In this document: in pieces, positions 1 to 64,000 of the stretch
Layout: every line of letters begins with the position of its first letter
Numbering within the stretch: position 1 is the stretch's first letter
Origin: Fimbriimonadaceae bacterium
Lineage (GTDB): Bacteria; Armatimonadota; Fimbriimonadia; Fimbriimonadales; Fimbriimonadaceae
DNA length: 64,000 bases
Direction of reading: 5' to 3'
Assembly: GCA_019638795.1 (NCBI GenBank)
Contig: JAHBTB010000003.1
Span: forward strand, 174,295 to 238,294
Notes under the pieces: model-generated
The model's input: only the letters and a program-made list of their open reading frames with translations
Told to the model about the DNA's origin: nothing
The model's database searches: none
Position numbers and translations under genes: made by a program

Positions 1-262
1 GGAGCTCGTCAAGGTCAGAATTTGTGAGAGATAGGAGGTCGAGATCGCGTGTTGGACGATGTGCAGAGCCTGTCCAGAACAGGAACATCGTTGCGCCTTT
101 GACAAGGAACTGATCGCGATACGGTGAGATCGACAGCCTGTAAAGCAGCCGAAACCCGACATATCTCGCGAGCAGTGGGTTGAACGGCTCCGAGTTCTTC
201 GCGGCTTCGTTCTTGAGGCGAGCCAATATCGAGGCGGAGACGTTGGACGGAGCTGGTTTCAT
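1..262 (-). CDS. AbiEii-type nucleotidyltransferase toxin (partial, cut by window edge)
   Basis: The gene runs off the left edge; 87 codons are visible from an ATG at 262. The peptide shows the N-terminal nucleotidyltransferase signature of AbiEii toxins: FLVKGAT at residues 52-58 and RPTRDLDLL at 69-77, where the two Asp form the metal-binding DxD. In this family the toxin blocks growth by nucleotidyl transfer and is paired with AbiEi. The start codon overlaps the stop of the upstream AbiEi-like gene as ATGA, so the two are probably translationally coupled. The C-terminal half is outside the window, so integrity cannot be judged. Confidence 0.8.
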   Translation of the reverse strand, partial: MKPAPSNVSASILARLKNEAAKNSEPFNPLLARYVGFRLLYRLSISPYRDQFLVKGATMFLFWTGSAHRPTRDLDLLSLTNSDLDEL

Positions 263-876
263 GCCGTAATCGCCTCGATGTAGGGACGCATGATCCGATC
301 AACTCGGTTGAGCTTGCCGAAGTGGGTCAGTTCGTCGAGCGTGAACTTCCGAAGCCGCCAGCCTTCCCTAAGTGCCTCGACAGCCACATCGTATCCGACC
401 TTGGACCGCAGGCGAAAGCAGTCAGCGACCGTCTTGGCTGCGCCGAAGACCCGAACTGGTACGCCTTCGATTTGATGCACTTCCACTCCAGCAGACAGGT
501 ACGGTTCCGAGAGTCGCGTAACGCGGAGCCTGTGGTGATACGTTGGTTTTCTTGCCCCGTCTGGCAGGGCTATCCAAATCTCATGAGGAACCTGTGTGCC
601 GATCTCATGGAATGCAAGCGCTGAGATGAGGGCCACCACCGCTGACGGGATGGCCTTCGCAACTTCAGCGAGATCGTGCCATTCGGTCAGGGGGTGGTCC
701 GCAGATGCGTATAGTCCTCGTCCAAGACGCTGAAGCTCTCCGTTTCTGACAAGTCGAGTTAGCATCACTCGGGGAAAGCCTGCATCGACGATGTCGCGAG
801 TTCGGGCTACTCCACGCTCTGTCACGAATTTCACCAGAGCCTCGGCATTCCCCTTATGTTCCATTTCGTCGATCAT
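259..876 (-). CDS. AbiEi-type antitoxin, winged-helix domain protein
   Basis: This 205-aa protein begins with a winged-helix region (about residues 10-60, with TRDIVDAGFPRVMLTRL followed by LQRLGRGLYAS, the usual G.Y wing motif of AbiEi antitoxins). The rest resembles the AbiEi antitoxin C-terminal domain (IWIALPDG..., AAKTVADCFR). Family role: DNA-binding autorepressor and antitoxin of a type IV toxin-antitoxin or abortive infection module. It ends in an ATGA overlap with the AbiEii-like gene downstream. A purine-rich GGGAAG lies just before the ATG. A second ATG four codons in is an alternative start. Confidence 0.8.
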   Translation of the reverse strand: MIDEMEHKGNAEALVKFVTERGVARTRDIVDAGFPRVMLTRLVRNGELQRLGRGLYASADHPLTEWHDLAEVAKAIPSAVVALISALAFHEIGTQVPHEIWIALPDGARKPTYHHRLRVTRLSEPYLSAGVEVHQIEGVPVRVFGAAKTVADCFRLRSKVGYDVAVEALREGWRLRKFTLDELTHFGKLNRVDRIMRPYIEAITA

Positions 877-929
877 TGTACTTCCCTATCTACGTTTCGG
901 AACACAGCTCGGAACCTTAAGGGACGTGC

Positions 930-1130
930 ATGAGGCGAAACCGTGCGCGAACGGCACAACAAGTGCAAGCAGTGTGGGCCACGGCCCTTGGCCTGTTGGA
1001 GCAAGCCGATGATGATCAGAAGCAGGTCATCTTGCGAGGCTTAATTCAGCGCGTGGAGATGCGCGAAAAGCAAAGAGCAGTGGTCTCCATCTCTCTGTTT
1101 TCCTGTTCCGAACCTCAAGGGTTCGAAACA
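930..1130 (+). pseudogene. probable C-terminal remnant of a serine recombinase
   Basis: The frame encodes a short helical peptide (QAVWATALGLLEQADDDQ then VILRGLIQRVEMREK) that resembles the C-terminal tail of large serine recombinases. An in-frame TAA at 918 closes the frame upstream, so no catalytic domain is attached. The frame then runs antisense through the tRNA gene, which is not meaningful coding. I read it as a decayed mobile-element fragment. The match rests on pattern memory only; it could be a chance open frame. Confidence 0.35.
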
Positions 1131-1138
1131 ACGGAAAA
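1098..1138. repeat. imperfect 41-bp inverted repeat beside the tRNA 3' end
   Basis: Arms TTTTCC...GTTCCGAACC (1098-1114) and GGTTCGAAAC...GGAAAA (1120-1138) surround a 5-nt loop TCAAG; the inner 10-bp arms match at 9 of 10 positions. It lies 2 bp beyond the encoded CCA of the tRNA. It could be a tRNA terminator hairpin, although no clear T-run follows it, or part of an attachment or recombination site. Confidence 0.55.
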
Positions 1139-1140
1139 GA

Positions 1141-1217
<77 letters not shown>

Positions 1218-1272
1218 ATAGCTCCGGTGTTGTACCCCCTTGTCCGGGGCGAGGTGTGGGACCACCGGCCGG

Positions 1273-1635
1273 TCAGGCCCGGCGGCGGGTGCGGTACGCC
1301 GCGAAGATCTTCCCGACTGCGGCGAGGCCCATGAGGAGCGGGGCGAACCGCTCGACAATCTGGACGGCCGGGCCCGCGACCTCGTCCACCAATCGGACGA
1401 TGCCGGTGGTCCGCGCGCCGACCTCCGTGGTGACCGTCCGGACTTGTTCGGCGATGCCGTCGACCTTCTCCGTCAACTTCTCGACCCGGGCGCCCAAGGC
1501 CAGCGTCGCGTGCCTCAAGTCAGCGAGGACCTTGATCAAATACGCCAGGGCGACGACGGAGACGAGGGTCGCGGCCGAGCCAAGGACAAAGAACGCCCCC
1601 GACGCGGTCAGCCACCACTCTGGAATCTGGCCCAT
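1273..1635 (-). CDS. one-TM coiled-coil membrane protein, DUF948-like
   Basis: The 120-aa protein has one N-terminal membrane segment (about residues 11-36) followed by an amphipathic heptad region (LTEKVDGIAEQVRTVTTEV, residues ~53-71) and a second hydrophobic stretch (FAPLLMGLAAVGKIFAAY) before a basic tail RTRRRA. This layout matches DUF948/YtxG-like proteins, which have no assigned reaction. It lies alone between the tRNA and the DUF5695-like gene. Function unknown. Confidence 0.6.
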   Translation of the reverse strand: MGQIPEWWLTASGAFFVLGSAATLVSVVALAYLIKVLADLRHATLALGARVEKLTEKVDGIAEQVRTVTTEVGARTTGIVRLVDEVAGPAVQIVERFAPLLMGLAAVGKIFAAYRTRRRA

Positions 1636-1706
1636 ATGCGAACTCTACCAGCCGCCCACCGGCATTGACGTCGCTCTACCCACCATGGAACAACCGGCCC
1701 GGAACC

Positions 1707-4289
1707 TCACGAGACGACCCTGCCCTTGACGGTGGTCTTGGCCCCCGCCGCCAGTCTGATGGTCACGACCGCCCAGCCGTCGCTGGTCCTGACTCGCTGC
1801 CCCTCGACCTCGACCTCCGCCCCCCACAGGCCCCGGACCCGGAGGACGGCGTCCACCGCCTTGTCGCTCGGGTTGTCGACGGTGGCCTCGAACCAGCGTT
1901 TACGCTCGTCCAGCCGCACCTCTTCGAAGCACCCGAAGCCGAGATGGAACTCAGCCCCGATCTGCCGCATCACGACGCGGCGTCCGACGCCGTCCCACGG
2001 GGTGACCGTGTGCACCGCGTCGACCAGACCGTAGTGGCACCCAAACGTGTAGACCCCTTGCTCGCGGTTGGGCAGGACGTAAGCTCCGGTGCCGCGCAGG
2101 TAATGGTAGTAGCCCAACCCTCCGGCACCAGTGAAGGCGTTGAACCCGGCCTGTTGCGACGAGTGGTCGGGGCAGTAGCACATGCTGGCCGCGCCGTCGT
2201 GGCGGACCAGCGCCCACGGCCCCAGCATCCCGCCAAAGGCCATCCTCATGTAGGCGTCGGGAAGGGCCAAGTAGTCGCGGTCCATCATGCCGAAGAAGAT
2301 CAGGGAGTTGGGGATCACGGTCTGGGACAGGCAGGCCTCGCCCCGGTCGACCAGGGCCTTCAGCGGGGTCGAGTCACCGCCGTCCCAGCAACGCTTGTCG
2401 CTGCCGTACCACCACCAGCTCGGCGCCATCGACCGAGCGGCGAAGGCACACCGGGCCGTGCGCTCCAGGTGGTCGTCGTCGGCCAGGTACCGCGCCGCGG
2501 CGAAGACTTCCTCGAAGCCGCTGGTGTCCATGACGGTCTCGCCGGCATACGGATACTTCTGCTTCATCAACTCCTTGGCCTTGAAATCGACACATGACTG
2601 CAACTCCTCGGCCTCGGCCTCCATCCCGTTGGCACGAAGGTCGTCGAGAAGGTCGTAGATGCGGGCGAAGCCGAGGACGCCGACGGTGCGGACGTACAAC
2701 CGCCACCCGTACTGGAACATCGCGAGGGCGGTCTGCAGAGCCGCCCGCAGGTAGTCCTCGGGTCGCTTCTCCGTCTCGCCGTAGGTGCTGGCCACCCGGA
2801 ACATCGAGTGGTACAGGTTGAACACGTGGGGATAGTTCAGCGGCCGGCCAAAGTAACTGCTGCCGCCCGCCGCCGAAAGTACGCTGCCGACGGCGTGGTC
2901 ACCCGGGTTCTGGACGTCGTCCTGCAGGAAGTCGCGGACAAAGGCGTCCAGGGCCCTGATCTCAGCCCGGTCGGGATAGATCGTGTTCTTTTCGGCCAAG
3001 AAGAGGGCGTCCGCCATGGCACATTCCAGGCCGCTTGACTCCTGGTACTCCTCCTCCGCCGTCACCTGGTCGCCGGTCGCGATGTTGGTCAGGACGACGG
3101 CGTGGTGGAGCGGGCTGCTGGGGTCGTCGACGATCTGGTGCTGGGCGATCCAGGCCGCCCGTTTCTTGATCAGGGCCCTGACCGGCTCCGTCACCATCAG
3201 GTGGGCGTGGCACATCTTGTCCGAGTTGTCGCGAAAGCTGACCGTGATCGGCCCGGGCTCGGTCGGCCGCACGAAGCAGAACCCGCCTTCCTCGTCGGTG
3301 TCCACCTCGGTCTCGGCGGCACGGCTGACCCAAAACCGCTTCGGCGCGACTCCGGCCACCTCGACCCCGATGCCGACGTCGATGGGCGCGACCGCGCTGG
3401 GTAACAGGCGCACGGTCGGCCGGCCGCATGCCGCCAAAGTCGGGTTCACGCCGTCCTGCTTGTCACTCTCCGTCGGGACAAACCGCATCTGAAAGTTTCG
3501 GCTGTCGCCGGGCTCCAGGATCAGCGACGAGTGCTCGTTGAACCACGTCGGCCACTCTTCCCGTTCGATCGTCGCCTTGCTGTGGGCATAGACCACCGGG
3601 ATGCCCTCCCACTGGTAGGGCGTGTTCAGGCTGCTGCGGACGTGGTTATAGAACTCCCAACTGGTCCCCTCGCCGGGAAAGACAAGGAGCCCGGGAGTCT
3701 CCGCCGTCATCCGCTGGGCGAACAGCCAGCTGGCCGCCCCGCCGATGAACTTGTGGATGTAGACCCGGCTTTGCCACAGCTTCTTGAGTTGCTCGTCGGA
3801 CCAACCGAACCCCTCGTACAGGTTGTTGAACGCGAGGGGGAACCCGAGTTCGCCGATCTCGATGCTGATCCGCCCGGCGTTCTTGATCTCGAGGTCCCAA
3901 CAAATCTGAGGCACGGTGTCGGCGATCTCATAGAACTTCCCCGTCGCCTTGATGTCGTCAAGGAACGGGAAGGTGTACTCGTAGGCGACCTTGGTGGGGT
4001 CGAAGCTCTCCGAGTCGATGTCCAAGAGTTGCTTGGCTTGGCCGTTACGGCTGACGACCCAATGGTCGTCGGGGTTGGTGCGCGCCCCGATCAGGATCGT
4101 GCCGGGCAGGTAGTCGTCCGCCGACTCCTCGCCAAACTGAAGCGGGGGCAGGACGAACTGGAAGTCTTCGCCTTCTTCGGGCAGGCCAGGGTCGCTGGCC
4201 CACAGTTGCTGGATCCTGCCTCCGGGGCCGAACTCGATGGAAACCAGGCTCCCTGACAGTTCGGGACGCTCCTCGTCGAAGGGATCCAT
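1707..4289 (-). CDS. large DUF5695-like protein
   Basis: I start the gene at the ATG at 4289, giving 860 aa. The open frame extends to 4706, but that extension lies over the divergent gene at 4326 and looks non-coding. The protein opens with a beta-rich region (VSIEFGPGGRIQQLWASD) and has a mid/C-terminal helical region with aromatic motifs such as MAPSWWWYGSDKRCWDGGDS and a Trp-, Tyr- and Cys-rich core. The combination resembles DUF5695 proteins, whose alpha-helical part looks like glycoside-hydrolase toroids. No signal peptide is obvious. The family assignment is from memory; no catalytic residues can be named. Confidence 0.55.
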   Translation of the reverse strand: MDPFDEERPELSGSLVSIEFGPGGRIQQLWASDPGLPEEGEDFQFVLPPLQFGEESADDYLPGTILIGARTNPDDHWVVSRNGQAKQLLDIDSESFDPTKVAYEYTFPFLDDIKATGKFYEIADTVPQICWDLEIKNAGRISIEIGELGFPLAFNNLYEGFGWSDEQLKKLWQSRVYIHKFIGGAASWLFAQRMTAETPGLLVFPGEGTSWEFYNHVRSSLNTPYQWEGIPVVYAHSKATIEREEWPTWFNEHSSLILEPGDSRNFQMRFVPTESDKQDGVNPTLAACGRPTVRLLPSAVAPIDVGIGVEVAGVAPKRFWVSRAAETEVDTDEEGGFCFVRPTEPGPITVSFRDNSDKMCHAHLMVTEPVRALIKKRAAWIAQHQIVDDPSSPLHHAVVLTNIATGDQVTAEEEYQESSGLECAMADALFLAEKNTIYPDRAEIRALDAFVRDFLQDDVQNPGDHAVGSVLSAAGGSSYFGRPLNYPHVFNLYHSMFRVASTYGETEKRPEDYLRAALQTALAMFQYGWRLYVRTVGVLGFARIYDLLDDLRANGMEAEAEELQSCVDFKAKELMKQKYPYAGETVMDTSGFEEVFAAARYLADDDHLERTARCAFAARSMAPSWWWYGSDKRCWDGGDSTPLKALVDRGEACLSQTVIPNSLIFFGMMDRDYLALPDAYMRMAFGGMLGPWALVRHDGAASMCYCPDHSSQQAGFNAFTGAGGLGYYHYLRGTGAYVLPNREQGVYTFGCHYGLVDAVHTVTPWDGVGRRVVMRQIGAEFHLGFGCFEEVRLDERKRWFEATVDNPSDKAVDAVLRVRGLWGAEVEVEGQRVRTSDGWAVVTIRLAAGAKTTVKGRVVS

Positions 4290-4313
4290 GCAGGGCGGCA
4301 GGATACCCGGCGG

Positions 4314-4319
4314 TATGAT
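4314..4319 (+). promoter_or_regulatory. -10-like TATGAT six bases from the start codon (leaderless candidate)
   Basis: TATGAT is followed by exactly six bases and then the ATG at 4326. A transcript starting about 7 nt below the box would begin at the A of the ATG. No Shine-Dalgarno sequence precedes this start. No convincing -35 box is seen. Confidence 0.45.
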
Positions 4320-4325
4320 CGTCTC

Positions 4326-5021
4326 ATGCCCAGCCGTACCGTCGTCGTGGTCGGGGCGGGCAACCTCCGTTGTGCCCCGCCCGTGCTCGCCACCCTGGCC
4401 TCGTGGTACCCCGACGTCCCCGCCGAGGTGCGGCTCTTTGACGCAAGCGAGGAGCGGCTCGACCTCTTCGACCGGCTCGCCCGGCTGCTCTTTCAGCACA
4501 CCGGCAACGAGACCGGCGTCCGGGCGACCTCCGACCTCGCCGAAGCGGTCGACGGGGCGACTGACCTGGTGCTCTGCCTCCACGAGGATTGCGCCAGACG
4601 GATGGTGGGCCCCCGCGAGGCGCGATGGCTGGACAACCTGGAGGCCGAGGTCGAGACCCACATCCTCCACCGTGGCGACCCGAACCGGCCCACCCCGGCC
4701 AGCCAACTGAGCCGCGCCACGCGCGCGATGATCGAAGTCCCCGTCTCCACCACGATGTCCCGCGACGAGGTGCTGGACGGAGCCCTGGGCCTGGTTTTAC
4801 GGCAGACTCCTGCTCAGGCCCGAGTCCTGAGCTTGATGCGCGGCGTCGCCATGCCCACCGACCGTGGGAGCATCCACCTGGCCTGGCCCGCCCCCCTGGA
4901 CGACGCGACCCTCTCCCGAGTCCCGTTCCAGGTGCTCCGCTGGGTCACCGGCGACGACCGGTTGGACGCCATCGTCGAGGCCGGCAAAGCCAACGACTTC
5001 CGCGACTGGCTCGAAGCCTAG
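4326..5021 (+). CDS. short Rossmann-fold protein resembling the N-terminal half of GH4 enzymes
   Basis: The 231-aa protein begins VVVVGAGNLRCAPPVLATLASW and continues with EVRLFDASEERLDLF, the pattern of the NAD-binding domain of family 4 glycosidases (GAGS.R.P.L...L then LxDIDEERL). GH4 enzymes are about 430 aa, so the C-terminal metal-binding half is missing or very different. The usual Asn/Cys/His catalytic set is not seen. It may be a divergent oxidoreductase-like protein. Its stop codon shares a CTAG with the stop of the convergent gene. Confidence 0.45.
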   Translation: MPSRTVVVVGAGNLRCAPPVLATLASWYPDVPAEVRLFDASEERLDLFDRLARLLFQHTGNETGVRATSDLAEAVDGATDLVLCLHEDCARRMVGPREARWLDNLEAEVETHILHRGDPNRPTPASQLSRATRAMIEVPVSTTMSRDEVLDGALGLVLRQTPAQARVLSLMRGVAMPTDRGSIHLAWPAPLDDATLSRVPFQVLRWVTGDDRLDAIVEAGKANDFRDWLEA

Positions 5022-5671
5022 GCGCGGGCGGTCAGCGGCGCGAGCCGGGCTTCCAACGCGGCCCGGAACGTCGGCGCCTCCAACCACGACCACCGTTCTC
5101 GGGCCGGGGCCGTGTACACCGTCGCCAGGTCGACCAAGGGCGGCCCGGCGGGGACAGACGCCTGCAAGAGGACGGCCTGGGCGGTCAGCTTGAGGGCGCA
5201 CCCGCACACCTTGCCGCCGTCGGGGCCCACCACGTCGTTCGGGGCGACGTGGGCGAAACAGTCCGCCACCTTCCCCACCGACCGGACGAACGGGGTGTCC
5301 TCCGCCAAGGTCGCGGGCACGCCGCAGTCGGCCAAGGCCCCGACCAGGGGCGCGACCACCGCCCGGTAGACGTCCCCCAGGCGGCGCGAGCCGTCCGGCA
5401 GGCCGAGCAGGGCAAGGGGCACGGCCAGGCCAACCGTCACGTCGTGGCCGTGGAGGACGGCCTTACCCCCCGTCGGGCGCACCACCCAGGGCACCGTGCA
5501 ACCGGGGGCCAAGGCCGTCTCCGCCCGTTGGTGGCGTCCTAGGGTCACCCAGGCCCCCGTCCAGGCATACACCCTCGCCCCCAAGGCACCGCCTTCGGCA
5601 GATTCGAGCAGGGCCACGTCGGCGGCCATGTTGGCCGGCCCGTCGGCGGGGGCGTCCAGCCGGACCAGCAT
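5018..5671 (-). CDS. lipoate-protein ligase / octanoyltransferase-like protein
   Basis: The 217-aa protein has the BPL/LPL catalytic fold signature RPTGGKAVLHGHDVTVG (matching RR.TGG..V.H......) and a later VCGCALKLTAQAVLLQASV block where LplA has KI.GSAQ. It lacks the C-terminal accessory domain of LplA and is LipM/LipB-sized. It should attach octanoyl or lipoyl groups to carrier lysines. It is the last gene of a run with gcvPA and gcvPB, and its ATG overlaps the previous stop as TGATG, fitting a job on the glycine cleavage H protein (gcvH at 56820-57200). Whether it uses free lipoate or octanoyl-ACP cannot be told. Confidence 0.75.
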   Translation of the reverse strand: MLVRLDAPADGPANMAADVALLESAEGGALGARVYAWTGAWVTLGRHQRAETALAPGCTVPWVVRPTGGKAVLHGHDVTVGLAVPLALLGLPDGSRRLGDVYRAVVAPLVGALADCGVPATLAEDTPFVRSVGKVADCFAHVAPNDVVGPDGGKVCGCALKLTAQAVLLQASVPAGPPLVDLATVYTAPARERWSWLEAPTFRAALEARLAPLTARA

Positions 5672-6243
5672 CAGCGGAACCGGCGGTACAGGTCGATCTC
5701 GTAGCTGGGGCGGGGCGGGACGGACTGGTGGAACGCCGACGACACGCTCCAGAAGCCCAGGCCGAGGACTTGGTCCTCCACCACGAGGGACTTGGCGATC
5801 ATCGCCCCTTCAAAGCCGGGGATGACGCTGACTTCGCGGAAGTTGTCACCCAGCTTCTCCACCCAAGCGTCGCCAAAGCCCAAGTCCATGGCCCGCAGGC
5901 TGACGCTCAGGAGGGCGGACTGGTGGACGGACGCCGCCGTCACCCGCATCGACCAGGAGGGTTGGAAGTGTTGCACGTCGGGGATGCCGTGCAGCCGTTC
6001 GGCGGCCTGTTCGACCAGGCGCGTCCGCACCAGGTGGTCGACCAACGCGTCCTTCACCTCGACCGACGGCAACGTGGAGAGTTGGAGGAACCGGTGGTCG
6101 TCGTCCTCGCAACGCCACAGGCTGGACTCGACCCCCGGCGCGACGCGCCGGACTTCTCCCTGAAGCTCCAGGAAGGTCGGTTCGACCTCGACCAACGCGC
6201 CTCTCCCGACGTTGATCCGCGTGATGCCAATGATTCCGACCAT
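5671..6243 (-). CDS. unknown protein in the gcvP operon, possibly two ABM-like halves
   Basis: The 190-aa protein has no signal peptide or TM segment. Each half contains a FLELQGEVRRVAPG.E or NFREVSVIPGFEGAMI-like segment followed by strands, which suggests a duplicated dimeric alpha-beta barrel (ABM-like) domain. This is a weak structural guess. It sits 11 bp after gcvPB and overlaps the lipoate-ligase-like gene by one base, so it is likely co-expressed with glycine decarboxylase. Function unknown. Confidence 0.45.
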   Translation of the reverse strand: MVGIIGITRINVGRGALVEVEPTFLELQGEVRRVAPGVESSLWRCEDDDHRFLQLSTLPSVEVKDALVDHLVRTRLVEQAAERLHGIPDVQHFQPSWSMRVTAASVHQSALLSVSLRAMDLGFGDAWVEKLGDNFREVSVIPGFEGAMIAKSLVVEDQVLGLGFWSVSSAFHQSVPPRPSYEIDLYRRFR

Positions 6244-6254
6244 CGCGGGCTAGC

Positions 6255-7736
6255 TTACACCTTGGCGGGCTCGCGCGCCGGCGTCCAGCGGACGTCCAGG
6301 TTCTTCACCGCCGCCGCCTCGTCCAGCCGTCCGACCACCTGGGTCACCGGAGCGTTGTGCAGGGCCTCGGGGTCGGTCTTCGCCTCTTCGCAGATCGCGA
6401 CCAAGGCGTCGCAAAAGGCGTCGAGGGTCTCCTTCGCCTCCGTCTCCGTCGGCTCGATCATGAACGCCTCGGGGACGATGAGCGGGAAGTAGTTCGTCGG
6501 CGGGTGGAACCCGTGGTCGATGAGCCGCTTGCTCAAGTCCAGGGCCCGCACCCCGAGTTTCTTGTACGGCGTGGCGGTCAGGACGCACTCGTGCATGCAC
6601 GGGCGGTCGTGGGCGGGGGGCAGGTGGTCGCGCAACCGTGCCTGGACGTAGTTCGCGTTGAGGACGGCGTACCGCGAGATGTCGGGCAAGCCCTCCTTGC
6701 CGTAGGCCAGCAGGTAGGTGAGGGCGCGAACCGCCATCAGGAACTGGCCGTGGAACCCGCTCACCCGGCCGACGCTCAGGGGCCGGTCGTGGTCATAGAC
6801 GGCGACACCGTCCACCCGCTTCAGCACCGGCCCAGGCAGGAACGGCTCCAGATGCGACCGCACCCCGATCGCCCCGCACCCCGGCCCACCGCCGCCGTGC
6901 GGCGTGCTGAACGTTTTGTGCAGGTTCAGGTGCATGCAGTCGAACCCATGGTCGGCGGGGCGCGTCGTGCCCACCATCGCGTTCATGTTCGCCCCGTCGC
7001 AGAAAACTTGCGCCCCCGCCTCGTGGACAAGACGGCAGATCTCCGCGATCTCGGGCTCGAAGAGGCCGAGGGTGGAGGGGTTGGTCACCATGAACGCGGC
7101 GACCGAGCCGTCCAACGCCGCCTTCAGCGAGTCGATGTCGCAGTTCCCTTCCGCGTTGGTCGAGACCGACTTCACGTCGTAGCCGCACCGGGCCGCGCTG
7201 GCCGGGTTGGTGCCGTGGGCGCTGTCGGGGATCAGCACGGTGTGCCGCTGGGCCCCCTCGCCGCGAGACTCGTGATAAGCCTTGATGAGCATCAGGCACG
7301 TCATCTCCCCGTGGGCGCCGGCGACCGGTTGCATCGAGACCTCGTCGAAGCCCGTCACCTCCGCGAGGATGTCCTCGACCTGCCGGACCACCTCCAGGTT
7401 GCCCGGGACGGTCGCCTCGGGCTGCATGGGGTGGGTGTGGCTGAAACCGGTCAGGGCCGCGGTCTTCTCGTTGATCCGCGGGTTATATTTCATCGTGCAC
7501 GAGCCCAGCGGGTAGAAGCCGGTCTCGATCCCGTAGTTGATGTGGCTCAGGTTGACGAAGTGCCGCATCACGTCGAGCTCGGCGATCTCCGGCCAGGCGA
7601 CCGAGTCCCGGACCGCGCCGACCGCCGCCGCCACGTCCACCTCGGGAGTGTCGGTGCGGGGCAGGTTGCAGCCGATGCGCCCGGGCACCGACTTCTCAAA
7701 GACCAGCTTCGGCTGGGGGACAGACTTGGTCGGCAT
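6255..7736 (-). CDS. gcvPB: glycine dehydrogenase (decarboxylating) subunit 2
   Basis: With GcvPA this subunit forms the PLP-dependent P-protein that decarboxylates glycine and passes the aminomethyl group to lipoyl-GcvH. The PLP-binding lysine is K274 in HLNLHKTFSTPHGGGG; other family blocks (LGSCTMKYNPRINE, PVAGAHGEMTCL, PDSAHGTNPASA) are intact. I choose the ATG at 7736 (493 aa) because it overlaps the gcvPA stop as TAATG; an upstream frame start at 7760 would lie inside gcvPA. Cytoplasmic. Confidence 0.95.
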   Translation of the reverse strand: MPTKSVPQPKLVFEKSVPGRIGCNLPRTDTPEVDVAAAVGAVRDSVAWPEIAELDVMRHFVNLSHINYGIETGFYPLGSCTMKYNPRINEKTAALTGFSHTHPMQPEATVPGNLEVVRQVEDILAEVTGFDEVSMQPVAGAHGEMTCLMLIKAYHESRGEGAQRHTVLIPDSAHGTNPASAARCGYDVKSVSTNAEGNCDIDSLKAALDGSVAAFMVTNPSTLGLFEPEIAEICRLVHEAGAQVFCDGANMNAMVGTTRPADHGFDCMHLNLHKTFSTPHGGGGPGCGAIGVRSHLEPFLPGPVLKRVDGVAVYDHDRPLSVGRVSGFHGQFLMAVRALTYLLAYGKEGLPDISRYAVLNANYVQARLRDHLPPAHDRPCMHECVLTATPYKKLGVRALDLSKRLIDHGFHPPTNYFPLIVPEAFMIEPTETEAKETLDAFCDALVAICEEAKTDPEALHNAPVTQVVGRLDEAAAVKNLDVRWTPAREPAKV

Positions 7737-9067
7737 TACTTCAACACCTCGGCGAGGCAAGCGGCATAGTGGTCGATCTGCGCCTTCGTGCGCGTCTCGG
7801 TGACGGCGACGAGGAGGTCGTCCTCCATCCCCGGGTAGTACGGGCCCAGCGGAAGTCCCGCCAGGACGCCGTGGTCGAGAAGGGCGTCCCGGACGACCGC
7901 GGCGGGCTTGGGGAGCGACAGGACGAACTCGCCGAACACCTTGCCCGCGAACTTCAAGCGGCCACCGGCCTTAGTCAACACGGAAATCGCGTACTGGGTG
8001 TTCCGCACCGTGTCCTCGGCGACGCGCCGGACACCGTTCTTGCCCACGCTCGTCATGTAGACCGTCGCCGCCAGCGCCATCAGCGCCTCGTTCGTGCAGA
8101 TGTTCGAGGTCGCCTTTTCGCGGCGGATGTCCTGCTCCCGGGTGCGCAGGGTCATCGTGAAGCCGCTGCGGCCCGCCGCGTCGTGGGTGCGCCCCACGAT
8201 CCGCCCCGGGATGGAGCGGACGTACTCGCGTTTGCAGGCGAAGAGCCCGGCCATCGGGCCCCCGTAGCCCATCGGGATGCCGAGCGGCTGGCCCTCGCCC
8301 ACCACGATGTCCGCGCCGAAGGAACCCGGCGTCGGCAACAGGGCGGCGGCGGTGGGGTCCGCCACGACCACGAGCATCGCGCCCGCCGCGTCTGCGGCGG
8401 CCCGGGCGGCGGCGAGGTCTTCCACCACCCCAAAGAAGTTCGGCGTCTGCACGACCAGACAGGCCGACGCCTCGTCCAGGCCGGCGAAGCCGGTCGTCGC
8501 GCCGGAGTCGGCGGCCAGTTCCACCACCTCGACCCCCAGCGACCAGCAGTACGTCTCCAGCACCTGCCGGTAGTGCGGGTGCACCGCCCGGCTGACGACG
8601 ACCTTGTCACGCCCGCGCAGCCCGTGGGCCATGACGGCGGCCTCGGCCATCGCCGTCGGGCCGTCGTACATGCTCGCGTTGGCCACGTCCATGCCGTACA
8701 GCTCGGCGACCATCGTCTGGAACTCGTAGATCGTCTGCAGGTAACCCTGGCTCAGCTCCGGCTGGTAGGGGGTGTACGCGGTGAGGAACTCGCCCCGCGA
8801 AAGCACCGCCCCGACCGTCGAGGGCACGTACCGGTCGTAGATCCCCGCGCCCAGGAAGCAGGTCGTCTTCGTCAGGTCGACGTTGCGCTCGCTCAGCTCC
8901 TTCAGGTGGGAGTAGAGCTGGGCCTCGTCGAGGGCGGAGGGGACGTCCAGAGGCCGCTTCAGCCGCAGGTCGTCGGGAATCTCGCGGAAGAGTTCGTCGA
9001 TGGATCGCACGCCGATGGTGGCGAGCATCGACCGGGTGTCCTCCTCGGTATGAGGAATGTAGGGCAT
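7736..9067 (-). CDS. gcvPA: glycine dehydrogenase (decarboxylating) subunit 1
   Basis: The 443-aa N-terminal half of the split P-protein. It begins MPYIPHTEEDTRSMLATIGV, the standard start for GcvPA; the frame's longer N-terminus would overlap the divergent OsmC-like gene and is rejected. Family blocks FLGAGIYDRYVPS, AYTPYQPELSQG and YDGPTAMAEA are present. It is the first gene of the run gcvPA-gcvPB-unknown-lipoate ligase. A TAGAAT box (9078-9083, minus strand) lies 10 bp before the ATG. I see no glycine riboswitch upstream. Confidence 0.95.
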   Translation of the reverse strand: MPYIPHTEEDTRSMLATIGVRSIDELFREIPDDLRLKRPLDVPSALDEAQLYSHLKELSERNVDLTKTTCFLGAGIYDRYVPSTVGAVLSRGEFLTAYTPYQPELSQGYLQTIYEFQTMVAELYGMDVANASMYDGPTAMAEAAVMAHGLRGRDKVVVSRAVHPHYRQVLETYCWSLGVEVVELAADSGATTGFAGLDEASACLVVQTPNFFGVVEDLAAARAAADAAGAMLVVVADPTAAALLPTPGSFGADIVVGEGQPLGIPMGYGGPMAGLFACKREYVRSIPGRIVGRTHDAAGRSGFTMTLRTREQDIRREKATSNICTNEALMALAATVYMTSVGKNGVRRVAEDTVRNTQYAISVLTKAGGRLKFAGKVFGEFVLSLPKPAAVVRDALLDHGVLAGLPLGPYYPGMEDDLLVAVTETRTKAQIDHYAACLAEVLK

Positions 9068-9161
9068 GAAGGCCCTGATTCTATCCCTGCGCGGGGGCGC
9101 GAAGGGCCCAACGATGGCCTCTGCCGGGTCTCTCGGCCCCTCTATGATCGTGGAAGAAGAG

Positions 9162-9599
9162 ATGGTCACCGTCCACTGGAAAGAAGGCCTCGCGTTCGCC
9201 GCCGACGTGCCGAGCGGCGCCCCGTTCGTCATGGACCAATATCCCGAGGAAGGCGAGGTCGGCCTGGGCCCGACGCCGTTCGAGGCGTTCACCGCCTCCA
9301 TCGCCGCCTGCTCCGCCTACGACGTCATGGTCGTGATGGCCAAGAAGCGGCAGAAGGTCACCAGCTACCGGGTCGAGATCGAGGGCGACCGCGGCCCCGC
9401 CGGGGTTTATCCGCGCCCGTACACGAATCTGCGCCTGCGGCATATCCTGGTCGGCGAGGGGCTGGACGAGGCCGCCGTGGCGCAGGCCGTCCGGCTCAGC
9501 GACGAGAAGTACTGCTCGTGCATCGCCACGCTGAGGGAAAGCCCGGCGGTGGCGTCGGTGTACGAGGTGCATGAAGTGTCGGCGGCGACTGGTTCGTAG
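9162..9599 (+). CDS. OsmC/Ohr family peroxiredoxin-like protein
   Basis: I start at the ATG at 9162 (145 aa), preceded by GGAAGAAGAG; upstream ATGs at 9066 and 9144 lie in sequence that is also the gcvPA 5' region. The protein has the two redox Cys of the OsmC fold, Cys50 in SIAACSAYDV and Cys118 in DEKYCSCIATL, with an extra Cys120. OsmC-type proteins reduce organic hydroperoxides using dithiols. It is divergent from gcvPA. A TATGAT box at 9143-9148 may serve as the -10. Confidence 0.85.
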   Translation: MVTVHWKEGLAFAADVPSGAPFVMDQYPEEGEVGLGPTPFEAFTASIAACSAYDVMVVMAKKRQKVTSYRVEIEGDRGPAGVYPRPYTNLRLRHILVGEGLDEAAVAQAVRLSDEKYCSCIATLRESPAVASVYEVHEVSAATGS

Positions 9600-9755
9600 G
9601 GAGACTATCGCAACGGCCCGGTGATCGCACTGGTTGGCACCAGTGGCACCCAACACCCTGAAGTCCGGCGGTCCGACCACCCGACCCGACCAATGTCCAG
9701 AGAGTCTAGATCGAGAATTCGATGTCCCAGGGGAGTGTCAGGCATGGCTTAGTGG

Positions 9756-10583
9756 TCAGGAATCAAACAGGCTTCCTTGGGCTTCGTGGGGGATCGGCAA
9801 GACTCCGATGATGACCCACGGGTTGGGGGCGACGAAGTGAAACTGCTGGGTCGTTCCCAGATAGAAGTGCAAGTCCTTGGTCAGGAACTCTTCATAGTAT
9901 TTCTGACGTACCTTTGCCAGAGCTGCAGGCTCATCGCCGTCGGTTGAGCGGAGGCAGTTCCAGTAGAGGGCTCCTGCTTCCCAGTCTAGAACCTGCATTT
10001 CGCTCTGTCTTCCGATTGAATCTTCAAACTTATACGAGAAGCTATAGGGCAGTTTGGGAATGACATTAAATGTCTTGCGCCATTCGTTGTCTTCAAATAG
10101 ATGATGTTGGCTATAGAGAACTCTCATCTCTTCGAGTTTTTTAGCGTCCCATTCCCGTTCCTCTTGCTCCCAAGTAAAGTCGAGAACCCGGGAAGGCTTG
10201 AAGACCGCCAGTGAAGTCATGTTGGACTTGGCTTCCGCGATAAGGTCGTCCATCCGGTCGTATACCTTGGCGGTCTTGAGCAACAGTTGCCTCCTCTCCC
10301 GCCATAGATGATCGGTTCCGATACGTCCCGCCCGAACCAGTTGCGCGGCATCGGTGGGACGGAAGGTTTCGGGGCGAGGGTCGCTTGTGTTGCGAACCAG
10401 GTCGCATTCGACCCAATCATATTTTTTGTATTGCTCTTCTTCTTCAAGCCGTCGAAACGGAACCGGATACATCCGAACCCATGAACCGTCTTCGCGGATC
10501 CCAGCGGTACAGACAGTCTCTCCATATTTGCGGGAGAGCGTCGGATAAGTCTTTACGGTGATGAGAACGCGCTGCTTTGCCAA
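9756..10583 (-). CDS. unknown partner protein of the DUF488 gene
   Basis: The 275-aa protein starts with TTG at 10583, preceded by GTGAGGAAGGA; no in-frame ATG occurs before residue 38. It opens with a beta-rich stretch (QRVLITVKTYPTLSRKYGET) with CTAGIREDGSWVRMYPVPF, then a helical middle, and ends in PWVIIGVLPIPHEAQGSLF. No membrane segment is seen. It follows the DUF488 gene by 7 bp, so the two form one unit. The base composition is clearly AT-richer than the surroundings. I do not recognise a family. Confidence 0.75.
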   Translation of the reverse strand: MAKQRVLITVKTYPTLSRKYGETVCTAGIREDGSWVRMYPVPFRRLEEEEQYKKYDWVECDLVRNTSDPRPETFRPTDAAQLVRAGRIGTDHLWRERRQLLLKTAKVYDRMDDLIAEAKSNMTSLAVFKPSRVLDFTWEQEEREWDAKKLEEMRVLYSQHHLFEDNEWRKTFNVIPKLPYSFSYKFEDSIGRQSEMQVLDWEAGALYWNCLRSTDGDEPAALAKVRQKYYEEFLTKDLHFYLGTTQQFHFVAPNPWVIIGVLPIPHEAQGSLFDS

Positions 10584-10590
10584 TCCTTCC

Positions 10591-11511
10591 TCACAAGTGC
10601 CGCGCCTCTAACCGGTTCTGGGACATGGCTTCCAGTTTTTCGGAAACACAATGACGATGGCACTGGTGAGGGTGCAGTTCGTAGCAGGTCAATGCGACTC
10701 GTTGGCCCACTTCGATCCAAGATTGAATCTTTGCAAGGGCATTGTCCTGCTTGGGCAGGTAGTCGCTCTCATATGCGGCAAAGAGGGCGTCGTAGTCTTC
10801 TTGGGAATTGAGTTCCTGGCGTTGTTCCGACGCGATTCCCAGTTCGGGCAGATGCTCGTACAGAATCCCAACCCCAGCGCAAGCGTTGCCCAAGGTACTC
10901 TTGGAAAATCCATATTTGCGGCTGATGGGATTGCGCCGAACATCGCAGAGGATATTCACTCCCGCTTGGATCAGCAGGTTCAGGTACGCCTCCAGGGATC
11001 GTCCCTCATAACCGATTGTCTGGAGCGGATGCGGACTGGCTTTCGCCTTCTCAGATTCGATGCGGGCAAGGGCTTCATCGTCGCCCTTCAGTACCTTCTC
11101 GGCAATCTCACTCCGAATCGCGTAATACGGGAACCGCCGGTAGGTGTCAGCTACCAATTCATCGCCTTGAAGTCCGTTCAGATTTTTCACGAAGTCTTTC
11201 AAGAAAATGTCAGCCTCCGTCGCTTCGCCGCCTTGATCGGTGAGCTTCCAGTGATGTTCGCTGTCCTCGATCAAGCCATAGGAGATGAGCTTACGCCGGT
11301 CGGCATAGGACGTGAATGAGAACGCACCCCGCTTATAGGGCACAAAGTCATAGGGTTGGCCAGAGTCGCATTCCTGGCAGTAGAGAAAGAGAACCTTCTG
11401 GAAGTCGAGGTTTCCCGCTGTTCCGCCAAGGGCATCCAGAAGCCCGAGCAAAAGTCGCTGGCGCACAGTAAGGCTAACATCCCGGTGGGATGCTTTCGTC
11501 ACGCTAGGCAT
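10591..11511 (-). CDS. fusion of a winged-helix/Panacea-like region and a DUF488 domain
   Basis: I start at the ATG at 11511 (306 aa), with AGGGTGG upstream; a TTG at 11556 is the alternative. Residues about 15-90 contain LDFQKVLFLYCQE and YDFVPYKRGAFSFTSYADR followed by GLIEDSEHHWKLT, a layout like Panacea/SocA or winged-helix modules. The C-terminal half is DUF488: TIGYEGRSLEAYL, then NILCDVRRNPIS, and the Cys/His motif CYELHPHQCHRHC. DUF488 has no settled function. It leads the two-gene unit with the 9756-10583 protein in an AT-richer patch. Confidence 0.7.
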   Translation of the reverse strand: MPSVTKASHRDVSLTVRQRLLLGLLDALGGTAGNLDFQKVLFLYCQECDSGQPYDFVPYKRGAFSFTSYADRRKLISYGLIEDSEHHWKLTDQGGEATEADIFLKDFVKNLNGLQGDELVADTYRRFPYYAIRSEIAEKVLKGDDEALARIESEKAKASPHPLQTIGYEGRSLEAYLNLLIQAGVNILCDVRRNPISRKYGFSKSTLGNACAGVGILYEHLPELGIASEQRQELNSQEDYDALFAAYESDYLPKQDNALAKIQSWIEVGQRVALTCYELHPHQCHRHCVSEKLEAMSQNRLEARHL

Positions 11512-12198
11512 CTGAACGGCCACCCTACCTATCCCTCCCGCAATACGTCGACGCAACTGTACCTGATGTAGCTATGCCAGCATCCAGCGAATGGCTAATA
11601 TTCGAGACACATCCATCTTTTGTCTACGAAGTTTGAAGATATCATCTAGGAACGTGTCCTTCTGGCGACCACCTCACGGGACGCCAGGTCGAACGTCCGC
11701 CACGCTTATTCCCATTTGGTCTCCAAGGTTAGGACGAGGCGTTGATTCTCAAACAGGTCTCCGGCAATCCGCGCGGTCTTCAACGGCTCCTTTTAGCTTC
11801 AACCAGAATCCAACTCCCACCTCGACGAAGTTTGATGAGTGTCCAAATAGGCCACATAGTGCGACCGTCCGAACCCCTGACACGGGTAACCATTTGGGAC
11901 ACCGAGTGGTCTCGCGTAAACAACTCGTCAACAAAGAGCAAGCCCGCGCCCGGCTCGCGGGCCGGGCCGGAGGGGAGGGGCTGGGGCCGGTCATTCGTCG
12001 CGGACCAGAGGGCAAGACGCGGGCAGGGACACCGGGAGGAACATCGTAGGCGGAAAGCTCGAACGCTCCCCAGCCCAGCCCCGCAATGTCCAGGTCAGGT
12101 GGCTTGGCCGGGCATCGGCCGGCGGTCACCGGCCGACCGTCGGCGCGTCGCCCCGCCTGCCTCCCCGGCCTTCCCTGTCCGGCCCAAGAAGGCCAGAC
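11512..12198. other. 687-bp stretch without a convincing gene
   Basis: Open frames exist on both strands (for example plus-strand 11591-12049), but their peptides have no recognisable domain and unnatural composition. A minus-strand segment near 11720-11760 reads FENQRLVLTLETKWE then stop and could be the end of a decayed gene. Composition changes sharply at about 11940: the right part (to about 12190) is very GC-rich while its neighbours are AT-richer. I see no RNA gene here. Confidence 0.5.
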
Positions 12199-13179
12199 TC
12201 ATCCCGAAAAAGGGCGGACTTCTTTCCATAAATGCCGGCATTCACTCTTTGAAATGCGGCATTCTCTCTTTGAACGCCGCCATTTACTCTTTGAATTGCG
12301 GCATTTTTTCCTTGAATTGCGGCATTCATTCCTTAAATTGCGGCATTTATTCTTCAATATCTCATTGGGACCTTTAAGAGTCGCGTCAACCATGAGGGTG
12401 GGAAGGGTGCTGTTGTTCGGTTTAAGCTGAGTTACCTCCAAGTACCCGCTCATGCCTGCCAATTCAATCGGCTCTGCGCCTCTGGCTTTAATCGCGGGAA
12501 TCATTTCGTTGAACACATCCAATGCTTCCTTGGTCGGATTCTTTGAATAGAGAATCGTCAGCTCATTCCCATCCTTGGTCAATGTCCTTACCATGGGGTC
12601 ATTGGGCGAAACAGCCTCCAACTTCCACCCATCAATTTCGAGGGTAGACGGCTGGGGTGCCCAAGACAGCAATAAGCATCTGACAACCTCACTAAGTCTA
12701 TCGCGGGAGTTCGCTTCGCGTGACTCGTGCTTAATTACGAGAGTAAGGCAGTATAGGCCCTTATAGCATGTTAGTACAGAAGTGCTCCGCCCTTCGCGTT
12801 GTGTTTCCTCAAGATACACCTCCCACCCTCCAACGTTCTTAGGTGTCCCGAAACGAGCGGCATCCTCTTCATAGGCTGTCTTGCGACTTGCGTCAGTAGT
12901 AAAGATGCCACTGCTCAGCGTTACGCTATCGCCCGAACCCACCGAGAAGTTCTTGTTATTGTGAACAGTAACGTGGTAAGGCACATAAACGCTTGCAGAT
13001 GGAAACATCATATCAGCCATTGCTGGTCGGTCAGACGAGAGCACAACCTCTTTCAACAGCTGGTCTGCTTGGAGAGTCTGACCATCAATCATGCCGCTAT
13101 GCCTGCAACCGCAGATGACGACAACCGCAGTTCCCAGTAGCAATAGCCTGAGTGAGGGGCTATATGTTTGGTGCCACAT
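12199..13179 (-). CDS. lipoprotein with a heptapeptide-repeat tail
   Basis: I start at the ATG at 13179 (326 aa) because it gives a lipoprotein signal: MWHQTYSPSLRLLLLGTAVV followed by the lipobox VICGC. The body has no recognised domain. The last ~50 residues are seven heptads of the form [SL][KR]x[KE]CRN (LKNKCRN, LRNECRN, SRKKCRN, SKSKWRR, SKRECRI, SKSECRH, LWKEVRP), encoded by a 21-bp tandem repeat in the DNA. That tail is strongly basic and Cys-rich and may be a later addition that read through the original stop. AT-richer than its neighbours, so probably acquired. Confidence 0.65.
   Translation of the reverse strand: MWHQTYSPSLRLLLLGTAVVVICGCRHSGMIDGQTLQADQLLKEVVLSSDRPAMADMMFPSASVYVPYHVTVHNNKNFSVGSGDSVTLSSGIFTTDASRKTAYEEDAARFGTPKNVGGWEVYLEETQREGRSTSVLTCYKGLYCLTLVIKHESREANSRDRLSEVVRCLLLSWAPQPSTLEIDGWKLEAVSPNDPMVRTLTKDGNELTILYSKNPTKEALDVFNEMIPAIKARGAEPIELAGMSGYLEVTQLKPNNSTLPTLMVDATLKGPNEILKNKCRNLRNECRNSRKKCRNSKSKWRRSKRECRISKSECRHLWKEVRPFSG
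12231..12357. repeat. 21-bp tandem repeat, six units
   Basis: Six near-identical units of 21 bp (the first 22) of the type AATTGCGGCATT followed by a pyrimidine-rich CTTTGA end: 12231-12252, 12253-12273, 12274-12294, 12295-12315, 12316-12336, 12337-12357. Because 21 is a multiple of three, the array stays open in several frames on both strands. On the minus strand it encodes the tail of the lipoprotein. There are no spacers, so it is not CRISPR. Confidence 0.9.
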
Positions 13180-13444
13180 ATCCAATGTAGTCACACTCCT
13201 TTTCTGCCTCGGCCTGGCATGCGAGGACAACCTTTCCTGGGCATAGACCATCGACTATGCCTTCCCAGCCGCTGGGCCTATTTAGAACGTCGTCGTCGCC
13301 GTGCACCGCGACGATCTCCACTGCGCCGTCGGCCCGGCTCCACACTTCCCCGGCGAGGCCGCGGCCCCGGGCCAAAGACAGGACGTAGGCCCGGAAGCCC
13401 ACGCCCTGCACTTTCCCCTTGACGACGACGCGCCGGGCGTTCAC
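13160..13444 (-). CDS. acylphosphatase with altered C-terminus
   Basis: The 94-aa frame starts with GTG at 13444, overlapping the stop of the upstream gene as GTGA. Its first ~53 residues are clearly acylphosphatase: VVVKGKVQGVGFRAYVLSLA contains the substrate-binding Arg loop, followed by DGAVEIVAVHGDDD. The usual catalytic Asn (in V.N..DG) appears as Ser (VWSRADG). From about residue 56 the sequence (RPSGWEGIVDGLCPGKVVL onward) no longer fits the family, and the 3' end overlaps the lipoprotein start. I infer that the original end was lost at the edge of the AT-rich insertion. Activity is doubtful. Confidence 0.6.
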   Translation of the reverse strand: MNARRVVVKGKVQGVGFRAYVLSLARGRGLAGEVWSRADGAVEIVAVHGDDDVLNRPSGWEGIVDGLCPGKVVLACQAEAEKECDYIGYVAPNI

Positions 13445-14526
13445 CGGGCGTCGATGTTCAGGGTGAACGAGCCGCCGCGGTAGTTGCCGGAGAGGCTCAC
13501 CGAGGTGATCCGGTCGCGGTTGCCGCTGCGGAACCGGGCGGAGCCGGAGCCGGACATGCGGTCCTTGCCGAGCCCGTCGTTGACGGTGAGGCGGTCGGTG
13601 TCGCCGCGGCCGGAGCTGCGGGTGCCGAGGATGTCGTACCGCTTGCCTTCGGTCGTCCAGATGACGAGGCGGTAGCGGTTGCCGTCGGGGTGGTACTCGA
13701 CGCGGGTGACGCTGCGGGTGTTGTTGTCGAAGCGCAGGCGTCCGGACCAGGAGGACGGGAAGCCGGGAAGCTCGGGCCTGTCCCGCCCGCCGTCGTCGGA
13801 CCGCCACCGGATGTCGAAGCTGAACGAACCGCCGCGGAAGTTGCCCCGGCCGCTGGCGCTGGTGGCGCCGCTGCGGTCCGTGCGGACCCTGCCGCTGCCG
13901 TCGACCCGCTCCTCGCCCAGGCCGTCGTCGAAATCAAGGTCGTCGCCCGCGCCCGTGCTGCGGCGGCGCCCGACGAGGTCGTAGCGTTTGCCGTCCTCGG
14001 TGTAGAAGATGAGGCGGCCGGTGTTGCCGGTGGTCTGGTATTCGGCGCGGTCGATCCGGTAGCGGAGCCGGCCGATGTTCAGGCTGCCCAGCCGCCCGGT
14101 GCCGTTGCCCGGGTTCGGGCGGTGTCCGTTGCCGCCGCCGTTGTCAGCCTGGAAACTCAGGTCGAAGGTGCCGCCGCTGAAGCGTCCGCTCGCGGTGATG
14201 TTCTTGAGCGTCGTCCAGTCGCGGGTGTAGATGTTGGCGAACCCGGTGAGCCCCCGCTCGCCAAGGCCGTCGTCGATGCGGACACGGTAGCTGTCACCGT
14301 CGCGGGAGCTGTCCCCGACGAGGTCGAACCGCTTGTCCGACGTCGTCCAGACGATGATGCGGATGCGGTTACCCCCCGGCTCGGTGCGCACCCGGTACAC
14401 GGGCATGTGCCGGCCCGCGATGGTCAGGGTGCCGGAACCGTCGGTGGAGAACGACTGCCCCAAGGCGAACGCGGCAAGCGTGAGCAGGAGCAAAAAGAGG
14501 CTAGATCGAAGTGTGTGTCTACCCAT
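13441..14526 (-). CDS. secreted protein of three similar ~105-residue repeats
   Basis: From the ATG at 14526 the protein is 361 aa with a signal peptide (MGRHTLRSSLFLLLLTLAAF then ALGQS). The mature part has three copies of a domain with the pattern [IL][IV][FIV][WY]T[TE]xxKR[FY]D[LI][VL]G, then DDGLGE/NDGLGK and a closing GxxxGGxF.[FL].[IF]. The copies are separated by Gly/Asn/Pro-rich linkers such as ADNGGGNGHRPNPGNGTG. It looks like a beta-rich extracellular or envelope protein. I know no name for the repeat. Its stop overlaps the acylphosphatase start as GTGA. Confidence 0.65.
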   Translation of the reverse strand: MGRHTLRSSLFLLLLTLAAFALGQSFSTDGSGTLTIAGRHMPVYRVRTEPGGNRIRIIVWTTSDKRFDLVGDSSRDGDSYRVRIDDGLGERGLTGFANIYTRDWTTLKNITASGRFSGGTFDLSFQADNGGGNGHRPNPGNGTGRLGSLNIGRLRYRIDRAEYQTTGNTGRLIFYTEDGKRYDLVGRRRSTGAGDDLDFDDGLGEERVDGSGRVRTDRSGATSASGRGNFRGGSFSFDIRWRSDDGGRDRPELPGFPSSWSGRLRFDNNTRSVTRVEYHPDGNRYRLVIWTTEGKRYDILGTRSSGRGDTDRLTVNDGLGKDRMSGSGSARFRSGNRDRITSVSLSGNYRGGSFTLNIDAR

Positions 14527-14597
14527 GGCCCTAGTATTCACCATGACGGGCGGCGCGGCGGCCTTGTTCCCGAGTCCCGGGGCAATGATGAGTCAAG

Positions 14598-15854
14598 ATG
14601 GGGACAGTCTTGGCGAAAAAGGTCGTGATCCTCGGGGCCGGTTTTGGGGGCATGAAGTGCGCCCAGGCCCTCGCCCGGGCGGACGTCCGCGTCACCGTCA
14701 TCGACAAGACAAACCACCACCTGTTCCAGCCCCTGCTCTACCAGGTGGCGACGGCGGGCCTCTCGGCGGCGAACATCGCCTGGCCCGTGCGCAGCATCCT
14801 GCGGCGGCAGGCCAACGCCTCGGTCCTGATGGCCGAGGTCCTGTCGGTGGACACCGACGCCAAGGTCGTCCACCACAGCGAGGGGGAGACCCCCTACGAC
14901 GTGCTGGTCGTCGCGACCGGTTCGCGCAACGCCTACTTCGGCCATGACGACTGGGCGGCGCACACCCTGGGCCTGAAGGACGTGGACGACGCCCTTGCCC
15001 TGCGCAACTCGGTCCTGCGGTCATTCGAAGAGGCGGAGGCCAAGCCCGACGGGGACGCCCGCCTTCCCTACCTGACGTTCGTCATCATCGGCGGCGGGCC
15101 GACCGGGGTCGAGATGGCCGGTTCGCTGGCTGAACTGGCCAAACGCGCCATGGCGGGCGACTTCCGCCGCATCGACACGACGCGGGCGCGGGTCGTCCTT
15201 GTCGAGGGGGGCGACCGGGTCCTGCCCACTTTTCCGCCCGACCTTTCGGCCAAGGCGGAGCAGTCACTGCGCCACCTCGGGGTCGAGGTGCGCCTGGGCA
15301 AGCGGGTCGTGGCGATCGGCGACGGCTACGTCTGCCTGCCCGACGACCAGATCTTCAGCCGGAACATCGTCTGGGCCGCGGGGATGGCGGCCACCCCGGC
15401 GGCGGTTTGGCTGGGGGTCTCGCCCGGGCGTGGGGGCCGGGTGGTGGTGGACGACCACCTGCGCGTCGTCGGTTTGGACGGGGTCTACGCGATCGGCGAC
15501 GTGGCGGAGGTGCGGGACGGTGACCTGCCCGGCGTGGCCCAGGTGGCGATGCAAGGTGGCCGGCACGTGGCGGGCGAGATCGTCCACGGTGCCGGGAAGC
15601 CATTTGTCTACCGTGACATGGGGACGATGGCGACGATCGGGCGCAAGGCGGCCGTCGCCGTCATCGGCGGGGCGAAACTCAGCGGCGCGGTGGCGTGGGC
15701 GGCGTGGCTCACCCTGCACCTGGCCATGCTCGCCGTCTTCCGCGACCGGCTGATCGTCTTCCTGCAATGGGTCGCGGCGTACTTCACCTTCCAACCGGCG
15801 GCGCGCCTCATCACCTCGGTCAGAAGTCGACGGGCCGCAGATAGAACTCGTTGA
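14598..15854 (+). CDS. ndh: type II NADH:quinone dehydrogenase
   Basis: The 418-aa flavoprotein has the FAD dinucleotide motif GAGFGG (13-18), the NDH-2 signature NHHLFQPLLYQVATAGLS, and a second NAD(H)-binding motif VIIGGGPTGVEMAG. The FAD-contact block GVYAIGDVAEV is intact. The C-terminal LHLAMLAVFRDRLIVFLQW helix is the usual membrane anchor. It oxidises NADH and reduces quinone without proton pumping at the inner membrane face. It overlaps the convergent nadE by 35 bp. Confidence 0.9.
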   Translation: MGTVLAKKVVILGAGFGGMKCAQALARADVRVTVIDKTNHHLFQPLLYQVATAGLSAANIAWPVRSILRRQANASVLMAEVLSVDTDAKVVHHSEGETPYDVLVVATGSRNAYFGHDDWAAHTLGLKDVDDALALRNSVLRSFEEAEAKPDGDARLPYLTFVIIGGGPTGVEMAGSLAELAKRAMAGDFRRIDTTRARVVLVEGGDRVLPTFPPDLSAKAEQSLRHLGVEVRLGKRVVAIGDGYVCLPDDQIFSRNIVWAAGMAATPAAVWLGVSPGRGGRVVVDDHLRVVGLDGVYAIGDVAEVRDGDLPGVAQVAMQGGRHVAGEIVHGAGKPFVYRDMGTMATIGRKAAVAVIGGAKLSGAVAWAAWLTLHLAMLAVFRDRLIVFLQWVAAYFTFQPAARLITSVRSRRAADRTR

Positions 15855-16623
15855 TGGCGGTCTCGCTGAGCATCGCCACGGTCGGCAGGTGCCGCTTCCA
15901 GTGCGTCCGGGCGACCCGTGACCGCACGGTCTCCACGTCTTCGGGACGGTAGCCCTGGGCGGCCACGTCTTCGGGCGACAGGCCATGGAGGAGGAGGACA
16001 AGGATCTCGTCGGCAAGTTGGTAAGAGATGCCGAAGTCGCCTTCGTCGGTCTGGCCCTTCACCAGGTCGGCGGTCGGAGGCTTGTCGACGATCACCGAAG
16101 GCACGCCCAGTTCGCGGGCGAGGGCCCACACTTGGGTCTTGAACAGGTCGCCGAGCGGGTTGATCGGCGGGGCGTCGTCGGCATGCCAGGTGAAATAGCC
16201 AAAGAACCGCTCGGTCTTGTTGCCGGTGCCGATCGGCAGGCCGCGGAACTTGGCCGACTGGTCGAAGAGCACGGTCATCCGGCACCGGGCGCACACGTTG
16301 CCGAGCCGAGTGCCGTCCATGTCGGGCTCGGCCGTGGCGACGTAACCATCGACCATCTGGGTGATCTCGACGGTGCGGTCGTCCAGGCCGAGGTCGTCGA
16401 CGACAAGCTGGGCGTGGGTGAGGCTCTCCGGCGAACTGACCTTGTAAGGCATGCGGACGGTGTGGACGTTCTGGGGGCCGAAGGCGCGGGCGCACAGATA
16501 AGCGGTGACGGCGGAGTCGACCCCACCGCTGAGGCCGACGACTGCGTGGGTGACCTTGCGCCGGCGCACGCACTCGTCGCGGAGGAAGGCGACCAGCCAG
16601 TCGGCGATCAGGGCGGAGTTCAT
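15820..16623 (-). CDS. nadE: NH3-dependent NAD+ synthetase
   Basis: The enzyme amidates nicotinic acid adenine dinucleotide to NAD+ using ATP. The PP-loop motif LSGGVDSAVTAYL (residues 31-43) and the block IGTGNKTERFFGYFTWHAD (substrate loop) with KPPTADLVKGQTDEGDFG are intact. There is no N-terminal glutaminase domain, so it uses ammonia. I start at MNSALIADWLVAFLRDE (267 aa); an ATG at 16680 would add 19 poorly conserved residues. Convergent with ndh, another NAD(H) enzyme. Confidence 0.92.
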   Translation of the reverse strand: MNSALIADWLVAFLRDECVRRRKVTHAVVGLSGGVDSAVTAYLCARAFGPQNVHTVRMPYKVSSPESLTHAQLVVDDLGLDDRTVEITQMVDGYVATAEPDMDGTRLGNVCARCRMTVLFDQSAKFRGLPIGTGNKTERFFGYFTWHADDAPPINPLGDLFKTQVWALARELGVPSVIVDKPPTADLVKGQTDEGDFGISYQLADEILVLLLHGLSPEDVAAQGYRPEDVETVRSRVARTHWKRHLPTVAMLSETAINEFYLRPVDF

Positions 16624-16710
16624 CGCGAGCAACCGCCGGGCCAAGGGGGCGGAGGGCGCAGGCCGCACGACGCGCAGCATGGGCGCGACTGTACCTGCCT
16701 GGCGGAGGGG

Positions 16711-18306
16711 CTAGTGCGCCTCGGCCAGGGCCGCCGCCCCTGCCCCACCCTTCTTGCGGCTGCGCAGGAGGAGGATGGTGGGCGACGCCGCGACCGACGC
16801 GACAAGGATGAGCATGAAGCCGTTGTTGTACGCCCGGGTGGCGGCCTGGGTGCCGAGCGCGGCGTCCACGATCTTGTACGACCCCAGCTCCGCCCGGTCG
16901 GGAGAGTAGCCCCGGCTCTGGAGGTACGCCTTGGCCATGGCGAGCCGTTGGACGGTCGCCGGGCTGACCGCCGTCACGTCCTCGACCAAGGTCGCCCGGG
17001 CGAGGTGGAGTTGGTGGGTCACCATGCTGCCGATGACGGCGATGCCGAACGAGCCGCCCAGTTGCCGGGCGAGATTGAGCATGCCCGCCCCTTGGGCGAT
17101 CTGGGGGCCCTTGAGGGTGCTGAACGCGGCGAGGTTGATGGGGACGAAGAGCATGCCCAACCCCAGGCCGCGCAGGAGAAGGGGGACGAGCACGTTGTCA
17201 GCCCCGGCCGTGGAAGGCATCATCGCCAGCTCACCCATGGACACGAGGTAGATGCCGAGCCCAGCGACGATCGACACCTTCGGCTCGAAGATCGGCTTTT
17301 CTCCCCCCAGGAGTCGGCCCGACATCACCGCGGCAAAGCCCGTCATGATGCCGCCGGGCAGCAGGGTCAGGCCCGTCTCGGTGGGCGAGAGGTGCATGAC
17401 GTTCTGGGCGAACATCGGGTAGATGAAGACCCCGCCGTAGAGGCCGAACCCGAGGACCACGAAGAGCACGATGCCCGCGGTGAGGTCTCGGTTCGAGAGC
17501 ACCTTCAGGCTGACGACGGGCACCTCGTTGCGCGGGGACGTCTGCCACCAGACAAACAGGGGCAAGATTACGCCGGCGACCACAGCCAGGGTGACGATGA
17601 GCGGACTGTCGAACCAGTCTTTGGCGTTCCCTTCCTCCAACATGTACTGCAGGCAGCCCAGACCGACGGCGAGGAGCGCGATGCCGAGCCAGTCGACTTT
17701 GCTCACCTTCATCGCGAACTTGGAGTCGCGCAGGAACAGAGTCACCAGGGTGAGCGACACGAGCCCGATGGGCAGGTTGATGAGGAACACCCAGTTCCAA
17801 CTGTAGGTTTCGGTGATCCACCCGCCCAGGGTCGGGCCGAGGGTCGGGGCGACGATGACGCCGAGCATGTAGATGGACTGGACAAGCCCCTGTTGCTCCA
17901 TGGGGAAGATCTCCCTGATCGTGGCCTGGGCGGTCGAAAGGAGCGCCGCCCCACCTGCACCCTGGACGATCCGCCACCCGACCAGGGCGGGAAGCGACGT
18001 CGAGAACCCGCACATCGCCGACGCGGCGATGAACACGAAGATCGACGCGCCCAGGTACCGCTTGCGGCCAAACCGCGAGGAAAGCCAGGCGGTGAGCGGC
18101 AAGACGATCACGTTGCTGAGGATGTAGCCGGTGGATATCCAGCCGACTTCCTCGGACGTCGCCCCCAGGTTGCCGGCGATCTGGGGCAGGGACACGTTGA
18201 CGATCGTCGTGTCGAGCACCTCCATGACCGCAGCGGTGATGAGCCCGACCAAGATCCACCAGCGCCACGGGTTCAGCGGCTCGCCGTCCGCGCCGACTTT
18301 GCTCAC
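16711..18306 (-). CDS. DHA2-family multidrug efflux transporter (EmrB/QacA type)
   Basis: The 531-aa MFS protein has about 14 membrane segments and the DHA2 motifs DTTIVNVSLPQIAGNLG (motif C/D1 region), WLSSRFGRKRYLG (motif A) and GWRIVQGAGGAALL. It exports toxic compounds by proton antiport. It starts with GTG overlapping the stop of the EmrA-like gene as GTGA, forming a tetR-emrA-emrB operon. Substrate cannot be told. Confidence 0.9.
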   Translation of the reverse strand: MSKVGADGEPLNPWRWWILVGLITAAVMEVLDTTIVNVSLPQIAGNLGATSEEVGWISTGYILSNVIVLPLTAWLSSRFGRKRYLGASIFVFIAASAMCGFSTSLPALVGWRIVQGAGGAALLSTAQATIREIFPMEQQGLVQSIYMLGVIVAPTLGPTLGGWITETYSWNWVFLINLPIGLVSLTLVTLFLRDSKFAMKVSKVDWLGIALLAVGLGCLQYMLEEGNAKDWFDSPLIVTLAVVAGVILPLFVWWQTSPRNEVPVVSLKVLSNRDLTAGIVLFVVLGFGLYGGVFIYPMFAQNVMHLSPTETGLTLLPGGIMTGFAAVMSGRLLGGEKPIFEPKVSIVAGLGIYLVSMGELAMMPSTAGADNVLVPLLLRGLGLGMLFVPINLAAFSTLKGPQIAQGAGMLNLARQLGGSFGIAVIGSMVTHQLHLARATLVEDVTAVSPATVQRLAMAKAYLQSRGYSPDRAELGSYKIVDAALGTQAATRAYNNGFMLILVASVAASPTILLLRSRKKGGAGAAALAEAH

Positions 18307-19841
18307 GAGGTTTCCACGGTGGCGACGACGGAAAGCCCGACCCGCAAGCGGTCGGACATGTCGGACTTCTCTATGGCGATCTTCACCGGCACCCGCTGGA
18401 CGACCTTGACAAAGTTGCCCGTCGCGTTGTCGGGGGGCAAGAGGGCAAAGGTCGCGCCGGTGGCGGGCGACAGGCTCTCGACATGTCCATGGAGCTTCTT
18501 GCCGGGGAGGCCGTCGATCTCAATCTCGACTTTGTCGCCCGGTTTCATCTTGCTGACCTGGGTCTCCTTGAAGTTCGCCGTCACGTAGAAGGCGTCGTCA
18601 GGCACCAGGAACATCATTGCCGAACCGACCTGCACGAGGCTCCCCACCTCGACCGAACGCTTGCTGACCCGGCCGTCTACGGGGGCGAGGACCACGGCGT
18701 GGGCGAGGTCGATCTCCGCCGCCCGGAGGGCGGCGCGGGCCTGCTCCACTCTCGCGAGGGCCTGTTTCTGGTCGGCGCGCGTCTTGGCCACGCCGATCGT
18801 CTGGGCCTGCGACCCCTGGGCTTGCCCTTGGGCGGTGGACTTGTGGGCGACGGCCGTGTCGACCCGGGCCGCTGTCGCTTGGGCCTGGCGGTCGGCGACG
18901 TCGACACTGGCGGCCGCCGACGCGGCGGTCTCGGCAGCGATCTTGATCTTGGTCTGGGCCTGGCCGACGAGGGCCTGGTTCTGGTCCAGCTGGGTTTGGG
19001 CGGCCTGGACGGCCGATGCCCGTTGCTTGACGGCGGCTTGGGCCGCGACGACCCCGCTGGCGGCGGAGGCGACGGCCTGTGCCGAGGTCGCCTCGGCGGC
19101 CCTCGCGTTGTCCAGGTCCATCTTGCTCGTCGCCCCTTGGTCGAAGAGGTTCTTTGTCCGCGTCAGCTGCCGGACCGCCAAATCGTGGGTGGCCTGGGCC
19201 GAACGGAGGGCCGACTGGGCCTGGGCGACACCGGCGCGGGCGAGGTCAAGGTCGGCCTGGGCCGAGACGAGCCCTGCCCGGGCGCGGTCGACGGCATGGT
19301 GGGCGACGTCGAGGTCAGCCTTGGCCGACTGCACTGCCGATTGCGCGGCCCGGGCATCGGCCTGGGAACTGCGCACGGTGGCCTTGGCCGCGGCGGCGGC
19401 TAGCTGAGCGGCCCGTATGTCGGCGTCGGCTTCACCCAAGACGCCGGCACTGGTCGAGACCCCGGCCTGGGACGTTGCTTGCGCATAGTCGACGGAAACA
19501 CCAGCGGCGGTCGCGTCGGCCTCAGCAGCGGCGAGGTTAGCGTGTGCCTGGTCGACTGCAGCCTGAAGCTTGTCTGTGTCGAGGCGGACAAGAGGTTGCC
19601 CCTTCTTGACCACGGCGTTGTCGGCGACCAAGACCTCCGCAACCGTGCCCTGGACGAGTGGAGCGACAAGGACGACGTCCCCGGCCACCTGGGCGTTGTC
19701 CGTGGACTCGTGACCACGGGACCACAACCAGTTGTGCACACCGAAAGCAGCCCCGACAAGGACGAGGGCGACGATGACGATCCGGCCGTACGGCCGCTTG
19801 GGGCCGGACTCGGGCTCAGGAGGGGTTGGTTCATCAGGCAT
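18303..19841 (-). CDS. EmrA/HlyD-family membrane fusion protein with long hairpin
   Basis: From the ATG at 19841 the protein is 512 aa: a proline-rich cytoplasmic start, one TM segment (GRIVIVALVLVGAAFGVHNW), a biotinyl-lipoyl half (ESTDNAQVAGDVVLVAPLVQ), then an unusually long Ala/Gln-rich coiled-coil hairpin (about residues 75-385), then a lipoyl/beta-barrel domain (APVDGRVSKRSVEVGSLVQV). EmrA is about 390 aa, so the hairpin is some 120 residues longer. It should connect the EmrB-like pump across the periplasm. Starts 8 bp inside the tetR gene end. Confidence 0.9.
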   Translation of the reverse strand: MPDEPTPPEPESGPKRPYGRIVIVALVLVGAAFGVHNWLWSRGHESTDNAQVAGDVVLVAPLVQGTVAEVLVADNAVVKKGQPLVRLDTDKLQAAVDQAHANLAAAEADATAAGVSVDYAQATSQAGVSTSAGVLGEADADIRAAQLAAAAAKATVRSSQADARAAQSAVQSAKADLDVAHHAVDRARAGLVSAQADLDLARAGVAQAQSALRSAQATHDLAVRQLTRTKNLFDQGATSKMDLDNARAAEATSAQAVASAASGVVAAQAAVKQRASAVQAAQTQLDQNQALVGQAQTKIKIAAETAASAAASVDVADRQAQATAARVDTAVAHKSTAQGQAQGSQAQTIGVAKTRADQKQALARVEQARAALRAAEIDLAHAVVLAPVDGRVSKRSVEVGSLVQVGSAMMFLVPDDAFYVTANFKETQVSKMKPGDKVEIEIDGLPGKKLHGHVESLSPATGATFALLPPDNATGNFVKVVQRVPVKIAIEKSDMSDRLRVGLSVVATVETS

Positions 19842-20427
19842 GGGTTCTTTCGATGGCACGGACAAGGAGGCGGGCAAGCGCTTCCGCTTGCAGATGGACT
19901 GTCTCGCGGTCGGGGACCTCTTCAGGTCGGCGGCGGTAGAAGACCAGGCTGTTGGTGGCGAGGACCATCAGCCGTGCGTCGGCCAGCGGGTCGAGACTGT
20001 GAAAGACGCCGGCTTCATTGCCTTCCTTGATTTGGCCCTTGATGAACTGGGCCTCACGCTCCAGGAAGGCGGCGATGTTCTCTTGGACCCGGGGGGCCAA
20101 CTGGTCGAATCCCTCCTCAAAACTCCGCCGGAACCGGGTGAAGAGGTCATATCGCACCATGACCCGGGTGGTCAAGAACGCCACGATACGGTCAGCCGAA
20201 GCCCCACGCACGGACTCCATCAAAGCTTGCCAGATCTTTTCCTGCAAGCTAAGCCCCCAGGCCACGCCAAGGTCCGCTTTGCTGGCGAACCGCAGATACA
20301 CCGTCCCTTTGCCGATACCGGCCTCTTGGGCGATGTCTTCGATCGTCGTCTTCCGATATCCGAACCGTTCAAAGAGGACGGTCGCCGCCGTGAGTAGGCG
20401 CTCTTGTTCGCTGTCAAGGACTTGCAT
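19834..20427 (-). CDS. TetR/AcrR-family repressor of the efflux operon
   Basis: The 197-aa protein has the TetR DNA-binding domain (residues ~8-54: AATVLFERFGYRKTTIEDIA then AGIGKGTVYLRFASK) and a ligand-binding helical C-terminal part. It is the first gene of the tetR-emrA-emrB operon and probably represses it from the inverted repeat just upstream (20441-20463). The inducer is unknown. Confidence 0.9.
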   Translation of the reverse strand: MQVLDSEQERLLTAATVLFERFGYRKTTIEDIAQEAGIGKGTVYLRFASKADLGVAWGLSLQEKIWQALMESVRGASADRIVAFLTTRVMVRYDLFTRFRRSFEEGFDQLAPRVQENIAAFLEREAQFIKGQIKEGNEAGVFHSLDPLADARLMVLATNSLVFYRRRPEEVPDRETVHLQAEALARLLVRAIERTHA

Positions 20428-20440
20428 GATAATGACTAGA

Positions 20441-20463
20441 TGACCTCATGACTAACTAGGTCA
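20441..20463. promoter_or_regulatory. candidate TetR operator
   Basis: Inverted repeat TGACCT-N11-AGGTCA, 14 bp upstream of the tetR start. A direct repeat ATGACTA (20432-20438 and 20448-20454) overlaps it. A minus-strand TTGACC (-35-like) lies inside the right arm, and a TATAGT box (20492-20497, minus) is another possible -10 farther up. Autorepression is inferred from position. Confidence 0.5.
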
Positions 20464-20537
20464 ATCGGTCACTTCCCGATACATTTGTACCACTATACGT
20501 CTTGGGGCCTAGGCACAAGCGAGTGGGACAGTCTTTC

Positions 20538-22172
20538 CTACGAAGCGGACTCTCGGATGGCAAAGAGCCGCTTCATCACTGGTTGCAGGTCGATTTGCGC
20601 CCCGGCGATGCCAAAACTGTCGTGAATCATTAGGTACAGCTTATAAAGCTCACGGTAGGTCTCGACATTCTTTAGATTTGGCTTATACACTGTGTCTTTG
20701 AGCCCGGCCATGGCCCTCTGGGCGGCCAAGGTGTCGGCGTGGGCACCAGCGACGACCGCGCCAAAGATCGCCGAGCCCAACGCACACGTTTGATCAGATT
20801 TCGCGACATGGAAGGGTCGGTTGAACACGTCGGCGTAGATCTGCATCGCCAGCGGGCTCTTGTCGGCGATGCCGCCGCAACCGACGACGCTCTCCACCTT
20901 CACGCCGTATTCCTCCATGCGGTCGACGATCCGGAGAGCCCCGAACGCCGTGGCTTCGATGCACGCCCGATAGAGGTCAGCCGGCTTCGTATGCAGGGTC
21001 AATCCGACGACGAGACCGCTGAGCATGGGGTCGACGAGGATGGTCCGGTTGCCGTTATGCCAGTCGAGGGCAAGGAGGCCGCACTCGCCCGGCTTCAGTC
21101 TCAGGGCCTCCTCCGTGAGTTCTTCGTGGGACTTCGAGGTGAACCGCGACACCCAGTTGAAGATGTCGCCCACCGCCGACTGGCCGGCCTCGAGACCGTA
21201 GTATCCGGGCAGGATCGAGCCACGCACGATCCCGCACATCCCGGGCACGTCGGCGATCGCCTCGTCCATCGGGTGGACCATGCAGTCACAGGTGCTCGTC
21301 CCCATGATCTTGACCAGCACACCGGGCTTCGCCCCGCTCGCCACGGCGCCAAAATGGGCGTCGAGCGCCCCGACGGCCACCGGCGTCCCTGCGGGAATCC
21401 CGGTTTGGGCGGCATACTCCGCCGACAACCGGCCGGCCGCCTCGTCACTCGTCGAGACCGAGTTGTAGAGCCGGGAGCGGAAGTCAGCCAGCCGCGGGTC
21501 CAGGGTCGCCAAGAAGTCGGCTCCCGGCAACCCGCCCCACTGCTCCTCGAACATCGCCTTGTGGCCCGCCGCACAACGGCTCCGCTTCGTTGCCGACGGG
21601 TCCCGCACACCGCACAATTGGGCAGGGATCCAGTCGCATACCTCGGTCCAACTCGCCGCCGCCTCGACCACCTCGGGTGCGACGCGCAGACAGTGGAGCA
21701 ACTTGCTCCAGTACCACTCGCTCGAATAGGTGCCGCCACACTTGGCCAGGTAGGGTCGGCCCTGGTCGGCCGCCTTCTTCGTGATTTCGGCGGCCTCCTC
21801 ATGCGACGTGTGGTCTTTCCAAAGCCAAACCTGAGCGTTCAAATTGTCCTGGAAGCCAGGCGACGATCCAAGCGCGGAGTTGTCCGCCGTGACCGGCATG
21901 GGCGAAGAACCGGTCGTGTCCACCCCGATCCCCACGACTTGGGACAGGTCCACCGCCTTGCCCACCTCGCGGGCCACCGTGACAAACCCCACCAGGTAGT
22001 CGGCCGGGTTCTGCCTGGCCAAGTGGGGGTCCTTGGCGTCGAGCAAGATTCCCGCCTCGCCCGAAGGGTAGTTGAATACGGCCGTCGCCACTTCTTCGCC
22101 GCTGTCGACGTCGACGACCAGGGCGCGCACCGAGTTCGTGCCGTAGTCCAGACCAAGGGACAACCTAGCCAC
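20538..22172 (-). CDS. araB: ribulokinase
   Basis: The 544-aa FGGY-family kinase starts SLGLDYGTNSVRALVVD (phosphate-binding) and has the ribulokinase block PMPVTADNSALGSSPGFQDN plus NAQVWLWKDHTSHEEA, AVGALDAHFGAVASG and KIMGTSTCDCMV. It phosphorylates L-ribulose in arabinose breakdown. The GTG start has GGAGGG upstream. No araA or araD lies in the window. It is divergent from the GH172/DUF2961 gene, which could supply arabinose. Confidence 0.92.
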   Translation of the reverse strand: MARLSLGLDYGTNSVRALVVDVDSGEEVATAVFNYPSGEAGILLDAKDPHLARQNPADYLVGFVTVAREVGKAVDLSQVVGIGVDTTGSSPMPVTADNSALGSSPGFQDNLNAQVWLWKDHTSHEEAAEITKKAADQGRPYLAKCGGTYSSEWYWSKLLHCLRVAPEVVEAAASWTEVCDWIPAQLCGVRDPSATKRSRCAAGHKAMFEEQWGGLPGADFLATLDPRLADFRSRLYNSVSTSDEAAGRLSAEYAAQTGIPAGTPVAVGALDAHFGAVASGAKPGVLVKIMGTSTCDCMVHPMDEAIADVPGMCGIVRGSILPGYYGLEAGQSAVGDIFNWVSRFTSKSHEELTEEALRLKPGECGLLALDWHNGNRTILVDPMLSGLVVGLTLHTKPADLYRACIEATAFGALRIVDRMEEYGVKVESVVGCGGIADKSPLAMQIYADVFNRPFHVAKSDQTCALGSAIFGAVVAGAHADTLAAQRAMAGLKDTVYKPNLKNVETYRELYKLYLMIHDSFGIAGAQIDLQPVMKRLFAIRESAS

Positions 22173-22322
22173 GGCGCCCTCCGACGGCGGTCGTCATGTC
22201 GGCCAGTCGGCCCTTGTCTCTGATCGTCTCAGCGAAGGCGCGGGAGTGCGGGCAAGTCACGTCCATAACTGTAGACCGTCGGGGGCCACCGCCGCCACAG
22301 TGCCCGCGCCGATGCTTGTGGC

Positions 22323-22328
22323 TAAAAT
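22323..22328 (+). promoter_or_regulatory. -10-like TAAAAT seven bases from the start codon (leaderless candidate)
   Basis: TAAAAT, seven bases, then the ATG at 22336. No Shine-Dalgarno sequence precedes this start. The spacing puts the expected transcription start at or one base before the start codon. Confidence 0.4.
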
Positions 22329-22335
22329 GCCGGTC

Positions 22336-23931
22336 ATGACGACCTTGCTTGCAATGGTGGTGTTGGCTTCGGTGCCCCAGCAGGGCCCTCTCGGAGGCTT
22401 GGCCCAGCGGATAGACGGCAGAAGCCGCCGGGTCTCCTCGACAAACCGCGTGGGACCCGACGGTAAGCGCAACCCCTTTGGCAAGCCGGTCGGTGACCTC
22501 CTGGAACGGAGCAACGCCGACAACTACCGGGTCCCGCCGGGGGCCACCCATGTCGTCATGGATGAGAAAGGCCCCGGGATCATCACCCACATGTGGTTCA
22601 CGTTCCTCGGCCCCGGGCCGCAGGACTGGGCGCCACAGGGCTCGGCCGACCACCAGGACATGCTCCTGAGGATCTACTATGACGGCGAGCCTCGGCCCGC
22701 CGTCGAAGCCCCCCTGGGGGACTTCTTTGCCAACGCCTTCGGCAAGCGCTCCGAGGTCAAGAGTCTGCCCGTCGTGGTCGAAGACGCCGACTCCTACAAC
22801 TGCTTCTGGCGGATGCCCTTCCGGAAGTCATGCCGGATCGAGGTCGTCAACCAGGGCACGAAGAACATCAACCTGCTCTACTACAACATTGACTGGATCG
22901 AGAAGAAGTCTCTCCCCGCCGACACCCCCTACTTCTATGCCCAGTACCGGCAGGAGTATCCCGTCGAGCACGGCAAAGACTACACCGTGCTCGAGACGAC
23001 GGGCAAAGGCCACTACGTCGGCACCGTCCTCTCCGTCCGCACCCGGTCCCCAAGCTGGTTTGGCGAAGGGGACGAAAAGATCTACATCGACGGCGAGAAG
23101 GACGCCTCCATCTGGGGGACGGGGACAGAAGACTATTTTCTGAGTGCCTGGGGGCTTCAAACCACGTCGACCCCCTACTTCGGGGTGCCGTACTTCGACC
23201 ATTGGGGCATTGTCGGCGGCCACACGAGTGCCTATCGGTGGCACATCAACGACCCCGTTGTCTTTGAGAAAGGCATCAAGGTCACCTTCGAGCACTTTGG
23301 ATGGATAAGTCCCGACGAAAACAAGGACAACAAGAGCATGAGCTGGAACGAGCGTGAAGACGACTATTCCAGCGTCGCCTACTGGTACCAGACCGGCAAA
23401 CCGACCTTCACCGCCCGGGCCCCCTCCGGAGCGGCTCGGAAACTGCCCAGCCTAGAACGGGTCGTCGTCCCTGCCTCGGAAAACAACACCCACGGCCCGG
23501 GCGAGGCGACGTCCCAACGCCTTGACGTCCACGAGAGACCCCAACTCCTGTACATGCCCACGCGGGCCGAGGGTGCGTTTGTCGAGATCCCGTTTGAAAT
23601 CAAGGAGAAAGAGCCCCTTCGCCTCCTCCTCAGCGTCACAAAGTCGTATGACTTCGGCCGGTACCAGGCTTACGTGGACGGCGTGAAGGTGGGCGGCCCG
23701 TTCGACCTCTACGACAAGGACATCAAGGCCGACGAGGTCCACCTGCTCGACTTTTGGCCTGAGCCAGGCAAGCACGTCGTCCGCCTCGTTTGTGTCGGCA
23801 AAAACAAGTTGTCCGACGGCTTCTACCTGGGGATCGAGTCCGTGCGGCTCCGCGAGCGCCGCCCCCGGGTCAAGCAGATGGGTTGGGACAAAGAGAAGGA
23901 CTGGAGGAAAGACCCCAAACTCTACGGCTGA
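22336..23931 (+). CDS. exported GH172 / DUF2961 family protein
   Basis: From the ATG at 22336 the protein is 531 aa with a short signal peptide (MTTLLAMVVLASVPQQG). DUF2961 features include SNADNYRVPPGATHVVMDEK, GPGIITHMWFTF, LLRIYYDGEPRPAVEAPLGD, the catalytic-region WGTGTEDYFLSAWG and the HTSAYRWHINDP motif. GH172 members act on fructose dianhydrides or cleave arabinofuranosides; the Glu in GTGTEDYF is one of the conserved acidic residues. A C-terminal beta domain follows. The divergent ribulokinase suggests an arabinose link. Confidence 0.85.
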   Translation: MTTLLAMVVLASVPQQGPLGGLAQRIDGRSRRVSSTNRVGPDGKRNPFGKPVGDLLERSNADNYRVPPGATHVVMDEKGPGIITHMWFTFLGPGPQDWAPQGSADHQDMLLRIYYDGEPRPAVEAPLGDFFANAFGKRSEVKSLPVVVEDADSYNCFWRMPFRKSCRIEVVNQGTKNINLLYYNIDWIEKKSLPADTPYFYAQYRQEYPVEHGKDYTVLETTGKGHYVGTVLSVRTRSPSWFGEGDEKIYIDGEKDASIWGTGTEDYFLSAWGLQTTSTPYFGVPYFDHWGIVGGHTSAYRWHINDPVVFEKGIKVTFEHFGWISPDENKDNKSMSWNEREDDYSSVAYWYQTGKPTFTARAPSGAARKLPSLERVVVPASENNTHGPGEATSQRLDVHERPQLLYMPTRAEGAFVEIPFEIKEKEPLRLLLSVTKSYDFGRYQAYVDGVKVGGPFDLYDKDIKADEVHLLDFWPEPGKHVVRLVCVGKNKLSDGFYLGIESVRLRERRPRVKQMGWDKEKDWRKDPKLYG

Positions 23932-23972
23932 CGGCTTGTGGCGGGCCGAAAGGCTCGGGGTAAACCTGTCCG

Positions 23973-26648
23973 ATGCGACTTGGGGTGGCTCTTGCCCTTC
24001 TTGGTCTGGCGGTGCCGGCGATGACACAGGTGGTCCCCATAAACCAGTACGATTGCCTCCGATGGCGGTGCATCGGCCCCTTCCGCGGTGGACGCACCGT
24101 CGGGATGGACGTCGTGTGGTCGAAACCGAACGTCTGGTACATCGGCGTCAACAACGGCGGGGTTTGGAAGACCACCGACTATGGCCACACCTGGACTCCC
24201 GTCTTTGACGACCAGCCGACCGGCTCGGTCGGTTGCCTCGCCGTCGCCCAGAGCCGGCCCGACACAGTCTACGTGGGGTGCGGGGAGGGACTGCACCGAC
24301 CCGACCTCAGCGTCGGCGACGGGGTTTACAAGACCACCGACGGCGGCAAGACCTGGACCAACATGGGTCTGCGGGACGGGCAGCAGATCGGGGGCGTCAG
24401 TGTCGACCCGCACGACCCCGACCGCGTCTTTGTCGCCGTCATGGGGCACCCGTATGGGCCGAACAAGGAGCGGGGGGTCTACCGCTCACTGGACGGCGGC
24501 AAGTCCTGGAAGCAAGTCCTCTACATCGACCAAGACACCGGCGCGCCCGCGGTCGCGATCGACCCGGCCGACCCGAACGTCGTCTACGCCGACATGTGGG
24601 CCAGCCGCGAGGGCCCGTGGGAGAACGGTGAATGGCAGGGCACGACGAGCGGCCTCTACAAGTCCATCGACGGCGGTGACCACTGGACCAAACTTGGCGG
24701 CCTTCCCGACGTCGACGACAAGGTCGGGCGGATCGGCTTCACCGTCTGCAAGGCCGACAACCGGCGTGTGTACGCCACGGTGGACTCGCCGACCAAAGGC
24801 GGCGTTTACCGCAGCGACGACGCGGGGGCGACCTGGAAGTTTGTCGCCGAGGAGCGGCGGCTGTGGGGACGGGGCGGCGACTTTGCCGAGGTGCGCGTCG
24901 ACCCGACCAACCCTGACCGCGTCTATGCCGGGAACACCAGCACCTATCGGAGCGACAACGGCGGCAAGGACTGGGTGTGCATCAAGGGCGCGCCAGGCGG
25001 GGACGACTACCACACGATCGTCGTCCATCCCACCAACCCCGATCTGATCGGCCTGGCCGCCGACCAGGGGGCGACGATCAGCGTCAACGGCGGCGAGACG
25101 TGGAGCAGTTGGTACAACCAACCCACCGCCCAGTTCTATCACGTCAGCACCGACAACCAGTTCCCCTACTGGGTTTACGGCGGTCAGCAAGAGAGCGGCT
25201 CCGCCGCCGTCGCCAGCCGGGGCAAAGACGGACAGATCACGTTCCGCGACTGGCACCCGGTGGGAGCGGAAGAGTATGCCTACGTGGCCCCCGACCCCCT
25301 GGACCCGAACATTGTCTACGGAGGAAAGGGCACCAAGTTCGACCGCCGGACCGGAAAGGTCGAGGGATTCCGCAACAAATTTGAAGGTGCCCGGTTCATC
25401 CGGACGATGCCCGTCATCTTCTCACCCAAGGACCCGCGGATGCTCTTCCAAGCGGCGCAGTTCCTCTACCGCTCGACCAACGGAGCGGAAACGTGGGAAA
25501 AGATCTCGCCCGACCTGTCCCGACCGTCGTGGGACGTGCCCAAGTCCTTTGCCGTCGGTGAAGCCGAGGGAAAGACCATGGCTCGGCGCGGCGTCATCTA
25601 CGCCGTGGCACCGTCACCGCTCGATGTCGGCGTCATTTGGTGCGGCACCGACGACGGCCTGGTCTGGCTGACCCGCGACGGCGGTGCCCACTGGGCCGAC
25701 GTGACGCCACCGGGGACGACCAGCTGGAGCAAGGTCAGCCAGCTGGACGCGGGCCACTTTGCTGAGGGGACGTGCTATGCCTCGGTCAACCGTCTGAGGT
25801 GCGACGACCAGAAGCCGTACGTGTACGTGACCCACGACTTCGGCGCGACGTGGCGGCTGGCCGTCGAGGGCCTGGAGGAGCAGCCGGTCAACGCCGTCCG
25901 CGAAGACCCGGTGAGGCCCGGCCTGCTCTACGCGGCGACCGAACGGTCAGTCTGGTTCTCGCGGGACGACGGCCACCACTGGAACCCGTTGCGCCTGAAC
26001 ATGCCCGCGACCAGCGTGCGCGACTTGGTTGTGAAAGACGACGACCTCGTGGTCGGCACCCATGGCCGCGGCTTCTGGATCTGCGACCAGATCGGTCTGC
26101 TCCGCCAGCCCGACACCGTCCTGGCCAAGCCCTCCGTCGCGTACCTTGTCGAGTGGAACCTGAACACCGACACCCCGCTTCCGCCCGAAGAACCGGCGGG
26201 GAAAAACCCGCCCGACGGGATCTGCATCGACTACGTGTTGCCCCATGACGCGAAGCTGGTGACCCTGGAGGTGTTGGACGCCAGCGGCAAGGCGGTGCGA
26301 AAGTTCTCCAGCGAGGACCCCTTGGCTCCGCTCGACCCCAAGTCCCTGACCGTGGACCCACGATGGGCGCGGCCTGCGGCCGGCCTTGGTGTCACCCGGG
26401 GGGCCCACCGGTTCGTGTGGGACCTCCGCTTGCCCGGCAGGCGGCCCGGCCTCTCCATGCAGGCGATCTGGCACGACACCCCGACGTCGCGGGGCGCGTT
26501 TGTGGCCCCCGGGAGCTACCGGTTGCGCCTGACCGTGGACGGGGCCGCCCACGAGGTGGAGCTGACGGTCAAGCCCGACCCCCGGGGCGGCCAAGGCCAC
26601 CACCTCAACTGGGCCGACGTCTACAGCGAACCCGAGCCCGAACTGTAA
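23973..26648 (+). CDS. exported VPS10/BNR-repeat propeller protein
   Basis: The 891-aa protein has a signal peptide (MRLGVALALLGLAVPAMTQ) and then about ten Asp-box motifs of the S/T-x-D-G-G-x-T-W kind (TTDGGKTW, SLDGGKSW, SIDGGDHW, SDDAGATW, VNGGETW, TRDGGAHW and others), so it forms one or two beta-propellers of the sortilin/xyloglucanase type. The tail (~residues 720-891) is a beta domain with GVTRGAHRFVWDLR. Related proteins are often mis-called glycosyl hydrolases; no catalytic residues can be shown. A second, signal-less relative lies at 47563-50223. Confidence 0.8.
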   Translation: MRLGVALALLGLAVPAMTQVVPINQYDCLRWRCIGPFRGGRTVGMDVVWSKPNVWYIGVNNGGVWKTTDYGHTWTPVFDDQPTGSVGCLAVAQSRPDTVYVGCGEGLHRPDLSVGDGVYKTTDGGKTWTNMGLRDGQQIGGVSVDPHDPDRVFVAVMGHPYGPNKERGVYRSLDGGKSWKQVLYIDQDTGAPAVAIDPADPNVVYADMWASREGPWENGEWQGTTSGLYKSIDGGDHWTKLGGLPDVDDKVGRIGFTVCKADNRRVYATVDSPTKGGVYRSDDAGATWKFVAEERRLWGRGGDFAEVRVDPTNPDRVYAGNTSTYRSDNGGKDWVCIKGAPGGDDYHTIVVHPTNPDLIGLAADQGATISVNGGETWSSWYNQPTAQFYHVSTDNQFPYWVYGGQQESGSAAVASRGKDGQITFRDWHPVGAEEYAYVAPDPLDPNIVYGGKGTKFDRRTGKVEGFRNKFEGARFIRTMPVIFSPKDPRMLFQAAQFLYRSTNGAETWEKISPDLSRPSWDVPKSFAVGEAEGKTMARRGVIYAVAPSPLDVGVIWCGTDDGLVWLTRDGGAHWADVTPPGTTSWSKVSQLDAGHFAEGTCYASVNRLRCDDQKPYVYVTHDFGATWRLAVEGLEEQPVNAVREDPVRPGLLYAATERSVWFSRDDGHHWNPLRLNMPATSVRDLVVKDDDLVVGTHGRGFWICDQIGLLRQPDTVLAKPSVAYLVEWNLNTDTPLPPEEPAGKNPPDGICIDYVLPHDAKLVTLEVLDASGKAVRKFSSEDPLAPLDPKSLTVDPRWARPAAGLGVTRGAHRFVWDLRLPGRRPGLSMQAIWHDTPTSRGAFVAPGSYRLRLTVDGAAHEVELTVKPDPRGGQGHHLNWADVYSEPEPEL

Positions 26649-26658
26649 GCGAGGGACA

Positions 26659-28230
26659 TCAGACCGGGGCCCGCTTGTCCAGGACCCATGCCGCCAGGTC
26701 GTCCACGTGCCCCGCACTCGGGGCTGGCAACGAGACGGTGCCGCCGCAACACACCTGGCGGGCCCGTGCGGCCAGAATGTTCGCCCAGTCCTCGAACCGG
26801 GCTGCCGCCCACTGGGCCGCCTCGCCGGCCCGCGCGGCACGGGCCCGGCATGTCTGGACGGCAAAGGTGAGCATGAGCAAGTCGCTCTGGGCACCGACGA
26901 CGGTCTGGTGGCCGGGCGTCACCGCCAGTCCGGCGGCGAGGCATTCAAAGACGAAGCCGTCTCCAGCCGGCGGTTCCGCCCGGCCCTCTTTGACCCGGCG
27001 CAGGTACCGGGACGAGATGAAGACCCGGTTGATCTCGTTAGTGCCCTCGTAGATCCGGCTGACGCGGGCGTCCCGGTAAATCCGGGCGAGGGGGAACTCC
27101 TCGGTGAACCCGTAGCCACCGTAGACCTGTAAGGCTTCGTCCACGATCCGGCTCTCCGCCTCCGTCGCAAGCACCTTGCACACGGAACACTCCACGGAGA
27201 ACTCCTCGCTCGCCGCCTTGGTGCCCTCGATTGTCCCGTCGCCGGCGGCGAACGCTCCGTCAATGAGGGCCCCCGTGCGCACCAGACACGACTCGGCGGC
27301 GAAGTATAAAGCCGCCATGTCGGCGAACTTTTGGCGCACCAGGCCGAACTCGCCGATCCTTTGGCCGAACTGCCGCCGTTCGGTGGCATAGCCACTGGCC
27401 TGATAGAGTGCCTCGCGGGCCGGGCCAAGGGACATCGCGCCCAACTTGTACCGGCCGATGTTGAGGGAGTTGAACGCGACCTGGTGGCCCTTCCCCACTT
27501 CGTAGAGGAGGTTCTCCAGGGGCACCTCGGCGTTCTCCAGGGTGACCCGGGCCGTTGACGAACCTTTAAGTCCAAGCTTATGTTCTTCACGGCCCACGCT
27601 CACACCGGGAAAGCTGCGCTCGACCAGAAACGCGCTGACCTGGTCGCCGTCCACCTTGGCCATGACCAAGAAGAAGTCGGCCCACTGGGCGTTGCTGATC
27701 CACATCTTGGTGCCGTTGAGCACCCACTTCGACCCCTTCTGTTCCGCCCGGGTGGTCAGAGACAGGGCGTCACTGCCGCTCTCGGGCTCGCTAAGCGCAT
27801 AGGCCCCGATCCATTCGCCACTGGCAAGGCGGGGCAAGTACTGCTCCTTTTGGGCGCGGGTGCCAAAGGCGGTGAGACCGAACTGGGCGATCCCGCTGGT
27901 GATCCCCACGGTGACGGAGAAACCCGCGTCGAGGGAAAGGCGGTTCAAGATGGAGGCCGCGAGGTTCTTGCCCAGTCCGAGTCCGCCGAACTCCTCGGCG
28001 GTGTCGATGCCGCAAAACCCCAGCTCGCCAGCCTGCCGGACCAGCCGGGGCATCAACCCCTCCTCTTGGGCGTCGAGCCGGGCGGCAAGGGGCAAGACTT
28101 CTTTGCGGCTGAACTGCTCGGCCGTCTCGATCATCAAGTGCTCGTCACCCGAAAAGTCTTCGGGGATGAAGACCGTCGTGGGCTCGCGAGAAACGAAAGA
28201 ACATCCTCGTTCTTGGTTGGTCACGCTCAT
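26659..28230 (-). CDS. acyl-CoA dehydrogenase
   Basis: The 523-aa FAD enzyme has the family blocks YALSEPESGSDA (FAD contact), KMWISNAQWADFF, RRQFGQRIGEF, LQVYGGYGFTEEFP and the catalytic Glu in RIYEGTNEINRV. It oxidises acyl-CoA to trans-2-enoyl-CoA and would pass electrons to ETF. The extra C-terminal helical region (after ~410) is shorter than in VLCAD-type enzymes of ~590 aa. No beta-oxidation partners are nearby. It ends 10 bp from the convergent VPS10-like gene. Confidence 0.92.
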   Translation of the reverse strand: MSVTNQERGCSFVSREPTTVFIPEDFSGDEHLMIETAEQFSRKEVLPLAARLDAQEEGLMPRLVRQAGELGFCGIDTAEEFGGLGLGKNLAASILNRLSLDAGFSVTVGITSGIAQFGLTAFGTRAQKEQYLPRLASGEWIGAYALSEPESGSDALSLTTRAEQKGSKWVLNGTKMWISNAQWADFFLVMAKVDGDQVSAFLVERSFPGVSVGREEHKLGLKGSSTARVTLENAEVPLENLLYEVGKGHQVAFNSLNIGRYKLGAMSLGPAREALYQASGYATERRQFGQRIGEFGLVRQKFADMAALYFAAESCLVRTGALIDGAFAAGDGTIEGTKAASEEFSVECSVCKVLATEAESRIVDEALQVYGGYGFTEEFPLARIYRDARVSRIYEGTNEINRVFISSRYLRRVKEGRAEPPAGDGFVFECLAAGLAVTPGHQTVVGAQSDLLMLTFAVQTCRARAARAGEAAQWAAARFEDWANILAARARQVCCGGTVSLPAPSAGHVDDLAAWVLDKRAPV

Positions 28231-28243
28231 GGGGCCAAGGGCG

Positions 28244-28249
28244 ATTATA
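28244..28249 (-). promoter_or_regulatory. -10 box TATAAT for the acyl-CoA dehydrogenase gene
   Basis: A perfect TATAAT on the minus strand lies 13 bp upstream of the ATG at 28230, so the leader would be only about 6 nt. No -35 consensus is found at the expected place. Confidence 0.4.
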
Positions 28250-28281
28250 CGGAAGAGGACCGATATTCCTCACGTCGTACA

Positions 28282-29031
28282 ATGAATGTCATGTGGGTCG
28301 CCGCCACGTCCTTGGTCTTTGCCGCCTCCGCCCCGGCCATCCAGGCCCCTGCGCCGCTTGACCGGTCGGGAGAGGGTTACTTGGTCCAGCTTCTCGACCG
28401 TTACAGCAAACTACCGCCCTTCTACCTTTGGTTCGACCGCTACTCCCGTGATTCGGGTGAAGGCTTCGACAAAGGCGGGACCGTCCAGCTCTGGTACGGG
28501 GGTGGCAAGAAGTTCCGGGTCTCTTCTTGCGGCGCCTTCGGTGACGAAGTGCTCGGCGTCTCCGACGGCCACACCCTGCTCGTCGACTCGATGGACTTGG
28601 GCCGCCCGGTCACTTTGGCCGACATGCCGGCCAAGTGGCAAGGCTTGACCGACCAGGTGGCACCCAACCAAGGCGGGAGCCTGGTCCTGTGGCTTCTGGA
28701 CGGGCCCGGTTCCCTGGACCGGCTCGCGGAAAGAGACAAGCCGATCACCTTGCTCCGCCGAGGCAGCGCGTTCGTCGTGACCTTCACCAACAAGGCCCTC
28801 GGCGAAATGCAAGCGGAGATCGTCGACGGTTGGCTCGTGGCCGACCAAATCGTCCAACGGTTTGATTTCGACGGCGAAAAGTTCGAATCCGTCAGCCGAA
28901 ACGAGTACCGGCCGTTCAACTTTGCGCCCCGATTTGGCCGTGACACCTTTGAGACCAAGGTCGCCCCGGGCCTTATGGTCATCGACGAACGCACGAAGCC
29001 CGGCCACAAGACAAAACCGCCCCGGAGCTAA
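28282..29031 (+). CDS. exported protein, possibly LolA-like fold
   Basis: I start at the ATG at 28282 (249 aa); the open frame extends upstream but only over the acyl-CoA dehydrogenase gene. The signal peptide is MNVMWVAATSLVFAASAPAI. The mature part alternates strands, with GTVQLWYGGGKKFRVSS and a C-terminal NKALGEMQAEIVDGWLVAD segment, reminiscent of LolA/LppX folds. I cannot name a family. The gene ends inside a hairpin that appears to terminate the convergent gene. Confidence 0.55.
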   Translation: MNVMWVAATSLVFAASAPAIQAPAPLDRSGEGYLVQLLDRYSKLPPFYLWFDRYSRDSGEGFDKGGTVQLWYGGGKKFRVSSCGAFGDEVLGVSDGHTLLVDSMDLGRPVTLADMPAKWQGLTDQVAPNQGGSLVLWLLDGPGSLDRLAERDKPITLLRRGSAFVVTFTNKALGEMQAEIVDGWLVADQIVQRFDFDGEKFESVSRNEYRPFNFAPRFGRDTFETKVAPGLMVIDERTKPGHKTKPPRS

Positions 29032-29043
29032 GTGCCGGGGCGG
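29011..29043 (-). terminator. intrinsic terminator of the membrane-protein gene
   Basis: A perfect 9-bp stem, CCGCCCCGG (29017-29025) and CCGGGGCGG (29035-29043), is followed on the minus strand by TTTTGT. It lies 9 bp below the stop of the 29053 gene and contains the stop codon of the convergent gene in its loop. Confidence 0.7.
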
Positions 29044-29052
29044 TCGGTGTGC

Positions 29053-29874
29053 TCAGCTTCCGCTGGGCGGGGTCGGCGGGCCGTCGTCGGTCGGAGCCGG
29101 GCCGGGCGACGTCATCATCGCCGACACGTTGTTGTGGACTCCCACGTAGACGACGTCGCGGTAGACCAACGCGATGGCGAGCATCGCCAGCGGCACGGTG
29201 AAAAGCAGGCCGACACCGCACGCCACGGCCCCGATGCCTGCCACCAAGGCGGAGACGAAGTAGAACACCGCCGCCATTAGCCACTCACCCTTGAGGGCGT
29301 TGAAACTAGCCTTGATGGCGTCCACCGGGCCCATCTCCTTGTCCACCATGAAAAGTGGAGCGATCATGAGCAGTCCGGCGACGACAAAGGTGCCGACAAT
29401 ACATCCGATCAGCCCGATATAGGTGCACAGGGTGTAGAGGAAGCCGAAGGCCATGAACAAATGGGCCTTGGGGAGCACCCGGAAGAAGTGGTTCACCGTC
29501 ACCGTCTCGCCCCGGAGCAGGGCGATCGTCATGTGGCCGAACCCGCCCATCAAGACACCCATCAGCAGACTGCCCACCAAGCTCGTGACGAGTTGCATCG
29601 GCAGTTGGGCCATCAGCAACGCCGTCGGGTCGCTTGTCGATGTCTGCACCGCCATCATCGTGGCCATGAACGGCAACGAGACGACGAGCGTGACGACGTA
29701 GTACGCCACGCCGGCGATCAAAGTGGCCAAGACGAACGGTGTCCAGTTCGCTTTCATCAGCTCCCACGCTTCACCGATCGCGCCAAGGTCGACGGCCCCG
29801 CGTGGTGTGCCACGCAACGGCCCGCCGTCTCCGCCCATCGGTCCACGCGGATATTCCGCATAAGGTGATCCCAT
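29053..29874 (-). CDS. multi-spanning membrane protein of unknown function
   Basis: I start at the ATG at 29874 (273 aa) because GGAGGG sits six bases before it. After a Gly/Pro-rich N-terminus there are about five to six membrane segments (for example FVLATLIAGVAYYVVTLVVS, LFMAFGFLYTLCTYIGLIGC, AVFYFVSALVAGIGAVACGV). The layout resembles DUF975-like integral proteins that lack known activity. The loop MVDKEMGPVDAIKASFNALK is typical of that group. Confidence 0.6.
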   Translation of the reverse strand: MGSPYAEYPRGPMGGDGGPLRGTPRGAVDLGAIGEAWELMKANWTPFVLATLIAGVAYYVVTLVVSLPFMATMMAVQTSTSDPTALLMAQLPMQLVTSLVGSLLMGVLMGGFGHMTIALLRGETVTVNHFFRVLPKAHLFMAFGFLYTLCTYIGLIGCIVGTFVVAGLLMIAPLFMVDKEMGPVDAIKASFNALKGEWLMAAVFYFVSALVAGIGAVACGVGLLFTVPLAMLAIALVYRDVVYVGVHNNVSAMMTSPGPAPTDDGPPTPPSGS

Positions 29875-30026
29875 ATTTGTCCCTCCAGTAGCTCTAGGAC
29901 GGTCCACGGGGCCGGTTTGCCTCTGGGCCGCTCCTACGACGCCATCTTAGCGGTCATGCTGTTAAAAGTGCTGGGTTCTGGTGAAAAACTGTTGCCCCAG
30001 AGGTCCTTCCGTTAACCTTAGGTTAA

Positions 30027-30032
30027 TATACT
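30027..30032 (+). promoter_or_regulatory. -10-like TATACT upstream of the PEP-CTERM gene
   Basis: TATACT lies in the AT-rich TTAATATACT, 39 bp upstream of the ATG. A small stem (CTGGG 30031-30035 with CCCAG 30047-30051) would form at the 5' end of the mRNA, and GGAG (30060-30063) acts as a ribosome binding site. Confidence 0.35.
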
Positions 30033-30071
30033 GGGCTGACAATCCTCCCAGCCTTGATTGGAGTCCTTGAC

Positions 30072-30770
30072 ATGAAGATGAGAAACCTCGTTACCCTCGC
30101 ATTGGTCGTCGTCGCCGCCGCGTCGCAAGCGACCGTCATCACCCAATGGAACTTTAACTCCCTGTCGGCCGACGGCGACACGACCACCGGCACCACCGAC
30201 CCTTCCATCGGATCAGGCACGGCGAGCCTCGTCGGTGGGACGACGAGCACCTTTGCCAGCGGCAACGGGAGCTCTGACCCCGCGGCCACCGACGATTCTT
30301 CCTGGAACTCGGCCACTTATCCGGAGCAGCAAGTCGGGTCGGGCACGGCCGGTGTGCAGTTCCTTGTGTCCACCGCCGGCATGAAGGACATCACGGTGTC
30401 GTTCGACCAGCGGCACAGCAGCACGGCCTCGGCCTGGACCATGCTCCAATACACCACGGACGGGTCCACCTGGACGAACAGCGACAGCTACCAAGTGGCC
30501 GACACGAGCTTCCACAATGGAAACACGGTCGACCTGACCGGAGTCACCGCCGCCAACGACAACCCCAACTTTGGCGTCCGCATCGTCTCCATCTTCGTGC
30601 CGGGGACGAGCGAGTACGCTCCGACCTCCTCGACTGCCACCTACAGCATCAACGGCACGATCCGTTACGACATGGTGACGGTCAGCGGCACCGAGTCGGT
30701 GCCCGAACCGGCGAGCATGGCCGTCCTCGGCCTCGGCGCCCTCGCCTTGGCCCGCCGCAAGAGGAAGTAA
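30072..30770 (+). CDS. PEP-CTERM secreted protein
   Basis: The 232-aa protein has a signal peptide (MKMRNLVTLALVVVAAASQA) and a Ser/Thr/Gly-rich beta-type body. It ends with the PEP-CTERM sorting signal VPEPASMAVLGLGALALARR followed by KRK: VPEP motif, hydrophobic helix, basic tail. In such species an exosortase cleaves at this tail to anchor or release the protein at the surface. No exosortase gene is in the window. A strong terminator follows. Confidence 0.92.
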   Translation: MKMRNLVTLALVVVAAASQATVITQWNFNSLSADGDTTTGTTDPSIGSGTASLVGGTTSTFASGNGSSDPAATDDSSWNSATYPEQQVGSGTAGVQFLVSTAGMKDITVSFDQRHSSTASAWTMLQYTTDGSTWTNSDSYQVADTSFHNGNTVDLTGVTAANDNPNFGVRIVSIFVPGTSEYAPTSSTATYSINGTIRYDMVTVSGTESVPEPASMAVLGLGALALARRKRK

Positions 30771-30792
30771 GCCTCCACCAAAGGAAAAAGAC

Positions 30793-30829
30793 AAAGGCGG
30801 CCCTGCCCAGCAGGGTCGCCTTTTTGTTT
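30793..30829 (+). terminator. bidirectional intrinsic terminator
   Basis: A 13-bp stem with one G-U wobble (AAAGGCGGCCCTG 30793-30805, CAGGGTCGCCTTT 30811-30823) and a five-base loop is followed by TTTTT-type runs on both strands. It separates the PEP-CTERM gene (+) from the convergent gyrA (-). Confidence 0.85.
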
Positions 30830-30850
30830 GTCCATGGCCGACGGCCAGGG

Positions 30851-33319
<2,469 letters not shown>

Positions 33320-33334
33320 TGAGACTCCTAGTCG

Positions 33335-33355
33335 GCAAGTTCAAATTGAGCTTGC
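33335..33355. promoter_or_regulatory. palindrome in the gyrA leader
   Basis: Arms GCAAGTTCAA (33335-33344) and TTGAGCTTGC (33346-33355) around a single A; 9 of 10 positions pair. It lies between the likely -10 and the ribosome binding site of gyrA, about +4 to +24 of the transcript, so it could be an operator or an mRNA hairpin. Confidence 0.5.
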
Positions 33356-33365
33356 ACGGCCCCAT

Positions 33366-33371
33366 ATTTTA
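33366..33371 (-). promoter_or_regulatory. -10 box TAAAAT for gyrA
   Basis: TAAAAT on the minus strand, 46 bp upstream of the GTG. No -35 consensus is visible in the GC-rich stretch above it. Its position below the end of the S41 protease gene supports separate gyrA transcription. Confidence 0.45.
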
Positions 33372-33418
33372 CCCGGAACGGGTGGGCCCGGGCCGGGAAG
33401 TCTCCGGCCCGGGATCGC

Positions 33419-34726
33419 TCAGCACACAGGTTCGAAGCGCCCGGGCCAGACTAAACGGGTCTCCAGGTTGGAGACCTGGGCCGCCGGAGGGGTCTCACCC
33501 TTCAGCACCTCGATGGCCCGGGCGAGTTGGTTGTCCTTGGCGGGGTCGCCAAGGACGGTGTCGGGCGTCACATTGAGCTCGACCGGCACGTCGGGGACAA
33601 GGCCGCCCTTCACGTATGTCCCGTCGTCGTCGACCTTGCGCGAGTAGTCCTCGCCACTCGGAACGTAGTACTTGGCGATCGTCACCTTCAGACTGGCCAT
33701 GTCCTGCGGGATGGTGTGCACCGTTTGGACGGACATTTTCCCGTAGGTGTGCTCGCCGACCAGTTTCGCCTTGGCGAAGTACCGGATGTCACTCGCGAAA
33801 ATCTCGCTCGCGCTCGCCGACTCCTCGTTGACCAAGACGACGATGGGGCCCTTCACCGGCCAGACCGAGCCAGGCGGGGTCTTCTCCTCGACGACCTTGC
33901 CGCCACGGACCTTCATCGTGACGACCTGCTTGGCGTCGATAAACCTGCCCAGCATCGCGCTCGCCGTGGTCAAGAGGCCGCCCGGGTTGCTGCGGAGGTC
34001 GATGACCAAGCCCTTGGTGTCCTTGTTCATCAACTCCTGCAGGGCGTCGTCGAACTGGCCCGGGGTGTTCTCGGCAAAGGTCGTCACGGAGATGTAGCCG
34101 ATGTTGCCCGGGAGCACCTTGGCCTCGGCGGTCGGGATGAACACCTGGGCGCGCGTCGCGACCAGCTTCAGCAGGCCCGCCGTCCCAGGGCGTTGGACGG
34201 TGAGTTTGACCTGGGTGCCCGCCTCGCCCTTCACGTTCTTGACGATCTTGTCGACTTCCCAGCCGGCCACCACCTGGTCGTTGACGCCGACGATGACGTC
34301 GTTGGCCTTCAGCCCCGCACGGTCGGCCGGGCTGTTCCGGAAGACAACGGCGACCTTGGCCCCTTGCGGGTCCTCCCCCAGCCTCGCGCCGATGCCGACG
34401 AAGTCACCATGGGTCTCCATGTTGAAGCGGTCGGCGGTCACCGGCTCCAAGAACGCGGTGTGGGGGTCACCCAGGCTCGCGACGGCCCCTTGCATGGCCG
34501 CGTAACGCAGGTTGGTCGGGTCGACCTTGCGCCAATACTTACGCTGGATCAGGTCAAAGTTTTGCTGGAAGATCTCCGTCGGCGTGGGCTTGCCGCCGCT
34601 CGCGGCAAGAGCGGCCAGGGCCGTCCCGCTGGGAGCGCGGCCCGCGCTCACGTCACGCAGGAAGAATCCAAGACCAAACCCGCCGGCGCACCCCAACAGG
34701 ACGACGGGCACCTTCCACCACTTCAC
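33419..34726 (-). CDS. S41-family C-terminal processing protease (Ctp/Prc type)
   Basis: The 435-aa protein has an N-terminal membrane anchor (VPVVLLGCAGGFGLGFFL), a PDZ domain (~105-190) and an intact S41 catalytic site: Ser305 in NEESASASEIF and Lys330 in GEHTYGKMSVQ, spaced 25 residues apart as in E. coli Prc. It should cleave proteins from their C-termini in the periplasm. The GTG start overlaps the stop of the upstream inactive S41 paralogue as GTGA and has a perfect AAGGAGGTG. Confidence 0.92.
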   Translation of the reverse strand: MKWWKVPVVLLGCAGGFGLGFFLRDVSAGRAPSGTALAALAASGGKPTPTEIFQQNFDLIQRKYWRKVDPTNLRYAAMQGAVASLGDPHTAFLEPVTADRFNMETHGDFVGIGARLGEDPQGAKVAVVFRNSPADRAGLKANDVIVGVNDQVVAGWEVDKIVKNVKGEAGTQVKLTVQRPGTAGLLKLVATRAQVFIPTAEAKVLPGNIGYISVTTFAENTPGQFDDALQELMNKDTKGLVIDLRSNPGGLLTTASAMLGRFIDAKQVVTMKVRGGKVVEEKTPPGSVWPVKGPIVVLVNEESASASEIFASDIRYFAKAKLVGEHTYGKMSVQTVHTIPQDMASLKVTIAKYYVPSGEDYSRKVDDDGTYVKGGLVPDVPVELNVTPDTVLGDPAKDNQLARAIEVLKGETPPAAQVSNLETRLVWPGRFEPVC

Positions 34727-35982
34727 TTGGCCACCTCCTTGCCGATCGGCCTGAACTTACCGACCGCCAGCGTGTAGCCACTGCCTCCGGGGAGGGCGTG
34801 CTCTTCGATCCACTCCATGTCGGGGTACGTCTCGCCTGTCAACGTCGCGTAGCCTGCGGCGGCGAGGGACTGGGCGAAGACGGCGGCGGCACCGGCAGTC
34901 GAACTGTCCACGACCAACTCGACATGGGCGGCCTTGATGCCGGGGCCACGGGAGACCACGTCGGTGGTGCGGGCGTCGTCTGTAGCGATGACCCCGACCT
35001 TTTGCGCGGGCAACAAGACGTCGAGGCATTTCTGCATCACGGCGAAGTCACCTTGGGTGGACTGCCGCAAGTCCAGGGTCACAGGCCTGGACCAGTCCAA
35101 CTTCGCCAGGGCCTGGGCGGCACCCTCGACAAAGCGGAGCTTGGTCGGCCCCTGCGGGGTCGCTTCTACGGCGGGGATGGTGTAACGCTTCTTGTCGATT
35201 TTGACCTTGACTTCTTTCCCCTCCCGGTCCAGGGTCAAGTCCACGCTGCCCGTGTCGCCCAGGGTCAGCTGGTCGCGCACTTTGACCGGCGGGATGTTGG
35301 CCTTGATCCGGGCCTCGATCACCTTGCGCATCGCCTCAAGGACTTCGGGCTTCTCCTTCTTTTCGTTGACCAGCTTTTGCGTCTCGCGGATCTGCTTGAT
35401 GTCTTGGGCGGTCACGACGAACTTGTCGCCGACACCGCGGACCTCGTCGCCGACCTTGACGCCGGCCGCCTCGGCCGGGCCACCGGGCAACACCGCCGCG
35501 ACCATGACTTTGGGAAGCAACAAGAGGGTGTCGTAGCCCTTGGCCCCGCTCTGCGCCTTTTGGATCGTCTCTTGGTCGAACACGTAGCGGATCTCGATTC
35601 CCACGCCCTCGACTTCTCCCTGCCGGACATGGTGGTACTGGGTGTATGCCGCCGGGGTCATGAACATCGAGTCCGGGTCAAGCAGGCTGTTCACCATGCC
35701 CTTCACCGCCCCGACCGCCATCTTGTCGTCCACGTCGAACGGGTCGACGTATTCGCGGTGAAGCAGGTCGGTCACCAGGTAGAAATACTCGCCTTCGGTC
35801 AGCGGCTCCTGGTTGGTCAGGCTGGCGCGGAGCCCAGGTCTGCTGATGACGCGCGACAGAGAGTCGGACGCGACGCTGCGCCCCATGTCGACGCGAGTCC
35901 GGGCGTTATGGCCCAAGGCGACGCTCCCGACCACGGCCAGGACCCCGCAGGCCGACATCAGGATCCGAAAAGTCTTGTTCAT
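34723..35982 (-). CDS. catalytically dead S41-like protein with PDZ domain
   Basis: The 419-aa exported protein (signal MNKTFRILMSACGVLAVVGS) has the N-terminal helical region, PDZ (~120-200 with a helical insert around 200-230) and C-terminal fold of Ctp proteases. At the place of the Ser nucleophile it has Gly364 (in VVDSSTAGAAAVFA), and Asp388 (in GETYPDMEW) replaces the general-base Lys. It should be inactive as a protease. Its stop overlaps the start of the intact S41 protease, so the pair is probably made together, perhaps as a regulatory or adaptor partner. Confidence 0.75.
   Translation of the reverse strand: MNKTFRILMSACGVLAVVGSVALGHNARTRVDMGRSVASDSLSRVISRPGLRASLTNQEPLTEGEYFYLVTDLLHREYVDPFDVDDKMAVGAVKGMVNSLLDPDSMFMTPAAYTQYHHVRQGEVEGVGIEIRYVFDQETIQKAQSGAKGYDTLLLLPKVMVAAVLPGGPAEAAGVKVGDEVRGVGDKFVVTAQDIKQIRETQKLVNEKKEKPEVLEAMRKVIEARIKANIPPVKVRDQLTLGDTGSVDLTLDREGKEVKVKIDKKRYTIPAVEATPQGPTKLRFVEGAAQALAKLDWSRPVTLDLRQSTQGDFAVMQKCLDVLLPAQKVGVIATDDARTTDVVSRGPGIKAAHVELVVDSSTAGAAAVFAQSLAAAGYATLTGETYPDMEWIEEHALPGGSGYTLAVGKFRPIGKEVAK
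34732..34740 (-). promoter_or_regulatory. perfect ribosome binding site deciding the GTG start
   Basis: AAGGAGGTG on the minus strand, five bases before the GTG at 34726. It lies inside the coding end of the dead paralogue and explains a GTG start fully overlapped by the upstream gene. Confidence 0.75.
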
Positions 35983-36006
35983 ATGGCGATGCTTCCGACT
36001 AGTGTA

Positions 36007-36450
36007 TCAACAAACACGCTCGGCGTCCAGTTTCCCGACCCTCTTCACATGTCGGTCTCCCGGGTCTTCCGGGCTTTCTAGGAATCTTGCCGTGATTTGC
36101 TTGGCCTCGTCCGGCGACAGGATCCTCGAGCCCAGGCAGAGCACGTTCGCATGGTTGTGCCCCCGGGCCAACTCGGCCATCGTCGTGCTGGTGCACTCGG
36201 CGGCGCGGACCCCGGGATAGCGGTTGGCCCGGATGCTCACGCCGATACCCGTGCCGCAGACCAGCACGCCGAGGTCGGCCTGCCCACCCAGGATATGACA
36301 GGCGACGAGGTCAGAGGCGTCCGGATAGTCGTACCGCTCGGTGCTCGTCGCGCCCAGTTGCACGACTTCGTGGCCAAGGCCGCGCAACCAATCGGCGAGC
36401 GACGAGGCGAGGTCGAAGCCTGCGTGGTCGGCACCGACAGCTAGTTTCAT
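36007..36450 (-). CDS. rpiB: ribose-5-phosphate isomerase B
   Basis: The 147-aa enzyme from the ATG at 36450 has MKLAVGADHAGFDL (phosphate and active-site start), the catalytic Cys in VLVCGTGIGVSIRANR and the GHNHANVLCLGSR block with the general-base His and neighbouring residues. It interconverts ribose-5-phosphate and ribulose-5-phosphate. It lies 22 bp after the HEAT-repeat gene and 24 bp before the dead S41 gene. Confidence 0.93.
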   Translation of the reverse strand: MKLAVGADHAGFDLASSLADWLRGLGHEVVQLGATSTERYDYPDASDLVACHILGGQADLGVLVCGTGIGVSIRANRYPGVRAAECTSTTMAELARGHNHANVLCLGSRILSPDEAKQITARFLESPEDPGDRHVKRVGKLDAERVC

Positions 36451-36472
36451 GTCACTTGTTCCTACGCGGAAA

Positions 36473-38968
36473 TCAGCCGCCGACACCACGGGCCGCGTGG
36501 GCGACCGCGTAGTCCGGGCTTGCCTTGAGCTTGGCCAAGACGTCGGCCGGAAGGCTGAGCTTCCCTGCCGCCGCCGCGTGGGCCAGGGCGAGTTGGACCA
36601 GGGGGTCGGGGTCTGCCATCAGGTTTTGAACCTCCGGGATAGTGATCGCCTTCTCTTGGGTCTTCAGCGCCTCGACCGCCGCAGAGCGGATCTCCGGCCT
36701 CGGGTCCACGACCGCTTGCAGGAGGGCGGGACGGTACTCAGGCTTGGGCGACCCGGCCATCGCGTCCAGGACGGCCAGGGCGACGGCCAACGACTCGTTC
36801 CGGACCGAAGCGAAGGCTTCGCGGCGGACCGCTTCGACCTTTGAGTCGATCAGTTTGATGAAGCTCTTCGTGCGGACTTCCTCGCTGGGGTCGTTCACCG
36901 CCCCGTAGAGCAGCCGCTTGGCGCTCAGTTCGTCGTCGGCGTCCGCGGCCTCGACGACGGCGGCTCTGACGCGTGGGTCCTCGTCTTGGAGCATGGTGAT
37001 GATCTGGACCGCCTTGTTGGGCATGTCGATCTTCACCATCGCGCGCAAACCGGCGAGACGACCCATCCACGAGCGTGAGACGACCAACGACTGGATGTCT
37101 TTGAGCGTCAGCTTGGTGACGTCGTCGCCAATAGCTTCCATGGCGAGGCGCCGGTTGATCTCAAACGGGCCAAAGTCGAGGACGGTCTTGAGCCCGGTGA
37201 ACGCCTCGTCGGTACCTTGCGCTTTGAGGGCACGGCAGGAGGCATAGACCACCGCGGCGTCGGCACCCTCCGCCTGCGCGATCAAGGTCGTGACCAAGGT
37301 GGGCACCTTGACTTGGGCGCAGAACCAGGCTGCTTGCGCGGCCAAGACGACATCGGGCCCGTTCAAGTCGGCGGTCAGCCGCTTCAGGTCGTCGGCCCCC
37401 AGGTCCGTTTTGCCCCTCAAGTCGGCATAAGGGTCGGTCACGGGCTTGGGCCTCACTGCTTTGGCCGGGTCGCTGACGATCTTCAGGTCGGCAATTTCAA
37501 CGCTGGTCTCGGCTTGGTCCAGACGCTGGGCGTCGGCGAGGAGGAAACTGACTTGAGAGGCGACGGAGCCGGACTTGGTGACAGGTAGCGAAACCGTCTC
37601 CCACGAACCGTCGAACGCCATCTGGGCGACGACCACGCCCCGGCCCAACCCGGACCGGGCGTCGGCCAAAGTCCATGACTCTTGACCCAAGGTGACCGTC
37701 CAAGGCTCCCTAGACCTTGACCTGAACCGGAAGGTCAAGCTAGAGCCCGGCTCCAAGGACGCGCCCTGGCCCTCGACCGGTAGGGTGGCCATGGCTCGGT
37801 TGTAGGCCGCCTTCGGCAGGTCGATGCGGTACCGCTTCCCCTCGGCGTCGTCAAGGCTTTCAACCTTCAGTTCACCCGCACCTGCCGGTGTGCCGGCAGA
37901 GCCTGCCGGCGCCGACACTTGGCCGGGGTCAGGCAACCCAAGTTGGGCGGCCAGGCCCTTCGGTTTGGCCGGGTCGTACAAGAAGACGGTCTGGCCCTTG
38001 GTGGTGACAGGCTTGGCCGATTGCCCGGTTTGGCCCTGCACCCAAGCCACCAGACTGGGTGCGACCGCCAAGGCAGGCTGGCCGTCGAACGTCGTCTCCG
38101 TGACCCCGCCGCTAGCGGTGGCGAGGTACGGGGCCGTCTCGGGCTGCTCGACCGCGCCGCGAAGGATTCCCTGCACACGACCGTCCGGCGTGCCACCCAG
38201 GCTCACGAGCAGGGCGGCGCCAAAGGGAAGGTACCGGCCTCCTGTCGTCGCCCGGTACGGGACGACCCCGCAGGGGCGCGAACCATGGACGAGGGTGCCG
38301 ACCTCGCCAAGTCCGGGGTGGATGACGATCGAGCAGGCGTAAGGCCCCCAATAGCTCCCGTCGTCAGTGGCGAACGGGCTACGGTTCATCACCGGCCCCA
38401 AACCGGTGCTGTTGGTCAGGTCGTCGAGGTCGGTGATCTTGCCACCACGTTCGACCTGGATTGTCGTCGAGGGGTCTGTCGTGACGGAGTATTCGACCTG
38501 GACCGTCCCGTTACCCGCGACCTCAAGCAGCGCCTTCAGCTGGGCCAGCCCGCCGTCGATCTCGGCGAGCTCGCGGGAGGTGAACCCGACCCGCTCCGCG
38601 CGGACCTGGGCGCCTTCGTACAGGCAAAGCGCCGACGTGGCGAGGACCACTTTGATGTGAAGCTTGCGCGCGGCGGCGAGGTTGAGGGTAGGCCAGGCCG
38701 ACAGTTCCGACCAGCCTCCTGCGACGCGGTAAGGCTCGCTGAGGCTGCTTGGCGACAGCCACGCCGTCTTGCGCCCGTCGGGTAGGGCCACCGTCTTGCT
38801 CGACTCATAGATGCCGGCGGTCGTCGGCGCGACGAGGGGGACCTGGTGCCCTCCGACGTCGACTTGTCCGAGGACGTTCCCCGCCGTCTGGGCCGAGGCG
38901 GACACCACGGCCGACAACGCGAGCCAAGCGCAAGCAAACTTCACGGTAATCCTACAGACGGCGGACAT
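36473..38968 (-). CDS. large secreted protein with C-terminal HEAT-like repeats
   Basis: The 831-aa protein starts with the ATG at 38968, which overlaps the mtnP stop (TGATG). The signal peptide is ITVKFACAWLALSAVVSASA. The first ~440 residues are beta-rich without a known domain, followed by a carbohydrate-binding-like beta-sandwich (~360-500). The last ~300 residues are helical HEAT-type repeats (DEDPRVRAAVVEAADADDE, DPSEEVRTKSFIKLIDSKVE, DPRPEIRSAAVEALKTQEK). Likely a periplasmic scaffold. Function unknown. Confidence 0.65.
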   Translation of the reverse strand: MSAVCRITVKFACAWLALSAVVSASAQTAGNVLGQVDVGGHQVPLVAPTTAGIYESSKTVALPDGRKTAWLSPSSLSEPYRVAGGWSELSAWPTLNLAAARKLHIKVVLATSALCLYEGAQVRAERVGFTSRELAEIDGGLAQLKALLEVAGNGTVQVEYSVTTDPSTTIQVERGGKITDLDDLTNSTGLGPVMNRSPFATDDGSYWGPYACSIVIHPGLGEVGTLVHGSRPCGVVPYRATTGGRYLPFGAALLVSLGGTPDGRVQGILRGAVEQPETAPYLATASGGVTETTFDGQPALAVAPSLVAWVQGQTGQSAKPVTTKGQTVFLYDPAKPKGLAAQLGLPDPGQVSAPAGSAGTPAGAGELKVESLDDAEGKRYRIDLPKAAYNRAMATLPVEGQGASLEPGSSLTFRFRSRSREPWTVTLGQESWTLADARSGLGRGVVVAQMAFDGSWETVSLPVTKSGSVASQVSFLLADAQRLDQAETSVEIADLKIVSDPAKAVRPKPVTDPYADLRGKTDLGADDLKRLTADLNGPDVVLAAQAAWFCAQVKVPTLVTTLIAQAEGADAAVVYASCRALKAQGTDEAFTGLKTVLDFGPFEINRRLAMEAIGDDVTKLTLKDIQSLVVSRSWMGRLAGLRAMVKIDMPNKAVQIITMLQDEDPRVRAAVVEAADADDELSAKRLLYGAVNDPSEEVRTKSFIKLIDSKVEAVRREAFASVRNESLAVALAVLDAMAGSPKPEYRPALLQAVVDPRPEIRSAAVEALKTQEKAITIPEVQNLMADPDPLVQLALAHAAAAGKLSLPADVLAKLKASPDYAVAHAARGVGG

Positions 38969-39804
38969 CACTCAAAAACACGGACGTCCAGGTCGGAGGC
39001 CGCGTGACCGTCGCCGCGCGTGTACCGAAGGGCCTCTCGGGCCCCGAGCGCGTCAAGGTCGGCAGGCATCCGCTTGATCAAGTCGAGGACGACGCCGCGG
39101 ATCTTCTCGCTGTTGCTCTTGAAGACCTCAAGCACGTCATGGGCGGTCACTGCCGACGTGTCGGCGACGACACCGCTGTCGAAGTCGGTCACCAGGGAGA
39201 TGTTGACCACGCTCATCCCCAACTCCCGGCACAGGTACGCCTCCGGATACTGGGTCATGTTGATGATCTGCCAGCCGTTGTTGGTGAACCAGGTGCTCTC
39301 CGCCTTGGTGCTGAACCGGGGGCCCTGGATGACGACGACGGTGCCGCCGTCGTGGGCGACGATCCCGTGCTCTGTGATGACCTCGACGGCCAGCTTGCGA
39401 AGGACGGGGTCGTAGGTCTCGGCCGGGGAGACATGGGTGACGATGGGTCCGTCGAAGAACGTGTCGTCGCGGCCCTTGGTGCGGTCGACGAATTGGTCGG
39501 CGACGAGAAAACTTCCCGGCTCAATGTGCCTCTGGAGCGACCCCACCGCGCAAGGGGAGATGACGGCCTTGACCCCCAGCTTGTGGAACGCCCAGACATT
39601 GGCACGGTACGGCACCCGGTGGGGCGGCAGGGTGTGGTCTCGGCCGTGCCGGGGGAGGAAGGCGACCTTGCGCCCGCCGACTTCGGCGAGCATGATCCGG
39701 TCGCTCGGGGGCCCGTACGGGGTGTCGACCTTGATCTCCTGCACGTTTTCGAGGAGGCTGTAGAAGCCGGAACCCCCGAAGACGCCGATCTCGGCGGCGC
39801 TCAC
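38968..39804 (-). CDS. mtnP: S-methyl-5'-thioadenosine phosphorylase
   Basis: The 278-aa enzyme has the family N-terminus IGVFGGSGFYSLL, the block FLPRHGRDHTLPPHRVPYRA, and GPRFSTKAESTWF with INMTQYPEAYLCRELGM. It cleaves methylthioadenosine to adenine and methylthioribose-1-phosphate. The GTG start overlaps the stop of the binding-lipoprotein gene as GTGA. The residues around NMTQYPEA favour MTA phosphorylase over purine nucleoside phosphorylase. Confidence 0.92.
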   Translation of the reverse strand: MSAAEIGVFGGSGFYSLLENVQEIKVDTPYGPPSDRIMLAEVGGRKVAFLPRHGRDHTLPPHRVPYRANVWAFHKLGVKAVISPCAVGSLQRHIEPGSFLVADQFVDRTKGRDDTFFDGPIVTHVSPAETYDPVLRKLAVEVITEHGIVAHDGGTVVVIQGPRFSTKAESTWFTNNGWQIINMTQYPEAYLCRELGMSVVNISLVTDFDSGVVADTSAVTAHDVLEVFKSNSEKIRGVVLDLIKRMPADLDALGAREALRYTRGDGHAASDLDVRVFE

Positions 39805-40673
39805 TTCGACTCACCCGCCTTTTGGATCTCCGCGCCCATGGCGGCGATCAGCTTGTCCACCCGCGACCCCGCCCGTAGCAAGATGTCGGCCTTGACCGGG
39901 AGGACTTCCCGGTTCTTCACGGCCCGCAGGTTGGCCAACCTTGGGTCCTTACTGATTGTGGCGTAACTGTCGTCAGGGCAAAAAATGATGTCGGGGTCGG
40001 CGGCGATGACCTCCTCGATGTTGACGGGCATAAACCGGTCGCCCTTGGGGCCGATGAGATTGCCGCCCGAATTGCGTACGAAATCGGCCAGGATGGACTC
40101 CGTGCCGGTGGCGGTCAGGTCACCACCACCACCGCCCATCAGCACCATGACCTTGATGTCCTTCCCTGCCACCGGGCCCTTGGCGTTGGCCACGGCGGCA
40201 TAAACCTTGTCCATGTACTCGCTGGCGTTGGTCTCGCCCCCGACCATGACGCCGAGTTGGCGTAAGTAGGCCTCGTACTCGTCCAGGTTGTGGACGCTGA
40301 ACGGCAGCATTTCGGCCCCCAACTCCTTGATCTTCGCCACTTCGGCGTCGGAATAGAGCGACGTGTCGTACAGGATGAGGTCAGGCTTGATCCCGGCGAG
40401 CATCTCGTAGTCGATCTTGGTCTGATGCACGACGACCGGCACTTTGGCGGCCTGGTTCGGGAACGTGTCGGCGTCCGTGCGGCCCACCACCGGCGCCCCG
40501 TAGTTGGTGATGAAGACCAACTCCGTCGTGTTGGGGCTCAGGCTGACCACCCGCTTTTTAATCTCGGCCGCAGTACGTGGCGTGCCGCCGAACGGGGCGT
40601 CATGCTTGCAGCCCCCGAGGGCCACGGCCGTCAGCACGGCCAGGGCGGGCACGATGAAACGCATAGAGGTCAT
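39801..40673 (-). CDS. TroA/BtuF-like periplasmic binding lipoprotein
   Basis: From the ATG at 40673 the protein is 290 aa with a lipoprotein signal ending in the lipobox ALGGC. It matches helical-backbone metal-receptor proteins: RVVSLSPNTTELVF, VVGRTDADTFPNQA, GIKPDLILYDTS, EEVIAADPDIIFCPDD. Such proteins bind cobalamin or iron chelates for ABC importers. No permease or ATPase is adjacent; instead it is coupled to mtnP. The open frame upstream to 40982 overlaps the S2P protease gene and is not used. Confidence 0.85.
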   Translation of the reverse strand: MTSMRFIVPALAVLTAVALGGCKHDAPFGGTPRTAAEIKKRVVSLSPNTTELVFITNYGAPVVGRTDADTFPNQAAKVPVVVHQTKIDYEMLAGIKPDLILYDTSLYSDAEVAKIKELGAEMLPFSVHNLDEYEAYLRQLGVMVGGETNASEYMDKVYAAVANAKGPVAGKDIKVMVLMGGGGGDLTATGTESILADFVRNSGGNLIGPKGDRFMPVNIEEVIAADPDIIFCPDDSYATISKDPRLANLRAVKNREVLPVKADILLRAGSRVDKLIAAMGAEIQKAGESK

Positions 40674-40711
40674 TTTGCCCGGTCCCACCGTGCCGCCGAC
40701 AGGACGCAGAG

Positions 40712-42370
40712 CTACTTCTTGGGAGCGGCCACCGGTGGCGTGGACGGGCCGCCGACGATCCGCCCCATATCGACCGAAAGGACGGTCAGGGCCAAGAGAA
40801 AGATCAGCAGCGTCCCCACGTTGGTCACCAGACTCTGGAGGGCGGGGCTGATGCGTTTGCCCCCCCGGAACATCTCGATGAACGCGACCGCCATTTGACC
40901 GCCGTCCAAGGGCACGATGGGCAAGAGGTTCATCATGCCGAGCGAAATGCTCAAGAGGCCCGCCAGCTTCACGACCGGCCAAAAGCCGCTCTGTGCGGCC
41001 GACGTGGTGACTGCCGCGACGGTGCCGATGCCGCCGACATTGTCCTTGAACTCATTGACAGTGCGGAGCTTGAGCATCCCCACCACCGCCTCGACCGGGG
41101 CCGCCGCCGCGGTGACGAGCGCTTCCCCAGCATGGACAGGGACGTAAGTCGGACGGAACACGACACCGATGCGTGCCACGTGCCGATGGTCGACGATCTT
41201 GCCCTCGCTGTCGGGGATGTCCTCGGCCTGGGGCGACACCATGGGGACCACGGTGATATCGAGCGACCGAGAGCCGCGTTCGACGGTGACCCTCACCGGC
41301 TGCCCGACGAGTTTGCCGCCTTGCTCCTCATAAGAGTATCGGATCGCCTCCATCGCCTGTTTGGCCTCGTCCACCGGCTTCCCGTTGACGGCGACGAAGA
41401 CGTCGCCGGGCTTGATGCCGGCCTTGTCAGCCGGCGAACCATGTTGCACTGCGTCGGTGACACGGCTGGCCGGCCCGGGCTTGCCCTGCCCGACCAAGCC
41501 GACCCAGATCAAGAACACGCCCAGCAACAAGCTGAACGCCGGGCCGGCGGCAAAGACGACGAACCGCGCGAACGGCCCCTTGCTGAACTGCCCCCCGGGA
41601 ATGTCCACCTCGCTGCCGTCGTCGCGCGGATGGGCCCCGTGGATCTTGACAAACCCCCCGAGAGGCAGGATGTTCAGGGCCAGCTCAGCGCCGTTCTTGA
41701 GGGTCTTCGACCATACCGGTCGGAACCGCACCGGAACCATGCCGTCGCCAACCGACACCGCGCCATGGCCCATCGCCTCGTCCTGCGCAGGGTCGCCAGT
41801 CGGGTCTTGGGTCCGCAGGAACGTCGGCGCCCAATAGGTGGACATCACACCGCACCATGCGCCCAAGGCGGCGGCGGCCAAGACGGTCAGCAACCAACTC
41901 TTGGCCGCGTCTGGCCCCGTCGTCGGCATCGAACCACGGGAGAACATGACCACAGCGAAGCCGAGGACGCCCGCTCCGATCGCGACGCGACGGACACCGC
42001 CCCCCGGCCCCATGTGGTAGAGAAACTCAAGGCGCCGGGCGACCCAGACCGGCACGACCAACCCCACGACAGCCAGTCCGGCGACGGTCAGCGAGACATT
42101 AGACAAAAACGAGCCGACGACCGCCACGGCGAGCCCGGCGGCGCCGACGGCCCAGACCGCCCGGGCGGGGCGGAGCGGCCACGGAAGGTGGCCGGTGAGG
42201 TCGGTCTGGCGCAGTCCACCGAGGAACACGGCGAAGGCGTCGACCTTCATCCCGTACATACGGGCCGCCAAATAGTGGCCCAACTCATGGACCGCCACCA
42301 AGACGGTGAGGACGAGCACAAACGCCACGCCACCGCGCACCACGTTGACCAACTGCTCGACGGGCGTCAT
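40712..42370 (-). CDS. rseP: RseP-like site-2 metalloprotease with enlarged N-terminal membrane region
   Basis: The 552-aa membrane protease has the zinc site HELGH (28-32) and the distal ligand motif NLLPIVPLDGG, with a PDZ domain (~290-375, VQHGSPADKAGIKPGDVFVAVN). Between HELGH and the NILPLGGFVKIHG block lies an extra ~180 residues with three to four hydrophobic segments, making it longer than E. coli RseP (450 aa). It follows dxr by 7 bp, a conserved pairing. It should cut anti-sigma or signal-peptide remnants within the membrane. Confidence 0.88.
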   Translation of the reverse strand: MTPVEQLVNVVRGGVAFVLVLTVLVAVHELGHYLAARMYGMKVDAFAVFLGGLRQTDLTGHLPWPLRPARAVWAVGAAGLAVAVVGSFLSNVSLTVAGLAVVGLVVPVWVARRLEFLYHMGPGGGVRRVAIGAGVLGFAVVMFSRGSMPTTGPDAAKSWLLTVLAAAALGAWCGVMSTYWAPTFLRTQDPTGDPAQDEAMGHGAVSVGDGMVPVRFRPVWSKTLKNGAELALNILPLGGFVKIHGAHPRDDGSEVDIPGGQFSKGPFARFVVFAAGPAFSLLLGVFLIWVGLVGQGKPGPASRVTDAVQHGSPADKAGIKPGDVFVAVNGKPVDEAKQAMEAIRYSYEEQGGKLVGQPVRVTVERGSRSLDITVVPMVSPQAEDIPDSEGKIVDHRHVARIGVVFRPTYVPVHAGEALVTAAAAPVEAVVGMLKLRTVNEFKDNVGGIGTVAAVTTSAAQSGFWPVVKLAGLLSISLGMMNLLPIVPLDGGQMAVAFIEMFRGGKRISPALQSLVTNVGTLLIFLLALTVLSVDMGRIVGGPSTPPVAAPKK

Positions 42371-42377
42371 AAGTTAA

Positions 42378-43484
42378 CTATCCTAACCCCAATTCTCGGC
42401 TGACGGTTGCACGGGCCCAGGTGTCCACCCGCTCGACGGAGTCGAGGGTGACTTCCTCGGGCTCGTGCTGGTCGAGCACCGACTCGACCACGTCCGCAAT
42501 CTGGAGGAACCCACACCGCCCGTCCAGGAAGGCGGCGACCGCCGCCTCGTTCGCCGCGTTGAGCGCCGCCGGCGCCGTGCCACCGGTCTCGCCGCTCCGC
42601 CTCGCCAGGGCCAGGCATCGGAACGTCTCGACGTCCGGCTCTTCAAAGGTCAGGTTCGGCGTCTTGGTGGGGTCCCACGGCTTGAGCCCGCTGTCCAGCC
42701 GGTCGGGATAGACGAGGGCGTACTGGATCGGCAGGCGCATGTCAGGCCATCCCAACTGCCCCAAGGCGCTACCGTCGTTGAAGAAGACGAAGCTATGCAC
42801 CACGCTCTGGGGATGGACGACGACGTCGACCTGGCTGTATTCAAGATCGAAGAGCCACTTCGCCTCAATGATCTCGAGCCCCTTGTTCATCAGGGTGGCG
42901 CTGTCCACCGTGATCTTTCCGCCCATGCTCCACGTCGGATGGGCCAAGGTCTGGCCGCGGGTGACATCCTTCAGTTCCGCCCTCGTCATGCCCCGGAACG
43001 GGCCTCCGCTTGCCGTAAGCACGACCTTCTGGACATGGCTCCGGTCGCATCCTTGCAGGCATTGGAACACGGCGCTGTGCTCGCTGTCGATCGGCGTCAG
43101 GAGGGTCTTGTGACGCTTGAGGAGCGGACCGAAGAGCTCGCCGGCGGCCACGAGCACCTCCTTGCTGGCAAGGGCGACCTGCTTGCCGGACTCCACGGCG
43201 GCGAGGGTCGGCCGCAGGCCGATGACACCGGCCACGGCGACGACGACGAGGTCGGCCTCCGGCAGGGCGGCGAGGTCGGTCAGGGCGTCAAGACCGTCAC
43301 GCCCCATCAGGACGGCGTGCTCGACACCGAACTCGGCGGCCTGGGCGGCCAGGGCGTCCTCCGAGGACCGGGCGGCGAGACCCACGACCTCCAGCCGGTC
43401 AGGCAGGCGGCGGCAGACGTCCAAAGTCTGCCGCCCGATGCTGCCCGTCGAGCCCAAGATGACGACGCGCTTGCGCGGACCCAT
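42378..43484 (-). CDS. dxr: 1-deoxy-D-xylulose 5-phosphate reductoisomerase
   Basis: The 368-aa enzyme of the MEP isoprenoid pathway has the NADPH motif ILGSTGSIGRQTLDV, the metal/substrate blocks LASKEVLVAAG, PIDSEHSAVFQCLQ and LTASGGPFRGMTR, and MNKGLEIIEAKWLFD. The ATG overlaps the stop of the M28 peptidase as TGATG, and rseP follows 7 bp downstream. Length is typical. Confidence 0.95.
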   Translation of the reverse strand: MGPRKRVVILGSTGSIGRQTLDVCRRLPDRLEVVGLAARSSEDALAAQAAEFGVEHAVLMGRDGLDALTDLAALPEADLVVVAVAGVIGLRPTLAAVESGKQVALASKEVLVAAGELFGPLLKRHKTLLTPIDSEHSAVFQCLQGCDRSHVQKVVLTASGGPFRGMTRAELKDVTRGQTLAHPTWSMGGKITVDSATLMNKGLEIIEAKWLFDLEYSQVDVVVHPQSVVHSFVFFNDGSALGQLGWPDMRLPIQYALVYPDRLDSGLKPWDPTKTPNLTFEEPDVETFRCLALARRSGETGGTAPAALNAANEAAVAAFLDGRCGFLQIADVVESVLDQHEPEEVTLDSVERVDTWARATVSRELGLG

Positions 43485-45043
43485 CAGCCGTTCGCCGAGC
43501 GGAGGACCTTGGGTCGGTTCGCGTCATTGCCCAAGCGATAGCCCAGACCATAGACCGTCCGCGCGACCTTGGCCATCTTCTCAAAGTCGATCTTGCTGAC
43601 TTCGTCGCCCGGCCGGTGGTAGTCCACGTGCACGCCGTCGAACCAAAAGATGATGGGGATGCCCTTCACCGCGTAGTTGTAGTGGTCACTGCGGGTGAAG
43701 ATCGACTCGGGGTCGTTCGGCTCGTCGTAGTGGTAGTTGTACTTCAGCTTGTAGAGGTCGTTGTTGGCGGCGACGCTGGCATTGTACAAATCGTCGCTCA
43801 TACGCTTGCTCCCCACGACGTAGATCTCGTCGGGGCCGGTAAGCATCCGGTCCTCGGGGTCCGTGTCACCCGGAGCCTTGCTCCGACCGATCATGTCGAT
43901 GTTCAACTGGGCCACGACCTTTTCGAGGGGCACGGTCGGGTTGTTGGTGAAGTACTGGCTGCCCCACAGGCCCTTCTCTTCGCCGCAATGCCAGACAAAG
44001 AGCATGGAACGCTTCGGTTTGGGGCCGACGGCAAAGGCGTGGGCGATCTCAAGGATCGAGACCGTGCCCGAGCCGTCGTCGTCGGCTCCGTTGTTAATGC
44101 GGTCCACCCCGTTGTTGCTGATGCCGATGTGGTCCATGTGCGCGCCAAACGCGACATATTCCTTGCTGAGGACAGGGTCCGTCCCCGGGATGACCGCCAC
44201 GACGTTCTGGGTGTGCAGGGCGGGCGGGTTCATGACGACGTCGGCGTCGGCCTCGGCAGTGAGTTCGAACGGCCCGGGTTGCGGCGTGCTGGAGGCGACC
44301 AGCTTCGCGCCGTCGTCGCCGAGCACCTTGCTCATGGACTCCGGCTTGACCACCACGGTCGGGACTCCGCCAGACCGGGCCTGCATCGAGGCCCGCGACG
44401 GGGTCTTCCCAATCATTCGGTCCCATGAGACCAGGTCGACGTCGCTGGCGACGCGGACGACGCCGGTGGCGCCGAGTTTGGTCACCGCGTCATCCGGGGA
44501 CAGGTAGTCGACGCCCGACTTGCCGTTGCGCATCAACTGGCGGAAGCCGCGGGGGTTGCCCCCCGCCACGACGATCACCTTCCCTTTGACGTCCATGCCC
44601 TTGTAGGGGTCGATGTTCTCGGACTTGATCATCCATCCCTGACCGACAAAGACCATCTTGCCGTGGAACTTGCCGGTGGCACCGGTGGCGACAAAGTCGT
44701 CGCCAAACTTCAGGTCGTGCCCGGCGATTTTGCAGGTCGTCCGGGTTGCGTCCGCCACGGCCGCCCCCAGGGCGATGTGCTGGAAGTACGTGCCGTTGTC
44801 TCCGGCCGGTTTGACCCCCCACAGCTTCAATTGGGTGCTGATGTAGAGCGCGGTGATGTCGAGTCCCCGAGACGGTGTGTCGCGCCCCTCCATCAGGTCG
44901 TCGGCGACGAGTTCGAGGTGGGCACGGAGGCGGGACGGGGTGATGGCGGTCGGTTCGCCATAGAGGCCGTCAAGACCAGCGACGGCCGGGCATGAGGCGA
45001 CGACAGCGACGGCGAGGAGTGCGACGGGTGCGCGGTGGACCAT
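43484..45043 (-). CDS. M28-family zinc aminopeptidase-like lipoprotein
   Basis: The 519-aa protein has a signal ending in VVASC, a possible lipobox at Cys18. The metal-binding residues of M28 are all seen: His and Asp in FGAHMDHIG and NNGADDDGSG, Glu-Glu in WHCGEEKGLWGS, Asp in LNIDMIGR, and His in HVDYHRPGDEV. A PA domain (~140-260) is inserted, as in secreted aminopeptidases. It heads the long minus-strand run (dxr, rseP and others). Confidence 0.9.
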   Translation of the reverse strand: MVHRAPVALLAVAVVASCPAVAGLDGLYGEPTAITPSRLRAHLELVADDLMEGRDTPSRGLDITALYISTQLKLWGVKPAGDNGTYFQHIALGAAVADATRTTCKIAGHDLKFGDDFVATGATGKFHGKMVFVGQGWMIKSENIDPYKGMDVKGKVIVVAGGNPRGFRQLMRNGKSGVDYLSPDDAVTKLGATGVVRVASDVDLVSWDRMIGKTPSRASMQARSGGVPTVVVKPESMSKVLGDDGAKLVASSTPQPGPFELTAEADADVVMNPPALHTQNVVAVIPGTDPVLSKEYVAFGAHMDHIGISNNGVDRINNGADDDGSGTVSILEIAHAFAVGPKPKRSMLFVWHCGEEKGLWGSQYFTNNPTVPLEKVVAQLNIDMIGRSKAPGDTDPEDRMLTGPDEIYVVGSKRMSDDLYNASVAANNDLYKLKYNYHYDEPNDPESIFTRSDHYNYAVKGIPIIFWFDGVHVDYHRPGDEVSKIDFEKMAKVARTVYGLGYRLGNDANRPKVLRSANG

Positions 45044-45054
45044 GGCTTCAGGGA

Positions 45055-45060
45055 ACTATA
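45055..45060 (-). promoter_or_regulatory. -10 box TATAGT for the M28 peptidase operon
   Basis: TATAGT, preceded by TG, lies 11 bp before the ATG at 45043 on the minus strand, implying a leader of only a few bases. No -35 box is visible. Confidence 0.4.
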
Positions 45061-45129
45061 CATGTGCGAGGCCCCGCTCCTCGCGGTTTTGTGGTGAAAT
45101 GAGATTCGCCCTGGCAAGAGCAGCCCGAC

Positions 45130-46023
45130 ATGGACCCGAACAAGACTCAGATGGGGTCGGCGCCGGTCGCCGACCCGAACCGGACCCAAATGGGTTCCGT
45201 CCTTGACCCCAACCGCACGATCATGGGGGTTGGGCCCAGCATCAACGCCACCCAAACGATCAAGCCGGTCCAGTGCCCGGTCTGCAAGTCGTTCAATCCG
45301 CCTGGGACGGCCTGGTGCGTCGACTGCGGGTTGATCTTCGAACTGGCCCTTGACGGCGACGCCTTCGGCGCGCCCGCCGTCCAACTGCCCGTCCTCGTCG
45401 ATGCCAACGGCCGCGAACACGTCCTGCGGCCGGGGGACAACGTCGTCGGCCGACAGGGTGACGTCTTGGTCGAGGACACCCGCGTCAGCCGTCAGCACGC
45501 CCGGGTGACCCTGGACGGGCCGGTTGTCACGGTCGAAGACCTCGGCAGCACCAACGGCACGTCGGTCGGTGGCACGCGCCTCGGCCCCGGAGAAAAGAAG
45601 ACCCTGGGCAACGGGGACAAGGTGAGCCTGGGCGGCTTTGAACTGACCGTCAGCATGCCGGGCGAGACGAACAAGACCCTCGCCGCTATGGGCGGCAAGA
45701 CCAGCGCGATGCAGGCCGCCCCCACCACAAACACGGCGGTGGTCTGGCTAGTCCTGCCTGACAGCGAAATTCCCCTGGGGTTGGGGACCCACGTCTTCGG
45801 GCGCAAGAGCGACAACACCGTCGTCATCGCCGACCCTTATGTCAGCGGGAGGCACGGCGAGATCGAAGTCACGGAGTCGGAGGTCTGGCTGACCGACACC
45901 GGGTCGACCAACGGCACCCTGCTCAACGGCGCCAAGCTGAACCCCGGCCAAAGAGTCCAACTGACCAAGGACGATGTCGTCAAGCTCGGCGCCGTCGAGG
46001 TCCGCGTCCGGTTCAGGTCGTGA
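45130..46023 (+). CDS. double-FHA protein with zinc ribbon and three TQM-type motifs
   Basis: The 297-aa protein has an N-terminal tail with three copies of DPN[KR]T[QI]MG (Thr6, Thr19, Thr30), then a C4 zinc ribbon (Cys49, 52, 63, 66), then two FHA domains (~90-165 and ~215-295; VSRQHARVTL / DLGSTNGTSVGG and VSGRHGEIEV / DTGSTNGTLLNG). FHA domains bind phosphothreonine. The repeated tail Thr suggest kinase sites that the FHA domains bind, as in GarA-type switches. It is coupled to a PP2C phosphatase by overlap. No kinase gene is in the window. Confidence 0.85.
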   Translation: MDPNKTQMGSAPVADPNRTQMGSVLDPNRTIMGVGPSINATQTIKPVQCPVCKSFNPPGTAWCVDCGLIFELALDGDAFGAPAVQLPVLVDANGREHVLRPGDNVVGRQGDVLVEDTRVSRQHARVTLDGPVVTVEDLGSTNGTSVGGTRLGPGEKKTLGNGDKVSLGGFELTVSMPGETNKTLAAMGGKTSAMQAAPTTNTAVVWLVLPDSEIPLGLGTHVFGRKSDNTVVIADPYVSGRHGEIEVTESEVWLTDTGSTNGTLLNGAKLNPGQRVQLTKDDVVKLGAVEVRVRFRS

Positions 46024-46847
46024 CGATGGAAGAGATCACCGCCGAGTTCGCCCCCGACCAGTTGGTCGCCCCGGTCGTCCTCCACCACCGCCCCGTCGTC
46101 ACGGTGGGGGCGAAGTCCGACATGGGCCGCGTACGCGAGAACAACGAGGACAAGCACGAGTTCTTTGTCCCCGAAACGGAACAGGAAGTCGCCGCCAAGG
46201 GCCTTGTCTTCGTCGTCTGCGACGGTATGGGCGGGCACGAGGCGGGACAAATCGCCAGCGAAATGGCGACGAAGACCTTCATCGACGTCTATCGCAACCA
46301 TACGGCGGAGACCGAAGCCGCCCTGCGCGGCGCGGTCGCGGCGGCCAACCGGTTCGTCCACGACGTCGGCCGCTCGGTGCCGTCACGGCGCGGCATGGGT
46401 TCCACCCTTTCCGCCCTCGTCCTCCTTCAGGACCAGGGGTACATTGCCCAGGTCGGCGACTCGCGGGTCTACCGGCTCCGAGACGGCGAGACCCAGCAAT
46501 TGACGGTCGACCACACCTGGGTCGAGGAGACGGTGCGGGCAGGCATGATGGACCGGGCCTCCGCCGAAGCAAGTCCGTACCGCCATATGATCACCCGGGC
46601 CATCGGGCCCGAGCCTGACGTCATCCCCGACATCTTCCAGATGACCCTGGTAAGGGGCGACGTCTTCATGCTGTGCTCTGACGGCGTCACCAACCACGTG
46701 GGGGACGCCGAGATCCACCAGTTGCTAGCTGACCACGGCCCCAGCGAGGCGGCATGGCGGCTTGTCGGTGCCGCCTTGGTCGGCGGCGGGTCGGACAACG
46801 CGACCGTCGTCGTCGTCAGAGTCGACGACGTGGTCGAGGTGTCCTAG
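46020..46847 (+). CDS. PP2C-family protein serine/threonine phosphatase
   Basis: The 275-aa protein has all PP2C motifs: VRENNEDKHEF, VVCDGMGGHEAG, GMGSTLSALVLL, VGDSRVYRLRDG, MLCSDGVTNHV and GSDNATVVVV. The Asp in these bind two metal ions. A GTG at 46020 overlaps the FHA stop as GTGA; the ATG at 46026 is an alternative. It probably reverses phosphorylation of the FHA partner. Its stop shares CTAG with the convergent deoC. Confidence 0.93.
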   Translation: MTMEEITAEFAPDQLVAPVVLHHRPVVTVGAKSDMGRVRENNEDKHEFFVPETEQEVAAKGLVFVVCDGMGGHEAGQIASEMATKTFIDVYRNHTAETEAALRGAVAAANRFVHDVGRSVPSRRGMGSTLSALVLLQDQGYIAQVGDSRVYRLRDGETQQLTVDHTWVEETVRAGMMDRASAEASPYRHMITRAIGPEPDVIPDIFQMTLVRGDVFMLCSDGVTNHVGDAEIHQLLADHGPSEAAWRLVGAALVGGGSDNATVVVVRVDDVVEVS

Positions 46848-47560
46848 TACCCCGCCGACGCGCTGAGCCCGATAGGTTCCATGCCGAGTTCGACGCGCCA
46901 AGCGTCGAGCACTTCGGCGGTGCGAGACATGCCGACCCGGGTCACGCCCATGTCGTGGCACTGCTTGAGGGTCGCAAGGTCACGGACTCCGCCGGCCGCC
47001 TTCACCTGCACCGGGGCCCGGCAATGCTTGAGCATGAGGGTCAGGTCCTCGACCGTCGCCCCACCCGAGGCGAACCCTGTCGAGGTCTTGGCCCAGTCCG
47101 CCCCGACCTCGTTGCAGACATGGCACAACCGCACCTTCTCGTCATCGTCCAGAAGAGCGTTTTCGAAGATGACCTTGACCTTTTGCCGGGCGGCATGGAC
47201 GAGGTCGACCACGGCCCGGACGTCGTGCTTCACCTCGTCCCACCGGCCGCTCTTGACCAGGTTGACGTTGACGACCATGTCGAGTTCTTCCCCGCCGTCT
47301 GCCAGGGCCCTCTGGGCCTCATAAACCTTGACGTCGGTCCTTTGGCCGCCGTGGGGAAACCCGACCGTCGTGCTGGCCTTGACCCCGGTGCCCTCAAGCC
47401 GAGAAGCGGCCCGCTCCAGGTAATGGGGCATGATGCAGACGCTGGCGCACCCGTAGGCCACCGCCGTCTCCAAGCCCGACTCCAGTTCGTCCACCGTCAG
47501 GGACGGCTGGAGCAACGCGTGGTCGATCATCTTGGCGAGGCTTTCGTACGTACCGGCCAC
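46844..47560 (-). CDS. deoC: deoxyribose-phosphate aldolase
   Basis: The TIM-barrel aldolase has Schiff-base Lys158 in ADWAKTSTGF and Lys187 in VQVKAAGGVRD, with KVIFENALL and MVVNVNLVKSG strands. It splits deoxyribose-5-phosphate into acetaldehyde and glyceraldehyde-3-phosphate. I choose the GTG at 47560 (238 aa), six bases after GGGGAG; a TTG at 47566 overlapping the upstream stop is the alternative. Stop codon shared with PP2C as CTAG. Confidence 0.93.
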   Translation of the reverse strand: MAGTYESLAKMIDHALLQPSLTVDELESGLETAVAYGCASVCIMPHYLERAASRLEGTGVKASTTVGFPHGGQRTDVKVYEAQRALADGGEELDMVVNVNLVKSGRWDEVKHDVRAVVDLVHAARQKVKVIFENALLDDDEKVRLCHVCNEVGADWAKTSTGFASGGATVEDLTLMLKHCRAPVQVKAAGGVRDLATLKQCHDMGVTRVGMSRTAEVLDAWRVELGMEPIGLSASAGY

Positions 47561-47562
47561 CC

Positions 47563-50223
47563 TCAACTCCCCTTCAAAGGCAGGACTTCGAACTTGCCTT
47601 CCGCCTTGTGTTCACCCAGGGTCAGTTTGACGGTGTAGACGCCGGGCCTGACGTTCATCTGCTGAAGCATCGGCTCCTCGCCCTTGTCCGCCAACTGCAG
47701 CCACTTCTCCGGCACCAGGTCCCAGGTGACCCGGTTGTAGCCTGGCGCCCCTGATCCGCTGAGCGACTTCACCGGATTGCCGCCCGCGTCTTCGATGGAG
47801 ACCTTGATGTCCTCGCCCTGGTACTCGCCGACCCAGTAGTCGATACGGACTCCGGTCGGGGGATTGGCCGCCCGGAACACCTTGTGTGTCCAAAGGCCGG
47901 GATAGTCGATGAAGTACTGCGGCCGCGCCGGTGGGGTCTTGAAGAGGTGGAGCGGCGACGCCAGGACCTCGGGGGTGAGTTCGCTGATCCAGGCCGCCCC
48001 GTCTAGTATCCAAATGGAGCGCCCGTGGGTGCCCAAGACCAGGTCGGTCTCGCGCGGATGCTGCTGGATGTCGTCCACCGGGACGGTGGGCAGGGCCTTG
48101 CCTCGCATGTCGACCCACGACGTACCTCGGTCGAGGCTCAAGTACACCGCCTTCTCGGTCCCCACGTAAAGGACGTCGGGGTTCGACCGGTCCTCCCGGA
48201 CGCACTTCACGCTCCGGCCCTTGGGTAGGTCACTGGTGATGTCACGCCAAGTCCGGCCGTAGTCGTCGGTGGCCAGCACCAGGGGGTCCATGTTGTCACT
48301 GCGGTGCCCGTCGACGCTCACGTAGGCACGGCCTTTGGCGTGGTGACTGGCCTCGATGCGGCTGATGTACAGCCCTCCCACTTGAGCCGGGGTGACGTTG
48401 GCCCAAGCCTTGCCGTCGTCAACGGTCACGTGGACCAGGCCGTCGTCGGAACCGGCCCAAAGGACGCCCTTCTCGACCGGCGACTCGGCCAGGCTCACCA
48501 AGGTGCAGTGCGCCTCCGCCTTGCTACCTTCGGTGTCCATCTTTGCCGGGTCGTTGGTGGTGAGGTCGGGGCTGATGCAGGCCCACCGCGCTCCGCGTCC
48601 GGTGAGCTTGAAGACCTTGTTACCTGCGTGGTAGATGACGCTGCCGTCGTGGGGGCTGATGAAGAACGGCGAGTTCCAGTTGTAGCGGTGACGTGACTCG
48701 CCTTCCCTGGCCTCGGGGCTCAGATACCGCTTGTCGCCCGTGGCGATGTTGACCCGGGTGATGTGCCCGCCTTGCCATTCGGCGTACACCACGTCATGGT
48801 CTTCGGTGTCGAAAGCGGCATGGAAACCGTCGCCCCAGAACACGTCGTACCAGTCAGCGTTTGAGATGCTGGTCGCGGGGACTTTCTGGCTGTCGTCCTT
48901 CGGTTGGAGTTTGTTAGTCGCGCTGGGCCCGACCCACGTGCCGTTGTCCTGGAGGCCGCCGATGATCCGGTATGGCTCCGACATGTCGAGGCCAAGGTTG
49001 TAGAACTGTCCCGTCGCCATGGTGTTCAGGAAGTCCCAAGTCGCTCCTTTGTCAAAGCTCTGGTACACGCCGCCGTCGGTGCCGATGACGAGGTGGTCGC
49101 TGTCGACCGGGCTCACCAAAATCGCGTGGTGGTCGGCGTGCAAGATGTTGCAGACCCCAGAGCGGAACGTGTCGCCGCCGTCGTCGCTGACCTCGGTCGT
49201 CCATCCGAGCATGTAGACGCGGCTGTCGTCCTTGGGGTCGAACTTGACCTTGCTGAAATAGAACGCCCGGGGTGACCGGTGACTCTTCCGCACCCAAGTC
49301 GCGCCTCCGTCGTCGCTGCGGAAGACGCCCCCGCCGCGCATCCGGTCGTCGCGGATCGAGTTGGCCCCGTCCTGGGTGCTCTCGACGACAGCGACCAGCT
49401 TCTTGGTGTCACCAGCATAGATGTCCAAGCCGATCCGACCGGTCGCTCCGGGCAATCCGCCGGCGAGCTTCTTCCACGTCTTGCCCCCGTCCGTGCTCTT
49501 GTAGATCCCGCCCTCCGGACCGCCGCTCCGGAAACTCCACGCCGTTCGTCGGCGGTCGTACATTGCCGCATAGACCGTGTCCGGCTCCTTGGGGTCGAGG
49601 ATGACGTCGCAACACCCGGTCTGGTCGTTGATCTGGAGCACCGGCGTCCACGTGGCCCCGCCGTCGACGGTCTTGTAGAGGCCCCGGGTCGCATTCGCGC
49701 CCCACAGGTGGCCCAGAGCGGCCACGTAACAAACGTCCGGGTCGCGGGGGTCGACGGCCAACCGCGGGATGTCGTGGCTGTCCTCCAGGCCGAGGTGCGT
49801 CCACGTCTTGCCGCCGTCGGTGCTCCGGTAGACCCCGTGGCCCCAACTGCTGGAGTTGCGACCGTTGCCTTCGCCCGTGCCGACCCAGACGATCTTGCCC
49901 CGACCCTGCTTCTTCCGGTCATCCTTGGCGGTCGCCCTGTCCCAACCCTTCCAATCGACCGGCGCGTCGCAACAGACGACACTGCCGACCGAACTCGTCT
50001 CCTCCTTCTCAAAGACGGGTTCAAACGTCGTGCCCATGTTGGTGGTGCGCCAGAGGCCCCCAGACGCATAGGCGACGTAGTAAGTCTTGGTGTCACCGGG
50101 CTTGAAGCAGAGGTCGGCGACCCGACCTCCCATGCTGGCCGGGCCGATGCTCCGCCAGGGGAGGCGTTTGAGGTCGTCGGAAGTCAGGCGGCGCGATGGG
50201 GTGTCGGGGACTTTGCGCGGCAT
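47563..50223 (-). CDS. VPS10/BNR-repeat propeller protein without signal peptide
   Basis: From the ATG at 50223 the protein is 886 aa and begins MPRKVPDTPSRRLTSDD with no export signal. It carries many Asp-box motifs (STDGGKTW, TVDGGATW, SDDGGATW, TVDDGKAW, LDRGTSW) and a C-terminal domain like the relative at 23973-26648, including GYNRVTWDLVPEKW. It probably forms beta-propellers. It precedes deoC with an overlapping stop. Open frame upstream to 50364 overlaps the next gene and is not used. Confidence 0.8.
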   Translation of the reverse strand: MPRKVPDTPSRRLTSDDLKRLPWRSIGPASMGGRVADLCFKPGDTKTYYVAYASGGLWRTTNMGTTFEPVFEKEETSSVGSVVCCDAPVDWKGWDRATAKDDRKKQGRGKIVWVGTGEGNGRNSSSWGHGVYRSTDGGKTWTHLGLEDSHDIPRLAVDPRDPDVCYVAALGHLWGANATRGLYKTVDGGATWTPVLQINDQTGCCDVILDPKEPDTVYAAMYDRRRTAWSFRSGGPEGGIYKSTDGGKTWKKLAGGLPGATGRIGLDIYAGDTKKLVAVVESTQDGANSIRDDRMRGGGVFRSDDGGATWVRKSHRSPRAFYFSKVKFDPKDDSRVYMLGWTTEVSDDGGDTFRSGVCNILHADHHAILVSPVDSDHLVIGTDGGVYQSFDKGATWDFLNTMATGQFYNLGLDMSEPYRIIGGLQDNGTWVGPSATNKLQPKDDSQKVPATSISNADWYDVFWGDGFHAAFDTEDHDVVYAEWQGGHITRVNIATGDKRYLSPEAREGESRHRYNWNSPFFISPHDGSVIYHAGNKVFKLTGRGARWACISPDLTTNDPAKMDTEGSKAEAHCTLVSLAESPVEKGVLWAGSDDGLVHVTVDDGKAWANVTPAQVGGLYISRIEASHHAKGRAYVSVDGHRSDNMDPLVLATDDYGRTWRDITSDLPKGRSVKCVREDRSNPDVLYVGTEKAVYLSLDRGTSWVDMRGKALPTVPVDDIQQHPRETDLVLGTHGRSIWILDGAAWISELTPEVLASPLHLFKTPPARPQYFIDYPGLWTHKVFRAANPPTGVRIDYWVGEYQGEDIKVSIEDAGGNPVKSLSGSGAPGYNRVTWDLVPEKWLQLADKGEEPMLQQMNVRPGVYTVKLTLGEHKAEGKFEVLPLKGS

Positions 50224-50278
50224 GCCTGGCAGTATAGCCAGGGCCCGGCCCCTTGTCGGCACGTGGGCGCCCGCCCGT

Positions 50279-50767
50279 TCAGACGATCTGGTTGTGGCCG
50301 ATCCGCCCGGCCATACGCCGCCGCAGCGCGGCCTCGCGGTCGGCGCACCAATAGCCGCAGTCAAGCTCTAGGAAGACGCTGGTGTAGGGCACCTGCAGCG
50401 TGGACTTGACCATCAACACTTTGAAGGCCCGCGAAGTCTGGTCTAGGCGTGCGAGGATCTCCTCGTGCGGTGCGGTCCGCGTCTCGACCCCCTTCAGCCC
50501 GGCGGCGATGGCCCGGCGGCACTCCTCGACCCCCTTGGCGGCCGCCTCCTCGACCAGTTCGAGTTCGGCGTCCAGCCAGGCGACCGGTTTGACTTGGCTG
50601 CCTAGGCTCTTGAGGACAAAGGAGAGCACGTCAGGAAGTGACGCCTCGGCGAGCACGACGTCATATCCCGGCGACGACGAGACCGGCATGGCCGCGTCAC
50701 CGACGACGATCCAGTTGCGGTGCCCGAAGGACTTCCCCGCCTCGGCGACTGTCTCTTGCCAAGTCAT
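50279..50767 (-). CDS. RbsD/FucU-like protein
   Basis: The 162-aa protein begins with a FGHRNWIVVGDAAMP segment, matching the LGHGD.I.I.DA..P start of D-ribose pyranase/L-fucose mutarotase proteins, and ends in YTSVFLELDCGYWCADREAA. Members interconvert sugar anomers. The usual C-terminal YaN..L is not exact, so the substrate is unknown. An independent small gene between the propeller and USP genes. Confidence 0.5.
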   Translation of the reverse strand: MTWQETVAEAGKSFGHRNWIVVGDAAMPVSSSPGYDVVLAEASLPDVLSFVLKSLGSQVKPVAWLDAELELVEEAAAKGVEECRRAIAAGLKGVETRTAPHEEILARLDQTSRAFKVLMVKSTLQVPYTSVFLELDCGYWCADREAALRRRMAGRIGHNQIV

Positions 50768-50803
50768 GGGGGCTATTGTGCCCTACCGGCCCGGCGGCCG
50801 TCC

Positions 50804-51625
50804 TCAGACCGAAGCGCCCGGGACACGCATGACAAGCACGTTGTGCTCGGTATGGGCGACCTCGTTGAACGAGACACTGCCGAGCAACGCCCGCTCGATA
50901 AAGCTGTGGCCTGCCGCGCCGACCACGAGAAGGTCACCGGGCCCCATCGCCTCGCGCACCGCTTGGCTGAGCTGGTGGTCGACGAGGCTGGAGGTGACCG
51001 GGCAGCCCAGGTCGCTGAACAAACCTTTGAAGTCCTCTATCTCCTGTCGCGCGTCCAAGTCGGCGTCGGTGAGGGCGTGAAGGAGGTGCACTTCACCGAC
51101 TCCGGTGGGCCCCCAACTGACAAACTGCCGGGCGCAGGCCGCGTTGTAGGCCGACAGGTCGGTCGCCCACACGACGCGCAAGGGCCCGGGTTTGATGTCG
51201 CCCTTCCCCACGAGGACGCTGGTCGGGCAATGGACGGCCAAGTAGCGCGTGACACTACCGAGGAACAGGTTGGCCAAGAACCCCTTCTTCTCCGCCCCAA
51301 GGACGACCAGGGAGATCTCCTTCTCGTCAGCGTACTGGGCCAACTCCGTGCCGGGGTCGCCCAAGAGGACGACCTTTTCCCGCACCGCCATGCTCGCGCC
51401 GAGCTTGGCGGCCGCCTCGTCGTTGTGGTGCTCGGCGTCCTGGACAAAAGAACTTGTCAAGTCGTACAGGGGGTGCCCGGGCGTGAGTCCGGGAAGACCT
51501 TCGGAGACGGCTGGCTCGACGACATGGACCAGCGTGGTCTGCAGGTCGACCGGGGCGAGTCGGGTGACAATGGCGGCACCCCGCTCATACAACCCGCGAA
51601 AATCGACGCCCACCGCGCATTTCAT
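50804..51625 (-). CDS. tandem universal stress protein
   Basis: From the ATG at 51625 (MKCAVGVDFRG, 273 aa) the protein has two UspA domains. Both keep the ATP-binding loop G-x2-G-x9-G[ST]: GAEKKGFLANLFLGSV in the first and GAAGHSFIERALLGSV in the second. USPs bind ATP and respond to stress. It is divergent from the subtilase gene, with an inverted repeat between them. Confidence 0.9.
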   Translation of the reverse strand: MKCAVGVDFRGLYERGAAIVTRLAPVDLQTTLVHVVEPAVSEGLPGLTPGHPLYDLTSSFVQDAEHHNDEAAAKLGASMAVREKVVLLGDPGTELAQYADEKEISLVVLGAEKKGFLANLFLGSVTRYLAVHCPTSVLVGKGDIKPGPLRVVWATDLSAYNAACARQFVSWGPTGVGEVHLLHALTDADLDARQEIEDFKGLFSDLGCPVTSSLVDHQLSQAVREAMGPGDLLVVGAAGHSFIERALLGSVSFNEVAHTEHNVLVMRVPGASV

Positions 51626-51661
51626 AGTGGTTTGAGCATACATGGTGGTCAAGAAACCACT
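51626..51661. promoter_or_regulatory. inverted repeat between usp and subtilase genes
   Basis: Perfect 8-bp arms AGTGGTTT (51626-51633) and AAACCACT (51654-51661) separated by 20 bp, directly upstream of the universal stress gene. It may be a regulator site for the stress gene. Confidence 0.35.
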
Positions 51662-51702
51662 TGGGGCGAACCCTGCACGGGAAGCCGGACGTCGTCATTA
51701 TG

Positions 51703-51708
51703 TATACT
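51703..51708 (+). promoter_or_regulatory. -10-like TATACT of the subtilase gene
   Basis: TATACT preceded by TG, in an AT-rich island 40 bp upstream of the ATG at 51749. A -35 consensus is not evident. Confidence 0.35.
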
Positions 51709-51748
51709 CAGGGGCGGACGTGTCGTGCGTCCTGCTGGAGTCGGGAAT

Positions 51749-53515
51749 ATGTTGAAACCGATAGCTTATCGCTTGATTACTTTTGCGGGGGTGGCCGCGC
51801 TCGCGGCGTCAGCTCTCGCCCAATCTCAATTTGGTCAGTTCGGCAGCCACGTCAAGTCAGCCCTGAACGGCAATCAGTCCGCCCGGAGCCAGAGGGCCAG
51901 GGACATGATGTATCCGCCCAACGCCATGGCGACCCCGAAGGCCGTGCGCACTCTTCTCGTCGGGATCAAGCCCGGCACGCCGATCAGCGCGTTCACCAAC
52001 GCTCTGCCGCAAGGCGCGGCGGTCCTCCGCGAGATCCCGCGGTTGAACTTGGTCTCGATCATCTTCTCTAGCGAAGCCGCCGCCAAAGGAGCCATGGCCA
52101 AGGTGAAGGCCATGCCGATGGTGCGCTACGTCCAGCGCGACGGCGTCCAAAAAATCGACGCCTTCCCCAACGACCCGATGTACAAGAGCCAGTGGTCGCA
52201 CCGCCGCACCGCCGCGACGTTGGCCTGGGGCATCACGACGGGCGCTTCGACCACGATCGCGGTCGTCGACACCGGCATTGACTTGGCCCACCCCGAGTTT
52301 GCCGGCCGCATCGTCAACCCGATGAGCTTCACCACCCCGACCGTTGCCGACGTCCAGGGTCACGGCACACACACCTCGGGCATCGCCGCGGCCGCAGGCA
52401 ACAACGGCATCGGCGTCGCGGGCGTCTCGTGGCGCAGCAACATCATGCCGGTCAAGGGCCTCTATGACGACGGAACCGGTTCGGACAGCGACCTGCTCGC
52501 CGCCCTGACCGCGGCCGCCGACGCCGGCGCGGACGTCATCTCCTACAGCATCGGTGGCTACGCCGACGGCGCCTCGGACTTCCCCCAAGCATGGATCGAC
52601 TGCGTCGACTACATGCACAGCAAGGGTTGCGTCTTTGTCGGTTCGGCCGGCAACAACTCGATCAACGTCGATACGGTCCGCGAAGTCTACGGAGTCTGGC
52701 GGATCCCCGGCAGCTACTCGGAAGTCTTTGACGTCGCCTCCTCGAACAGCCGCAACCAGCGGTCGGGCTTCAGCAACTACGGCCTGATGGTCGATGTCAC
52801 CGCACCGGGCGAGGACATCTTGTCCACGCTGCCCGACGGCTACGGCATCGAGTCCGGCACGTCGATGGCCTGCCCCTATGTGTCGGGCGTCTCCGCCCTG
52901 ATCAAGTCGGTCGGCGGCCTGACGATGCCGCCTGCGGACGTCCAGACCGCGATCACGAGCACGGCCAGCGCCCTGCCCACCGGTTGTGCCCACGGTCTGC
53001 TCAACGCCTACCTCGCCGTCAACGCGGTGAGGATCACCGACTTCGACCTGACACCGAGCAGCGTCAACATCGTTTACGGTTCGCTCCACTCGGGTTCGGC
53101 GTCGGACCTGGACACCATCGACGACGTCGCCTTCAGTGTGCAGGCGACGAACATCCCGAACTACGGGCCGACGATCATGTACGACTCCACCTACAACATC
53201 GGTGACACGTCGAACATCTACTCGATCACCTTCCAGCACATCGCGAAGGCCGACCAGTACACGAACTGCACGATCAACCTGTGGGACCCCGTGAAGCTCA
53301 AATGGGTGACCTTCTCGTCCAAGCTCCTTGGCACCACGACGTCCACCATGTCGTTCCACATGTACGCGACGGACATCGCCAAGTACGTGGACAGCTTTGG
53401 TGTCCTGAAGGCGCGGTTCACGGGCGTCACCCGGCTCCGCCGCTTCGGCGGGCCACCGGCAGGTCTGCCGATCGTCGACGCCGACGCCCAGGGCCTGAAG
53501 TTCGTCCTCAAGTAA
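51749..53515 (+). CDS. exported subtilisin-like serine protease (S8)
   Basis: I start at the ATG at 51749 (588 aa, GGAG upstream); the longer frame covers the USP gene. Signal peptide MLKPIAYRLITFAGVAALAA, then an I9-like propeptide (~65-135), then the S8 domain: Asp174 in AVVDTGID, His205 in GHGTHTSG, Ser372 in GTSMACPYVSG, oxyanion Asn302 in SAGNN. The last ~190 residues form a C-terminal beta domain. Terminator follows. Confidence 0.93.
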   Translation: MLKPIAYRLITFAGVAALAASALAQSQFGQFGSHVKSALNGNQSARSQRARDMMYPPNAMATPKAVRTLLVGIKPGTPISAFTNALPQGAAVLREIPRLNLVSIIFSSEAAAKGAMAKVKAMPMVRYVQRDGVQKIDAFPNDPMYKSQWSHRRTAATLAWGITTGASTTIAVVDTGIDLAHPEFAGRIVNPMSFTTPTVADVQGHGTHTSGIAAAAGNNGIGVAGVSWRSNIMPVKGLYDDGTGSDSDLLAALTAAADAGADVISYSIGGYADGASDFPQAWIDCVDYMHSKGCVFVGSAGNNSINVDTVREVYGVWRIPGSYSEVFDVASSNSRNQRSGFSNYGLMVDVTAPGEDILSTLPDGYGIESGTSMACPYVSGVSALIKSVGGLTMPPADVQTAITSTASALPTGCAHGLLNAYLAVNAVRITDFDLTPSSVNIVYGSLHSGSASDLDTIDDVAFSVQATNIPNYGPTIMYDSTYNIGDTSNIYSITFQHIAKADQYTNCTINLWDPVKLKWVTFSSKLLGTTTSTMSFHMYATDIAKYVDSFGVLKARFTGVTRLRRFGGPPAGLPIVDADAQGLKFVLK

Positions 53516-53543
53516 GAACGGGCTCTCAGCACCTGCCCAGCAA

Positions 53544-53574
53544 AACCCCGGGATTTCAGTCCCGGGGTTCTTTT
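53544..53574 (+). terminator. intrinsic terminator of the subtilase gene
   Basis: Perfect 10-bp stem AACCCCGGGA / TCCCGGGGTT with loop TTTCAG followed by CTTTT, 28 bp after the stop. Confidence 0.88.
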
Positions 53575-53624
53575 ATGGGTCAAGCCACCACCCCGTCCGA
53601 CCCGATCATGGGATGGGCGCGCCC

Positions 53625-54248
53625 ATGAATTTCATGCTTGACGGCTCAAAGGTCAGACTGACAAACCCGTCGTCCGGGGACACCCTTTGTGCCGTCGTGC
53701 GCCGCCAGATCGGCGCGCAGATCGTCGTCGACGTCGGCGACCGGGCAAAGACGTTCCTCGGCCACGTCGAAGTCGAGTGCTTCAACGACCACGAGCACGT
53801 CTGGTTTGACGGACTGGCCATCGCCACCTTGTCGACCTTCATGGTCGTCCGGCCGACATCGCCCTCCAAGGCCTTGCCGCGCAAGCACCCGCTCTTGCTC
53901 TTGGAGACGCCGCTCCCGACGGAGATGCAGTCGTCGGGCCGGTCGAGCTCGGTCAAAGTCGTCGCGGTGGCCGAGCGCGCCCTCGCCATCGAAGCCTACG
54001 AGACGATCGACATGGAGTCCGACGTGGAACTTGTCGTGTCATGGCGCGGCGACACGATCCGCCTGACCGTCGTCCTGGAAGCCCAGACGGTCGAAGAGTT
54101 CTCGGTGGAGGCCGTCGCCTCGGTCCGAGGGATGTCCAGGGTGAGCCGTGCCGTCTGGACACGGCTCATCCACGAGGCGTCGGAACCCAAACTTCACGTC
54201 GAGCCCGCGCCTCCGACCTCGCGCATCAAGCGCAGTCAGTCGGCGTAG
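53625..54248 (+). CDS. unknown cytosolic protein, possibly PilZ-like
   Basis: The 207-aa protein from the ATG at 53625 has two beta-rich halves. The second half (SSVKVVAVAERALAIEAYET then DVELVVSWRGDTIRLTVVLE and ending RAVWTRLIHEA) has the strand order of PilZ domains, but the R.xxxR and D.S..G c-di-GMP motifs are not present. I treat PilZ as a weak guess. It overlaps the convergent gene by 13 bp. Confidence 0.35.
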   Translation: MNFMLDGSKVRLTNPSSGDTLCAVVRRQIGAQIVVDVGDRAKTFLGHVEVECFNDHEHVWFDGLAIATLSTFMVVRPTSPSKALPRKHPLLLLETPLPTEMQSSGRSSSVKVVAVAERALAIEAYETIDMESDVELVVSWRGDTIRLTVVLEAQTVEEFSVEAVASVRGMSRVSRAVWTRLIHEASEPKLHVEPAPPTSRIKRSQSA

Positions 54249-54823
54249 TAGACCCCGTCGAGGGCGCTCCACATCGCGGCGCACACCACGGTACAGGCCG
54301 ACTTCGCCCGGGCGAAGTCCTCGTCCGACATCGCGGCCATCTTTTCGCGCAACATCTCCGGCTCCGCAAAGTCGGCCGCATGGATGCGGAAGTACTCCCG
54401 TCCCTTGTCGGTGATCTCGGGATAGTGGGCGACGAGACCGGAAAGCTTCGCCTCCGAAGTCTTGGGTTGTTGGGCCTCAAAGGCGTAGAGGGCGCCGAGG
54501 GCCTCAGCCGGCTGGCTGAAGTAGCGCGTCGCGGCGTTGACAAGGACGTCGGTCTGGGGCCGGCGGCTCTCCGCCGTCAAGCCGAGTTCGTAGCGGAAGT
54601 CCCCCCACAGGACCTCGTGCTCCCGCTCTTCCTCGGCGACAGAAGCCTCGCCGATAGTCTGCCAACCCTGGGCGATGGTGCCGATGAACCGGCCGTATTC
54701 GCCCGCGTAGTCTTGCAGTTTCGAACTCGGAAGGGTGCCAGCGACCCACTCTTGGTAGAACGGGTGGTTGTTGATGTCGAATTGGGCAACGATAGCGTCA
54801 ATCTCAGTGATGCGGCCATTCAT
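54236..54823 (-). CDS. heme-oxygenase-fold iron enzyme, CADD/PqqC-like
   Basis: The 195-aa helical protein begins with the signature HPFYQEWVAGTLPSSKLQDY, typical of CADD-type and TenA/PqqC-like proteins. Helices carry spaced Glu/His (AEEEREHEVLW, YFRIHAADF) that in the family bind two iron or manganese ions. CADD of Chlamydia makes p-aminobenzoate from its own Tyr. Whether this one does cannot be read from the sequence. No folate genes are adjacent. Confidence 0.7.
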   Translation of the reverse strand: MNGRITEIDAIVAQFDINNHPFYQEWVAGTLPSSKLQDYAGEYGRFIGTIAQGWQTIGEASVAEEEREHEVLWGDFRYELGLTAESRRPQTDVLVNAATRYFSQPAEALGALYAFEAQQPKTSEAKLSGLVAHYPEITDKGREYFRIHAADFAEPEMLREKMAAMSDEDFARAKSACTVVCAAMWSALDGVYYAD

Positions 54824-54899
54824 CACGGACTACGATACCGGGACCCGCCTGGCCAGGTGTCGGTGGGGCCCGGAAGGACAGGGTCGGCAAAGCAGGTGA

Positions 54900-54936
54900 C
54901 AAAAGGAAACGGCCCAAACCATTCGGTTTGGGCCGT
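54900..54936 (-). terminator. intrinsic terminator of the PEP-CTERM gene
   Basis: Perfect 12-bp stem ACGGCCCAAACC / GGTTTGGGCCGT (54909-54920, 54925-54936) with a 4-nt loop, followed on the minus strand by TTCCTTTTG, 23 bp below the stop. Confidence 0.8.
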
Positions 54937-54959
54937 CAGAACTTGGAACGAAGAAGCGA

Positions 54960-55475
54960 CTAGCGCTTCATGCGGCGCTTCAGCAACGCCGCCGCACCGA
55001 GACCGAGGACGGCCATGCTGGCCGGCTCGGGGACGGCCGTGACGGTGATGTCAAAGAACTCGTTGTCCGAAGCCCTGACGCCATTTCGCGTGGCGTCAAA
55101 TGTCGCCTCAGCAAACGGGCTTGAACCATTACTGTTAAGGTCGTACAGGCCAGGCGTGTCCGTCGACTGAACCTGGAAGCTGAAGAGATTGCCGGTGTAG
55201 TTGGAATCAACCACGGCAGCAGACACGTAGGCCAAGAAGCCAGCGTCGAAGCTGTCAAAGGTCAAGAACGTCGAACCGTTGCCGGGCCACTCGACCGACA
55301 ACCCTGCCGGGGTAAAACCACCGGTCAGCGTCACGGTGCCCGCGAACGTCACGAGCACATAGCCGGAGCCAGGGGCGGCGACCGTTTGGCTGGGGTTCGT
55401 GATGTTAAAGTTGACGACGGCGTTGGCCGATGCGGCGAAGGCAAACAAACCAGCAAGAATAAGAGTCCTCTTCAT
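54960..55475 (-). CDS. PEP-CTERM secreted protein
   Basis: I start at the ATG at 55475 with GGAG six bases before it (171 aa). Signal peptide MKRTLILAGLFAFAASANA; beta-rich body; sorting tail VPEPASMAVLGLGAAALLKR followed by RMKR, nearly identical to the tail of the protein at 30072-30770. Substrate of an exosortase encoded elsewhere. Confidence 0.92.
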   Translation of the reverse strand: MKRTLILAGLFAFAASANAVVNFNITNPSQTVAAPGSGYVLVTFAGTVTLTGGFTPAGLSVEWPGNGSTFLTFDSFDAGFLAYVSAAVVDSNYTGNLFSFQVQSTDTPGLYDLNSNGSSPFAEATFDATRNGVRASDNEFFDITVTAVPEPASMAVLGLGAAALLKRRMKR

Positions 55476-55575
55476 AGTCATCTCCAATCTCCTCGTAACA
55501 TTACCATGCGAATTGCGCGAGGGGGTGACCATGGGACAAATCCCGGCATTATTACGGGTCATGATTTTGCCTCCG

Positions 55576-56664
55576 TCAAAGCTCGTTGTCGTCCACCGAA
55601 CCCAGGGCCGATGACTTCTGGTACTCGGTGACGCGCCCCTCGAAGAAGTTCTGCTCCTTCTTGATGTCCATCAGTTCGGCGAGCCAAGGGAGCGAGTTCT
55701 GGACGCCCGGGTTCAGGGCGGGCAACCCGCAACCCTCAAGCCGACGGTCGGCGATGTAGTCGATGTACTGCTTGAACTCTTCCGCCGACAGGCCGACGCC
55801 GGTCACGGGCAGGCAGTCGTCGATGAACGCCTTTTCCAGGGCGACCGCTTCCTTCATCAGGTCGACCAGCTCGCCGCGGAACTCCGGTGTCCAGATCTGG
55901 GGGTTCTCCTCGACCAACTCCATCATGAGCTGGCGGAAGAGCTCGATGTGGTTTGACTCGTCCCTGAGTGTGTAGCGGAACATTTGGCCGATCCCCGGGA
56001 ACTTGCCCTGGCGGTACAGCGAGAGCACCATGCCAAAAAGTCCGTAGAACTGGGTGCCCTCCATGCATTGGCCGAAGACAAACATGTTCTTGGCGAGGAG
56101 CTTGACGTTCTCGTCCGACGACATGTCCAGGTCACGGCGCATGCCTTGGCTGGTGCGGGTGACGAACTCGTTCTTCTTGCGGATCGTCTCGATGTCCTCG
56201 AACATCGCCTCGCACTCGTGCGGGTTGATGCCCAGCGACGAGATCATGTACAGCAGAGAGTCGGCGTGGATGTTCTCCTCGTGGGCGTGCCGGCCCAACA
56301 CCAACTTCAACTCCGAAGCCGTCACCAACTCCCGGACGACGTGGATGATGTTGTCGCCGACAATCCCTTCGGCGGCGCTGAAGTAGCCCACCGCCATGCG
56401 GATGATCCAGCGGTCGATCTCCTTGAGGGCGGTCTCGCTACGCCACTGCTCGATGTCCTTCTGCATCGGGATGTCTTCCGGCTCCCAATGGTTGGCCTTC
56501 ATCGTGCGGTAAAGGGTGTACGCCCACTGGTACTTGAGCGGCAGGAGGTTGAAGGTCATCGTCTCCCGGCCGTTCACCACCCGTTTACCCGCCTGCGCCT
56601 CGTGCGCTTTGTCCATGTCGAGGACGTATGTCCGGTCGCCAAACGTGTAGTTCATCGTGCTCAT
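55576..56664 (-). CDS. nrdB: class I ribonucleotide reductase small subunit (R2), Tyr-less, class Ic-like
   Basis: The 362-aa R2 protein has all six metal ligands: Glu99 (YFSAAEGIVGDN), Glu130 and His133 (HEENIHADSL), Glu202 (CMEGTQFYGLF), Glu236 and His239 (RDESNHIELF). The position of the radical Tyr (four after His133) is Leu137, and the first ligand is Glu rather than Asp, as in the Chlamydia Mn/Fe enzyme. It should therefore use a metal-based rather than a tyrosyl radical. The C-terminal tail keeps a Tyr in VTEYQKSSALGS for radical transfer. The large subunit is not in the window. Confidence 0.88.
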   Translation of the reverse strand: MSTMNYTFGDRTYVLDMDKAHEAQAGKRVVNGRETMTFNLLPLKYQWAYTLYRTMKANHWEPEDIPMQKDIEQWRSETALKEIDRWIIRMAVGYFSAAEGIVGDNIIHVVRELVTASELKLVLGRHAHEENIHADSLLYMISSLGINPHECEAMFEDIETIRKKNEFVTRTSQGMRRDLDMSSDENVKLLAKNMFVFGQCMEGTQFYGLFGMVLSLYRQGKFPGIGQMFRYTLRDESNHIELFRQLMMELVEENPQIWTPEFRGELVDLMKEAVALEKAFIDDCLPVTGVGLSAEEFKQYIDYIADRRLEGCGLPALNPGVQNSLPWLAELMDIKKEQNFFEGRVTEYQKSSALGSVDDNEL

Positions 56665-56702
56665 TTCTTTAGTCCACTCGTGGATTTCAAATGGTAGACA
56701 TA

Positions 56703-56732
56703 AATCTACTATATAGCCCCACCGCCCGTCAA
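56703..56732 (-). promoter_or_regulatory. promoter of nrdB with overlapping palindrome
   Basis: Minus-strand -35 TTGACG (56732-56727), 18-bp spacer, -10 TAGATT (56708-56703). An inverted repeat GTAGA-N6-TCTAC (56694-56709) covers the -10. It does not match the NrdR box as I know it. Confidence 0.5.
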
Positions 56733-56819
56733 GGGGGAAAGTGGCTGGTGGCGCGAGATTACATCCGCGGTCCCCGCCACCGGACGGAAATGGGCCAGGT
56801 CCCTTTGGACCGTCGAGAC

Positions 56820-57200
56820 TCAGTCGTCCAGGGTGGCGCCGTAGGCGTCCGGACTCAGCAAGGACGCGACTTCGGCGGGGTCGCTGACCCGGACCTTCAC
56901 CATCCAGCCGCCGCCGTAGGGGTCCGTGTTGACCAGCTCGCTCTGGGCGTTCAGGCTCTGGTTCACCTCGACGACTTCGCCGGCCACTGGGGCGTAGAGG
57001 TCGCTGACGGTCTTGACGCTCTCCACACTGCCGAACGTCTCGTCGGTGGCGAGGGCCCGGCCCGGGGTGGGCAGGTCGACGTAGACCACGTCGCCAAGCT
57101 CGGACTGGGCATGGTCGGTGATCCCGATGGTGGCGGTGTCGCCCTCCAGGCGCACCCACTCGTGGGACTTCGTGTACTTCAGGTCGGCAGGGACGTTCAC
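56820..57200 (-). CDS. gcvH: glycine cleavage system H protein
   Basis: The 126-aa lipoyl carrier has the lipoylated Lys63 in FGSVESVKTVSDLYAPVAGE, and the typical start LKYTKSHEWVRLEGDTATIG. It shuttles the aminomethyl group between P and T proteins. It is 48 kb from gcvPA/gcvPB. Divergent from trmD with only 37 bp between. Confidence 0.95.
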   Translation of the reverse strand: MNVPADLKYTKSHEWVRLEGDTATIGITDHAQSELGDVVYVDLPTPGRALATDETFGSVESVKTVSDLYAPVAGEVVEVNQSLNAQSELVNTDPYGGGWMVKVRVSDPAEVASLLSPDAYGATLDD

Positions 57201-57237
57201 GGTGGCAAGATTACCAGTCGGCTACACTCGGCGGCAC

Positions 57238-57948
57238 ATGCGGGTGGCCTTTGTGACCCTGTTCCCCGAAATGGTCCGCCAGGCCCTCGGACACAGCATC
57301 ATGGCCCGGGCCGAGGCCGCCGGGCACGTGCGGTTCGAGACCGCCAACCCCCGCGACTTCACTACCGACAAGCACCGCACCGTCGACGACAGCAGCTATG
57401 GCGGCGGGCCCGGGATGGTCATGAAGCCCCAGCCGGTGGCGGACGCCCTTGCCAGCCTGTGCCCCGCGCCCGGGGCCGCCGTCGTGCTCACCGACCCGGC
57501 CGGCGAACTCTTTACCCAGTCCCACGCCGAGGCCCTCTCCCGGTGTCAAGAAGTCGTTTTGATTTGTGGCCACTATGAGGGGGTCGACGAGAGGGTGCGG
57601 GACAAGCTGGCCACCCACTGCCTGACCATCGGTGACTTCGTGTTGACCGGTGGCGAGCTCCCGGCCCTCGTGATCGCCGACGCGGTTGTCCGGCTCCGCG
57701 AGGGCGTCCTGGGCGACCCTGAGAGCCATCGTGACGACAGCCACAGTTCGGGAGGGTTGCTGGGGTTTCCCCTCTATACCAAGCCGGCCACTTGGGAAGG
57801 GCTCGACGTGCCGCCTGTCCTGACGTCCGGAGACCATGGTGCGGTGGCCCGTTGGCGGCGTCGAGAGCAGTTGCGCCGGACGAGGGAACACCGGCCGGAC
57901 CTCTTCGCCAAAGCAGACCTACATCCTGGCGACATCGATCTGTTATAA
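57238..57948 (+). CDS. trmD: tRNA (guanine-37-N1)-methyltransferase
   Basis: From the ATG at 57238 the SPOUT methyltransferase is 236 aa with MRVAFVTLFPEM, the DDSSYGGGPGMVMKPQP block, ICGHYEGVDERV and the knot LTIGDFVLTGGELPALV. It methylates G37 in tRNAs reading CUN, CCN and CGG. A TACACT box lies 9 bp before the ATG. It precedes rplS and lepB, part of a conserved gene order. Confidence 0.95.
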   Translation: MRVAFVTLFPEMVRQALGHSIMARAEAAGHVRFETANPRDFTTDKHRTVDDSSYGGGPGMVMKPQPVADALASLCPAPGAAVVLTDPAGELFTQSHAEALSRCQEVVLICGHYEGVDERVRDKLATHCLTIGDFVLTGGELPALVIADAVVRLREGVLGDPESHRDDSHSSGGLLGFPLYTKPATWEGLDVPPVLTSGDHGAVARWRRREQLRRTREHRPDLFAKADLHPGDIDLL

Positions 57949-57949
57949 T
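57941..57949 (+). promoter_or_regulatory. extended -10 promoter TGTTATAAT for rplS-lepB
   Basis: Perfect extended -10 (TG-n-TATAAT) overlapping the trmD stop codon, 85 bp upstream of rplS. The -35 is weak, as allowed for extended -10 promoters. It lets rplS be transcribed separately from trmD. Confidence 0.65.
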
Positions 57950-58033
57950 CCGTGCTCCGTGAGAGTTTCGGCGGGCGTCGCTGGCCATCTGGCCCGCGCC
58001 AACCGACAACCGCGATAGAGGTTTTCCAGAGCC

Positions 58034-58384
58034 ATGTCCAAACAGGCCATTCTTGATAGCGTCGCCCAGCCGTACTTGAAGAGCGACTTGCCGGAGATCC
58101 GCCCGGGCGACACCGTCCGCGCCCATGTGAAGGTCCGCGAAGCGGGCAAAGAGCGCATTCAGGTTTTCGAGGGCCTCGTGATCGCCGAGCGGCATGGTGG
58201 AGTGTCGCAAAACATCACCGTCCGCAAGATGAGCAACGGAGTCGGCGTCGAGCGCACGTTCCCCCTTCATTCGCCGAACGTGGCCAAGTTCGAAGTGTTG
58301 CGCCACGGTAAGGTCCGCCGCGCCAAGCTCTATTACCTCCGCGACAAGGTCGGCAAGGCCGCCCGCATCGAAGAAAAGCGCTAA
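58034..58384 (+). CDS. rplS: 50S ribosomal protein L19
   Basis: The 116-aa protein shows L19 features: [51 protein letters not shown] and [10 protein letters not shown]. It sits at the 30S-50S interface. It lies between trmD and lepB in the conserved order and has a promoter at 57941. Confidence 0.97.
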
Positions 58385-58393
58385 AGGGCACCT

Positions 58394-59383
58394 GTGTTTC
58401 CCTTCTGGACCCTGGTCGCGCAAGCGCACGGTGAACAAGGGGCGATCTACTGGATCGACCGTCTGGCCCGCGCGCCGATCAGCAAGATTCTGGTCTTCGC
58501 CGCCGTCGGCACCATCGTCCGGTTGTTGCTCTACAAGACGGTGATGGACACGCCGCAGCACAAGCGGTTCGGGTTCTATAAGTTCGCCCAAGGTGTCAAC
58601 GAGTTTGCCGACGCGTTGGTCTATTCCGCCGTCGTCGTGTTCATGCTCGTGCGCCCGTTCGGCATCCAGACCTTCGTCATCCCGTCGGGGTCGATGATCG
58701 ACACGCTCCGTTTGAGCGACTACATCGTCGCCAACAAGTGGGTCTACCGCGTCAGCGAACCGCAATACGGCGACATCGTCGTCTTCAAGCCACCCCAGGA
58801 GGGACTCGTCCCCCCCGCCACGTCGGAAGAGACAGACTACATCAAGCGCCTGATCGGTCGGCCCGGGGACTTGATCGAGTACAAGAACAAGGTCCTTTAC
58901 CGGAACGGCGTCGCCCTGACCGAGCCGTACGTGGACTACACCTACTCCGACCCCGGCACGGAATACACCTCGCAGGCCATGACCCACGTCTTGCCAAAGG
59001 AAGACTGGGACGGAGTCCAGCTCGCCGACTTCAAGATCGTCATGTTCGACGGCAAGCCTTGGCCTGTGCAGACCTACGGTGACTACACCAACACGCCAAG
59101 TCCCGAGTTTGCCCCGATGAAGCAGCCGGTCTCGACGGCGCCGGCCTACCGCGCCGAGGACGCCGACCTCCAGAAGAAGCTTCATGACGCGCCGCCGGCG
59201 AAGATCCCCGAAGGCTATTACCTCTTCATGGGCGACAACCGGAACGGCAGCTACGACGGCCGAGCCTGGGGCCTGGTGCCCAAGGACGCGATCGTCGGCA
59301 AGGCATGGTTCATCTGGATGCCGCTCAGCCGGTTCCGGTGGCTGGACGTCCGGCCCCAGTACCCGGACATGGCGAAGAAGTAA
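58394..59383 (+). CDS. lepB: signal peptidase I
   Basis: The 329-aa membrane protease starts with GTG (AAAGGG five bases before). TM segments near 30-48 and 72-88 precede the catalytic Ser100 in IPSGSMIDTL and Lys151 in YIKRLIGRPGD; the C-terminal box FMGDNRNGSYDGRAWG is intact. A ~100-residue insert between the boxes makes it longer than many. It cuts signal peptides of the many exported proteins here. Ends 3 bp from the convergent smc. Confidence 0.95.
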   Translation: MFPFWTLVAQAHGEQGAIYWIDRLARAPISKILVFAAVGTIVRLLLYKTVMDTPQHKRFGFYKFAQGVNEFADALVYSAVVVFMLVRPFGIQTFVIPSGSMIDTLRLSDYIVANKWVYRVSEPQYGDIVVFKPPQEGLVPPATSEETDYIKRLIGRPGDLIEYKNKVLYRNGVALTEPYVDYTYSDPGTEYTSQAMTHVLPKEDWDGVQLADFKIVMFDGKPWPVQTYGDYTNTPSPEFAPMKQPVSTAPAYRAEDADLQKKLHDAPPAKIPEGYYLFMGDNRNGSYDGRAWGLVPKDAIVGKAWFIWMPLSRFRWLDVRPQYPDMAKK

Positions 59384-59386
59384 GCC

Positions 59387-62300
59387 TCAGCCCTTCAGGT
59401 AGGCGTCGGGCACGACCGCTCGGACGACTTGCGGCTCGGGCACGCGGAAGGGCACCAAGGTCGAGACCCCTGGTTCCTGCATCGTCACGCCAAACCACAC
59501 GTCGGCCGCCTCGATGGTCACCGGGTTATGGGTGATGAGGATGAACTGGGTGTCTCCGCCAAAGTCGCGCATGAGTTGGATGTAACGCTCCACGTTGCGG
59601 CCGTCGAGCGGGGCGTCCACCTCGTCCAGCACGACGAGCGGCGACGGCTTGACGCTCAGCAAGGCGAACAGGAACGCCAAAGCAGAAAGGGCGCGTTCAC
59701 CACCGCTCAGCAGTTCTAGCCGCTGACGCCGCTTGCCCGGGACGGTCACGCTGATCTCGACGCCGGAGTCCAAGATGTTTTCGGTCTCGCTCAGTTCGAG
59801 TGTCGCTTCGCCGCCCCCGAACACCGTCGTGAAGGTCCGGCCAAAGGCGTCGCGGATCTTGTCGAACGTCGCCATGAACCGCTCGCGGGTCATGCGGTCC
59901 AGTTCCCTGACACTGCCATGGAGTTCCTCCATGCCACCCTCGATGTCGTCCACTTGGCCACGGAGCTCGTCATGCCGTTCGGTCAGTCGCTCAAAGGCTT
60001 CGATGGCGCCCAGGTTGACCTCGCCCATGTCCTTGATCTCCCGGCGGAGCCGGGCGACCAACGCGGCGGCGTCTTCGGGCAGTTCTTTCGTCTGGGCCGC
60101 GGCGGCCTCCTCTGGCCCCACGCCGTACTCCTCGAACAACCGCTGGACCACGGACGCCCGTTTGCTGTCGGCCCGGGCCCGCGAGAGTTCGGCGCGATGC
60201 ATCGTCTCGGCCAGTCCGTCCACCGCCTTTTGGGCGTCCCTGGCCTTCTGGCGCAGACGGTTGGCCTCGTCCAAAGAGGCCGTCCGCTGATCGACGGTGG
60301 CGACGACTTGGCCACGGGTCTCGTCAACGTGGGCGCTGTGCTTGGCGACCTCGGCCTCGGCCAAGGCGATCGCCTCGCGCTGCCTCTCACGCTCGGGCTC
60401 CAAGTTCGCGGTGCGGCGTGCCCGGTGCTCTTCGGCCTCGTTCAGGTGCTGCAACCGCCGCTCCGCCTCTTGGCACCGTCGCGCCGACTGGGCGGAGCGG
60501 GACTCGGCCTCGGCCAGTCGCTCGGAGGCCGTCTCAACGTCGCTCGACTTGGCAGCCAGCTGCCTCAACACGGCGTCGCGGGCTGATTCCACCGCGGCGA
60601 TGTCCTCGGCGGCGGGCAACTCGGCCTCAAGCGCCTGGAGCTGCTTCAGCTCTTCGTTCAGCTTGTCTTGGCTCCGGACGGTGGCCTGGAGTTCGTGGCG
60701 CAGGTTCAGCCACCACGACTTGGCCTCCTCCTTCTCCTTGGCCCGCGAGGCGGCCAGGTCGCGGGCTTCCCGGGCCGACTCTTCGGCCACGGCCCGGGCT
60801 TCGGCCCGCCGGGCCTTGGCCCTATCCATCTTGGCGACGTCCGACTGGAGGGCGCTGAGTTGGTGTTCCAGTTCGGCGAGTTCTGCCTTGCGCTGGACCA
60901 TGCCGGTGGAGTGGCGCACGTTGGTGCCGCCGGTGACGGCACCGCTCCCATGGACCACCTCGCCGTCCATCGTCACCATCCTCGACCACCCCGAGGTGCG
61001 GGCGAGTCGGAGGGCGTCGTCAAGCTCCTCGACGACGACCACGCGGCCGAGGAGGCTGTCCACCACTGGGCGGAACCGGGCCTCGCACCGGACGAGCTCG
61101 CTGGCCAACCCGACGACTCCCCTTTCGTTCAGCAAGCGCCGGAGCTCCGGCGACGGGGTCGAGGGCCGCATGAGGTTCACCGGCTGGAACGTCGCCCGGC
61201 CCAGCCGCCCCTCCTTCAGGATCTGGATCGCCTCTTTTGCCGCACGGTCGTCCGGGACGACCAAGTCGTTGACCGCGTTACCCAGCGCGGTGTCCAAAGC
61301 GAGGGCGAGGTCGGGGTCGACCTCGACGACGGTGCCGACGGGGGCGTAGACGTCGGGGAGCATCCCCTGGGCGACGGCGGCCATGACGGCCCGCGCCCCT
61401 TGGGCCAGACCTTCGTGGCCGAGCACGGTGGCCTCGAGGCCCCGGCGGCGACCGTCGAGGGTGGCGGTCTCGGCGAGCAACTGGCGTGTCCGGGCAGCCT
61501 CTTGCTCCTCCTCCCGCCGTGACTGTGCCAAGGTCGCCTCGGCCTGCTTGATGAGTGCCTCCGCCTCGGCGACGAATCGCTCCTGGGCATCGAGGGCGGC
61601 CTGCGCCTCGGCCACCGCTTGCTCCAAGTCGGGCAGGGTGGCCACGATGCCTTGGAGTTCGACCTTGATATGCTTGACCCGGTCTTCGCGGTGGGCCAGC
61701 TCGACTTCGATCTTTTGCCGCTCCTGGTGGCGGCGGCGGGCTTCTTCCAGGGCCTTGTCAGCCTGCGCCAAGGATAAACTCAACGCTTGGGCCTCGTCGT
61801 CCACGCCCGCCAGTTCGGCCTGGAGCGCGGCAAAGGCGGCAGCCTCGGCCTCCGCCTCGGACTGGGCCGTCGCCCACTCTTCACGGGCTTGGGCGAGACG
61901 GGCGGCGGCATGGGCCGACTCCTCGCCCAGGGTGCCTTCCAATTCGTCGAGGCTCTCCAGCCGGTGCTGGGCGACATGTAGGGCCGATTGGGCGTTGGCC
62001 AAGTTCACGCTGGCCCGTGTCTGCGACTCGCGGAGGAGCTCCAAGCGTTGTTCAAGCTTCTGGGCAAGCTCGTCAGCGGCTATTGCCTCGGCCTCGGCCT
62101 TCTCGATCTCAGCGGAAGCGTCGAGGCTTAACTTGTGGGTACCGGTCAGCCGCTCCTCCAGTTCGGCGATCTCCGATTCCAACTGGGCGTGTTCTCGGGC
62201 GAGGAGACCGCATTCGACCTGGCGCAACGACTGGACGGCGGCTTTGTAGCTCCGTGCGGTCTCCGCCTCGGCCTCAAGGGGCGCCCGCTGCCGCTCGATC

Positions 62301-62890
62301 TCGTTCAGGACGTCGTGGACGCGGGCGAGGTGTTGCTTGGCGCCCTCCAGTCGCCGCACCGACTCCAGACGTCGGGCGCGGTACCGCTGGACCCCCGCCG
62401 CCTCGTCGATCCAGGCGCGCCGCTGACCCGCACTGGCGGCCAGGGCCTGGTCGATCTCGCTTTGCCCCACGATCGCGTAGCCGGCCCGGCCCAAACCAGA
62501 GTCGGCGAGGAGGTCGGCGACGTCTTTGAGCCGGCACGGCCGACGGTTGATCGAGTACTCGCTTTCACCGGCGCGGTTGAGCTTGCGGCTCACCTGGACT
62601 TCCGCGGTCTCGATCGGCAGGGCGCCGTCCTCGTTGTCAAAGGTCAATGAGACCTCGGCGTACCCCAAGGGCTTGCGACGCACGCTCCCGCTGAAAATGA
62701 CCTCCTGGCTCGTCTGGGCGCGCAATTGCCGGGCGTTCGTCTCGCCCAAGCCCCACAGGATCGAGTCCACGATGTTGGACTTGCCGCATCCGTTCGGGCC
62801 GACGACGGCGATGATCTTTCCGTCGAGGGAGATGTCGGTCTTGTCGGCAAACGTTTTGAAGCCGAAGATCTTGACGCGCTTGAGCTTCAT
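59387..62890 (-). CDS. smc: chromosome segregation ATPase SMC
   Basis: The 1167-aa protein has N-terminal Walker A GPNGCGKSN (31-39), long coiled coils (~170-490 and ~660-1010), a hinge (~500-640 with YAPVGTVVEVDPDLALALDT), and C-terminal signature LSGGERALSALAFLFALL with Walker B VVLDEVDAPLDGRN. It compacts and segregates chromosomes. Full family length. Alone; ScpA and ScpB are not in the window. Confidence 0.96.
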   Translation of the reverse strand: MKLKRVKIFGFKTFADKTDISLDGKIIAVVGPNGCGKSNIVDSILWGLGETNARQLRAQTSQEVIFSGSVRRKPLGYAEVSLTFDNEDGALPIETAEVQVSRKLNRAGESEYSINRRPCRLKDVADLLADSGLGRAGYAIVGQSEIDQALAASAGQRRAWIDEAAGVQRYRARRLESVRRLEGAKQHLARVHDVLNEIERQRAPLEAEAETARSYKAAVQSLRQVECGLLAREHAQLESEIAELEERLTGTHKLSLDASAEIEKAEAEAIAADELAQKLEQRLELLRESQTRASVNLANAQSALHVAQHRLESLDELEGTLGEESAHAAARLAQAREEWATAQSEAEAEAAAFAALQAELAGVDDEAQALSLSLAQADKALEEARRRHQERQKIEVELAHREDRVKHIKVELQGIVATLPDLEQAVAEAQAALDAQERFVAEAEALIKQAEATLAQSRREEEQEAARTRQLLAETATLDGRRRGLEATVLGHEGLAQGARAVMAAVAQGMLPDVYAPVGTVVEVDPDLALALDTALGNAVNDLVVPDDRAAKEAIQILKEGRLGRATFQPVNLMRPSTPSPELRRLLNERGVVGLASELVRCEARFRPVVDSLLGRVVVVEELDDALRLARTSGWSRMVTMDGEVVHGSGAVTGGTNVRHSTGMVQRKAELAELEHQLSALQSDVAKMDRAKARRAEARAVAEESAREARDLAASRAKEKEEAKSWWLNLRHELQATVRSQDKLNEELKQLQALEAELPAAEDIAAVESARDAVLRQLAAKSSDVETASERLAEAESRSAQSARRCQEAERRLQHLNEAEEHRARRTANLEPERERQREAIALAEAEVAKHSAHVDETRGQVVATVDQRTASLDEANRLRQKARDAQKAVDGLAETMHRAELSRARADSKRASVVQRLFEEYGVGPEEAAAAQTKELPEDAAALVARLRREIKDMGEVNLGAIEAFERLTERHDELRGQVDDIEGGMEELHGSVRELDRMTRERFMATFDKIRDAFGRTFTTVFGGGEATLELSETENILDSGVEISVTVPGKRRQRLELLSGGERALSALAFLFALLSVKPSPLVVLDEVDAPLDGRNVERYIQLMRDFGGDTQFILITHNPVTIEAADVWFGVTMQEPGVSTLVPFRVPEPQVVRAVVPDAYLKG

Positions 62891-62924
62891 CCGAGTCTGG
62901 CCACCACGCCGGCGGGCATGGCTT

Positions 62925-62999
62925 GTCGGAGATCAAGACGAGCCCGCCCTGGTGGCCGCACCTTCGTCTTTTCCACACGGCCCGTCGGAGACCAAGACG
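62925..62999. repeat. 16-bp direct repeat in the smc upstream region
   Basis: GTCGGAGATCAAGACG (62925-62940) and GTCGGAGACCAAGACG (62984-62999), 15 of 16 identical and 59 bp apart. It lies in the 145-bp gap between smc and the SGNH gene. No gene was seen in the gap; the meaning is unknown. Confidence 0.4.
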
Positions 63000-63023
63000 C
63001 CAGCAGGGCCACGGAGCCTAGTG

Positions 63024-63029
63024 TAAAGT
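63024..63029 (+). promoter_or_regulatory. -10-like TAAAGT six bases from the start codon (leaderless candidate)
   Basis: TAAAGT, six bases, then the ATG at 63036, the same spacing as at 4314. No Shine-Dalgarno sequence is present. Confidence 0.4.
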
Positions 63030-63035
63030 TGGGCG

Positions 63036-64000
63036 ATGCGTTCCCTCCGCGCTTTGCCGACGTTGGCGTCGGCCCTCGCCGCCGTCGCGTGCGCCCAGAC
63101 CCCGTTGGCGACGAACCACCAGCCGCCCGTCGTGCTCCACAAGGGAGACCGGCTCGCCGTCATCGGCGACTCGATCACGGAACAGAAGCTCTACTCCCGG
63201 TTCATCGAGGAGTACCTGACCCTTTGCCGCCCCGACCTTGGAGTCGAAGTCAGGCAGTTGGGTTGGAGCGGCGAGACGGCCACGGGGTTTGCCAACCGGA
63301 TGCAGCAAGACTGCCTGCAGTTCAGGCCGACCGTAGCGACGACCTGCTACGGCATGAACGACCACGGCTACCGCAAGTACGAGAAGTCGATCGGCGACCT
63401 GTACCGCACAAAGATGAGTCAGATCCTTGACGCCTTTGCGAAGGCGGGGGTGCGGGTCGTCGTGGGCTCGCCGGGCATTGTGGGCAAAAAGCCGGGCTGG
63501 GTGAAGGGAGGAGGCAGCATCGAAGACATGAACGACGGCCTCGCCCACCTGCACAACATCGGTCTTGAACTGGCGATGAAGCGCAAGCTGGGCTTCGCCG
63601 AGGTCTACCAGGCCATGGTCACGCTCCGCGACAAGGCGAAGGCGGTGTACGGCGACAAGCTGGAGGCGTCCGGGGCCGACGGCGTCCATCCCGGGGCGGC
63701 CGGGCACCTCGCCATGGCCTACGCCTTTCTGAAGGCCCTCGGCATGGGCCAGACCGACTTGGCCCGCTACACCATTGACCTGTCGACGAAAACATTCACC
63801 GCCACCGCCGGGCACCGCCTTACCGGTCGCGACGGGGACACGTACAAGATCCGGAGCACCCAGTACCCGTTCGTCCTGCGCGACGACAACAACCCGACCA
63901 ACTCGTCCTTGGCGGCGGCCCGGTTCATCCCCTGGAACCAAGACCTCAACCGGTTCATCCTCGTGGTCACGGGCGGCCACGCGGCCCGGTACAAGGTCAC
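63036..64000 (+). CDS. exported SGNH/GDSL-family hydrolase (partial, cut by window edge)
   Basis: The open frame runs from the ATG at 63036 off the right edge (about 321 codons visible). The signal sequence is MRSLRALPTLASALAAVACA. SGNH blocks are present: catalytic Ser in VIGDSITEQ, Gly in RQLGWSGETATGF, Asn in YGMNDHGY and the Asp/His pair in GADGVHPGAAGH. After ~residue 240 a C-terminal beta domain begins. It should be an esterase or carbohydrate deacetylase of the envelope. The substrate is unknown. Confidence 0.9.
   Translation, partial: MRSLRALPTLASALAAVACAQTPLATNHQPPVVLHKGDRLAVIGDSITEQKLYSRFIEEYLTLCRPDLGVEVRQLGWSGETATGFANRMQQDCLQFRPTVATTCYGMNDHGYRKYEKSIGDLYRTKMSQILDAFAKAGVRVVVGSPGIVGKKPGWVKGGGSIEDMNDGLAHLHNIGLELAMKRKLGFAEVYQAMVTLRDKAKAVYGDKLEASGADGVHPGAAGHLAMAYAFLKALGMGQTDLARYTIDLSTKTFTATAGHRLTGRDGDTYKIRSTQYPFVLRDDNNPTNSSLAAARFIPWNQDLNRFILVVTGGHAARYKV

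Follow-up and report, generated by a model that had tools for sequence, protein, structure and literature searches.

The window, a stretch of 64,000 nucleotides from a Fimbriimonadaceae bacterium, encodes a radical-generating subunit (R2, NrdB) of ribonucleotide reductase (RNR) that carries leucine at the position of the radical tyrosine. Judged from its sequence, this protein very probably uses a metal pair in place of the radical tyrosine, as in Chlamydia. With high confidence the gene can be regarded as nrdB of a class Ic RNR (NrdBzc of RNRdb), most likely working with a Mn/Fe oxidant instead of a tyrosyl radical. The observation of Leu137 in the first-pass annotation is correct, but sequence comparison places the variant within the already recognised class Ic definition, and the core biochemical idea has been established from Chlamydia. 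Less described, as far as our alignments and trees indicate, is that the Leu proteins constitute one strongly supported and widespread clade in Verrucomicrobiota, Armatimonadota and their relatives. Essential DNA-precursor synthesis apparently proceeds without a tyrosyl radical across this broad environmental lineage. The occurrence of the Leu-type enzyme as sole detected RNR in free-living bacteria also casts doubt on the notion that such metal-only enzymes chiefly serve pathogens and extremophiles as an adaptation.

The nrdB gene and its predicted metal site

The open reading frame at 55576-56664 (minus strand) is intact and encodes an R2 of 362 aa. Its translation starts with the ATG at 56664, opens MSTMNYTFGDRT and ends with the stop at 55576. 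The product matches Pfam PF00268 (Ribonuc_red_sm; E 9.4e-68) and NCBIfam NF005550 (326.7 bits vs a cut-off of 309), and combines the Ribonuc_red_sm domain with the (D/E)...ExxH...E...ExxH ligands of class I R2 proteins. The closest PDB sequence is the class Ic R2 of C. trachomatis (E 4.2e-75), followed by 6y2n (E 3.1e-66), which we take to be the R2 of Saccharopolyspora erythraea. A candidate NrdR box (ctatatag) near 56715, 5' of nrdB, deviates in length from the consensus. The gene and its functional codons are listed below; Ct denotes residues of C. trachomatis NrdB.

55576-56664, minus strand: nrdB, class Ic-type R2 radical-generating subunit, 362 aa (PF00268, NF005550; nearest PDB entry C. 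trachomatis NrdB)
56368-56370, minus strand: codon of Glu99, metal ligand 1; R2s with a Tyr at the radical site have Asp here (aligned to Ct E89)
56266-56277, minus strand: codons of Glu130-Asn-Ile-His133, metal ligands (aligned to Ct E120 and H123; invariant in the alignment)
56254-56256, minus strand: codon of Leu137, radical-Tyr position (aligned to Ct F127; Leu in 145/145 relatives)
56059-56061, minus strand: codon of Glu202, metal ligand (aligned to Ct E193; invariant in the alignment)
55972-55974, minus strand: codon of Tyr231, equivalent of Ct Y222, the electron relay in cofactor activation (alignment; role from PMC4118035)
55948-55959, minus strand: codons of Glu236-Ser-Asn-His239, metal ligands (aligned to Ct E227 and H230; invariant in the alignment)
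55621-55623, minus strand: codon of Tyr348, C-terminal radical-transfer Tyr, Ct Y338 (alignment; invariant)

The segment E130-N-I-H133-A-D-S-L137 aligns without gaps to E120-A-V-H123-T-H-T-F127 of C. trachomatis, so Leu137 occupies the Phe127/Tyr122 position. This confirmed the earlier claim that the radical position is neither Phe nor Tyr. Since Leu was found there in all 145 relatives surveyed, a misassembly or a one-off mutation is ruled out. The ligand set, described before as complete with Glu in first place, was likewise recovered by alignment to C. trachomatis (first sphere E99, E130, H133, E202, E236, H239; second sphere E129, D235). The Trp48/Asp237 equivalents and the C-terminal Tyr are present as W60, D235 and Y348. 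The surrounding motifs indeed mirror Chlamydia, whose R2 is the best PDB sequence match, though at an identity of 38%. C. trachomatis NrdB (1syy, 4d8g, 4m1i) shares with the window protein the six ligands, Glu as the first of them and a non-Tyr site, and its Tyr222, W51 and Tyr338 all have equivalents. Differences from C. trachomatis are Phe127 to Leu137, Gln116 to His126, Ile223 to Thr232 and Ile229 to Asn238.

PMC6370689, which cites Lundin 2009, defines NrdBzc (class Ic) by a Tyr site occupied by Phe, Leu or Val, a first sphere of E,E,H,E,E,H and a second sphere of E,D. The window NrdB matches this RNRdb definition exactly in ligands, second-sphere residues and radical-site residue, and no defining difference was found. 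Leu lies inside the published definition, and the window protein is therefore a recognised variant. Its ligand and second-sphere pattern differs from the Id (C/S), Ie and cyanophage 'If' rows of PMC6370689. Leu, Ile and Val substitutions at the Tyr site are also attributed to Hogbom 2010 in PMC3824934, and class O ferritin-like proteins carry Phe or Leu (PMC9531940).

An AF2 model of the window NrdB, computed from a deep alignment including viral R2s, reached a pLDDT of 88.3, with low values only in the C-terminal tail. An earlier AlphaFold model from Leu-type sequences alone (pLDDT 56.6) was discarded. Foldseek and VIA ranked Chlamydia NrdB first, Mn/Fe forms included; superposition by VIA on the Mn/Fe NrdB 4m1i gave a Z of 44.4 over 322 residues at 2.0 A and 38% identity. 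In the model, Leu137 lies on the predicted helix 117-144, four residues past His133 and on the metal-facing side.

Leu-type relatives and their phylogeny

Scanning genomes of Bacteria and Archaea provided a first set of at least 80 close relatives, hosted by Armatimonadota, Verrucomicrobiota, Lentisphaerota, Kiritimatiellota and, in a few records, other phyla. Leu was present at the radical site in 81 of 81 alignable loci. Two records from unexpected phyla, Rubrivivax and Solirubrobacterales, may be contaminated bins; the former lies on a contig of just 3 kb. A wider survey by genome searches yielded 237 R2-like proteins, which together with four references resulted in 241 aligned rows. Conclusions on Tyr-type R2s rest on database sequences and not on the E. 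coli NrdB used as an alignment reference.

The cellular survey comprised 145 proteins with Glu as first ligand and Leu at the radical site, 62 with Asp and Tyr, 21 with Glu and Phe, 10 R2lox-like proteins with Glu and Phe, and a few fragments or odd rows. Leu or Phe was thus the only partner of a Glu first ligand (145 and 21 R2s, in addition to the R2lox-like proteins), and every R2 with Asp had Tyr (62). There was not a single case of Glu combined with Tyr in this survey. The 145 Leu-type relatives represent 123 distinct sequences, all with Leu, of which 119 kept all 13 scored functional positions; W60, D235, Y348 and the relay Y231 were kept in 119 of the 123 as well. The same linkage was seen in viral contigs (49 Asp and Tyr, 29 Glu and Phe) with one Glu and Tyr row, whose motif QELLIHHPTY is apparently shifted in the alignment. 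Either the alignment of this viral protein (L319:2001-2975, motif QELLIHHPTYDKML) is off by one residue or the R2 itself is unusual. A scan of the viral contigs with a Leu-type profile detected no Leu-type R2.

In the trees, which were built without RNRdb's own NrdBz sequences, the Leu proteins formed a single clade with a support of 100/100. The careful tree grouped Leu, Phe and Pseudomonas-type Tyr R2s with a support of 85/53, and a quick tree with viral R2s did not resolve this joint group. A single clade of Leu and all Phe proteins was not rejected (AU p 0.319), and one of all Phe proteins was borderline (AU p 0.049). The branching order of Leu, Phe class Ic and Pseudomonas-type Tyr R2s shifts with sampling, and the radical Tyr may accordingly have disappeared once or on several occasions. 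Among these relatives, 6y2n has Phe, and the Pseudomonas aeruginosa-type R2 (NrdBza-like) has Asp and Tyr. Neither biochemical work on a Leu-type R2 nor a description of the Leu lineage as a clade was found in the mostly open-access literature covered, which is weak evidence of absence.

A deep-branching Leu-type R2 (L207; G209:C24:12102-12959) with 47% identity and AEESIHMDSLLHII is sister to all other Leu-type proteins; its residue equivalent to Ct Y129 is His rather than Tyr. Two genomes contain tandem R2 genes (L202, G277:C11:43346-45426; L203, G367:C42:62039-64110), each pairing an ordinary Leu-type copy with a divergent one. In the latter, ligands and C-terminal Tyr are intact, the relay Tyr (Ct Y222) is changed to Asn and the Ct Y129 equivalent to His. 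Such second copies are possibly specialised or heterodimeric R2s.

The NrdA partner and genome context

The first-pass annotation had proposed to search for nrdA. A single class I large subunit (R1, NrdA) was located on a separate contig (G000:C1:256461-258071). It has an ATP-cone and both large-subunit domains. The cysteine motifs SSC, NLCTE and VCNLGS are retained, as are the two adjacent tyrosines of TTYYLR and a C-terminal CxxC. Among PDB entries, 5im3, presumably the NrdA of P. aeruginosa, matches it best. A genome-wide search of the window genome, which is 99.19% complete, detected one R2 and this one R1. The same search found no class III NrdD, and no second match to the R1 model, which a class II RNR would also have matched. 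With one R2, one R1 and neither class II nor class III detected, the cell must get by with a functional Leu-site R2. This protein is thus the R2 that serves the class I R1, and the only detected radical source.

In 108 of 142 loci of the relatives, the Leu-type nrdB is directly followed by a co-directional nrdA. A large part of the remaining loci are truncated or, in Fimbriimonadaceae, have the two genes split as here. Any R2 was found in 17 of 151 sampled Armatimonadota genomes, and three of the 17 are ordinary Phe-type class Ic proteins (L083-L085). A search of 41 Fimbriimonadaceae genomes revealed a patchy distribution of RNR types. As in the window genome, class I is present in a minority. 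Most have instead a large-subunit gene that the R1 model matches in two separate segments and that looks like a class II enzyme. Two genomes (G657 and G105) apparently have both RNR types.

Two neighbours of nrdB may be mentioned. Directly 3' of it, a fast-evolving PEP-CTERM protein is encoded at 54960-55562 (minus strand), with 54% identity in L003 vs 92% for nrdB. Two genes downstream, at 54236-54826 (minus strand), follows a small TENA/THI-4/PQQC-type (heme-oxygenase-like) protein with a weak Pfam match (E 5.4e-6); of the relatives, only the nearest (L003) has it next to nrdB as well.

The proposed metal cofactor and alternative readings

Several features speak for a metal oxidant without a Tyr radical: Glu as first ligand, a radical site lacking Tyr, the relay Y231, the fold match and the tree. 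The first-pass annotation had predicted a Mn/Fe or Mn/Mn cofactor. The metal-based oxidant is upheld by ligands and fold, and the Mn/Mn option appears less likely. Class Id NrdB (NrdBi) resembles the proposed window enzyme in its Glu first ligand and metal-centred oxidant. However, class Id Mn/Mn enzymes combine this Glu with a retained Tyr (PMC8463856) and with Cys or Ser at the second-sphere position equivalent to Glu129 (PMC6370689). The window protein has Leu137 and Glu129 instead and thus departs from class Id at both positions, which makes Mn/Fe more likely than Mn/Mn on the basis of these residues.

We infer the metal identity, oxidation states and electron path of the window R2 as follows. 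The six-ligand site would take up Mn(II) and Fe(II). Reaction with O2 and one electron relayed via Tyr231 and Trp60 would lead to Mn(IV)/Fe(III). This cofactor, rather than a tyrosyl radical, would then be reduced via Trp60/Asp235 and Tyr348, and the radical path would continue through the Tyr-Tyr pair of NrdA to an active-site thiyl radical. Leu137 would occupy the old Tyr pocket as a redox-inert residue.

A homodinuclear Mn2(IV,III) cofactor generated with superoxide as oxidant, as in class Id, is quite improbable for the Leu clade. It would agree with the Glu first ligand common to class Id, would render a Tyr radical unnecessary and could be favoured by clade-specific second-sphere changes that shift metal preference, but the Tyr and the Cys/Ser of class Id are absent here and the fold is more distant (VIA Z 33.8-35.1 to class Id structures vs 44.4 to Chlamydia). 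A displaced Tyr radical on Tyr94, Tyr139 or Tyr231 is very improbable. The Tyr94 position is occupied by Tyr throughout the Leu-type and by Phe throughout the Phe-type proteins, yet 18% of Tyr-type R2s also have Tyr there. Tyr231 is conserved but equals the known relay Y222. Tyr139 lies two residues past Leu137 on the continuous helix 117-144 and is thus predicted to face the other side; the same Tyr is present in Chlamydia. It can hardly be believed that the window NrdB is not the working R2 but an inactive paralogue or an oxidase of the R2lox kind. R2lox also pairs a Glu first ligand with a non-Tyr site, but it has no C-terminal Tyr and carries Ala at the position of F197 (PMC4118035, PMC3824934). 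The window NrdB has Y348 and F206 at these places. No other R2 was detected in the genome, which is 99% complete and whose sole R1 belongs to class I.

For the favoured Mn/Fe enzyme, resistance to radical scavengers and peroxynitrite had also been predicted. Leu-type R2s may have this property, which was offered as a hypothesis for Chlamydia in connection with NO (PMC4118035); the Chlamydia cofactor is still reduced by hydroxyurea (PMC8463856).

Ala98, the residue preceding the first ligand, is shared with Chlamydia; in related proteins this position influences Mn/Fe selection (PMC7239806). Other positions near the ligands distinguish the Leu clade from Phe-type proteins. His126, four residues before Glu130, is fixed in the Leu clade, whereas every Phe-type protein has Gln. 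Thr232, four residues before Glu236, replaces Ile/Val of the Phe-type and presumably corresponds to the pocket position Ile234 of E. coli. Further differences are His128, Asn131, Asp135, Gln199, Thr204, Gln205 and Asn238. Because these conserved changes are foreign to Chlamydia, the metal preference of the Leu clade could differ, and the clade offers a natural comparison for second-sphere control of the Mn/Fe choice. It is conceivable, though rather unlikely, that the Leu lineage is a distinct metal-only R2 which lost its Tyr separately and whose remodelled second sphere (His126, Thr232, Gln199/Gln205, Asn238, together with Leu137) supports a metal pair or oxidation chemistry different from that of Chlamydia class Ic.
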